DNA of 34,946 nt from an uncultured Roseburia sp. (GTDB taxonomy: Bacteria > Bacillota > Clostridia > Lachnospirales > Lachnospiraceae), in NCBI GenBank assembly GCA_947246475.1, contig CAMXSH010000024.1, forward strand, positions 1-34,946. The letters run 5' to 3'. Of this stretch, positions 1 through 34,946 are shown piece after piece. Below the pieces are notes generated by a model that searched no databases, had not been told where the DNA came from, and saw nothing but the letters and a program-made list of their open reading frames with translations. Numbering within the stretch: the first letter of the stretch is position 1; every line of letters begins with the position of its first letter. Both the position numbers and the translations under genes were made by a program.

Positions 1-70
1 GCAAATTCATTTGCACCGATGCCTGGTCCTGTGGGGGACATACTCCCGTATTTTCTGCTCTGGTTTTTTC
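1..70. repeat. Direct repeat copy A (pairs with 1611-1680)
   Basis: The first 54 bases are identical to 1611-1664, and similarity fades out over the next ~12 bases. The window begins inside the match, so the repeat may extend further left. Each copy lies beyond the 3' end of a minus-strand PD-(D/E)XK-type gene (237-1025 and 1681-3012). On the minus strand both copies read open in one frame with the peptide core YGSMSPTGPGIGANEFA; in copy B that frame ends ...QAACGVE-like before a TGA. It may be a tail of a lost ORF or an intergenic repeat family. Confidence 0.8.
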
Positions 71-167
71 TCTCCTCTATTTAACGCTCAACCCAAGCGA
101 GATGCAGGCGGCCTGTCCGCCGGAATCGAGCTTAGCGCGCCATTCTATTTTTATCATTACATGAAAT

Positions 168-188
168 TCGGTCCGCAATTCTGACCGA
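168..188 (-). terminator. Possible weak terminator downstream of the Rpn gene
   Basis: TCGGTC (168-173) pairs with GACCGA (183-188) around a 9-nt loop, about 50 bases past the stop of the minus-strand Rpn gene. On the minus strand the stem is followed only by a short AATTTC run, so this is a weak call. A second small dyad, GGCGG/CCGCC, lies near 105-120. Confidence 0.25.
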
Positions 189-236
189 TTCATACAAAAA
201 TCTGCAATGAAATCCGATGGAGACAGGCAACAAGCA

Positions 237-1025
237 TTATACTGGTTGCAATTCCTTCTCCAATTCTAGCACCTGTTCCAGAGTGAGTCCGGAATACATT
301 GCAATCTTTTCCAATGACAAATCTCCATCTTCTATCATTCTCATTGCTGAATCTATTTTTTCCTGTTCCACACCCTGCTCATATTTTTCCTGATAATTCA
401 TCTGCAATGTCATATAATCCAACCTCCATTTCTCATTCTTTCTGACGGACTTCACTGCTTCATCTAATTCTCTGGTAAAATCATCCTCCGGCTCTTTACC
501 GTCAATAAAATTAAGCAGCTTTTTCATTTCCGGATTGACATCATCCATTGTTCCCTTAGTATTTAAAATAATCTTCGTTGTATCATCTCCAAGACCTAAC
601 TCTGGATTTTGGATACAACGATTTTCAAAGGTATAAATGTGCCGCCCTTCTCCAAACAAATCAAAGGTACATACAAAAATTACAAAACTGCGTTTCAAAT
701 CTTTATAATTATCCCCCTTTTCCAAAATATTCAGATCTATCATTCCTTGATAATATCTTGTTCGTTTAGGAAGATTTCTATTCTCTGTCGTCTGCATTTC
801 AATATTATAAACAGTTTCTTTCCCATCCTCCACATAGATATCCAAACGTACACTTTTCGCATCTGCAGAAATGTCTATCGTCTCCTGCGACTTGGGATAT
901 TCAATACGGGATATCTTGATGCCGAGTATCCGTTCCAGAAAAGGTTTGCAAAGCTTCGGATTTCTCATGATAACGCTAAACATGAAATCATCCTTGATTT
1001 GCAGTTCTTCAAAAGCTTTCTCCAT
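237..1025 (-). CDS. Rpn-family recombination-promoting nuclease / putative transposase (PD-(D/E)XK)
   Basis: 262 residues, close to the usual length of the Rpn (PF12784-type) family of DNA endonucleases that promote RecA-independent recombination. The N-terminus (FEELQIKDDFMFSVIM) is the conserved opening of these proteins. The nuclease core shows an acidic residue in RLDIYVED (about residues 60-67) followed by the ExQ motif in YNIEMQT (about 73-79), then RTRYYQGMID. The C-terminal third is a charged helical stretch ending in a small helix-turn-helix-like repeat (LEKIAMYSGLTLEQVLELE) typical of this family. The start is supported by AAGGAG 8 bases upstream of ATG and by a good promoter at 1055-1083. 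It sits between two copies of a 54-bp repeat. Family assignment is firm; nuclease activity is inferred from the family. Confidence 0.85.
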   Translation of the reverse strand: MEKAFEELQIKDDFMFSVIMRNPKLCKPFLERILGIKISRIEYPKSQETIDISADAKSVRLDIYVEDGKETVYNIEMQTTENRNLPKRTRYYQGMIDLNILEKGDNYKDLKRSFVIFVCTFDLFGEGRHIYTFENRCIQNPELGLGDDTTKIILNTKGTMDDVNPEMKKLLNFIDGKEPEDDFTRELDEAVKSVRKNEKWRLDYMTLQMNYQEKYEQGVEQEKIDSAMRMIEDGDLSLEKIAMYSGLTLEQVLELEKELQPV

Positions 1026-1054
1026 TATGACGCTCCTTCTTTTTCTTTATTTTT

Positions 1055-1083
1055 ATTATAATATGCGCCTGTGTGGTTGGCAA
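1055..1083 (-). promoter_or_regulatory. SigA-type promoter of the Rpn gene
   Basis: On the minus strand TTGCCA (1083-1078) and TATAAT (1060-1055) are separated by exactly 17 bases, about 30 bases before the ATG at 1025. Confidence 0.7.
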
Positions 1084-1168
1084 GGGCAGAATTTTACCAG
1101 TACAAATTTTTAATCTTAACAACATCACTTCCTCTTTATCCGAGGCAAATATCCATGATATCTGCAAA

Positions 1169-1546
1169 CTATAAACTCCAACGCTTCAAATGAATACTCC
1201 TCAAAGCTAAAAGCTCTCCTTCATATTGCTGCACAACAAACTCTACATTTTCTTTCAATTTTTCAAAGAATTCTGGTGTGTCAAATGAAACTCCTTCACC
1301 AGCTTTATTCATAGCATAAAAGTCATAAAATTTGGATTTAACAATTAAATACTCCGATTCCATAATAACTATTTTATAAATTTTTTTGTGCAGCATACTC
1401 CGCTATCATCTGACTAGCCATATAAAGACTTGCAAGCTTTTTCTTTCGTTTATTAATGTTGTCCATGTTTTTTAACTGGGCTAAATATAATTCCGATAGT
1501 CCTCCACACCGATAAAATATAAGGCTTTTCTGAGCAAGGCCTGCAT
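1169..1546 (-). pseudogene. Decayed small-gene region, unrecognised
   Basis: Three short overlapping minus-strand frames cover this stretch and none has a ribosome binding site. 1374-1466 encodes 30 residues (MDNINKRKKKLASLYMAS...) and is open further upstream in the same frame to about 1550 (LSELYLAQLKN). 1169-1396 encodes 75 residues in another frame (MESEYLIVKSKFYDFYAM...). 1484-1546 encodes MQALLRKALYFIGVEDYR before a stop. The pattern suggests one or two ancestral small genes broken by frameshifts. The 30-residue piece vaguely resembles the start of DUF3791-type proteins, but I cannot confirm this. The remaining bases up to 1610 hold nothing else I can identify. Confidence 0.4.
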
Positions 1547-1610
1547 CTCACTTCCCAATATATAACTTAATCTTTACCTTCATTCCACTCCACAAGCTTG
1601 TGCCGCCTGG

Positions 1611-1680
1611 GCAAATTCATTTGCACCGATGCCTGGTCCTGTGGGGGACATACTCCCGTATTTTATGCCCTGGTTTTCCC
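1611..1680. repeat. Direct repeat copy B (pairs with 1-70)
   Basis: Bases 1611-1664 match 1-54 exactly. It abuts the stop codon of the AAA-ATPase/PD-(D/E)XK gene (TAG at 1683-1681). On the minus strand the conserved frame runs through the repeat, out of frame with that gene, and ends at a TGA near 1585. Together the copies bracket a ~1.6-kb unit containing the Rpn gene and the decayed region. Confidence 0.8.
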
Positions 1681-3012
1681 CTACTTTCTCACCATACACT
1701 CTTTCCGGTAAAAACTCACACCGTATTTTTTTATATTGTCATACCCTTCGGCACGAAGTTCTGCCTCATAATCCATTTCCTCGACCTGTTTCAATGCCTT
1801 ATTACACTCTTGTTCCATTCCCTGAAAACTGTCCGACACTTTTAATTCCAGTATGACGGCAGCCCCCCGGACAGATGGTGTTTTTAATAGGATATCCGGA
1901 CGCCCGGTCCCACTTTCACGATTCGATACAACAAGATATTTCCCGGCTCCTTTCAAAATACCTGCCAGAAAACCATGATAATAATTCTCAGCATAGTCAT
2001 AAAAACTAATCGTATCTAAAAGCTGTTTAGAAATAAATGTTTCAATCTTCTCACAATCCCCCTTTTCCAAAGCAAAAATTAATTCTGAGCGCTCCAGATT
2101 CTTAACTCTTTTATCAAACCATGTAAGAATCGTTCTCTTATAAATCGTGCGGATTTCCGTATTCGGAATCATAAGTTTCATATAATTTGTATCATCCTCA
2201 AGACTTCCGCCGCCAGCCTTTAGATAGCCGGTAAAATAAAGAAAGTTCCAAAGATTATCCTGCGAATCATAAATTGGATCATAGGTGATATCTTCATACA
2301 CTGGTTTTTTGATCGTCCCTCCGGCAATCAGCTTTTCAATTTCCTGACGCACCTCTGAATCCGCATTCTCTACCAGTTCTTTAACAATACTGTTGGAAGA
2401 AGTATTAGACCAATACGGTCTAGGAATTGCATCCCGGTTTGCCAGAGGAACATCGTATTCATCCAGCAATATAATCGTCCGTTTTCCATGATATTTCGCA
2501 AGACAAGATGATAAAAAATCCAGTGCCTTTGCATATTCCACATCCTGCGCCTTCTGATTCATTACCGCCCTAAACCGCGTTTTATCATTTTCAGAAATTC
2601 CTTCCCAGGACAGAATATATGCGTGGCGTTTATATTCCTTCGCAATCTCATCCACAAGACTGGCAACCGCCATCTCAAATGTAGGCTGCTTGGCAGCTTT
2701 CAGTGACAAATTGATCACCGGATATCTTCCCTGCTGATCCATGTACTCCCCGCCACATGCCGCAATGTCTAATCCATCAAATAAATAAGCGTTTTCAATT
2801 TTCTCTCCATTTTCATTCAGTTCTTCTTCAAAAAATCTCCTTATCATACTAAGATTTAATGTTTTCCCAAAACGCCTTGGTCGTGTAAATAAATTAACGC
2901 TTCCCATATTATCAATTAAATTTTTAATCATGAATGACTTGTCAACATAGTACATATTTCCATCGATAATTCGCTTAAAATCTTCAAAACCAATCGGCAC
3001 TGACTTTTTCAA
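1681..3012 (-). CDS. AAA-ATPase-like / PD-(D/E)XK nuclease superfamily protein (PF09820 + DUF1703), internally shortened
   Basis: Members of this widespread Firmicutes/Bacteroidetes family have an N-terminal AAA-ATPase-like domain and a C-terminal PD-(D/E)XK nuclease-like domain; their biological role is unsettled. The family opening KKSVPIGFEDFKRII, the YYVDKSFMI segment, a P-loop-like RPRRFGKT and a Walker-B-like TIILLDEYDVPL are all visible. The C-terminus has the nuclease core (GTGRPDILLKTPS, then AVILELKVSD). Full-length members usually have ~110-120 residues between LLDEYDVPL and the DAIPRPYWSNTSSN segment (including the ITGCLRISKESIF and YNPWS motifs). Here these two segments are directly fused in frame, so this copy appears to carry an internal deletion and is probably inactive. 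The longest frame starts at GTG 3021, but AAGG lies 8 bases before a TTG at 3012, which begins the family's conserved sequence, so I prefer TTG. Confidence 0.75.
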   Translation of the reverse strand: MKKSVPIGFEDFKRIIDGNMYYVDKSFMIKNLIDNMGSVNLFTRPRRFGKTLNLSMIRRFFEEELNENGEKIENAYLFDGLDIAACGGEYMDQQGRYPVINLSLKAAKQPTFEMAVASLVDEIAKEYKRHAYILSWEGISENDKTRFRAVMNQKAQDVEYAKALDFLSSCLAKYHGKRTIILLDEYDVPLANRDAIPRPYWSNTSSNSIVKELVENADSEVRQEIEKLIAGGTIKKPVYEDITYDPIYDSQDNLWNFLYFTGYLKAGGGSLEDDTNYMKLMIPNTEIRTIYKRTILTWFDKRVKNLERSELIFALEKGDCEKIETFISKQLLDTISFYDYAENYYHGFLAGILKGAGKYLVVSNRESGTGRPDILLKTPSVRGAAVILELKVSDSFQGMEQECNKALKQVEEMDYEAELRAEGYDNIKKYGVSFYRKECMVRK

Positions 3013-3109
3013 AATAATCACCTTCTCTCTTCCGCCAGCTTTAGTCTTTATTTACAAGTTATCTTAACATATCTTCTCAAAAATGCAAAGGAAATCCACG
3101 GTTTCTTCT

Positions 3110-3138
3110 TTCATATTTCCAACTTTTATCCATATAAT
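3110..3138 (+). promoter_or_regulatory. Candidate promoter for the DUF885 lipoprotein gene
   Basis: TTCATA (3110-3115), a 17-base spacer and TATAAT (3133-3138), 32 bases before the ATG at 3171. The -10 is consensus and the -35 is weak. Confidence 0.45.
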
Positions 3139-3170
3139 ATATCAATTGCTCTGCCCCTGGGGTGACTCTT

Positions 3171-4952
3171 ATGAAAACGATCAGGCACAGCCTTCAAAAA
3201 TTATTCTTTTCCATCCTCCTGGCCACCAGCCTTCTGCTGACAGCATGTTCTGCAATCAGTAAAACTTCTCCAGAAAGTACGGTTTCGCAATCCACCGAAA
3301 GCAAAAAGTTTACAGAATTCACAGACCAGCTTTTCCGGGAAACCGTATCCTCTGACGCCCTGTCACTGAATTATACCCTTTCAAAACCGGACAAATACGG
3401 TATCAGCCCAACTTGTGGCGGATTTACACCCATTTCTCTCGACTCCCTAAAAAATGCGGCGCCAGAGACAGAAAATCTTCTCTTTACTCTCAAAGAATTT
3501 GACAAGTCCGAACTCACACTGCCACAGCAGCTCCTCTACGATTCCCTTACCTATACGCTGGAAATGGATAAAAAAGGCACTGACTTCATCCTGTTTTCCC
3601 GGCCGCTTTCCCCGGTCACAGGACTGCAGGCACAGCTTCCGGTTCTTTTAGCAGAATATAATTTTGACTCTGTGGAAGATATCGAAAACTATTTTGCCCT
3701 GCTCGAATCCATCCCCGGATACTTTGACTCCGTGCTCTCTTTCCTGGAGATCCAGGCGAAGGAACATATGCTTCCCAGCCGGGACACAATGGAAACCATC
3801 GCGGGACAGTGTCTTTCCTTCACCCAGAACAATGGTAGCAGGATCCTGCTTACTTCCTTCCGTTCCCGGACCAAAAACTGTACATTCCTTGACAGCAGTA
3901 CAAGGAAAAATTATCGCAGTAAAAATAAGGAACTGGTACGTACCTGTATCACCCCCGCCTATGAAAAGCTGATCCACGGGCTGAATGTCATCTCTGCCAT
4001 GGCAGGAACGGATGGCGCCCTTTCTTCCTATCCAAAGGGAAAAGAATACTACAGCCATCTTTTCGCCCAGGAGACCGGTTCCTCCACTGGTGTGGAAGAG
4101 TACTATCAGATTTTGAATGACAGACTCCATAAATCCAGAAATACCCTGCTATCCTATGCAAAGAAAGATCCCGCTCTTTTCAGTGGTCTGAGTACGAAAA
4201 CCTCCGGAAATCTTTCTCCCGAAGAACAGCTGAGTTCTCTTTCCACCGCCATTCTCAAGGACTTCCCCCAGGCTGCCGACGTAAATTTTACGGTTTCTTA
4301 TGTGGATAAGTCGCTGGAAGATTATCTTAGTCCCGCCTTTTACCTGACGCCGCCCCTGGACGCATTTACAGAAAATTCCATATACATCAACAACAGCAGC
4401 CGGTTTGCCGGCTCAGATATTTCCACCACTCTTGCCCATGAGGGCTACCCCGGACACCTTTACCAGAATGTCTTCCACCGCCAGCAAAATCATCCCCTTC
4501 TCTCCTACGCCCTGAATTTCAGCGGTTATACCGAGGGTTGGGCGACATATGCCGAACTGTATTCATATAAATATCTGGGTTACTCAAAGGATGAGGTAGG
4601 GATTTTGAGAAATAATATGATCGTTTCTCTCTGCATTTATGGCATCTGTGATATCGGGATCCATTATTATGGCTGGGATGAAGAGAAAGTATTAGAGTTT
4701 TTGAACCAGAATGGGAATTATCCAGAAGATACCGCCCATTCCCTATACAAAAATATTGTCGACGAACCCGGCTCTTACCTGAAATATACCATTGGTTATA
4801 TGGAATTTGCCAAATTAAAAGATGCCGCCAGAAAACAGCTGGGAAAGAATTTCTCGGAAAAATCCTTTCACCAATATGTGCTGTCTGCTGGACCGGCACC
4901 CTTTCCTGTACTTGAGAGCTATATGAAACAATTTTGGCCAGAACAAAATTAA
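3171..4952 (+). CDS. DUF885-family zinc-peptidase-like lipoprotein
   Basis: About 593 residues. The N-terminus is a lipoprotein signal: positive residues, a hydrophobic stretch and the lipobox LLTAC, so the mature protein should be lipid-anchored on the outer face of the membrane. The DUF885 hallmark HEGYPGH lies near residue 425 (two His of a gluzincin-like zinc site), followed about 30 residues later by GYTEGWATYAE, which supplies the third ligand in this family. This implies a peptidase-like role, but substrates of DUF885 proteins are mostly unknown. The frame can start at GTG 3162; I chose ATG 3171 because GGGGTG sits 7-8 bases before it and the signal peptide starts MKTIRH. It is a stand-alone gene ending at a hairpin shared with the converging lipase gene. 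Confidence 0.85.
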   Translation: MKTIRHSLQKLFFSILLATSLLLTACSAISKTSPESTVSQSTESKKFTEFTDQLFRETVSSDALSLNYTLSKPDKYGISPTCGGFTPISLDSLKNAAPETENLLFTLKEFDKSELTLPQQLLYDSLTYTLEMDKKGTDFILFSRPLSPVTGLQAQLPVLLAEYNFDSVEDIENYFALLESIPGYFDSVLSFLEIQAKEHMLPSRDTMETIAGQCLSFTQNNGSRILLTSFRSRTKNCTFLDSSTRKNYRSKNKELVRTCITPAYEKLIHGLNVISAMAGTDGALSSYPKGKEYYSHLFAQETGSSTGVEEYYQILNDRLHKSRNTLLSYAKKDPALFSGLSTKTSGNLSPEEQLSSLSTAILKDFPQAADVNFTVSYVDKSLEDYLSPAFYLTPPLDAFTENSIYINNSSRFAGSDISTTLAHEGYPGHLYQNVFHRQQNHPLLSYALNFSGYTEGWATYAELYSYKYLGYSKDEVGILRNNMIVSLCIYGICDIGIHYYGWDEEKVLEFLNQNGNYPEDTAHSLYKNIVDEPGSYLKYTIGYMEFAKLKDAARKQLGKNFSEKSFHQYVLSAGPAPFPVLESYMKQFWPEQN

Positions 4953-4967
4953 CCAGCCAAATATATT

Positions 4968-4995
4968 CGTAGCTCAATAGCAGCATTGAGCTACG
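4968..4995. terminator. Shared hairpin between converging genes
   Basis: An 11-bp perfect stem (CGTAGCTCAAT with ATTGAGCTACG) and a 6-nt loop lie between the DUF885 gene and the minus-strand lipase gene, overlapping the lipase stop codon (4991-4993). There is no long T-run on either side, so termination may be weak or Rho-assisted. Confidence 0.6.
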
Positions 4996-5938
4996 TAAAC
5001 CACCGCTTGGCGATCCAGTCCCAGATGTCCTCCTGGGTCGTCTCATAATCCAGCTCATTCAGGAGCTCATGCCTTGCTCCTGGATAGAGGCGACAGGTTA
5101 CATCCACCACACCGGCGTCTTGATAACCCTGCGCCACCGCTTTGACGCTTTTACCATAATTCCCCACCGGATCCTCTTGCCCCGCCACAAAAAGCATGGG
5201 AAGAGAATGGGGCAGGCGATGGATATTTTCCTTATCCTGAACAAACGAAATCGCCTCAAATAAGGTACGGTACCCATTTAAAGTAAAAGTAAAATTACAA
5301 TAGGGATGTGCCCGGTACTTGTCCACTTCCTTCTCATCCCTTGACAGCCAGTCCGATGGCGTACGAGCTGGTCTGATCCGGGCGTTATACATGGCAAAAC
5401 AAAGTTTTTCCAGAAGCCAGCTGCGAGCCCTTTCTCCCTTTATACGGATCAGCGCTCCCACAAGCACTCTGCCCACTTTTAAGAGAAATTCTGGTTTGCT
5501 TCCTGTCCCCATAAGGATCAGGCCATCCAGCTCCTTCCCATAAGTCATGGCATAACGTCTCGCCATAAAAGAGCCCATACTGTGCCCCATGAGAATAAAT
5601 GGTACATCTGTGTATTTTCTGCGGGCATACTGGCTCACCCGGTGCAGGTCACGGACTACATAGCCGCTCCCATCCTTCGGGGCAAAGTACCCGTAATTCT
5701 TTTCTGCCGCCGTTTCGCCGTGCCCAAGATGATCGTTTCCGATCACCACAAATCCTCTTTCTGCCATAAACCTGGCAAAACGGTCGTAGCGGTCGATATA
5801 TTCTATCATTCCGTGGGAAATCTGCAGGATTCCCCGTACCTCTCCCTCCGGCTTCCACTCCACCAGATGAAGCTTGTCTGTTCCATTGGAAGATGACATA
5901 TAATACGCTGTTTTCTCAACCATAACCCTTACCTGCAC
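4991..5938 (-). CDS. Alpha/beta hydrolase, monoacylglycerol lipase / lysophospholipase family (S33-like)
   Basis: An alpha/beta hydrolase of the serine-aminopeptidase S33 / PldB-like group, expected to hydrolyse monoacylglycerols or lysophospholipids in the cytoplasm. The catalytic triad is visible: nucleophile Ser in GHSMGS (about residue 120), Asp in VAGQEDPVG (about 256) and His in GARHELLNE (about 290). The oxyanion region HGMIEYIDRY and the HLGHGE motif are also typical. Length (~315) fits the family. The longest frame starts at GTG 5938; ATG at 5923 gives MVEKTAYY and is an alternative with AAGGG very close to it. It is the last gene of the pgcA-glgB-thyX run, 32 bases after thyX. Confidence 0.88.
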   Translation of the reverse strand: MQVRVMVEKTAYYMSSSNGTDKLHLVEWKPEGEVRGILQISHGMIEYIDRYDRFARFMAERGFVVIGNDHLGHGETAAEKNYGYFAPKDGSGYVVRDLHRVSQYARRKYTDVPFILMGHSMGSFMARRYAMTYGKELDGLILMGTGSKPEFLLKVGRVLVGALIRIKGERARSWLLEKLCFAMYNARIRPARTPSDWLSRDEKEVDKYRAHPYCNFTFTLNGYRTLFEAISFVQDKENIHRLPHSLPMLFVAGQEDPVGNYGKSVKAVAQGYQDAGVVDVTCRLYPGARHELLNELDYETTQEDIWDWIAKRWFT

Positions 5939-5970
5939 TTTGCCAATAGTTTCCTTTAGCGCTGACGCCT

Positions 5971-6618
5971 TTACTCTATCTCCAGACCCGAAACAAAGAC
6001 TGGAAGCTTTTTCTGGAATTCGTTATATACCAGTTCCGCCACCTCCCGCATCTGCGGATGTGCATGGGAATCTACACGCAGCCTGAAAAAATTTCTCCAG
6101 GAACGTAGATTCATCGTAACCACGATCTCCGTCTTCAATGAATTCGGAAGCACGGACCGCGCCTCCTGAGGAGAAGCACCCAGTTCAAGCATTCGGAAAT
6201 ATGCCTTTTCTGTATCTTCCATCGCCTTCCTCCAGACCTCGTATTTTGCCTTGTCATTTTCTTTGGACAGATCATATTCAAAACCGCTGGCAAGATCGAT
6301 CACCGTAATCTGATTGTCAAACTTATCCCCGGCATAGTTACAGTAACGGGTGCTCTCCTGGCTGTAACTTGCGATACGATGGCGCACGATCTCATGGCTC
6401 ACTCCCCGGTCACAGATCATCCGGATGGTCACGGATTCATGCTCAATCACAGATTCATGCTGTCTTGTCAAAAGCGCACGGATAAATTTTTCCGCCGAAT
6501 CCTCTGTGATCTTACCCTCACTCTTATAACATACTCGGCCAATCCTCTCAATCTTTTTCAAAATATTCTCATAACTGTCCATGTCTATGATCTCAATACT
6601 TGGTTTGATTTCCAGCAT
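5971..6618 (-). CDS. thyX: FAD-dependent thymidylate synthase ThyX
   Basis: Catalyses reductive methylation of dUMP to dTMP using methylene-tetrahydrofolate, FAD and NADPH; it is the only thymidylate synthase gene in this window. The ThyX signature RHRx7S is present as RHRIASYSQES (residues 79-89), followed by TRYCNY. The C-terminal dUMP/FAD-binding region SWRNFFRLRVDSHAHPQMR is also intact. At 215 residues the length is normal. The start is set by GGAGG 8 bases before ATG. It lies between glgB (53 bases upstream) and the lipase, an odd functional grouping but a common kind of co-transcription. Confidence 0.96.
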   Translation of the reverse strand: MLEIKPSIEIIDMDSYENILKKIERIGRVCYKSEGKITEDSAEKFIRALLTRQHESVIEHESVTIRMICDRGVSHEIVRHRIASYSQESTRYCNYAGDKFDNQITVIDLASGFEYDLSKENDKAKYEVWRKAMEDTEKAYFRMLELGASPQEARSVLPNSLKTEIVVTMNLRSWRNFFRLRVDSHAHPQMREVAELVYNEFQKKLPVFVSGLEIE

Positions 6619-6671
6619 TCCAATTTCCTCCTGCCTTCCTGTACGTCTCTCTTATCATTAGCACAACTTAT

Positions 6672-8948
6672 TTATCCATTGTAATTATACTCCAGAACTA
6701 CCACTGACAGCGGCGGCAGATAACATTCGATCTCGTACTCCGGCTCTTTAGAAACCGGAGCCGGGGGCTTCCCTTCGCCTGCCTTCGGCAGCTTTTTCTT
6801 TATTTTTGCGGTGACCGGCTTTGTATTTATTCTTCCCTGTCCGCCATATTTTACATCATCCGAATTCAATATCTCTGTATATTTGCCTTTACATGGAGCC
6901 TTCACTTTATACTTCGCATGTTCCACTGGCGTAAAGTTCAGGATAAACATAAGCTGCTTTGTCTTTGTCTTTCCCCGGCGCACAAACGCCACCGTACTGG
7001 TCTCCGGTCTCGCACAGTCCATCCATTCAAATCCTATGACGTCGCTGTCATTATACCAAAGCGCCCCATATTCTTTATACAAATGGTTAAAATCATGAAT
7101 AAACTGATGGATCTGCCGATGCGGCGCCTCATCCATAAGATACCAGTCAAGGCTCCTCGTCTCACTCCACTCCCGCTGCTGGGCAAATTCCTGGCCCATA
7201 AACAAAAGCTTTTTGCCCGGATGGCCATACATGAATCCAAAGGCAGCTTTCAGCGCTGCATACTTATCTCCTGCCAGTCCTGGCATCTTATTTAACAGCG
7301 AACATTTTCCATGAACTACCTCATCATGGGACAGCACAAGGATATACTTTTCACTGAGATGGTAGGAAAGACTGAAACAGAGCTGGTCATGATGAAACTG
7401 CTTAAAATATGGATCCAGCTTCATGTATTCCAGAAAATCATTCATCCATCCCATATTCCATTTAAAGGAAAAACCAAGTCCTCCTTTTTCTACATCACTT
7501 GTCACACCCGGCCACGCTGTAGACTCCTCTGCGATAATATACGCCCCAGGATGGTCCTTTTCCACCGCCCTGTTCAGATGGCGCAGAAATTCCACAGCCT
7601 CATAATGTTCATTGCCACCATCTTTATTTGGCAGCCAGTCACCGTCCTGTTTTCCATAATCCAGATAGAGCATGGACGCCACCGCATCCACACGAAGCCC
7701 GTCGATATGGAACTTCTCAATCCAGAACAGGGCATTTGCCACGAGAAAATTCTGAACCTCTTTTCTTCCATAATCAAAGATGTAGGTTCCCCAGTCAGGA
7801 TGTTCTCCCCGCCGGCGGTCAGGATGCTCGTACACAGCCTTGCCGTCAAAGTTCCCCAGACAATGAGCGTCCTTTGGAAAATGCGCCGGCACCCAGTCTA
7901 GGATCACCTCTATGCCCCGGCGATGCATTTCGTCTACAAAGTACATGAAATCCTTCGGCGTACCATACCGGCTGGTAGGTGCATAGTAACATCCTACCTG
8001 ATATCCCCAGGAACCGTCAAAGGGATATTCTGCAATTCCCATCAGCTCCACATGGGTATACTCCATCTCAACCAGATAATCCCCCAGCATCTGAGCCAGC
8101 TCCGGATAAGAATAAAATCCATTGTCATCGTCTTCGATTCGCTTCTTCCAGGAACCAAGATGAACCTCATAAATATTCATGGGGTTCCTCTCCCTGACCT
8201 CTCTGGTTTTCTTTTCATGTTCCTTCATATAAGAAGCATCGTTCCACTCATACCCCTCCAGAGAAGTGACCACAGAAGCATTCCCCGGACGAAGTTCAGC
8301 ATAGTTGCCATAAGGATCCGTCTTATAGACCAGTTCTCCACTGCGGGTAGTGATCTGGTATTTGTATATACCGCCCTCTGCAACGCCAGGGATAAACAAT
8401 TCATAAACTCCTGTCGGTCCCAGCAGTCTCATGGTATGAAGCCTTCCATCCCACATATTGAAGCTGCCCACCACACTGACGCTTCTGGCATCCGGCGCCC
8501 ACACAGCAAATCTTGTACCTTTGACTCCGTTGATAGTCTCCTCGTGGGCACCAAATTTGTCATAAATCTTATAATTTTTTCCCTCTCCAAAGATATAACA
8601 GTCAAAATCCGTAATAACCGGCGAAAAATTATAAGGATCCGCGGTCTCTACCACATCGTTCTCACCATACTCGATCCTCACCCGGTAATCTTTTAGCTGT
8701 TTTGTCTTTGCCTTGATCTCCAGACCGAAGAGCCCCAGCTCACTGTCCAGCTCCTCCATCTCACTAGCTTCGTCACCCTCTACATTGGTGATCCATATTC
8801 TCTGCGCCTTCGGACGTCTGACGATGAATAACTGGACCCCGTCATAATAATGCATGCCCAGGAGATCCTGGGGTGCATTCAGCACCCCTTCATCCATCTC
8901 CTCCAGCAAAGCAGGATTCATCCATGCCTTTAATGTCTTATTTGTCAT
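6672..8948 (-). CDS. glgB: 1,4-alpha-glucan branching enzyme
   Basis: A GH13 enzyme that creates alpha-1,6 branches in glycogen. It is 758 residues with an N1 domain (about 1-115), a CBM48 domain (about 130-230), the GH13 barrel and a C-terminal beta domain. The catalytic triad is present: Asp in DGLRVDAVASM (about 421), Glu in IIAEESTAWPG (about 474) and Asp in LSHDEVVHGK (about 542). The EVHLGSWK and DGSWGYQ motifs also match GlgB. The C-terminus holds an unusual Lys/Pro-rich insert near residues 715-740 (AKIKKKLPKAGEGKPPAP) before the final EYEIECYLPPLSVVVLEY strand. It starts 21 bases after the pgcA stop, with GGGG as ribosome site. Confidence 0.96.
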   Translation of the reverse strand: MTNKTLKAWMNPALLEEMDEGVLNAPQDLLGMHYYDGVQLFIVRRPKAQRIWITNVEGDEASEMEELDSELGLFGLEIKAKTKQLKDYRVRIEYGENDVVETADPYNFSPVITDFDCYIFGEGKNYKIYDKFGAHEETINGVKGTRFAVWAPDARSVSVVGSFNMWDGRLHTMRLLGPTGVYELFIPGVAEGGIYKYQITTRSGELVYKTDPYGNYAELRPGNASVVTSLEGYEWNDASYMKEHEKKTREVRERNPMNIYEVHLGSWKKRIEDDDNGFYSYPELAQMLGDYLVEMEYTHVELMGIAEYPFDGSWGYQVGCYYAPTSRYGTPKDFMYFVDEMHRRGIEVILDWVPAHFPKDAHCLGNFDGKAVYEHPDRRRGEHPDWGTYIFDYGRKEVQNFLVANALFWIEKFHIDGLRVDAVASMLYLDYGKQDGDWLPNKDGGNEHYEAVEFLRHLNRAVEKDHPGAYIIAEESTAWPGVTSDVEKGGLGFSFKWNMGWMNDFLEYMKLDPYFKQFHHDQLCFSLSYHLSEKYILVLSHDEVVHGKCSLLNKMPGLAGDKYAALKAAFGFMYGHPGKKLLFMGQEFAQQREWSETRSLDWYLMDEAPHRQIHQFIHDFNHLYKEYGALWYNDSDVIGFEWMDCARPETSTVAFVRRGKTKTKQLMFILNFTPVEHAKYKVKAPCKGKYTEILNSDDVKYGGQGRINTKPVTAKIKKKLPKAGEGKPPAPVSKEPEYEIECYLPPLSVVVLEYNYNG

Positions 8949-8969
8949 ATTTGCGCCCCTTATCTCAAT

Positions 8970-10697
8970 TTACATTAGTGTCTCCTTTACGATCTTAGCG
9001 AGTCCGGCTGACTTTTCATCTGCATCTTCCATACTTGTTCCCACCACACCAAAATAGATCTTAATCTTCGGCTCTGTTCCCGATGGACGGATGCAGATCC
9101 AGGCATCCGAAGTAAGCTCAAAATACAATACATTTGACTTCGGAAGCCCTGTAGTGCTAACTTCTCCAGTACTTAGGTTTTTCACGGTGTCCATCTCATA
9201 GTCTCTCACTGCCAGTACCTCATAATCTCCAAAACGTACCGGAGGATCATTGCGCAGCCCTTCCATAATGGAACGGATTTTCTCCAGCCCCTCAATTCCT
9301 TTGTGGGTGATGGCGATCACATCATCTTTATAATAGCCATATTTATCATACATATCAATCATGGCATCCCAGATTGTCTTTCCGCGTTTTTTATAATAAG
9401 CCGCCGCCTCACACAGCGCCATCGATGCCACGATGGCATCCTTATCCCTGGCATGGGTGCCGATCAGACATCCATAACTTTCCTCAAATCCAAAGAGATA
9501 ACTTCCCTTGCCGGTGAGCTCCGTTTTTAAGATCTCTTTTCCAATCCACTTAAAGCCGGTAAGACATTCCTTCACATCAATATTATAATACCCGGCAATG
9601 GCATCAACTAAATTCGTCGTAACAATCGTCTTTACAAGCATTCCGTCACTGGGAAGCGTTCCTTCCAGCGCCAGTTTCTGACCAATCTCATAATCTGCCA
9701 GAAATGCACCAGACATATTTCCGGTGAGACAGATGTATTCCCCTGAACTGGTATCCTTTACATATACCCCCAGACGGTCGGCATCCGGGTCTGTAGCAAG
9801 CACCAGATCGGCATCCTTTTCTTCGGCAAGCTTAAGAGCGAGTTCAAAAGCTTCCTTTGCTTCCGGATTCGGATAGCTCACTGTCGGGAATTCACCATCC
9901 GGAAGTTCCTGTTCTGGTACAACATATACGTTTGTAAAACCAAGCTCTTTTAATATCCTGCGGACCGGAAGATTTCCTGTACCATGAAGCGGTGTGTAGA
10001 CAATGCGAAGATCCTTTTCAACTTCTTTGATGCATTTTGGATGAAGCACATTTTTCTTAAGCTCCTCCATATACCGGTCATCCACATCAGCGCCAATGGT
10101 CACATATAAGCCAGCGTTTACTGCCTCTTCTTTGTCCATGGTCTTTACTGTGGCATAATCTGTCACTGCCTTTACCTCATCCATAATACCAGTATCATGG
10201 GGCGGTGTGATCTGGGCGCCATCTTCCCAGTATACTTTGTAGCCATTGTATTCTGGCGGATTATGGCTGGCTGTAATATTTATTCCGGATATGCAGCCCA
10301 GCTCCCGTACAGCGAAAGACAGCTCCGGCGTCGGACGCAGGCTCTCAAATACATAAGCTTTAATGCCATTCGCTGCCAGACAGCATGCTGCTTCATCTGC
10401 AAATTCCGGCGACATACGCCTGGAATCAAAAGCGATCGCCACGCCTCTGTCCTGTCCCTTCTGACTGATTATGTAATTTGCCAGCCCCTGGGTTGCCTTC
10501 CTGACCGTGTAGATATTCATCCGGTTCGTACCTGCACCGATCACTCCTCTCAGACCGGCTGTACCAAATTCAAGATCCGCATAAAAACGTTCTTTGATCT
10601 CGGTTTCATTTCCCTCGATCCCCTGTAATTCTTTTTTGGTCTCCTCATCAAAATAAGGATTGTCAATCCACTCCTTATAAGTCTCCATGTAACCCAT
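8970..10697 (-). CDS. pgcA: Alpha-phosphoglucomutase / phosphohexomutase
   Basis: Interconverts glucose-1-phosphate and glucose-6-phosphate, feeding glycogen synthesis and sugar-nucleotide pathways. All four phosphohexomutase signatures are visible: the phosphoserine loop TASHNPPEYNGYKVYW (Ser near residue 144), the metal loop DPDADRLGVYV, the sugar loop GFEESYGCLIG and the phosphate-binding loop RPSGTEPKIKIY. At ~575 residues it matches the Firmicutes PgcA size. The frame opens at ATG 10703, but AGGAGG is only 2 bases from that codon and 8 bases from the ATG at 10697, so I use 10697. It leads the operon with glgB, thyX and the lipase. Confidence 0.94.
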   Translation of the reverse strand: MGYMETYKEWIDNPYFDEETKKELQGIEGNETEIKERFYADLEFGTAGLRGVIGAGTNRMNIYTVRKATQGLANYIISQKGQDRGVAIAFDSRRMSPEFADEAACCLAANGIKAYVFESLRPTPELSFAVRELGCISGINITASHNPPEYNGYKVYWEDGAQITPPHDTGIMDEVKAVTDYATVKTMDKEEAVNAGLYVTIGADVDDRYMEELKKNVLHPKCIKEVEKDLRIVYTPLHGTGNLPVRRILKELGFTNVYVVPEQELPDGEFPTVSYPNPEAKEAFELALKLAEEKDADLVLATDPDADRLGVYVKDTSSGEYICLTGNMSGAFLADYEIGQKLALEGTLPSDGMLVKTIVTTNLVDAIAGYYNIDVKECLTGFKWIGKEILKTELTGKGSYLFGFEESYGCLIGTHARDKDAIVASMALCEAAAYYKKRGKTIWDAMIDMYDKYGYYKDDVIAITHKGIEGLEKIRSIMEGLRNDPPVRFGDYEVLAVRDYEMDTVKNLSTGEVSTTGLPKSNVLYFELTSDAWICIRPSGTEPKIKIYFGVVGTSMEDADEKSAGLAKIVKETLM

Positions 10698-10728
10698 ATT
10701 CATATCCTCCTTTTTACCTTTATTTCAT

Positions 10729-10756
10729 AATCCTGCCATCTATCAATGGCAGGATT
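10729..10756 (-). terminator. Hairpin between the PEGA gene and pgcA
   Basis: An 11-bp perfect stem (AATCCTGCCAT with ATGGCAGGATT) around a 6-nt loop, located about 40 bases after the PEGA stop and 32 bases before the pgcA start. There is no T-run. It could terminate the PEGA transcript or act as a leader structure for pgcA. Confidence 0.5.
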
Positions 10757-10796
10757 TAACTATCAATTCTGCATTTACAAAAAATAAAACTTCTCA

Positions 10797-12104
10797 TTAA
10801 CCTACCGCTGTACTCACCAGATCCGGAAAACTCCACTCCACATCTTTGCTGTCATCCATCGTAGTGACCGTATAACTCTTGGTTACAAAACCGTCCTTCG
10901 ACAGTGTGATCGTCACTGTGCCGATCTTTTTCGCAAAACTGCAGGGAGCTTTTCCTTTGTAGATGCCATCCATATACACACTGGCACCTGCAGGAGTCGT
11001 TACCTTGATCTCATGAAGGTTGTCATACTTGTCCGAGTTTTGAGAATCCTGGGATGAATTCTCTTTGGAAACACTGGTATCCTTAGAGTCTCCCTTGACC
11101 TCCGCCTCTTCATCTGCAAGATTGATCTGTACCGTAGGATTTGCCGACTGCACATCCAGTACTCCTGTATAAGTAGTATATCCATCCAATACAACCTTTA
11201 TCGAATGTTTTCCGTATTTAAGAGAAACCGGCTTGGAATAGTCTGCGGGGGATCCATTGACATATAACTCTGCTCCCTCCGGATTGATATTAAAAACGAC
11301 CTGCCCTTTATTTTTTTCCACACTTTTAAACAGAGACATATCCAGCACCAGCTGCTTGTCTCTCTCAATCTTTACCGATCGTCCGCCGCTAAAATCTCCA
11401 TTTTTCATAGTTACCTCATAGGTCCCTTCCGGCACCGGAACCAGCATATTTTCGGTAACTGGCAGGATCATCATGCCGCCCACTGTCATAGTGCCGCCGA
11501 TAAAATCCTTATACTTGTCAGGCTTGATATATCCGTGTCCTCTGGTGACCACCAGAGAATACGCTTTACCCTTTACTCCCCGGAATGTGACTTCATCTGT
11601 GGGCGCGATCTCCTGGATATCAATGACCTCTCCCTCCGAAAAAGCAGAAAAACCGCTTCCATAACGATACCGCACATCATTTAACTCGATATATTTCTCG
11701 TCCGCATTGACCAGCAGTTTTTTTGCATTCTCAAACTGCAGAATATCTGAAGACAGCTGTATCCTTGTCAACCGTTTTGTCGTCTCAGAAAGATATACAT
11801 CCACTACCTGGCCTGCCTCCAGAGATTCTACAGATATTTGCTTTTCATTCGGGGTCAGGATCTCCGTTCCGCCACTGAAATCACAGATCCGCTCTTCCTC
11901 TGTCCCTGTGTTATAAAATGTAATCTTTTTCCCCGCTGTATCCACTTTTTTAACTACTCCCACAAAATCTTTTCCTTTTTCGTAAGTCACAGCGGCATTG
12001 GGATTCTGCTGCTGCACGTGCTGACCTCTGGTTTTACCACAGCCCGGCACCAGAAGGCATACTGCCAGAATCAACACCATCCCCTGGAACATTCTGTCTC
12101 TCAT
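10797..12104 (-). CDS. PEGA-domain lipoprotein
   Basis: A secreted lipoprotein of about 435 residues with signal MRDRMFQGMVLILAVCLLVPGC ending in a lipobox-like VPGC. The N-terminal half is a beta-rich region with no family I recognise, possibly a set of small beta domains (GKKITFYNTGTEEERICDF; FRGVKGKAYSLVV). Two PEGA domains follow: one around residues 255-320 (GAELYVNGSPADYSKPVSL) and one at the C-terminus (GASVYMDGIYKGKAPCSF), separated by a Ser/Lys-rich linker. PEGA domains are surface beta modules with no known catalysis. The frame is open to ATG 12134, but GGGAG lies 9 bases before the ATG at 12104 and no site precedes 12134. The gene lies next to sporulation-type genes, but nothing in it shows a sporulation role. 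Confidence 0.8.
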   Translation of the reverse strand: MRDRMFQGMVLILAVCLLVPGCGKTRGQHVQQQNPNAAVTYEKGKDFVGVVKKVDTAGKKITFYNTGTEEERICDFSGGTEILTPNEKQISVESLEAGQVVDVYLSETTKRLTRIQLSSDILQFENAKKLLVNADEKYIELNDVRYRYGSGFSAFSEGEVIDIQEIAPTDEVTFRGVKGKAYSLVVTRGHGYIKPDKYKDFIGGTMTVGGMMILPVTENMLVPVPEGTYEVTMKNGDFSGGRSVKIERDKQLVLDMSLFKSVEKNKGQVVFNINPEGAELYVNGSPADYSKPVSLKYGKHSIKVVLDGYTTYTGVLDVQSANPTVQINLADEEAEVKGDSKDTSVSKENSSQDSQNSDKYDNLHEIKVTTPAGASVYMDGIYKGKAPCSFAKKIGTVTITLSKDGFVTKSYTVTTMDDSKDVEWSFPDLVSTAVG

Positions 12105-12133
12105 GCTGTTTTTCTCCCATCGTTCCTTACTCA

Positions 12134-12180
12134 TAACGGTATAATTCCAGAACCGTTACCACTTGATATATAGTATAACA
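12134..12180 (-). promoter_or_regulatory. Promoter and leader stem-loop of the PEGA gene
   Basis: The minus strand shows an extended -10 element (TGTTATACT, 12180-12172) with no clear -35. Just downstream, AACGGT and ACCGTT arms (12134-12140 and 12152-12158) form a 7-bp stem-loop in the leader before the chosen ATG at 12104. Confidence 0.4.
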
Positions 12181-12200
12181 TGCCGATGCTAAAACTTCCA

Positions 12201-13199
12201 CTATTTTAACTTTAAACGAAGAAAATTTTCCCTATTTTTTTCCAGACTTCTTACATCCTTAAGTTTTTCCAGACTTTTGGCAGAAAGCCAGGATTTCTTT
12301 TTGTTATAGTAATGATTCATCAGTTTCCAATATTTTTCCGGATACAGAAGTACAATGTACACAAATTCCAGTTGTTCTTCCGTCAAAGAATTTTCCTTCT
12401 GGTAACCTTTAAGCACTGCTTCCCCTGCTTCCCGGCGCCATCCATTTTTTTCTAAGGTTTTTCTCATAAAGTACGTCAGATCCAAAAGCTGGATTCCGGT
12501 CCCGGACTTTTCAAAGCCGGTGGTAGCCACTCCGGTACGGGTCATAATCAGATTGTGATAATTATAGTCCCCATGGCACACCTCACCGCTTCCTTCCCGT
12601 ATCTTTTTGTAAAATGCACAATTTTCCAGGCGTTCCGCCGCCTCACATGCCTTTTCATAATAATCCTTAAAACAGTTGATGGCATATATTTCAAATTCGT
12701 TTTTACGTTTTTTATTTTTCAGATAACCATTTACCCGTTTCAGCTCACGGTTATGCTTTTGGAACTGATCCAGAAGCTCCCAGCGTTCTTCCAGCTGATC
12801 TGTCTCCCCCTGTGGATCTTCCTGTTTTCTCTGATAATCAGCAAGCATTTTATGAAGCTTTCCCAGATTTTGACCCGCCGCCATCAGGCAGTTTATTTCT
12901 TTCAGATTACATTCATCTCCGGCAAACCACTGATAGAGAACATATTTCTCCCCGGACTCAAGTTCCGTCACCAGCATTCCTTCACTGTTTGCGATCACCT
13001 GGTCTACCTGGGCAAATCCCTGCTGGACAAGAAAATCCTTTATTTCATTTTCTACGGCAAAATGACCACTGATCGTTTCGTATTCTCTCAAAAGCTTCAG
13101 CCCTGTATTCGTCTCCAGCATCCACCCTCCACGGGAACGGTACCTTTTTCGTACCGCCAGATCATAGGCTGCGATTGCAGATTCCTGTCTATCCTCCAC
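12201..13199 (-). CDS. CotS-family spore coat protein (aminoglycoside-phosphotransferase fold)
   Basis: About 332 residues with the kinase/APH fold found in CotS, YutH and YsxE spore-coat proteins. The Brenner-type loop VCHGDYNYHNLI (HGDxxxxN) is intact. The following metal-binding position, normally an Asp in IDFD-type sequences, reads TTGFEKSGTG here, so the usual Asp is replaced; LLDLTYFMRK then matches the HDLAYLLRK family segment. This suggests a structural rather than catalytic kinase fold. The frame is open to ATG 13226, but AGGAGG lies 7 bases before a GTG at 13199, so GTG is the probable start. It is transcribed after the YtvI-like gene. Confidence 0.82.
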   Translation of the reverse strand: MEDRQESAIAAYDLAVRKRYRSRGGWMLETNTGLKLLREYETISGHFAVENEIKDFLVQQGFAQVDQVIANSEGMLVTELESGEKYVLYQWFAGDECNLKEINCLMAAGQNLGKLHKMLADYQRKQEDPQGETDQLEERWELLDQFQKHNRELKRVNGYLKNKKRKNEFEIYAINCFKDYYEKACEAAERLENCAFYKKIREGSGEVCHGDYNYHNLIMTRTGVATTGFEKSGTGIQLLDLTYFMRKTLEKNGWRREAGEAVLKGYQKENSLTEEQLEFVYIVLLYPEKYWKLMNHYYNKKKSWLSAKSLEKLKDVRSLEKNRENFLRLKLK

Positions 13200-13335
13200 T
13201 GATACCCCTCCTTTATGCTTTATCATTCTATGAAGGAGGAAGAAAATGTATGCCTGGCCACAAACGAATTTTTGGGGAATCTGACCATTTTTTCAGCTGG
13301 TGCGGCAGCCGTTCCAGCTGGACAGTATCACTGGG

Positions 13336-14355
13336 CTATCGGGAAGTCGTTGTGCTGGTTTCCGCCGTTGTCTTCAGGATCGTCAGCCCAATGGGTCCAA
13401 GCAGAATGCCCCCAATCCCAAACAATTTGATACCCACATAGACAGATATCAGCATATACAAAGGCTTTAATCCCAGTTCTTTCCCCATGAGGCGGGGTTC
13501 CATGATCTCGCGGATCAACATGGTGATTACATAAAGTGTTAGAAGCACTGCCCCCTGAAAATAGTCCTTCTGCACCAGCTGGAACACTGCCCAGGGAACC
13601 AGAATGCTCCCGCTTCCCAGCACTGGAAAAGCATCCACCACCCCGATCACGATACCAAACAGGATCGCATAATTGCTTCCCATAATATACAATCCCAGTG
13701 CACTTATGGCAGCTACAATAAAAATAATAATTCCCTGGGCTTTCAGATAGGCGAAACCAGTCTCTTTCAGCCGGCGGATATAGGGCATAAGGCTGCGGTA
13801 GCGCAGTACATTATCCCGGTCAAAAGAAATCAGCAGAGTCGCCATGATAAATACGACAAATCCGGCACCCCATTCTCCCAGTGTCACCAGCATTCCGGGA
13901 ATATATCCTGTAAGTTTCGGAATATATGTGGAAGATATCTGCGCATCCATGTTAGAAATACAGCCTTCCACCCAGGCATAAGATTCCCCTGCTCCCAGCC
14001 CCAGAAGATTGTCCATACCGGTGCAGGCTCTCTGGCAGATCTGCATACACCCTCCCATATGGGCAGGGGTATGCCTTAACATCTCTGTAAGCTGACCGAT
14101 GCAGATATATCCGATATAGAAAAGAAAACATCCTGCTGCCCCTAACATCAGCACTACAATCAGCACCGTGCACACTTTTTCATTGATATGGCTGAATCTA
14201 TGTAGCTTTTCAACCACCGGACGAATGGCTCTGGCAAATACAAAAGCAAATACAAAGGGAACCACCAGAGGGAGCAGATAATAAAAGCTGATATATACTA
14301 CTCCGGCAGTTCCCAGAATGATTAGAAGGTTTCTCCATCTTCCGTTATATCTCAT
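13336..14355 (-). CDS. AI-2E-family permease, sporulation protein YtvI-like
   Basis: An integral membrane protein of ~339 residues with about eight hydrophobic segments arranged as in the PF01594 (AI-2E transporter) family: paired helices at the start (LLIILGTAGVVYISFYYLLP), a central soluble region and a C-terminal cluster. The conserved loop GIVIGVVDAFPVLGSGSILVPWA and the motif IREIMEPRLMGKELGLKPL are typical. YtvI members in Bacillus and Clostridia are sporulation-associated with unknown cargo. The frame opens at GTG 14373, but GGGG lies 9 bases before the ATG at 14355. A stretch of 136 bases separates it from cotS, holding a 7-bp dyad (13294-13320). Confidence 0.85.
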   Translation of the reverse strand: MRYNGRWRNLLIILGTAGVVYISFYYLLPLVVPFVFAFVFARAIRPVVEKLHRFSHINEKVCTVLIVVLMLGAAGCFLFYIGYICIGQLTEMLRHTPAHMGGCMQICQRACTGMDNLLGLGAGESYAWVEGCISNMDAQISSTYIPKLTGYIPGMLVTLGEWGAGFVVFIMATLLISFDRDNVLRYRSLMPYIRRLKETGFAYLKAQGIIIFIVAAISALGLYIMGSNYAILFGIVIGVVDAFPVLGSGSILVPWAVFQLVQKDYFQGAVLLTLYVITMLIREIMEPRLMGKELGLKPLYMLISVYVGIKLFGIGGILLGPIGLTILKTTAETSTTTSR

Positions 14356-14446
14356 GTGTTTATCCCCTTTCACAATCCCATTTGTACGTATGCCCCGGCT
14401 GAAAACCGCAAGCCTCCATCATAGTATTGTCAAAAAGGGCTGAATA

Positions 14447-15148
14447 TTATTCCTTTACAATAAAACGATATCCCACCGCCCACACAGTCTCGATATACTG
14501 CGGATTCTGGGTATCCTTTTCTATCTTTTCACGAATTTTTTTTATGTGCACCGTCACCGTGGCGATATCCGCTCCCACCGGGCTGAGTTCCCACACCTCT
14601 TCAAGAAGTTCCTCCTTGGAAAAAACATGGTTGGGATTTTTGGCAAGAAAAAACAAAAGGTCAAATTCTTTTGTGGTCAAGGATTTCTCCACACCATCCA
14701 CATAAACCCTTCTTGCCGTCCGGTCAATCTTAAGGCCTCCTGTCGTGATCACTTCATTTTCCACTTTAACTGCAGTTCCAATTAATTTATTATAGCGCTC
14801 CAGATGAGCCTTCACCCTCGCCACCAGTTCGCTCGGACTAAAAGGTTTCGTCATATAATCATTTGCCCCAAGACCAAGTCCCCGGATCTTATCAATATCC
14901 TCTTTTTTTGCAGAAACCATAATGACAGGTATCTCTGTAACATCACGAAGCTTGCGGCAGATTTCAAAACCATCCATATTTGGCAGCATAAGATCCAGGA
15001 TGATCAGATTAAAATCTCCATCTTTCGCCAGCTCATATCCCCGCTTTCCATCTGTCTCTATAACAACTTCAAAACCACTCAGCTCAAGGTAATCCTTTTC
15101 CAGCTCCGCAATAGGCAGCTCATCTTCCACGATCAATATTTTCTTCAT
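14447..15148 (-). CDS. OmpR/PhoB-family response regulator
   Basis: 233 residues. The receiver domain carries the acidic pair in VEDE (8-10), the phospho-acceptor Asp in LDLMLPNMDG (near 52), a conserved Ser/Lys region (VSAKKED) and KPFSPSELVARV. The C-terminal winged helix (trans_reg_C) ends in TVTVHIKKIREKIEKD...YIETVWAVGYRF. The start is ATG 15148 with GGAGG 5 bases upstream, rather than ATG 15160. It follows its sensor kinase by 20 bases; the kinase-first order is less common for this family. Targets are unknown. Confidence 0.92.
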   Translation of the reverse strand: MKKILIVEDELPIAELEKDYLELSGFEVVIETDGKRGYELAKDGDFNLIILDLMLPNMDGFEICRKLRDVTEIPVIMVSAKKEDIDKIRGLGLGANDYMTKPFSPSELVARVKAHLERYNKLIGTAVKVENEVITTGGLKIDRTARRVYVDGVEKSLTTKEFDLLFFLAKNPNHVFSKEELLEEVWELSPVGADIATVTVHIKKIREKIEKDTQNPQYIETVWAVGYRFIVKE

Positions 15149-15168
15149 TATATCCTCCATTCTGTTTG

Positions 15169-16686
15169 CTATTCCTCAACCTGGGAATGGTATATGGGAA
15201 TGGTGAAATATATCGCTGTTCCCTGATCCAGCTCACTCTCTGCCCATATTTTTCCACCATGTTCATCCACAATCTTCTTTGCAATGGCAAGTCCAAGTCC
15301 GCTTCCTCCGGTCCGTGAATTTCTGGAACTGTCTGTACGGTAAAACCGGTCAAATATATAGGGCAGTTCTTCTTTTTCAATCCCTTTTCCATTATCTCTG
15401 ATCATCACAGTGATCCAGTCTGTTTCATATGTGATCCGAATCAAAATCATACCCTGGGTGCGGTTTATATATTTTACTGCATTCCCCACTATATTCGAGA
15501 TAACTCTTTTTATCTTATCCGTATCAAGCACGATCCGGGTATCTTCATCCACATAGCACTGATATAGCAGCTGAATCTCTCTGGTCTCAAGATCCAATAC
15601 CATATCGCTGATACACTCCCCGAAATAGCGGTTTACATTTACCTCTGCAAAACGAAAAGTTTCTTTTTTTTGATAAATCTTTGTAAAATAAGAGAGCTCA
15701 TCCACAAGACCTGCCATATCCGAGGCCTTTGAATGTATCGTCCTGACATATCGTTCCATCCGGTCTGGTGTTGACGCCACTCCATCCAGAATTCCCTCTG
15801 CATAGCCTTTAATAGCAGTCAGCGGTGTCTTTAAGTCATGGGAAATATTCCCAATTACTTCCTTCGTCAAGGCGTCCGCTTTGTTTCTCTCTTCAATAGA
15901 TTCCTTCAAGGCAATCCTCATCCCATCAAAATCTTTAAACAGCTCCGTAAACTCATTGGTTTCATTGGTCTGGATCTTATAATCCATCTCCCCATTGGCT
16001 ATACGGATGACTGCTGCCTGCAATTTACGGATGGGAATAACAATATTATAATAAGCATAACCGATAATCGCAATAATTACAAGTACAGAAATAATTATAA
16101 CCATACAGATCAAGCCTATTGTAAAAATAGTAATATGGGGTAAATTTATATTCAGATCCGTGACAATACATACGCTTCCAATGCGTCCGTCCGGGAGATA
16201 GAGCCCAAGCTTTTTCAAAAGAAAACGTTGGGAACCGGCGTCCAGATATTGGGCATTATTTCCATAAACGTTATTTCTTCCCATCAGGACACCCATACCT
16301 GTCTGGTCATAATACTGCTTATTTCCAAAATAAGTAAATTCCCCATCCAAAATAACAGCTAGAAATGAGTATTTGTTTTTCAGCATCTCATTTTCTTTTT
16401 TTAGAAATTCTTCATCCAGAAAAACTGTCGGATTTCTAAGCGCAGTATCCTGAAGCTCTAAAAAATCATATTTGGTATAAGAATTCAGCAGCAATACCTT
16501 GTCAAAGATCGTATAGGGAGAGTCAATCTTCTCAGAATCAATATGATATGTCGCTTTGATACCCTGGAGCTCACCATATACAAACAAGATCACCATTAAG
16601 ATCATAGCAGCGATGGGCGCTACTGCTATCAAGACAAACATATTCCTGCTTTTCCGCAGTCTTAACGCCACAGAACTTTTTTTCAT
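15169..16686 (-). CDS. HAMP-domain sensor histidine kinase
   Basis: 505 residues: TM1 (about 17-37), an extracytoplasmic sensor region of ~150 residues, TM2 (about 185-215), HAMP (about 216-268), HisKA with the phosphorylated His in NISHDLKTPLTAIKGY (His 283), and HATPase_c with N box (IVGNAVKYI), G1 (DNGKGI), F box (IFDRFYR) and G2 (GGSGLGLAIAKKI). The start is ATG with AGGAAAG just upstream. It pairs with the response regulator immediately downstream. The extracellular region looks like a dCache/PAS-like beta domain, but I cannot name it or its ligand. Confidence 0.93.
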   Translation of the reverse strand: MKKSSVALRLRKSRNMFVLIAVAPIAAMILMVILFVYGELQGIKATYHIDSEKIDSPYTIFDKVLLLNSYTKYDFLELQDTALRNPTVFLDEEFLKKENEMLKNKYSFLAVILDGEFTYFGNKQYYDQTGMGVLMGRNNVYGNNAQYLDAGSQRFLLKKLGLYLPDGRIGSVCIVTDLNINLPHITIFTIGLICMVIIISVLVIIAIIGYAYYNIVIPIRKLQAAVIRIANGEMDYKIQTNETNEFTELFKDFDGMRIALKESIEERNKADALTKEVIGNISHDLKTPLTAIKGYAEGILDGVASTPDRMERYVRTIHSKASDMAGLVDELSYFTKIYQKKETFRFAEVNVNRYFGECISDMVLDLETREIQLLYQCYVDEDTRIVLDTDKIKRVISNIVGNAVKYINRTQGMILIRITYETDWITVMIRDNGKGIEKEELPYIFDRFYRTDSSRNSRTGGSGLGLAIAKKIVDEHGGKIWAESELDQGTAIYFTIPIYHSQVEE

Positions 16687-16857
16687 ATCTTTCCTCGCTT
16701 CTGCATTTTTAAATCATTTTAACATTATTTTGGTGCACGCTTTTGCACATTTAAGTTTCATCAGAATTTATTTTAAGTCCCTTTAGCACTTATTTTAACA
16801 CAAATTTATATTTATTTCGATCTTTTTTTATTAATTCCGGGAAATACAGTGCTTTCC

Positions 16858-16910
16858 TTGACATCCTTCTTTTTCAATGCTAGAATTATCTGTGCCATGC
16901 CAGAGGCATG
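16858..16910 (+). promoter_or_regulatory. SigA promoter and 5' stem-loop of the DAHP synthase gene
   Basis: TTGACA (16858-16863), a 17-base spacer and TAGAAT (16881-16886) with an extended TG. The predicted transcript begins near 16893 and immediately contains a small hairpin, CATGCC-AGA-GGCATG (16896-16910), before the AAGG ribosome site. The rest of the 250-base gap (16687-16936) is AT-rich and probably also holds the promoter of the divergent kinase gene, which I could not place. Confidence 0.75.
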
Positions 16911-16936
16911 ATGGGAAATGAGAAAGAAGGAAAAAT

Positions 16937-17959
16937 ATGAAAGTATTAAGAAATTTACCAAACCCTGATGAGATCAAAAATGAATTTCCGATCTCAGAGA
17001 AGGCGAGAAAAATTAAAGCTGAAAAGGATTGTATCCTGAAAGATATACTGGCAGGCAGAAGTGATCTTTTTGCACTGATCATTGGTCCCTGTTCTGCCGA
17101 CAACGAAGAAGCATTGATCGACTACACCCTTCGTCTGGCTGCGATCCAGGAAAAAGTAGCAGACAAGATATTTATCGTACCACGGGTATATACTAATAAA
17201 CCCCGGACGACAGGAAAGGGCTACAAGGGGATGGCAAGCCAGCCAGATCCTGAAAAAAAAGAAGATATGCTGGAGGGGCTTCATCTTATCCGCCAGACCC
17301 ATGTGGCAGTAGTAGAACAAACTGGTATGACCTGCGCCGATGAAATGCTTTATCCGGAAAACTATGAATATCTTTCCGATGTTCTTTCCTATGTGGCGAT
17401 CGGCGCCCGCTCTGTGGAAAATCAGCAGCACCGCCTCACCGCCAGCGGCATCTCCGTCCCCTGTGGAATGAAAAATCCAACCAGCGGATACCTGACGGTT
17501 ATGCTGAACTCCATTGAAGCTGCCCAATGCAGCCATCATTTTATCTACCGCCAGCAGGAAGTGGAGACGGAGGGAAACCCATACACCCATGCGATCCTGC
17601 GGGGAAGTGTAAACAAACACGGAAAAAGCCTTCCGAACTACCATTATGAAGACCTCCTCCTACTCCACGAGATATACTGCCAGCGTAATCTGGACAATAT
17701 GGCTGTGGTCATCGACACCAACCACAATAACTCCGGCAAACGCTTCAAAGAACAGATCCGGATCTCCAGGGAAGTTCTGGAAAGCCGACGTTTTTCCAAC
17801 GACATTAGAACTATGGTAAAAGGACTTATGATTGAAAGCTATATTGAAGATGGCTGCCAAAAGATTGGTGAAGGTGTTTATGGCAGATCCATCACAGATC
17901 CATGCCTTGGCTGGGAAAAGACCGAAAAACTGATTTACGAGATTGCTGATCTCTTATAA
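16937..17959 (+). CDS. 3-deoxy-7-phosphoheptulonate (DAHP) synthase, class I
   Basis: First step of the shikimate/aromatic amino acid pathway, condensing phosphoenolpyruvate with erythrose-4-phosphate. The type I AroFGH pattern is clear: IIGPCSADNEEA (about 48-59), RVYTNKPRTTGKGYKGM (about 77-93), GARSVENQQHR (about 155-165), GMKNPTSGYL, AILRGSVNKHGK and the metal-ligand region VIDTNHNNSGK, plus MIESYIEDG. At 340 residues it is near the normal size with no fused chorismate mutase. AAGG lies 7 bases before ATG. It stands alone as an aromatic gene here, with a GH43 gene 60 bases downstream. Confidence 0.95.
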   Translation: MKVLRNLPNPDEIKNEFPISEKARKIKAEKDCILKDILAGRSDLFALIIGPCSADNEEALIDYTLRLAAIQEKVADKIFIVPRVYTNKPRTTGKGYKGMASQPDPEKKEDMLEGLHLIRQTHVAVVEQTGMTCADEMLYPENYEYLSDVLSYVAIGARSVENQQHRLTASGISVPCGMKNPTSGYLTVMLNSIEAAQCSHHFIYRQQEVETEGNPYTHAILRGSVNKHGKSLPNYHYEDLLLLHEIYCQRNLDNMAVVIDTNHNNSGKRFKEQIRISREVLESRRFSNDIRTMVKGLMIESYIEDGCQKIGEGVYGRSITDPCLGWEKTEKLIYEIADLL

Positions 17960-18019
17960 TTAACTTTATTCGCTTTACTCAGTACCATGGCACCAATGTT
18001 AGAAAGAAAAGGAATTATC

Positions 18020-19525
18020 ATGCAAAATCCAATTATTAAATGCGACTACCCGGATCCTGATGTGATCCGGGTAAATGATACCTATTATATGCTCAGCACC
18101 ACCATGCATTATTTTCCAGGTGGCGCTATTCTGCGTTCCTACGACCTGATGAACTGGGAACTCGTCAGCTATCTGTATGATATTCTGGAAGATACAGACG
18201 CTGCCCGGCTGACAGACAACAGAGGGATCTATGGACAGGGCATGTGGGCTCCCTGCCTGCGCTGTCACGCTGGCACTTTTTACGTCTGCTTTGTGGCAAA
18301 CGATGTGCACAAAACCTACCTCTTTTACACGACAGACATCGAAGGCTCCTGGAAGCGCCAGGAGATTGAAGGCTTTTACCATGATGCCTCACTCCTATTC
18401 GATGAAGACCGGGTATATATCGTCTACGGAAATACAGAGATCTACATAACAGAACTTAAACCTGATCTCAGCGGTCCTCTGGAAGGCGGCCTTCACCGAC
18501 TGCTTTTAAAGGATACTGGTAAAATCCGCCTGGGATACGAAGGTACCCACATCTACCACATCAATGGGAAATATTATTTATTTTTTATCCATTGGCCGGA
18601 CACCGGCAGCCAGCGCCGTACCCAGGCATGTTTCGTCTCCGATTCTCTGACTGGCGAGTTCCAGGGCAGAGACGTACTGGATGATGATATGGGCTTTCAC
18701 AATCAGGGAATTGCCCAGGGTGGTATCGTGGATACCCCGGATGGCAGATGGTTTTCCATACTTTTTCAGGATAGTGGTGCAGTGGGGAGGATTCCTGTAT
18801 TAATTCCTATATATTTTGAAAATGATTTTCCGGTATTCGGTGAGCAGGGCGTGGTTCCAAAGGAGATCCATCTTCCATCCCTTCGGCCAGAACACTCCTA
18901 TGAATCTCTATTTACCAGCAATTTTACAGATGAAAGCGGGAACCTAAATCTTCAGTGGCAGTGGAATCATCTGCCTGATTCCGCACTATACAAACTTTCA
19001 TCCACAACCTATACGATTCAGACCGACAAGTTATCCACAAATATTCCACAAGCTGTGAATACTTTAACCCAAAGAACACGTTATCCACAAACAAAGGCTT
19101 CCGTAAAAATAGACGCCTCCCGGTTAAAGGACGGAGATATAGCTGGTCTCTGCGCCTTCCAGAGCAGTTATGCACATCTGGCAGTCACCAGAGAAAACCA
19201 GCAGTATTTTCTCATCCTCACAGAACGGAATGTGGGAGATATACCACAGAACATGACAGACAAAGATACTTTGCCAGGAAATGAAACCTTTCGGCTGCCG
19301 CTGGATGGTCCCATCGTCTCTATCTGCATGACGGCAGATTTTACAGATATGAAGGATGAAGTTCAGTTTTCTTATCTGAAAGGCGACAACTGGCGTCCTG
19401 TGGGCACCCCCCACAAACTCGCCTTTACATTAGATCATTTTACAGGCTGCCGGGTAGCGCTTTTTATGTACAGCACAAAGACCGCTGGCGGAAGCTGCAC
19501 CTTTTCAGATTTTCATTATTATTAA
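18020..19525 (+). CDS. Glycoside hydrolase family 43 enzyme (beta-xylosidase / arabinofuranosidase type)
   Basis: 501 residues without a signal peptide, so cytoplasmic. The N-terminal five-bladed propeller shows the GH43 pattern: catalytic-base region DYPDPDVIRVNDTYYML (about 9-25), the modulating Asp in HDASLLFDED and the acid Glu in LGYEGTHIYHINGKYYLF. The C-terminal ~190 residues form the extra beta-sandwich (GH43_C2 / DUF1349-like) with SNFTDESGNLNLQWQWNHLP. It likely removes xylose or arabinose from short oligosaccharides taken up by the cell; substrate is inferred from the family. The frame opens at ATG 17987, but AAAAGGAA lies 7-8 bases before ATG 18020. Lying behind the DAHP synthase gene is unusual. 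Confidence 0.88.
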   Translation: MQNPIIKCDYPDPDVIRVNDTYYMLSTTMHYFPGGAILRSYDLMNWELVSYLYDILEDTDAARLTDNRGIYGQGMWAPCLRCHAGTFYVCFVANDVHKTYLFYTTDIEGSWKRQEIEGFYHDASLLFDEDRVYIVYGNTEIYITELKPDLSGPLEGGLHRLLLKDTGKIRLGYEGTHIYHINGKYYLFFIHWPDTGSQRRTQACFVSDSLTGEFQGRDVLDDDMGFHNQGIAQGGIVDTPDGRWFSILFQDSGAVGRIPVLIPIYFENDFPVFGEQGVVPKEIHLPSLRPEHSYESLFTSNFTDESGNLNLQWQWNHLPDSALYKLSSTTYTIQTDKLSTNIPQAVNTLTQRTRYPQTKASVKIDASRLKDGDIAGLCAFQSSYAHLAVTRENQQYFLILTERNVGDIPQNMTDKDTLPGNETFRLPLDGPIVSICMTADFTDMKDEVQFSYLKGDNWRPVGTPHKLAFTLDHFTGCRVALFMYSTKTAGGSCTFSDFHYY

Positions 19526-19564
19526 TATGAAAGTAAAGCCTGAAAGATTTTCTCTATTTAGGGA

Positions 19565-19617
19565 TTGACTAAATGCATGATTTTATTTAAAATAGAAGGG
19601 TAGCTATGAAGCTGCCC
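19565..19617 (+). promoter_or_regulatory. Promoter and leader hairpin of tRNA-Arg
   Basis: TTGACT (19565-19570), a 17-base spacer and TAAAAT (19588-19593), 29 bases before the mature tRNA. The leader contains a stem GGGTAGC/GCTGCCC (19598-19604 with 19611-19617, one G-T wobble). Confidence 0.65.
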
Positions 19618-19622
19618 AACAT

Positions 19623-19694
19623 GCTCCCATAGTTAAATGGATATAACAAGCCCCTCCTAAGGGCTAGTTGCAGGTTCGATTCCTGCTGGGAGTA
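19623..19694 (+). tRNA. tRNA-Arg (anticodon CCT)
   Basis: A full cloverleaf of 72 nt: 7-bp acceptor stem GCTCCCA/TGGGAGT (first pair G-U), D stem GTTA/TAAC, anticodon stem AGCCC/GGGCT with loop CTCCTAA (anticodon CCT, reads AGG), a 4-nt variable loop, T stem GCAGG/CCTGC with loop TTCGATT, and discriminator A. CCA is not encoded. It has its own promoter. Confidence 0.95.
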
Positions 19695-19697
19695 CTC

Positions 19698-19870
19698 GCG
19701 AATAATGAAGCAATGCAAAGTGAAAAATCCAGAAAAAGTTGAGTTTACTCAAATTTTTTTCTGGATTTTTTGCTTTATAGTGCGAAGCACGCGGACTTGC
19801 GGGATGGATTTTCCCGCAAGACAGGCATTGCGAAGATATTGAGGCGTGCAAAATAATGAAGCAATGCAAA
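19698..19870. repeat. Repeat and hairpin cluster after tRNA-Arg (includes terminator 19723-19771)
   Basis: A 19-bp sequence (AATAATGAAGCAATGCAAA) occurs at 19701-19719 and again at 19852-19870. Between the copies lie two dyads: a long A/T-flanked hairpin at 19723-19771 (AAAAATCCAGAAAAA pairing with the T-rich arm, inner stem TTGAGT/ACTCAA), which should terminate the tRNA transcript, and CTTGCGGG/CCCGCAAG at 19796-19820. The 8-nt loop TGGATTTT of the second hairpin is complementary to AAAATCCA in the first arm. It looks like a small repetitive element. Confidence 0.6.
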
Positions 19871-19932
19871 AAATAAAATTATGTTATTCTGAACGCAGTA
19901 ATTATGTACATGAAGGTAAGTCGATTCAGGAC

Positions 19933-20262
19933 TCAGAAAAATTGATAAGGATTCTTTACCGTCACCACAATCTGATCTCCAAATCCACTGTTTTCTATGA
20001 TTTCATGCTCCATAACAAAGTCATACTGTAGTCTGTCAGAAACAATCTCCACATTATTTGTCCGAAATAACTGCATACTTTTTCCATACATTTCCGCAAA
20101 CTGTTCATCATTGTCCAAAAAACACTGATATTCTTCCTTTGGTATACAAGAGACCTTCTTCCATTCATAAATGGTAAGATTCAGAGTATGTTTACATTCC
20201 GCACATTGATAGATCAGCCAGACATCCAGTTTATTTCCATTGGCATTGATACGAAACTTTTT
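19933..20262 (-). pseudogene. DUF1062-family protein, 5'-truncated remnant
   Basis: An open minus-strand frame of 109 codons begins right after a stop codon (TAA at 20265-20263) with no start or ribosome site, and ends at TGA 19935-19933. It reads KKFRINANGNKLDVWLIYQC, then AECKHTLNLTIYEW, matching as I recall the zinc-finger-like core of DUF1062 proteins. The usual N-terminal part (the first Cys pair region) is missing, so this is a decayed gene. The C-terminal half (MDNDEQFAEMYGKSMQ...) is intact. Function of DUF1062 is unknown. The 170 bases between this and the permease stop hold no gene I can see. Confidence 0.6.
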
Positions 20263-20429
20263 TTATAATACCATTATTCGTGGAGAATAAATCAAATTTT
20301 TATCTTTCAATATAACCAAAAAAGTGATTATTATAACCGTGGGTATTATCTATTATCAAAGACGGAGAGTTATCCTGCACGGTATATGGAGAAAACGGAA
20401 AAGATCCGACATGCTTTCCTACCTTCTTT

Positions 20430-22772
20430 TTATTCTCCCGAAAGCAATGCTCTCGGTGCAATTTTCCTTATTTTTAAAGACAAAATGCATACAGTCACAA
20501 AAGCAAACAGCACAAGTCCACCGCCAGCAGCCGCGATCAATCCAATCGGCACTGTAAATGTGCATTTTAAAATTCCGATACCATTTAAAAACAATGCGGT
20601 CAACGGATTAATGATCAGACTACTCAGTATTAATCCGGCTATGGCAGATAAAATAACAGCAGGCATAAATGACATAGCAGTCTGCAGGATCAGTTGGCCC
20701 GTCGTAAATCCTAGAGATTTCAGGATACCATAATCCATCTGTTTATTATTGAGCATTGTGCGCACAAGCAGATACAATACAAAAACGATAATAATCACAG
20801 ACAGTATAAGGATAACAATCACAATAATTGTCATGAGAGAAACATAGACACCTCCTGTGCCCTCCATTATTGCCTGAATATTTATAACCGAGTTCACTTT
20901 ACCCTTATATATTTCCTTCATTTCGGAATTAAACGCATCGATATCTGTTCCGTCTAAAAGATTAAGATAATAGCTTGTATACCTGAGTGTTCCTAACCGC
21001 TCATAACCTTTCCGGGTAAATAAACAATCCCTGCCGAGATTGTTGCTGATCTGTGTAAAACCACAGATCAAATACTTTTCCTGTTTTCCGTTTGCTGTTA
21101 TTTCAATCTCATCTCCAATTTTCAACCCGCTTTCTTTTGCATATTTTGCGGCGATTGCGATTTCGTTATCGTATCTCGGAAATCTTCCCTCAAATACGAC
21201 ACTTTGATTGTTTGCTTTGGAAAAATCATCGCAAAGCGTCGCCATAAGCTCTGCACCTCCCACATGGGATACCTTTAAAGAACTATAAAGATAGATCTTT
21301 TCCACACGGCTGTCTGCGTTCCTTTCGCGTAAAAAGTCATTCTCCGCATCAGCCTGTACACTGATACAGCTGTCCGCGGTTTCACCTATGATCAAATCGA
21401 CAAATGGCTGCCTGTCCATGATCACATTTTTTGTCATCAATCCAGAAAAAACTACTATAAGGGACAACACAAGCATTGTGATACAGACAGTGATATTAAG
21501 TTTTAATCCTAAAAGCGCGGTCTTTAAAGCAAGAGCTAGGTTAAGAGGCGCTTTTGTCTTTTCAAGAGGAATACGATTGCTTTTAAAATTGTGTGTTTGA
21601 ATACCGGAGCGAAGTGCAACGATGGGTTCAATCTTTTTGATTCTGCGTGACGCAAACCATACAGCAGAGGCGACAGCACCACCCAGAATGGTAAGTGAAA
21701 TTATAAAGGGCAGTGGCAGGAAGCGCATAGAATAGGGGATTCCCGTCTGTGCGATCATCATTGAGTTGACGGAGGGAAACAGAAGGTATGACAGTCCAAT
21801 ACCCACAAGAGCCGACAACAGAGTCAGACTTAAAAACTGTAATAATAATGAACAGATTAACTGCCCTGATGTATAACCCGTGGCTTTCAGCACACCAAGA
21901 TTTCTCATATTAACCTGTATATAATTGACGATATTCGATACAATCACCACAAGGGCGATCAGAAGCACGAAAAATGCCATAGCACTCATAATTCCTGAAC
22001 AGATCATCTGGGAAATATAGCGGGCCTGCCAAACGATATCATAACAGTTGCTTATCATATTGATATTAGGCTGCTGTTCTGAAACTGCGGCTTTCAGCGA
22101 CGCTTCATAGTTGAGATTTTCCGATTGATCTTTCAACCGCACTGAGCACAGCGTTGCCCGTGGCGCCCATTTGCTGCTTTCAAGCTCCGCATATTTATCT
22201 TCCGTAAGTACGATTTCTGTCAGTGTGCAATTATGCGACCCCATCATAATACTGTTAAAAAAGCCGCACACAGTATATGTCTCTTTATGGCTTCCGATGG
22301 AAATATCGATAGTCTTCCCTACCGCGATATCCTCTGTTTTATAGAGCATGGGAAGATAAACTCCGCTTGCATACGAGCCTTCTTCAACAATCTCGATTTT
22401 CCCGATAGAACGCGCCAAAGCCGCCTGTTTTTCTAAAAAAACAAAACAGCTGATGACCTCCCCTCCGTTGTAAGAAAACATTCCATCCATCTGCCTGCAG
22501 TGATCCAGGCTATATTCTGCGGTCCGGTCGTCATCTTCAAGAATCTGCGACAAAAACCTTTGAAATTCAACCGTATCGCCGTCTACTGCTAAAGTGACAT
22601 GTTCCGCGTTAAATTTCTCATGATACCTTTCAAAGTTTTTCTTATAATCCATAGAAAGCATCAGCCAGAGATTGAGCATCAATGAGGCGATTATGATCAG
22701 AACGATGATCGAAGCGGTCTGGCCTTTGGATCTGCGGATATTGGAACGGGCAATCAAAACATTTTTTCTCAT
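20430..22772 (-). CDS. FtsX-type ABC transporter permease (two FtsX domains)
   Basis: 780 residues. An N-terminal TM helix (about 20-40) is followed by a ~220-residue extracytoplasmic domain, three TM helices of the first FtsX domain (about 265-375), a central TM helix (about 425-445), a second extracytoplasmic domain and a C-terminal FtsX domain (about 640-765). This is the layout of MacB/YknZ/BceB-relative exporters that work mechanically on extracytoplasmic substrates rather than forming a channel; substrates are often antimicrobial peptides or lipoproteins. ATG lies 1 base after the stop of the ATPase gene, so the two are translationally coupled. With the kinase and regulator upstream it forms a stress-responsive efflux-type unit. 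Confidence 0.9.
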   Translation of the reverse strand: MRKNVLIARSNIRRSKGQTASIIVLIIIASLMLNLWLMLSMDYKKNFERYHEKFNAEHVTLAVDGDTVEFQRFLSQILEDDDRTAEYSLDHCRQMDGMFSYNGGEVISCFVFLEKQAALARSIGKIEIVEEGSYASGVYLPMLYKTEDIAVGKTIDISIGSHKETYTVCGFFNSIMMGSHNCTLTEIVLTEDKYAELESSKWAPRATLCSVRLKDQSENLNYEASLKAAVSEQQPNINMISNCYDIVWQARYISQMICSGIMSAMAFFVLLIALVVIVSNIVNYIQVNMRNLGVLKATGYTSGQLICSLLLQFLSLTLLSALVGIGLSYLLFPSVNSMMIAQTGIPYSMRFLPLPFIISLTILGGAVASAVWFASRRIKKIEPIVALRSGIQTHNFKSNRIPLEKTKAPLNLALALKTALLGLKLNITVCITMLVLSLIVVFSGLMTKNVIMDRQPFVDLIIGETADSCISVQADAENDFLRERNADSRVEKIYLYSSLKVSHVGGAELMATLCDDFSKANNQSVVFEGRFPRYDNEIAIAAKYAKESGLKIGDEIEITANGKQEKYLICGFTQISNNLGRDCLFTRKGYERLGTLRYTSYYLNLLDGTDIDAFNSEMKEIYKGKVNSVINIQAIMEGTGGVYVSLMTIIVIVILILSVIIIVFVLYLLVRTMLNNKQMDYGILKSLGFTTGQLILQTAMSFMPAVILSAIAGLILSSLIINPLTALFLNGIGILKCTFTVPIGLIAAAGGGLVLFAFVTVCILSLKIRKIAPRALLSGE

Positions 22773-22773
22773 A

Positions 22774-23532
22774 CTACCACCCCATATCTTTCAAAAAAGC
22801 AGAAAGCTTATCATGCCTCTGGCTGTCACCGCGGGAATATCTTCCCAGATCACATTCACCTAAAATAACACCATCCTTTAAGTACAGAATACGGTTACCA
22901 CGGCGTGCAGAACGCATATCATGTGTAACCATGACTACACTCTGACCCCGCTCATTAAAGCTGGTAAGAGTATCTAAAACATCAAATCCTGTTTTGGAAT
23001 TCAGGGCACCGGTGGGTTCATCGGCAAAGAGAATTTCAGGGCTGTTGACCAACGCCCGGACAATTCCCACCCGCTGGGCCTCTCCCCCCGAAATCTGTGC
23101 CGGGAATTTCTTTTGTGTTTCTTCGGAAATACCTACTGCCGCAAACAATTTTTTTGCCCTGGCGACAAGTTCATTTTTTTCTTTACTTACGAGAAGCCCA
23201 GCGGCAAGCACATTGTCCATAACGCTCATGTTGTCAATCAGATAGATCTGCTGGAACACAAAACCGCAATGATCACGGCGGAACACGGCAAGTTCATCGG
23301 AATCCAGGTCAGAAATAACCTTTTCTCCAAAAGTAATCCTGCCGAGGGTAGGCGTATCCATTCCCGACAAAGCATACAAAAGCGTAGATTTCCCTGCGCC
23401 GCTAGCCCCCATAATAACAGTAAAATCACCTTTATACAGCTGTAAGTCAATGTTTCTCAGAACGTGCTGCAAAGCGCCGCTGTTTGAAAAGGATTTACTT
23501 AATTTTTCAGTTTTTATCAAAATATCATTCAT
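22774..23532 (-). CDS. ABC transporter ATP-binding protein (LolD/MacB type)
   Basis: 252 residues. Walker A GASGAGKSTLL (about 41-51), Q-loop VFQQIYLIDNM, ABC signature ISGGEAQRVGIVRAL, Walker B ILFADEPTGALN, D-loop and H-loop MVTHD are all intact. The ILFADEPTGALNSKT stretch places it in the MacB/LolD/BceA group that energises FtsX-type permeases. AGGAGG lies 8 bases before ATG. The permease follows directly. Four phased TTAAG repeats lie upstream of its promoter. Confidence 0.95.
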   Translation of the reverse strand: MNDILIKTEKLSKSFSNSGALQHVLRNIDLQLYKGDFTVIMGASGAGKSTLLYALSGMDTPTLGRITFGEKVISDLDSDELAVFRRDHCGFVFQQIYLIDNMSVMDNVLAAGLLVSKEKNELVARAKKLFAAVGISEETQKKFPAQISGGEAQRVGIVRALVNSPEILFADEPTGALNSKTGFDVLDTLTSFNERGQSVVMVTHDMRSARRGNRILYLKDGVILGECDLGRYSRGDSQRHDKLSAFLKDMGW

Positions 23533-23559
23533 TGGACAGCCCTCCTTTTTACACGTTCT

Positions 23560-23613
23560 ATTATATACTTTTAAATCTTAACGGTCTTTAGGCAATCCTT
23601 AAATTTTTCTTAA
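23560..23613 (-). promoter_or_regulatory. ABC operon promoter with four phased TTAAG repeats
   Basis: The -10 TATAAT lies at 23565-23560, 28 bases before the ATPase start. Upstream, on the minus strand, TTAAG or near-TTAAG cores start at 23613, 23602, 23591 (TAAAG, imperfect) and 23581, that is every 10-11 bases. The -35 is poor, as expected for an activator-dependent promoter. OmpR-family regulators bind such face-phased direct repeats, and one is encoded by this gene set (24926-25606). The rest of the 137-base gap has a small ACCCC/GGGGT dyad at 23638-23649 that may end the kinase transcript. Confidence 0.6.
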
Positions 23614-23669
23614 ACCACGAATGTCTCGCTTGGCAGAACCCCTCGGGGTCGCAGAGGCGCTTGCTAAAT

Positions 23670-24929
23670 TCAATCCTTCATCGGGATCCGGACCGTTACC
23701 CGCAGTCCAGATGTTCCGTTTTCAATATCCAGCCGTCCATTCATCTTTTTCATACAATAATCAGAAATATATAGTCCCAGTCCTGCGCCTTCGATATTTT
23801 TTGTGTTACTTCCGCGCTTAAATTTCTCTTTCAGAAGCGGCAGTTCTGTTTCCTCGACACCTCCACCGCAGTCCTCTATAGAAACCACAAGAAAGCAATC
23901 CTCCTCACTTACCGATACATCGATATTTGTGTCGGCATATTTATAAGAATTGGCAAAGATATTGTCAAACACCTGCTGTAGACGAAGCCTGTCCGCAAAA
24001 AGCATGCAGCCAGGGATATCAGGATGCCTGGCTCTGTGCAGATAATCGGCATTTTCCAGTAATTTCCACAGCTCTGCGCTTTTCAAATCAATCGGCATCA
24101 CGGAAAGTTCCTGAAGTTCTTCTAATGTAGCCGAGAACAGATTGGTAACCAGTGTGTTGATCTGATCTGCCTTTTGGATGATCTGCTCATAATTGCCCCT
24201 GCTTTTTTCATCATCCGCCAGTGCTGACCCCACCTCCGAGGCTGCCTTGATACTTGCAATTGGTGTTTTTAAATCATGGGACAGTTTCGCTACCAGCTCC
24301 TTTTTACCCGCGTTTGCCTGCGCCTCGGCCATTCGCGCTTTTTTCAGTTCCGATCGCATAATATCAAAACTTTCGGTAAATGCGCCAAACAGATTCTGTC
24401 GGTCCATTTCCAGCGGAATATCCAGATTTCCGTCAGCAACGCGCTCCGCAAAATCTTTCAGTTTCCGAAAAGGCTGGATTACCACATGATGTATATAGAA
24501 AAAATATCCGGCACAAACTCCACACTGCAAAAACATTGCTGCTATAACAGCAAAAAAGACACTCTGCTTTTCAGACTGAAAAATCAGCGCGTCGTTATTA
24601 TAAAGGATAAGTTTTCCAACTATTGATCCTTCTATTTCAATATCAAGAATAGTATCTTTATGTCTGACTGCCGTATTCAGGCTTTCACTCAATCCCGATC
24701 TTGTTTTATACAAAACGGCGCCATCCAAATCAATCACTACGTAATCCATAGCTGTGGGGGTGACATGATCCTCAAGAGCATTCCAGCTGCTCCGTACTGT
24801 CTGTACTATTTCATTAACCGCCACCGTGTCATGCTGTTCCTCCGTTTTGGGAAGTGCAAATAATATGAGTACAGCGAGCTCAATGATAAAAACAGTCAGC
24901 ATTCCACAGAAAAAAACACGAGTTTTCAT
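23670..24929 (-). CDS. Sensor histidine kinase of the ABC-linked two-component system
   Basis: 419 residues: TM1 (about 8-27), an extracytoplasmic loop of ~95 residues, TM2 (about 124-147), a HAMP-like linker (PFRKLKDFAERVADGNLDIPL), HisKA with LSHDLKTPIASIKA (His 218), and HATPase_c with N box (FDNIFANSYKYA), G1 (IEDCGGGVEE) and G2 (GAGLGLYISDYCMKKM). The start ATG overlaps the stop of the response regulator gene (ATGA), showing translational coupling. A sensor loop of this size separates it from the short-loop BceS-type kinases, so the signal is not obvious. Confidence 0.92.
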   Translation of the reverse strand: MKTRVFFCGMLTVFIIELAVLILFALPKTEEQHDTVAVNEIVQTVRSSWNALEDHVTPTAMDYVVIDLDGAVLYKTRSGLSESLNTAVRHKDTILDIEIEGSIVGKLILYNNDALIFQSEKQSVFFAVIAAMFLQCGVCAGYFFYIHHVVIQPFRKLKDFAERVADGNLDIPLEMDRQNLFGAFTESFDIMRSELKKARMAEAQANAGKKELVAKLSHDLKTPIASIKAASEVGSALADDEKSRGNYEQIIQKADQINTLVTNLFSATLEELQELSVMPIDLKSAELWKLLENADYLHRARHPDIPGCMLFADRLRLQQVFDNIFANSYKYADTNIDVSVSEEDCFLVVSIEDCGGGVEETELPLLKEKFKRGSNTKNIEGAGLGLYISDYCMKKMNGRLDIENGTSGLRVTVRIPMKD

Positions 24930-25606
24930 TCATTCCCTCCGATGAACTGGTAACCGTCGCCCCAGACTGTAATAATATACTCGGGATTCCCCGGTTCCCG
25001 TTCAATTGCCTTGCGTAATTTGCGGATATGCACATTCAGCGTACCATCACCTGTATATTTATCCTCCCAGACTTTTTCAAAAAGCTCCTGCTTCGGGATC
25101 ATCCGCCCTTCGTTTTGTATCAGATAAGCCAGCAGCTTAAATTCAAGGGAGGTTATTTTTACTGGAGTTCCATCCACCAGAACCTGCCTCGCGCTAAAAT
25201 CCACTGTCAAACGCCCGCTGTCATACCTTACTGCTTCCCTGCTCCCATAGCGTTTGAGCACTACTTTGACCTTTGCCAGCAAAACACTAAGAGAATACGG
25301 TTTTTGAATATAATCGTCTCCACCAATGCTAAGGGCAATGATTTTATCATCATCACTTGTCCGCGCTGAGATAAACAGGATAGGAATATCTGTAGTCTGC
25401 CGAAGCTCTTTACACAGCTCAAAGCCGCTGCCATCACCAAGATTTATATCAAGCAGAAGTAACTCCGCCCTATTTTCTTTAAAAAAATCCCTGCAGTCTA
25501 AAACACTGTATGCAAGCGCAGTTTTCACGCCGAAGAGATTGAAATATTCCGCTGTGCTGTCTGCAAGCAGCTTTTCATCATCTATGATCAAACAATCGTA
25601 TGTCAT
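24926..25606 (-). CDS. OmpR-family response regulator of the ABC-linked system
   Basis: 226 residues. The receiver domain has IIDDEK (about 7-12), phospho-acceptor Asp in LLLLDINLGDGSGFEL (about 53), ISARTSDDDK and KPYSLSVLLAKV; the winged-helix domain ends GTLNVHIRKLRKAIE...YIITVWGDGYQF. The frame opens at TTG 25612, but AAAGGTG is 7 bases before ATG 25606, which I take as start. It is the first gene of the cluster, driven by the promoter at 25639-25667, and is a candidate to bind the TTAAG repeats at 23581-23613. Confidence 0.92.
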   Translation of the reverse strand: MTYDCLIIDDEKLLADSTAEYFNLFGVKTALAYSVLDCRDFFKENRAELLLLDINLGDGSGFELCKELRQTTDIPILFISARTSDDDKIIALSIGGDDYIQKPYSLSVLLAKVKVVLKRYGSREAVRYDSGRLTVDFSARQVLVDGTPVKITSLEFKLLAYLIQNEGRMIPKQELFEKVWEDKYTGDGTLNVHIRKLRKAIEREPGNPEYIITVWGDGYQFIGGNE

Positions 25607-25621
25607 TTTCAATCACCTTTC

Positions 25622-25711
25622 ATAAAGTATATATTCATATTATATTTCCTTTGCCCATAGAATACAAGTCTTCTTAGCTTTTAGAAAATATAATAAAAAT
25701 ATATACTTTAT
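25622..25711 (-). promoter_or_regulatory. Response-regulator promoter inside a 26-bp inverted repeat
   Basis: TTGTAT (25667-25662), a 17-base spacer and TATAAT (25644-25639) form the promoter. The segment 25622-25647 is an inverted copy of 25686-25711 with 24 of 26 positions matching. One arm covers the -10 and the other lies upstream of the -35. Arm centres are about 64 bases apart, roughly six helical turns. Confidence 0.65.
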
Positions 25712-25761
25712 AAAACTTAAGTTTACTTGGTTTTTTGTAATAGTGAAGATATTATGACAAT

Positions 25762-26302
25762 TTACAAGTACTTCATTGCCAATTCATTTAACTCAGCTAA
25801 TATTTTTTTATTACCCAGCCGGGTTGCCAACGGTAGGATTCGCTCAATGGTCTCCCTTGCTTTTTCCTTTTATCGTTCCTCCTCCATAAATTCAATTGTC
25901 CGCATATTGTGCAGCCACTCCGCAATATGAACGAGTACCACCTGTTCATCCTGTGGCAGGTTTAACGGTTTTCCTTCATATTCCGACAGTTTCTGAATAA
26001 ATTTAAATAATTCTGGGGAAACACATTTTTCTAACTCATTCTCTTTAACAAACTTCTTTCTCAGAACATCACACAAAAGTCCCGCTTGAATCGTAAGTGA
26101 TTCAGCTTCCAGCTCCGATAGTAAAATTGCCACATTTTTTAACATACTCCATTGCAGTGCACCCCATCTGTTCCTTGAAAATTCTTGAAAAATGATATGC
26201 CGAATAACCTGCTTCAGAAGCTATTTTATCCAGTGACAACGTCTTTGTCAGATGACTATCAATATATTTTAAACACTCAAACAGAACGGATTGGTGTTGC
26301 AT
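25762..26302 (-). pseudogene. Decayed AraC-HTH / RelA-SpoT-like HD-domain fusion gene
   Basis: It starts at ATG 26302 with AGGAGG 6 bases upstream and encodes a first AraC helix-turn-helix (LSLDKIASEAGYSAYHFSRIF, to MEYVKK). The rest of the AraC domain is missing; after MEYVKK the sequence shifts frame into NVAILLSELEAESLTIQAGL (from about 26145), which matches the HPLxVAxILAELxAD...AGLLHD opening of RelA/SpoT HD domains, though the HD pair is CD here. It continues VHIAEWLHNMRTIEFMEEER, meets a TAA at 25872-25870, and resumes in the same frame as KEKARETIERILPLATRLGN to a final TAA at 25764-25762, again RelA/SpoT-like (ARETLEIFAPLANRLG). So three lesions are visible: an internal deletion, a frameshift and a nonsense codon. 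The parent would be an AraC-type regulator fused to an HD module. Confidence 0.7.
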
Positions 26303-26444
26303 TTTTTCACCTCCTATGAAGAAAATCTGCTCGCCTTTCCACATGTGGTAAACTTATTATAAATTATATTTATTGCTTTTTCTATTCCAGAATTGCTATT
26401 TTGTATGCAGCTCCCAAAAATTTTATTATGGGGCACCAATTAAG

Positions 26445-26486
26445 AACAGGGCTGTCACACCGATCTCTCGGTGTGACAGCCCTGTT
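26445..26486. terminator. Strong hairpin terminator, 19-bp perfect stem
   Basis: AACAGGGCTGTCACACCGA pairs perfectly with its complement around a 4-nt loop (26464-26467). It lies 24 bases past the stop of the large minus-strand surface-protein gene and is followed on that strand by CTTAATT. The 26345-26444 stretch between it and the AraC remnant shows nothing else. Confidence 0.75.
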
Positions 26487-26509
26487 TATTGGCCACTTGT
26501 CGTATTATC

Positions 26510-29479
26510 TTATGGTGATGCCGCCGATGATTCCAGCGGTACAAGTTCTACTTTAATCTCCGATATGATAAGATTTGAAATTTTAACACCATACAATGGC
26601 TTTAATGTTATGCGGTTGCATTCCCTGTCCTTGGCAATTAACTCAACTGTTCCTGTAAACGATTTGTCTGCGTTCACCGTCGGGTTGAGGAAGACAGAGT
26701 TATTTTGAACAAAGTCTCCTGAAGTTTCTAGACCCTGTGGAGTCGTCCAGATCCTAAAGTCATTTGATCCCCAGGAAGTTCCTGAGACTGTTACCTTCAA
26801 CTTCTGTCCAGGACTAACCGTTACAGGAATTGGGAAATACATAAATGTTGAAGCACCAGAATCCGTTTGTGTGTCATTGACTCTTACGGTGTCACTATCC
26901 AGGTCATAGGAACCGCATTTGCTGTCTATCACTACCTCAGACAAAGAAACTTTCTTCTCTGGACTCTCTGTCGGTGTTGGTGTCGGTTCCAGTTCTGCGG
27001 CAGAAGTAATTCTCACCTGCCCCGCCTGTTTCCATGAAGCGGAAAGCAGATTCAGGTGCATAGCAGGCCGGACACCGCCTCCTTCATTGACCGCGATAAA
27101 TCCTGAGCAATCCACAACACCTTCACTTCCGGTATATACTGCATTAAATGAGAAGCTTCCCAGTGACCTCTGCCACCACCAGCCGTTTCCGGCGTCGTCT
27201 GCCCATGCGCCTTTGGCACCAGCATACGCAGTATTTTTCGCCTGTCTTGTCTTGGAATTCATCTCATGATACATCGCAAATCCATAGTTCTTATTGCGCA
27301 CCTCTTCCGCAGACAGCAAATATAGTTTATCTGTCGTATCTGCTCCGTTTGCCGTTCCATACTGCGGATTATTTTCCGTCGAAACGGTAGTTGACAAAAT
27401 AGCATTTTGCTCTTCCTCAATGAAGGCAGTTGAATAGAAATCATTATTCAGCCATTGACGGATACTGCTGCCTTCCCAGGATATTTCACTGCTGTTCTGA
27501 TTATGGAATGGCTGGGTATCCAGATTCTGGTCTGCCACGATAAGTGCATCGTTTTCTTCCACTGACAATACACGCCACTTAATCGGCTCTTTCTTGTAAT
27601 ATTTTCCGCCTGCATACATCATGCTGGTTCCATCCGAATCCTTGTATTCCGTATTATCTAGCGGACTCTGAGGAGGCTGTTTGGGCTCATAGAGACTCTG
27701 GTAATAAGATCCAAAAGTGATACAATCCCATACAACATCGTCTCCCTCTGCACCCGGACTGGTTATTCCCAAAGGACCTGGTTCCCTTGTCACGATCGGT
27801 TTTGGTGTCGCAGTCGCGGTTGGCGTTGGTTTTGCAGTTGGTGTTGGATTTAAATCTTCTGGTTTTGGATCTTCTTTATCACTGAAGATCAAAGATTTTA
27901 TTGTAATCTTGATGGTCTTTCCCGCAGCCAGTTCATTCGGATTAAAAATCTGGAAGCCACGGATAACTCCACCTTTACATTCATTTGTCACCTTAAAGAT
28001 AAGCGTCTTTTCCGTCTTTGACTCTACTACCTGTTTCTCCCAGTTCGGATGTTTACCCGCATTTGTATTTGTCACTCCCACTACATCTGTATCATATAGT
28101 GCATGACCAAGATCTCCGCCCTCACTTGTATAGGTCAGGACAGCAGATTTATAATCCCCTTTGGTAAGATCCGGCAAAAAGAAGTTAAGCGCCGCAAACT
28201 GTTTGACGAAAGTTACTGTGACAGAACCATCCGGATTTTTGACGATGGTAGCACCAGATTCACTTTCGTTATGAATCGCTCCATCTTTTGTCAATTCAAA
28301 ATGGAACGCGGGTGCTGCTGTCACCCCAGGATTATCTGGTTTTTGTGATGGAGCAGCTGAAGATCCCCCTGGTTTTGTCGTTGCTGTCGCACCTGGCTTT
28401 GATGACGAACTTGGCCCTGATGATGGACCTGGCTCTGATGACGAACCTGGCTCTGTCGGCGATGGCGTCACTATCGGTTTCAGATCTTCAGGAGACGGAT
28501 TCTCTTTGTCACAGAAGATCAGCGATTTAATTGTAATAGTAATCGTTTTGCCTTCTTCCATCGGATTTGGATTGAAGATCTGGAATCCGCGGATACACCC
28601 TCCCTCAAAATCTTTTGTAACTTTTAGTATAAGTGTGTTCTCTGCTTTTGATTCTTTGATCTGGCTGCCCCAGTCCGGGTGTTTGCCGGCATTGGAATCT
28701 GCAGGTCCTACCATCTTTGTATCGTACAGTGCATGACCAAGATCTCCGCCTTCACTCGTATAGGTAACAACGACAGATTTATAATTGCTGTAATAATTCT
28801 GTGCATTATCCGGCAGGAAGAAATCAAGTGCTGCATACTGCTCTGAAAAGGTTACCGTGATAGAACCGTCTGGATTGTTAACAATATTGGCGCCAGCTGC
28901 GGATTCATTGTAGTAAGCCCCCTCTGCCGTCAGATCGATGTGCTGCACCGACGGCGCCGGCACATCAGGTCTATCGTACTTAGGAGTCGAAACCGGTGGT
29001 CCTGGCGGCAGGGAAGACGTCTGGGCTGGTCCCTGTGGATCAGCAGGATTGTCAGACGGCGGCTGGGGTGCAGGATCATTATTTACAGACGGATCATCTG
29101 TCACTTTTTTATTGTCCACTTTATTCACAACCTGAATCTTACAGGTCGCTTTTTTCTTCGTACCTTTTACCTTTGCCGTGATCGTTGTCTTTCCAGTCTT
29201 CAGCGCCTTGACTACGCCTTTTTTAGAGACTTTGGCGATCTTCTTTTTACTGCTTTTCCAGACAACTTTTTTCTGTGTCGTCTTTTTTGGCTTAAAGGAA
29301 GCCTTAAGTTTCAAACTCTTTCCTTTTTGCAGTTTATATGTTGAATGGTTTAGCACTATCTTTTTGAGTTTTACATTCTTCTTTCGGGCAAAACTGACTA
29401 TTGTACCCATAGGAGAAATAAGCATAAGCACCATCAACATACTCATGAACCATGCTATTTGTTTTTTCCCATATTTCAT
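26510..29479 (-). CDS. Large modular secreted/surface protein: BIG2, two repeated beta modules, DUF6273, C-terminal beta module
   Basis: About 989 residues. In order (numbering from ATG 29494): signal peptide (6-36); a Lys-rich Ig-like BIG2 domain (about 42-122); a Pro/Asp linker; beta module A (about 186-335); a Ser/Pro/Gly linker; beta module B (about 398-545), a close duplicate of A (shared YTSEGGDLGHALYDT and IRGFQIFNPN); a Thr/Pro linker; a DUF6273 domain (about 585-818: ITFGSYYQS, PIKWRVLSVEEND, SSIRQWLNNDFY, GGGVRPAMHLNL); a TPTPTESP linker; and a last beta-sandwich (about 848-985). The two repeats and the last module look like carbohydrate-binding folds, which is inference. No LPXTG motif or membrane tail is seen. 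Start ATG 29479 has GGAGAG 8 bases upstream and begins the signal peptide; ATG 29494 is the alternative. It is divergent from the GH98 gene. Confidence 0.85.
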   Translation of the reverse strand: MKYGKKQIAWFMSMLMVLMLISPMGTIVSFARKKNVKLKKIVLNHSTYKLQKGKSLKLKASFKPKKTTQKKVVWKSSKKKIAKVSKKGVVKALKTGKTTITAKVKGTKKKATCKIQVVNKVDNKKVTDDPSVNNDPAPQPPSDNPADPQGPAQTSSLPPGPPVSTPKYDRPDVPAPSVQHIDLTAEGAYYNESAAGANIVNNPDGSITVTFSEQYAALDFFLPDNAQNYYSNYKSVVVTYTSEGGDLGHALYDTKMVGPADSNAGKHPDWGSQIKESKAENTLILKVTKDFEGGCIRGFQIFNPNPMEEGKTITITIKSLIFCDKENPSPEDLKPIVTPSPTEPGSSSEPGPSSGPSSSSKPGATATTKPGGSSAAPSQKPDNPGVTAAPAFHFELTKDGAIHNESESGATIVKNPDGSVTVTFVKQFAALNFFLPDLTKGDYKSAVLTYTSEGGDLGHALYDTDVVGVTNTNAGKHPNWEKQVVESKTEKTLIFKVTNECKGGVIRGFQIFNPNELAAGKTIKITIKSLIFSDKEDPKPEDLNPTPTAKPTPTATATPKPIVTREPGPLGITSPGAEGDDVVWDCITFGSYYQSLYEPKQPPQSPLDNTEYKDSDGTSMMYAGGKYYKKEPIKWRVLSVEENDALIVADQNLDTQPFHNQNSSEISWEGSSIRQWLNNDFYSTAFIEEEQNAILSTTVSTENNPQYGTANGADTTDKLYLLSAEEVRNKNYGFAMYHEMNSKTRQAKNTAYAGAKGAWADDAGNGWWWQRSLGSFSFNAVYTGSEGVVDCSGFIAVNEGGGVRPAMHLNLLSASWKQAGQVRITSAAELEPTPTPTESPEKKVSLSEVVIDSKCGSYDLDSDTVRVNDTQTDSGASTFMYFPIPVTVSPGQKLKVTVSGTSWGSNDFRIWTTPQGLETSGDFVQNNSVFLNPTVNADKSFTGTVELIAKDRECNRITLKPLYGVKISNLIISEIKVELVPLESSAASP

Positions 29480-29648
29480 TGAGATACTCTCCATTCTGAA
29501 GCGTCCCTTCGTGAAAAATATTTAATGCCAGCATTACTTGTGACGCCTCGTTCCAAATAATGTGCTGACACTGGTATACTGACATTTCAATACACCAGAT
29601 TGTTTAATATTACTTTTAGTTAAATTACCAATTTGCCCATTTTATCTT

Positions 29649-29677
29649 TTTATAGCATATTTTTGGAAATATAGCAA
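29649..29677 (-). promoter_or_regulatory. Promoter of the surface-protein gene
   Basis: On the minus strand TTGCTA (29677-29672), a 17-base spacer and TATAAA (29654-29649) with an extended TGC. It leaves a leader of about 160 bases before ATG 29479. Confidence 0.55.
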
Positions 29678-29690
29678 TGCTTTATAGGTC

Positions 29691-29733
29691 AATTTTTTAT
29701 TAATAATTTATAAATTATTTTTAATAAAAAATT
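29691..29733. promoter_or_regulatory. AT-rich inverted repeat between divergent promoters
   Basis: AATTTTTTATTAA...TAATTTA is repeated in inverted form (TAAATTA...TTAATAAAAAATT) with only a 3-base asymmetry. It lies between the -35 regions of the divergent surface-protein and GH98 promoters, a suitable site for a shared regulator. The remaining bases of the 29480-29830 gap hold only the two promoters and the GH98 ribosome site. Confidence 0.5.
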
Positions 29734-29735
29734 GA

Positions 29736-29764
29736 TTGTAAATTATAAGAAATTCATATATAAT
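29736..29764 (+). promoter_or_regulatory. Promoter of the GH98 gene
   Basis: TTGTAA (29736-29741), a 17-base spacer and TATAAT (29759-29764), 66 bases before ATG. AAGGAGG at 29814-29820 lies 10 bases before the start. Confidence 0.65.
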
Positions 29765-29830
29765 TTGAGCAAAGAAATAAATGCCATTTGACCATTTTGA
29801 AACCAAAAAAATCAAGGAGGTTACATAAAA

Positions 29831-32212
29831 ATGAGACTGAAGAAGTTATGTGCGGCATTTATGTCAGTTATCATGTCAGTTAACGTCTTTATGGGAGTCC
29901 CGCCATTTAATCCGAATAACGAATACGAGCTCAGCTCTGTAAGTGATATGATGGAAAACTATTCCCTCAAAGCGGAGCCACAGGCGACGACTGCGTCGAC
30001 AGGCAGCATGCGCCGTAATCTCTCGCCAGAGCAGCCTATGTGGATCGTTCATATCGATTCATGGAATTATGCAGATCCTGCGAAGATCATCGATCTGATC
30101 CCTGAGGATGTACTGCCTTACGTTGTTTTCAATATTTCCCTTTCGATAAACTGGGATGCTACAAATAAAAAATGGCTTATGGTAAAGGATGGATATGAAA
30201 CCGCCAAATCCTGGATAAGAACCTGTGCCGAAAAGGGCGTATGGACAATGATACAGCCCTCCAGCGGCGGGCAGAGCCACTTCCCGGATTATGAAGCAGA
30301 TGATGATCTGGAAGATACAATCTATGCTGAGTTTTTCAGGGATTATCCAAACTTTATCGGATATAATTACTGCGAACAGTTCTGGGGATATAATGACCCT
30401 GACGATCCTTATATTGATCCAGATCATTTCCATAATCCAAACTTCCCGGATGCAAAATGGGTCACCTGTGTAGAACGTTACCGCCATTTTGCAGCATTGC
30501 TTAAGCTCTGTAATAAATACGGCGGATTTCTTGATATCAGCTGGTGTGCTAATGAATGGAGCGCAGGTATCAATCCCATCGCTATGCTCAAAAAGGTGCC
30601 TGAATGGGAAGCCGCCTGCCGCCAGTACTCTCAGAACTATATTCTGGAAGAAAAATATACCCAGCTAAGTTATATTGCCGATGTGGAGAGTACCGTATAC
30701 GGTGCCTATCTCTCCGGTTACTGCGGAAATTTTGGCATTCGATACGATGATACCGGCTGGTCCGATTCAACATGGGATGGTACGGGGAATAAACCACCAA
30801 AAGAGCAGTACCGGGTGGCTACCGCACTGCCAATGCATATAGAGCGGATGGCGATGAACGGCATGACGGTTATTGACGGTCCAGAACTTGTCTGGGCAGA
30901 TGATTTTAAAGAACTATGGCCTTCCACTGACAGCGAGGGCTACAAAGTCCGTGGCTGGGATATGTACGACCAGTTCCAGAACGATATGCTGGATATGTTC
31001 CGAAAGGTTCTTGACGGCACGATCCGCATCCCATCCCGCAAGGAAGCCATTGACCGTACGAAGGTGGCTGTGATCCAGGATGTAAATTCAGGCAGCAATG
31101 ATGCGAAGTACAGTTCCTATCCTACTTTATTTGAGGGGCTTTACCGTATGACTGACGACGGCAACCTGAAAGATAACCATAATCCTTTTAAGTGTACCGG
31201 ACGTTATCCTACGATCCCAACCATGTTGGAGCCTATAGATGCCCTGGGAAAAGCATTGCAGGTTCAGATCAACCAGTCAACTATTGCTACACGGTGGCCG
31301 ACCATAGAAGCCAAACAAAATGAATTTAATAAGCTTTTCCCAGTTGAATACTGGGGCAATATATACGCCGGACGCAATGAAAACACCTGGCTTACCTACA
31401 ATCCTTATAAGGACGGGACACCAGCCGGCGGATACTTTATACCAAAGTACAATACCTGTAAGCAGATTGAGGTATCCTATTCCCAGTATACCACAGGGGT
31501 TATAAAAGAATATTCAGATCATTTTGACTTCTATCTGAATAACTATGATGAAGAAGCTCCGTCAACTTTAAAGACAAATACCATCAAGATCTATGGAGCC
31601 ACTTCCAAACCTTCTTACACCTGTAAAAACAGAGGTGTCCGCCAGAAGAGAACGGAAGTGACAGAGAACTGGAGCAATGGTGTTTATACACTGACAATCA
31701 AAGAAAACGGACCTGTTGACATCCGGGTCAATTGTTCCGGAAACGAAACCGGCCGTCTTACATCTTACAAGACAGCGGCTCTGGTCGAACCTGCGTTCCC
31801 AGAAGCTTATAACGGTCCACGTCAGTATGAAGCCGAATTCTTTGACCAGAAGAACGTAGAAGAGAATGTTACAAATGCATGCTTAACCGATATTGACAAT
31901 TGTCAGGGTCAGGGCTTTTTGAAATTTGGTACCAGCGAAAATGCAGCAGTGAAAGACACCGTAACCAACAAAACAGCAGGTACGGCTAATATGATCCTTC
32001 GCTATTCCGCAACATCTGATATCAACAATATTGACCTGTATGTGAATGGTACTAAGATCAAGACCCTGTCACTTCCAAAGGGAGCATCTTATAGTGACTG
32101 GAAAACTGTTACCACACAGATATCGCTGAATGCGGGCGATAATAAGATTGAGCTGAAGGCAAATGCAGCACTTCCAAGCAGTCTTTATCTGGACAATTTT
32201 GTGATCGAATAG
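29831..32212 (+). CDS. Secreted glycoside hydrolase family 98 (blood-group-type endo-beta-galactosidase family)
   Basis: 793 residues with an N-terminal signal (MRLKKLCAAFMSVIMSVNVF). The GH98 catalytic region spans about residues 60-410, opening SPEQPMWIVHIDSWNYADP and KIIDLIPEDVLPYVVFNISL. Carboxylates in conserved-looking motifs are Glu 182 in YNYCEQFWGYND, Asp 284/Glu 286 in YIADVESTVYGAY and Glu 352 in DGPELVWADD; which of these act in catalysis follows the family structures and I cannot prove it here. A GH98_C-type beta domain follows, and residues 664-793 (RQYEAEFFDQKN...LYLDNFVIE) form a CBM35/CBM6-like module. Known GH98 enzymes release blood-group A/B or Lewis oligosaccharides from host glycans, while some Bacteroides members are xylanases; the N-terminal sequence looks more like the former. 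There is no cell-wall anchor. Confidence 0.9.
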   Translation: MRLKKLCAAFMSVIMSVNVFMGVPPFNPNNEYELSSVSDMMENYSLKAEPQATTASTGSMRRNLSPEQPMWIVHIDSWNYADPAKIIDLIPEDVLPYVVFNISLSINWDATNKKWLMVKDGYETAKSWIRTCAEKGVWTMIQPSSGGQSHFPDYEADDDLEDTIYAEFFRDYPNFIGYNYCEQFWGYNDPDDPYIDPDHFHNPNFPDAKWVTCVERYRHFAALLKLCNKYGGFLDISWCANEWSAGINPIAMLKKVPEWEAACRQYSQNYILEEKYTQLSYIADVESTVYGAYLSGYCGNFGIRYDDTGWSDSTWDGTGNKPPKEQYRVATALPMHIERMAMNGMTVIDGPELVWADDFKELWPSTDSEGYKVRGWDMYDQFQNDMLDMFRKVLDGTIRIPSRKEAIDRTKVAVIQDVNSGSNDAKYSSYPTLFEGLYRMTDDGNLKDNHNPFKCTGRYPTIPTMLEPIDALGKALQVQINQSTIATRWPTIEAKQNEFNKLFPVEYWGNIYAGRNENTWLTYNPYKDGTPAGGYFIPKYNTCKQIEVSYSQYTTGVIKEYSDHFDFYLNNYDEEAPSTLKTNTIKIYGATSKPSYTCKNRGVRQKRTEVTENWSNGVYTLTIKENGPVDIRVNCSGNETGRLTSYKTAALVEPAFPEAYNGPRQYEAEFFDQKNVEENVTNACLTDIDNCQGQGFLKFGTSENAAVKDTVTNKTAGTANMILRYSATSDINNIDLYVNGTKIKTLSLPKGASYSDWKTVTTQISLNAGDNKIELKANAALPSSLYLDNFVIE

Positions 32213-32242
32213 ACAGTTGAAGTATAAAGTTATAATGAACTA

Positions 32243-32292
32243 AAAAACCATGTTTGTAAGTTAAGAAAATTTATCTTACAAACATGGTTTTT
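32243..32292. terminator. Bidirectional Rho-independent terminator
   Basis: An 18-bp stem (AAAAACCATGTTTGTAAG with its complement) and a 14-nt loop, with A-run on one side and T-run on the other, so it serves both the GH98 gene and the converging PstS-like gene whose stop codon begins at 32293. Confidence 0.9.
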
Positions 32293-33270
32293 CTATTTTC
32301 CATCAGCCTGCACCCCTGCATATCCGCTTCCTTCCACAATCTCCTGCCCTTCTTCTGAAAGCATCCAGCCGATCATCAATGGTATATTTTCATTTTTATT
32401 GTCTTTCCGATACACCGCATAAAAGTTGCTGACCACTGGATAACTGCCATTCTTAACATTCTCTTTGTCCGGATAAACACCATTCAGGGAAAGCATTTTT
32501 ACTCCGCCGTCTTCCACAATGCCCTCCACATAAAAACGAAAAGAAAATCCAATAGAGCTGCCAAGAAAACTGTTAATTCCCGTTTTCATTGGTATTCCGT
32601 CCATAAAAGAAAGCATCGCTGTCTGGCTGCCACTTCCTTCGTTTCTCTGCAGTGCCCCGATCCGCTTGTCCTCACCCCCCAGTTCAGACCAGTTTTTATA
32701 TTTACCCGAATAAATTCCCCTCACCTGATCTACAGTCAGACTGTCCACCGGGTTCTTTGCGTTGACAAGAAAAACAAATGCCTCACTGCCGATGGGAACC
32801 AGTTCCAGGGATATTCCTTTTTGTTCCGCATAGGCAAGCTGCTCCTTTGAAGGCTTTGCACAGACTGCTATGTCCACAGTCCCATCTACCACCGCCTGAT
32901 AAGCACCTCTTGTATTATTCATCTGCAAAGCACTTTCCTTACTAAAATTCTTTCCGTCAAACTGACAACTGTCCTCTGGATAGACTGCATTTACAAAAGC
33001 AGAAATCACCGGATACAGAGCCGCCGCTCCATCTATCACCGGAAGATCCCCCGACAACTCCAGGGAAGATCTGCGCTTTACAATCTTTGTTTCTTCTACA
33101 AAAGGAAGGTATGCATCAAGATCTACAGATTTTGCCCGCATCCCATCGCTGTAATCACTGATACATCTTCTGGTAAAAATCCTGTATACTGCGACATCAA
33201 ACACCACAAACACTGCTATAAGTGCTGCAATACATAGAATTTGTCCAACTATTTTCCGCATCCCTGCCAC
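32293..33270 (-). CDS. Membrane-anchored PstS-like periplasmic-binding-protein domain
   Basis: 325 residues. An N-terminal hydrophobic helix (about 8-29) without a lipobox suggests a signal anchor rather than a lipoprotein. The remainder is a type II binding-protein fold of the PstS/PBP_like group: SGDLPVIDGAAALYPVISAF, AVVDGTVDIAVCAKPSKEQ, PVDSLTVDQVRGIYSGKYKNW and an anion-loop-like LQRNEGSGSQTAML. In PstS, the SGSxT-type loop binds phosphate. No pstCAB or phoU genes are nearby, so a sensing or capture role is more likely than classical transport. It starts at GTG 33270 directly after the TAG of the 46-residue gene, so translation is coupled. Confidence 0.8.
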   Translation of the reverse strand: MAGMRKIVGQILCIAALIAVFVVFDVAVYRIFTRRCISDYSDGMRAKSVDLDAYLPFVEETKIVKRRSSLELSGDLPVIDGAAALYPVISAFVNAVYPEDSCQFDGKNFSKESALQMNNTRGAYQAVVDGTVDIAVCAKPSKEQLAYAEQKGISLELVPIGSEAFVFLVNAKNPVDSLTVDQVRGIYSGKYKNWSELGGEDKRIGALQRNEGSGSQTAMLSFMDGIPMKTGINSFLGSSIGFSFRFYVEGIVEDGGVKMLSLNGVYPDKENVKNGSYPVVSNFYAVYRKDNKNENIPLMIGWMLSEEGQEIVEGSGYAGVQADGK

Positions 33271-33411
33271 CTATTCCCCTTCATTTGAAATAAAGGAAAT
33301 AATCGAACACTGGCTGCGCAGATAGATCGTATAGCCGATCAGTGCTGCCGAAGTTATCATCCCTGTAACCAGTATAACTGCCATGATCCTACGAAAATAT
33401 TTATCCTTCAT
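33271..33411 (-). CDS. 46-residue single-pass membrane protein, unknown
   Basis: A small ORF beginning MKDKYFRRIMAVILVTGMIT, with one TM helix (about 10-32) and a short tail ending SIISFISNEGE. AGGAG lies 5 bases before ATG at 33411. The stop TAG is immediately followed by the GTG of the PstS-like gene, and the 71-residue gene lies 31 bases upstream, so all three form an operon. I do not recognise the family. Confidence 0.65.
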   Translation of the reverse strand: MKDKYFRRIMAVILVTGMITSAALIGYTIYLRSQCSIISFISNEGE

Positions 33412-33442
33412 TCTCCTCTAATCTCCTTTTCAAAACAATTCC

Positions 33443-33658
33443 TTACATATGCCTCATGGTCTGGGAAAACCAGTACATTAACAGGCTGACTCCCCCAATA
33501 AACACAAAAGCAAGAATGCCAGAAATAATAAGCTGATTCCGGTATCTTCTTCTTTTCTCTCGCTCTTCTTTCGGACACTTCAAGAACAGGACCAGGTCAA
33601 AAATGAACCAGATCAGTGACACCAAAGGCAGGCCAAAAATTATGATCAATAATTCCAT
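33443..33658 (-). CDS. 71-residue two-TM membrane protein, unknown
   Basis: Start ATG 33658 (MELLIIIFGLPLVSLIWFIF) has GGAGG 7 bases upstream. Two TM helices (about 2-22 and 44-64) flank a very basic cytoplasmic loop (KCPKEEREKRRRYRNQ), with the end WFSQTMRHM. The same frame is open further upstream to 33760, but that part lies in the folded leader and has no ribosome site. First gene of the PstS-like operon. No family recognised. Confidence 0.65.
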   Translation of the reverse strand: MELLIIIFGLPLVSLIWFIFDLVLFLKCPKEEREKRRRYRNQLIISGILAFVFIGGVSLLMYWFSQTMRHM

Positions 33659-33664
33659 ATAAAT

Positions 33665-33812
33665 CCTCCATTCCGAAGCGCAGCGGAGGAAGTACGAGCA
33701 AAAAGCAGCAAAGCTGTTTTTGCTCTGTACATCAATACTATTTGTGGCGCTTCGGCACAAATAGTGGTGTGAAAAATAAGCTATCGAGCTTATTTTTCAC
33801 ACTAGTTCCTCC
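33665..33812 (-). promoter_or_regulatory. Folded leader with SD-sequestering alternative stem and loop-loop complementarity (candidate riboswitch-like element)
   Basis: On the minus-strand RNA, three hairpins (33767-33802, 16-bp perfect stem; 33737-33765, 10-bp stem; 33693-33730, about 8 + 4 + 4 bp) are enclosed by an outer stem GGAGGAA/TTCCTCC (33806-33812 with 33686-33692). The same TTCCTCC strand can instead pair with the ribosome binding site at 33665-33670 (6 bp). The 9-nt loop of the middle hairpin (33747-33755) is perfectly complementary to 33674-33682, which would be the loop of that sequestering hairpin. It lies directly before the ATG of the 71-residue gene. A repetitive DNA element is an alternative reading. 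Confidence 0.6.
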
Positions 33813-33825
33813 TAATCAATGGTTT

Positions 33826-34098
33826 TTAAGTTAGCTCGACGGCGCCAGGATCAGATATACCATAACCCATGTCTTTCTCTATAAGCATTTTTTTCATGCT
33901 ATGAGTAAGCATATAATTCAGCCAGATAATTAACAATGTGCTGAATATCGTAAACCAGTTGATATGGAATGAACTAATCCCTGCACAAATGTTAAAAACC
34001 AACAAAATACAAAATCCCCCACTTAGGTTCTGGCTTATCCTTTTTTCCATGTGTTCCATCTCCTTCTTCAACATTAAGTATATCGAATTTTCTTCCAT
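33826..34098 (-). CDS. Small two-TM membrane protein, unknown
   Basis: Up to 90 residues. Two hydrophobic helices (about GGFCILLVFNICAGIS and WFTIFSTLLIIWLNYML) follow a charged N-terminus (KKEMEHMEKR). The ATG at 34098 has no clear ribosome site, whereas AAGGAG lies 9 bases before the ATG at 34050, so the protein may be 74 residues. It ends SDPGAVELT. The stop lies inside a short repeat shared with 34135-34150. Family not recognised; it resembles the small membrane partners found next to ECF sigma or kinase genes, but neither is present here. Confidence 0.5.
   Translation of the reverse strand: MEENSIYLMLKKEMEHMEKRISQNLSGGFCILLVFNICAGISSFHINWFTIFSTLLIIWLNYMLTHSMKKMLIEKDMGYGISDPGAVELT
33832..33847. 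repeat. 16-bp direct repeat, copy 1
   Basis: TAGCTCGACGGCGCCA; 15 of 16 bases match 34135-34150. It encodes the last codons of the small membrane protein. Confidence 0.5.
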
Positions 34099-34134
34099 TT
34101 GGCAAATTTCTTTATTCTATTTATCCTGTGGTGC

Positions 34135-34150
34135 TAGCTCGACGGTGCCA
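34135..34150. repeat. 16-bp direct repeat, copy 2
   Basis: TAGCTCGACGGTGCCA; together with 33832-33847 it brackets the small membrane-protein gene. Confidence 0.5.
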
Positions 34151-34173
34151 ATTTGAACCCTGCCACATAGGAG

Positions 34174-34237
34174 TTGTGAAAGACAAAAAACTTTGTTATA
34201 CTTCTATATAGCCTGGCGAAGCCAAATCCTCAGGCTA
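34174..34237 (+). promoter_or_regulatory. Promoter and leader hairpin of the HAD gene
   Basis: TTGTGA (34174-34179), a 17-base spacer and TATACT (34197-34202) with an extended TG. The transcript start region contains a dyad TAGCCTG/CAGGCTA (34209-34215 with 34231-34237) just before the AAGGAG ribosome site. Confidence 0.6.
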
Positions 34238-34259
34238 ACAAAACAAAAAGGAGATCACC

Positions 34260-34658
34260 ATGAATAAAAAGAAAGAAATACCTGTCTCTCCCCTTGCAAA
34301 AACTTGGATCCTGGATCTGGACGGCACCATCGTAGTACACAACGGTCCTTATATATATGGTAAAGACCGTTTTTTACCCGGCGCCAGAGAGTTTCTGGAA
34401 AATATTCCCGCCCAGGATATGATCATTTTCCTCACAGCAAGGAACAATTACGAGAAAAACCACACCCTTCGTTTTCTCGAAGAAAATAACGTCCGCTATG
34501 ACCATATTATTTTCAATGCCGGCCACGGCGAACGTATTCTTATAAACGATAATAAACCAGACGGTCTTGTAACCGCTATGGCAGTCAATACCACCAGAGA
34601 CCAGTTTTGCGATATAAATTTTATCACTGACCACAGCCTCGGGACAATGTATGACTGA
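34260..34658 (+). CDS. HAD-superfamily hydrolase (capsule-biosynthesis-phosphatase-like)
   Basis: 132 residues. HAD motif I is WILDLDGTIV (Asp 19 and Asp 21), motif II is IIFLTAR (about 55-61), and motif IV is ILINDNKPDG (about 103-112), all intact. The short length with no separate cap domain resembles small phosphatases found near capsule or polysaccharide genes. It would act in the cytoplasm on a small phosphorylated compound; the substrate cannot be read from sequence. AAGGAG lies 6 bases before ATG. It stands alone with its own promoter. Confidence 0.8.
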   Translation: MNKKKEIPVSPLAKTWILDLDGTIVVHNGPYIYGKDRFLPGAREFLENIPAQDMIIFLTARNNYEKNHTLRFLEENNVRYDHIIFNAGHGERILINDNKPDGLVTAMAVNTTRDQFCDINFITDHSLGTMYD

Positions 34659-34881
34659 CACGTAACTTACGGTTTACTAATTTTCCCATCAGAGGTGCGA
34701 TGTACATATAAAACTCAGGAAATCCCAGCATATCTTTTTTTCGCAGAAGATACTGTGCTGGAAAATAATTAACAAAGGCAAAGGGAACGGGCAAGGCAGA
34801 TGATGATTGCAAAAACAAGGTAAAGGAGTCTTGAGCAAACTTAAATGGAAGTGTGTTTGTATTTGTGGTAGAATAGAGCCA
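34624..34881 (-). pseudogene. ABC-2-type permease, C-terminal remnant
   Basis: An open minus-strand frame begins right after a stop (TAA at 34884-34882) with no start site. It reads KFAQDSFTLFLQSSSALPVP, then FAFVNYFPAQYLLRKKDMLG and FPEFYMYIAPLMG, which matches the last TM region of COG3694/COG4587 ABC-2 permeases (NYxPAxYLLGKxDPLGxPxxxxxLxPLxG). The expected final TM helix is missing; beyond LMG the sequence (KLVNRKLRVS...) diverges and overlaps the HAD gene antisense. So both ends are lost. The remaining bases to 34946 show only a small GCAACTA/TAGTTGC palindrome. Confidence 0.6.
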
Positions 34882-34946
34882 TTAAACAATCCTATAAAAT
34901 TGGACTAATAGCAGAAAAAACAGCAGTTGCAACTAATAGTTGCCAT

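Follow-up and report, generated by a model that had tools for sequence, protein, structure and literature searches.

Small interspersed repeats are usually thought to fill neutral space, and REP sequences, with their RAYT (Y1) transposases, are dispersed non-autonomous hairpin repeats. For the BOX, RUP and SPRITE repeats of Streptococcus pneumoniae, the passages of the source describe a view of the authors that these are parasitic and likely to affect co-transcribed genes (PMC3049150). The Rickettsia palindromic elements (RPEs) are about 150 bp long and, according to passages of a MITE review, are inserted in ORFs, in frame with a conserved peptide (PMC10969869). Enterobacterial RU-1, RU-2 and RU-3 are described in their abstract as small mobile sequences of 103-168 bp with ORFs, in both intergenic and intragenic locations (PMC2759123).

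In this study, the window is the whole stretch of DNA analysed, 34,946 nt from an uncultured Roseburia sp. (GCA_947246475.1, contig CAMXSH010000024.1). Upstream of a gene of 71 residues, its minus strand carries a structure that is one copy of a dispersed family of about 140 nt and not an operon-specific leader (Table 1). The element belongs to the small interspersed palindromic repeats, from which it differs by its fixed position between Shine-Dalgarno sequence (SD) and start codon, the SD that it carries and a covarying loop-loop contact. Like BOX, RUP and SPRITE, it is short, multi-copy and highly folded, whereas insertion specificity between SD and start codon, a carried SD and a covarying loop-loop contact are not described in the passages of PMC3049150. 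Like the RPEs, it is palindromic, dispersed in unrelated genes and tolerated by the host gene, but, compared with the RPE passages of PMC10969869, it is located ahead of the start codon, and its peptide frame is not conserved. The TAACTGA repeats of Beggiatoaceae also lie within several nucleotides upstream of the start codons of functionally unrelated genes, but in the passages of PMC4679880 they are heptamer direct repeats and not a folded element of about 140 nt. RU-1, RU-2 and RU-3 are of a similar size class, and start-codon targeting is not mentioned in the abstract of PMC2759123. Unlike REP/RAYT systems, the genome with the most matches has no Y1 enzyme, and the position is fixed at gene starts. 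No description of the element was found in the literature searched, which comprised parts of papers available outside subscription. The element takes up the short interval from SD to start codon in front of genes that include ruvA, xylB and yebC, where it seems to survive by bringing a ribosome-binding site of its own, which adjoins a covarying RNA fold.

Table 1. Features of the element and its host gene in the window, with the evidence for each.
Feature	Positions	Strand	Evidence
Whole putative mobile element, TAGTGTG...CGGAATGGAGGA	33664..33804	(-)	Match to covariance model R1; empty site in G023; ends +/- a few bases
Original SD of the host gene (AGGAGG), now 5' of the element	33808..33813	(-)	Same ATTGATTAGGAGGAACT in the element-free G023 ortholog
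Hairpin 1, perfect 16-bp stem	33767..33802	(-)	MFE; double changes at 5/16 pairs; 86.6% of cells paired
Hairpin 2, 10-bp stem ACTATTTGTG/CACAAATAGT	33737..33765	(-)	MFE; double changes at 3/10 pairs; 97.3% paired
Loop 2, CCGAAGCGC, 5' strand of the loop-loop helix	33747..33755	(-)	Double changes at 4/9 pairs; 85.8% paired; 0/2000 permutations
Hairpin 3, bulged A	33692..33730	(-)	MFE; double changes at 9/12 counted pairs; 88.1% paired
Pyrimidine-rich anti-SD, TTCCTCC	33685..33691	(-)	Above shuffles in 49 copies; covariation not convincing
3' strand of the loop-loop helix, GCGCTTCGG	33673..33681	(-)	Permutation test and alignment covariation
SD at the 3' end of the element, GGAGG	33665..33669	(-)	Start codon 3-8 nt past GGAG in 92/93 standard copies
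Possible leader ORF, GTG start, 20 aa	33738..33800	(-)	Frame varies across the family
Host gene, 71 residues, ATG 33656-33658	33446..33658	(-)	No Pfam match
Second, decayed copy before an ORF of ~990 aa	29487..29602	(-)	R1, 23.9 bits, E 7.6e-5 over the window

Fold and covariation

The minimum free energy (MFE) of positions 33664-33804 was -63.4, with a shuffled mean of -31.8 (z -9.1), and that of the wider stretch 33650-33825 was -68.7, with a shuffled mean of -37.0 (z -8.3); neither value was reached in 200 shuffles. The preliminary description of this locus had named several complementarities, all of which exist on the minus strand, and two of its coordinate sets were shifted by one base. 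The outer 7-bp stem pairs GGAGGAA at 33806-33812 with TTCCTCC at 33685-33691 (previously 33686-33692), and the hairpin-2 loop CCGAAGCGC is the exact complement, over 9 bp, of GCGCTTCGG at 33673-33681 (previously 33674-33682). The three hairpins, the first with its perfect 16-bp stem, were confirmed by fold and covariation, and the claim that the structure exceeds chance was borne out by the shuffled energies (0/200) and by the permuted loop partners (0/2000). No named riboswitch class had been recognised, and we found none either: at the gathering score, no Rfam family matched the window leader (the sole match in the window was a tRNA) or 8 further loci, and the strongest match below threshold was sRNA_1300 with 20.1 bits (E 0.016; cutoff 48.8). 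A covariance model (R1) was built from 26 copies, and it matched the window copy, which is one of those 26 sequences, over model positions 1-141 with 135.2 bits (E 6.7e-35).

In 49 non-redundant copies, the loop match scored 21.84 within the copy; permuted partners averaged 15.49 (sd 0.61), and none of 2000 permutations reached the observed score. The own loop partner scored above average in 45 of the 49 copies, and part of the other four were copies in which the region was missed in parsing. The pair types across copies included CCGAAGCGC/GCGCTTCGG, CCGAGAACGT/ACGTTCTCGG and CCGCAGGCGC/GCGTCTGCGG. The mismatches in this helix were 16 G-T and 5 A-C, leaning to RNA, and it was the sole part of the structure to do so. 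The distinct stems of hairpins 1-3 were almost only Watson-Crick, with 10 G-T and 19 A-C mismatches; there is no excess of G-T over A-C in them, and these stems could therefore be kept at the DNA level.

The alignment of the 26 sequences was tested with the structure taken from the window's own fold, a test in which related sequences can exceed the shuffles without structure: 23 pairs of the whole structure changed on both sides (shuffled 16.6; 0/500), as did 141 cells (shuffled mean 53.2; 0/500; slid partners gave at most 30), and further pair types were modestly above the shuffles (54 vs 50.1; reached by 33/500). The fold is under selection, its parts unequally so, and the loop-loop helix is backed by the separate permutation test. 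For the 3' strand of this helix, weaker covariation was seen with a second possible partner, its 5' neighbour (0/5000), and in part of the copies this second pairing is a small hairpin before the SD. The loop-loop helix and the small hairpin may compete.

It had further been claimed that the downstream strand of the outer stem can instead pair with the ribosome-binding site of the 71-residue gene, the two pairings excluding each other. The complementarity is present, and a pyrimidine-rich anti-SD is enriched: at least 4 contiguous pairs with the 3' SD were found in 38/49 copies, against 46% of shuffles, and for the 5' SD the figures were 32/49 copies and 57% of shuffles. The switch itself, however, finds no good support. 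With wide windows, permuted partners reached the observed scores of the two SD pairings in 263 and 1108 of 2000 runs, and with narrow windows in 3422 and 2474 of 5000 runs, respectively; in the alignment, double changes were seen at 2/2 pairs of the SD stem in helix 5 (67% paired) and at 0/5 in helix 6 (61%), this covariation test being weak because SD sequences vary little and the region aligns poorly. The covariation of these pairings is thus not convincing, and the 5' SD of the outer stem is already there in an element-free ortholog from a related genome (G023).

Dispersal and position before start codons

The genome of the window (G000) holds three full copies (in the window, at C94 and at C34) and a shortened one at C21, and the R1 search added copies shortened at the 5' end at C49 and C67. 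These last two (L352:501-619 at C49 and L353:115-240 at C67) are without hairpin 1 and retain hairpins 2 and 3, the loop match and the SD before the start codon. Forms lacking hairpin 1 suggest that it is a separable module. In the decayed copy of the window, the loop match GAGGCGTC/GACGCTTC and GAATGGAG survive, and the ORF behind it likely starts not at its first ATG but at the ATG 29477-29479.

The hairpin-1 pattern occurred in 26 of 39 genomes of the genus, with a maximum of 37 matches in G024, and the reversed pattern, used as a control, occurred in 1 genome. Of 82 distinct hairpin-1 places (loci L017-L102), 61 were flanked on one side by the hairpin-2 motif; the other 21, none of them at sequence ends, had no such motif, and hairpin-1 counts therefore overstate full elements. 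Hairpin 1 may travel alone, or it may remain from decayed copies. At the family level, R1 matched 52 of 299 genomes, from 51 of 298 genera, with up to 10 candidates scored per genome. In the class-wide sample, 6 of 341 genomes matched, 3 of the own family (the own genome included) and 3 of other families, the latter weakly (E 1e-4 to 9e-4). A pattern scan of named genomes gave at least 120 stretches, and the titles among the matches listed were mainly Lachnospiraceae, Roseburia, Eisenbergiella, Acetatifactor and other Clostridia, with some MAGs labelled Bacteroides or Bacillus. The hairpin pattern had 0 matches in viral contigs, and no match to the element was found in plasmids. Three records deposited as "Bacteriophage sp." bear a copy (L349, L350 and L351; MT836788, MT838414 and MT837007), and these are probably bacterial DNA, because one copy precedes what by eye is an apparent enolase.

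From the retrieved loci, 148 distinct copies were taken, 93 of them with the standard 3' end. ATG, GTG or TTG stood 3-8 nt past the 3' SD in 92 of these 93, at exactly 6 nt in 64, while shuffled letters gave a mean of 28 and a maximum of 39 in 200 runs; with ATG only, the count was 89 (shuffled mean 14.7). An SD-like motif lay directly 5' of the element in 86 of the 93 copies (shuffled mean 46), and in 21 of the 93 when tested 30 nt further up. An ORF of at least 60 codons opened from the start codon after the 3' SD in 81 copies; the remaining standard copies comprised 10 with shorter ORFs, 1 without a start in range and 1 with too little sequence. Among the copies with room, 118 of 143 had an ORF of at least 100 codons on the 3' side, and 9 of 136 had one on the reversed 5' side. 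Copies are oriented with the gene that follows and have an SD-like motif on their 5' side and a start codon on their 3' side, and the genes concerned are unrelated. By Pfam, the genes downstream belong to ABC transporter, DUF3892, sodium-solute symporter, RuvA, FGGY kinase and lyase families, and from the translated sequences we take some of the products to be YebC, MurG, ArgH and XylB.

The reading of the window as a PstS-like operon preceded by a ligand- or state-controlled switch is not upheld, because homologous copies precede unrelated genes. Copies scattered away from the operon had been named beforehand as speaking against the switch, and this is what we found; the other adverse outcome named, stems and loop-loop pairing without covariation, did not occur, as both covary. 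A leader specific to the PstS-like operon is ruled out by the dispersed copies in the own genome, the genus and the family, and the genes downstream, which are unrelated, lack the consistent function expected behind a riboswitch. The repetitive palindromic element, which the preliminary description had given as its main alternative, is the better description, but in this case the loop-loop contact is conserved and the position, fixed between SD and start codon, is unusual.

As a sign of spread, an identical 128-nt core was shared by 7 of the 148 copies, with different sequences after the core. Back-to-back pairs of copies were seen at L112:3333-3644 and L070:388-670, an arrangement that would arise if one copy had entered the SD of its neighbour, and GGAATGG was present in the 5' flank of 12 of the 148 copies; both observations would fit an element whose own SD can serve as a target.

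Empty sites and flanks

In G023, an ortholog of the 71-residue gene with 89% identity lacks the element. The empty site there reads GGAGGAACT directly followed by TATATG, i.e. ATTGATTAGGAGGAACT directly followed by TATATGGAATTATTG, and its counterpart in the window reads ATTGATTAGGAGGAACT(AGTGTG...GGAATGGAGGATT)TATATGGAATTATTG, with the element in parentheses. From this comparison, therefore, the host SD stays 5', the element brings a second SD and the bases adjoining the ATG are the host's. G023 also differs further upstream, where about 200 nt (about 33820-34021), including most of an ORF of 90 aa, have no counterpart. G023 carries two tandem paralogs of the 71-residue gene (L224 and L229 on C149), with one match in the window genome.

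At xylB (30 loci listed), the element was present in G003, G022 and G036 and absent in G000, G015, G027 and others. Hairpin 1 differs in G003, which suggests that the xylB insertions could be separate events. In G035, a shortened element lies at xylB (L285) between perfect 13-nt direct repeats, GGAATGGAGGCAG, directly before the start. At yebC and ruvA, only G019 had the element, among 30 loci listed and among 24 loci listed (23 genomes), respectively. The gene at L096 was also tried as a source of empty sites, but with only 4 of 39 genomes matched it was not useful.

The SD and spacer were compared across the two flanks of the 93 standard copies. The similarity was 5.80, with 4.75 (sd 0.12) for permuted flanks (0/5000), and with permutation within genomes it was 5.97 vs 5.48 (11/5000; 57 copies, 17 genomes). 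A flank match score of at least 8 was obtained in 23 of the 93 copies, while 3.7 were expected from cross pairs. CAMECH (8 copies) showed the strongest similarity, whereas G024 (7) and G019 (4) showed none. A target-site duplication is uncertain as judged from these flanks, and the exact ends of the element are therefore uncertain by a few bases. The ends, TAGTGTG...GGAATGGAG, are not an inverted pair by eye. When examined for the features of a MITE-type element, the family proved to be short, multi-copy and dispersed, with empty sites in relatives.

Proposed mechanism and competing explanations

We believe, with moderate confidence, that the structure is a non-autonomous, MITE-like element of about 140 nt, which inserts between SD and start codon and which, through its RNA fold and the SD that it carries, would let translation of the host gene continue. 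It is supported directly by the dispersal before unrelated genes, the empty sites, the position, the SD at the 3' end, and the covarying three hairpins and loop-loop helix. An insertion between SD and start codon would normally silence a gene. The element may escape this in two ways, as its 3' end sets CGGAATGGAG(G) at a short distance from the host ATG and its transcript would fold on itself. Loop 2 would capture the strand directly upstream of the 3' SD and so keep the insert compact, and this loop-loop clamp probably sets the exposure of the new SD. Judging from the position, translation of the host gene would go on, at a level that is altered and depends on the fold. Because both SDs are possible partners of the pyrimidine-rich strand, it would probably dampen translation to some extent or couple it to the upstream SD. 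Ligand control is possible; nothing points to a ligand, because the gene functions differ and the presence at orthologous genes is patchy.

If confirmed, the family would offer many natural before/after experiments on the effects of a structured 5' UTR on translation, as well as a new insertion specificity. It would also call for caution in the annotation of gene starts, as copies that are open in frame can pass as N-terminal extensions. The case is also a warning that what resembles a riboswitch leader in a single stretch of DNA may prove to be a mobile repeat.

The first alternative is a dispersed regulatory RNA regulon, in which the loop-loop helix, the small hairpin before the SD and the anti-SD pairing alternate on a global signal such as temperature, translation state or a metabolite. 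The position fixed at the ribosome-binding site, the enrichment of the anti-SD over shuffles, and the covariation of the loop-loop helix, whose 3' strand covaries more weakly with the alternative 5' partner as well, would all fit such a regulon. However, the downstream genes are unrelated, the presence at orthologous genes is patchy, the SD pairings are without convincing covariation and no Rfam family was matched at the gathering score, and we regard this explanation as rather unlikely. A bolder form of the mobile-element reading is that the anti-SD strand recognises SDs as landing sites, guided by RNA or a single strand, so that the element homes into ribosome-binding sites across the genome, and that the interrupted site is then exchanged for a new SD gated by the kissing-loop RNA, which would make the element a self-spreading translational switch; we consider this decidedly doubtful.

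A single-strand DNA element like REP or IS200/IS605, moved by a Y1/RAYT enzyme with the anti-SD guiding it to SD-like targets, is in our opinion very unlikely. Such an element would be consistent with the hairpin near the left end, the almost purely Watson-Crick stems, and the SD-like sequence on both flanks together with an internal complement to the SD. However, Y1 transposases (PF01797) were found in 10 of the 39 genomes of the genus and in none of G000, G024 (37 hairpin-1 matches), G003 and G019. Reverse transcriptase (PF00078) was found in 17 of the 39 genomes and in neither G000 nor G024. G024, the genome with the most hairpin-1 matches, is estimated to be 98% complete, and both enzymes were rejected as the mover with their absence from it. 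No transposase or master element that would move the family came out of the search for PF01797 and PF00078.

The chance is slightly slimmer that the element is a leader-peptide attenuator, in which translation of its GTG-started ORF controls the downstream gene. The SD-like motif lies 5' of the GTG in 86 of the 93 standard copies, and of the 129 copies for which a start was assigned, 50 read on beyond the element, but the other 79 stop inside it, and frame and length vary, a 1-nt change in hairpin 1 giving MKNKLDSLFF or MKNHTDMLIFH. A conserved leader peptide is ruled out, as the frame is not conserved. Slimmest is the chance that the element, as a palindrome of the Rickettsia RPE kind, codes for protein and is selected for extending the host protein in frame at its N terminus. 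Of the 129 copies, 30 stay open in frame 0 and 20 in one of the other two frames, but 79 stop inside the element, the SD and start codon of the gene come after it, no conserved in-frame peptide of the Rickettsia type was found, and two example peptides had no match in Pfam or NCBIfam.

Another dispersed palindrome, with the full form TAGCTCGACGGCGCCGTCGAGCTA, was observed as half copies on the minus strand of the window at 33832-33843 and 34135-34146, and it also occurs elsewhere in the own genome, e.g. at L013 and L014.
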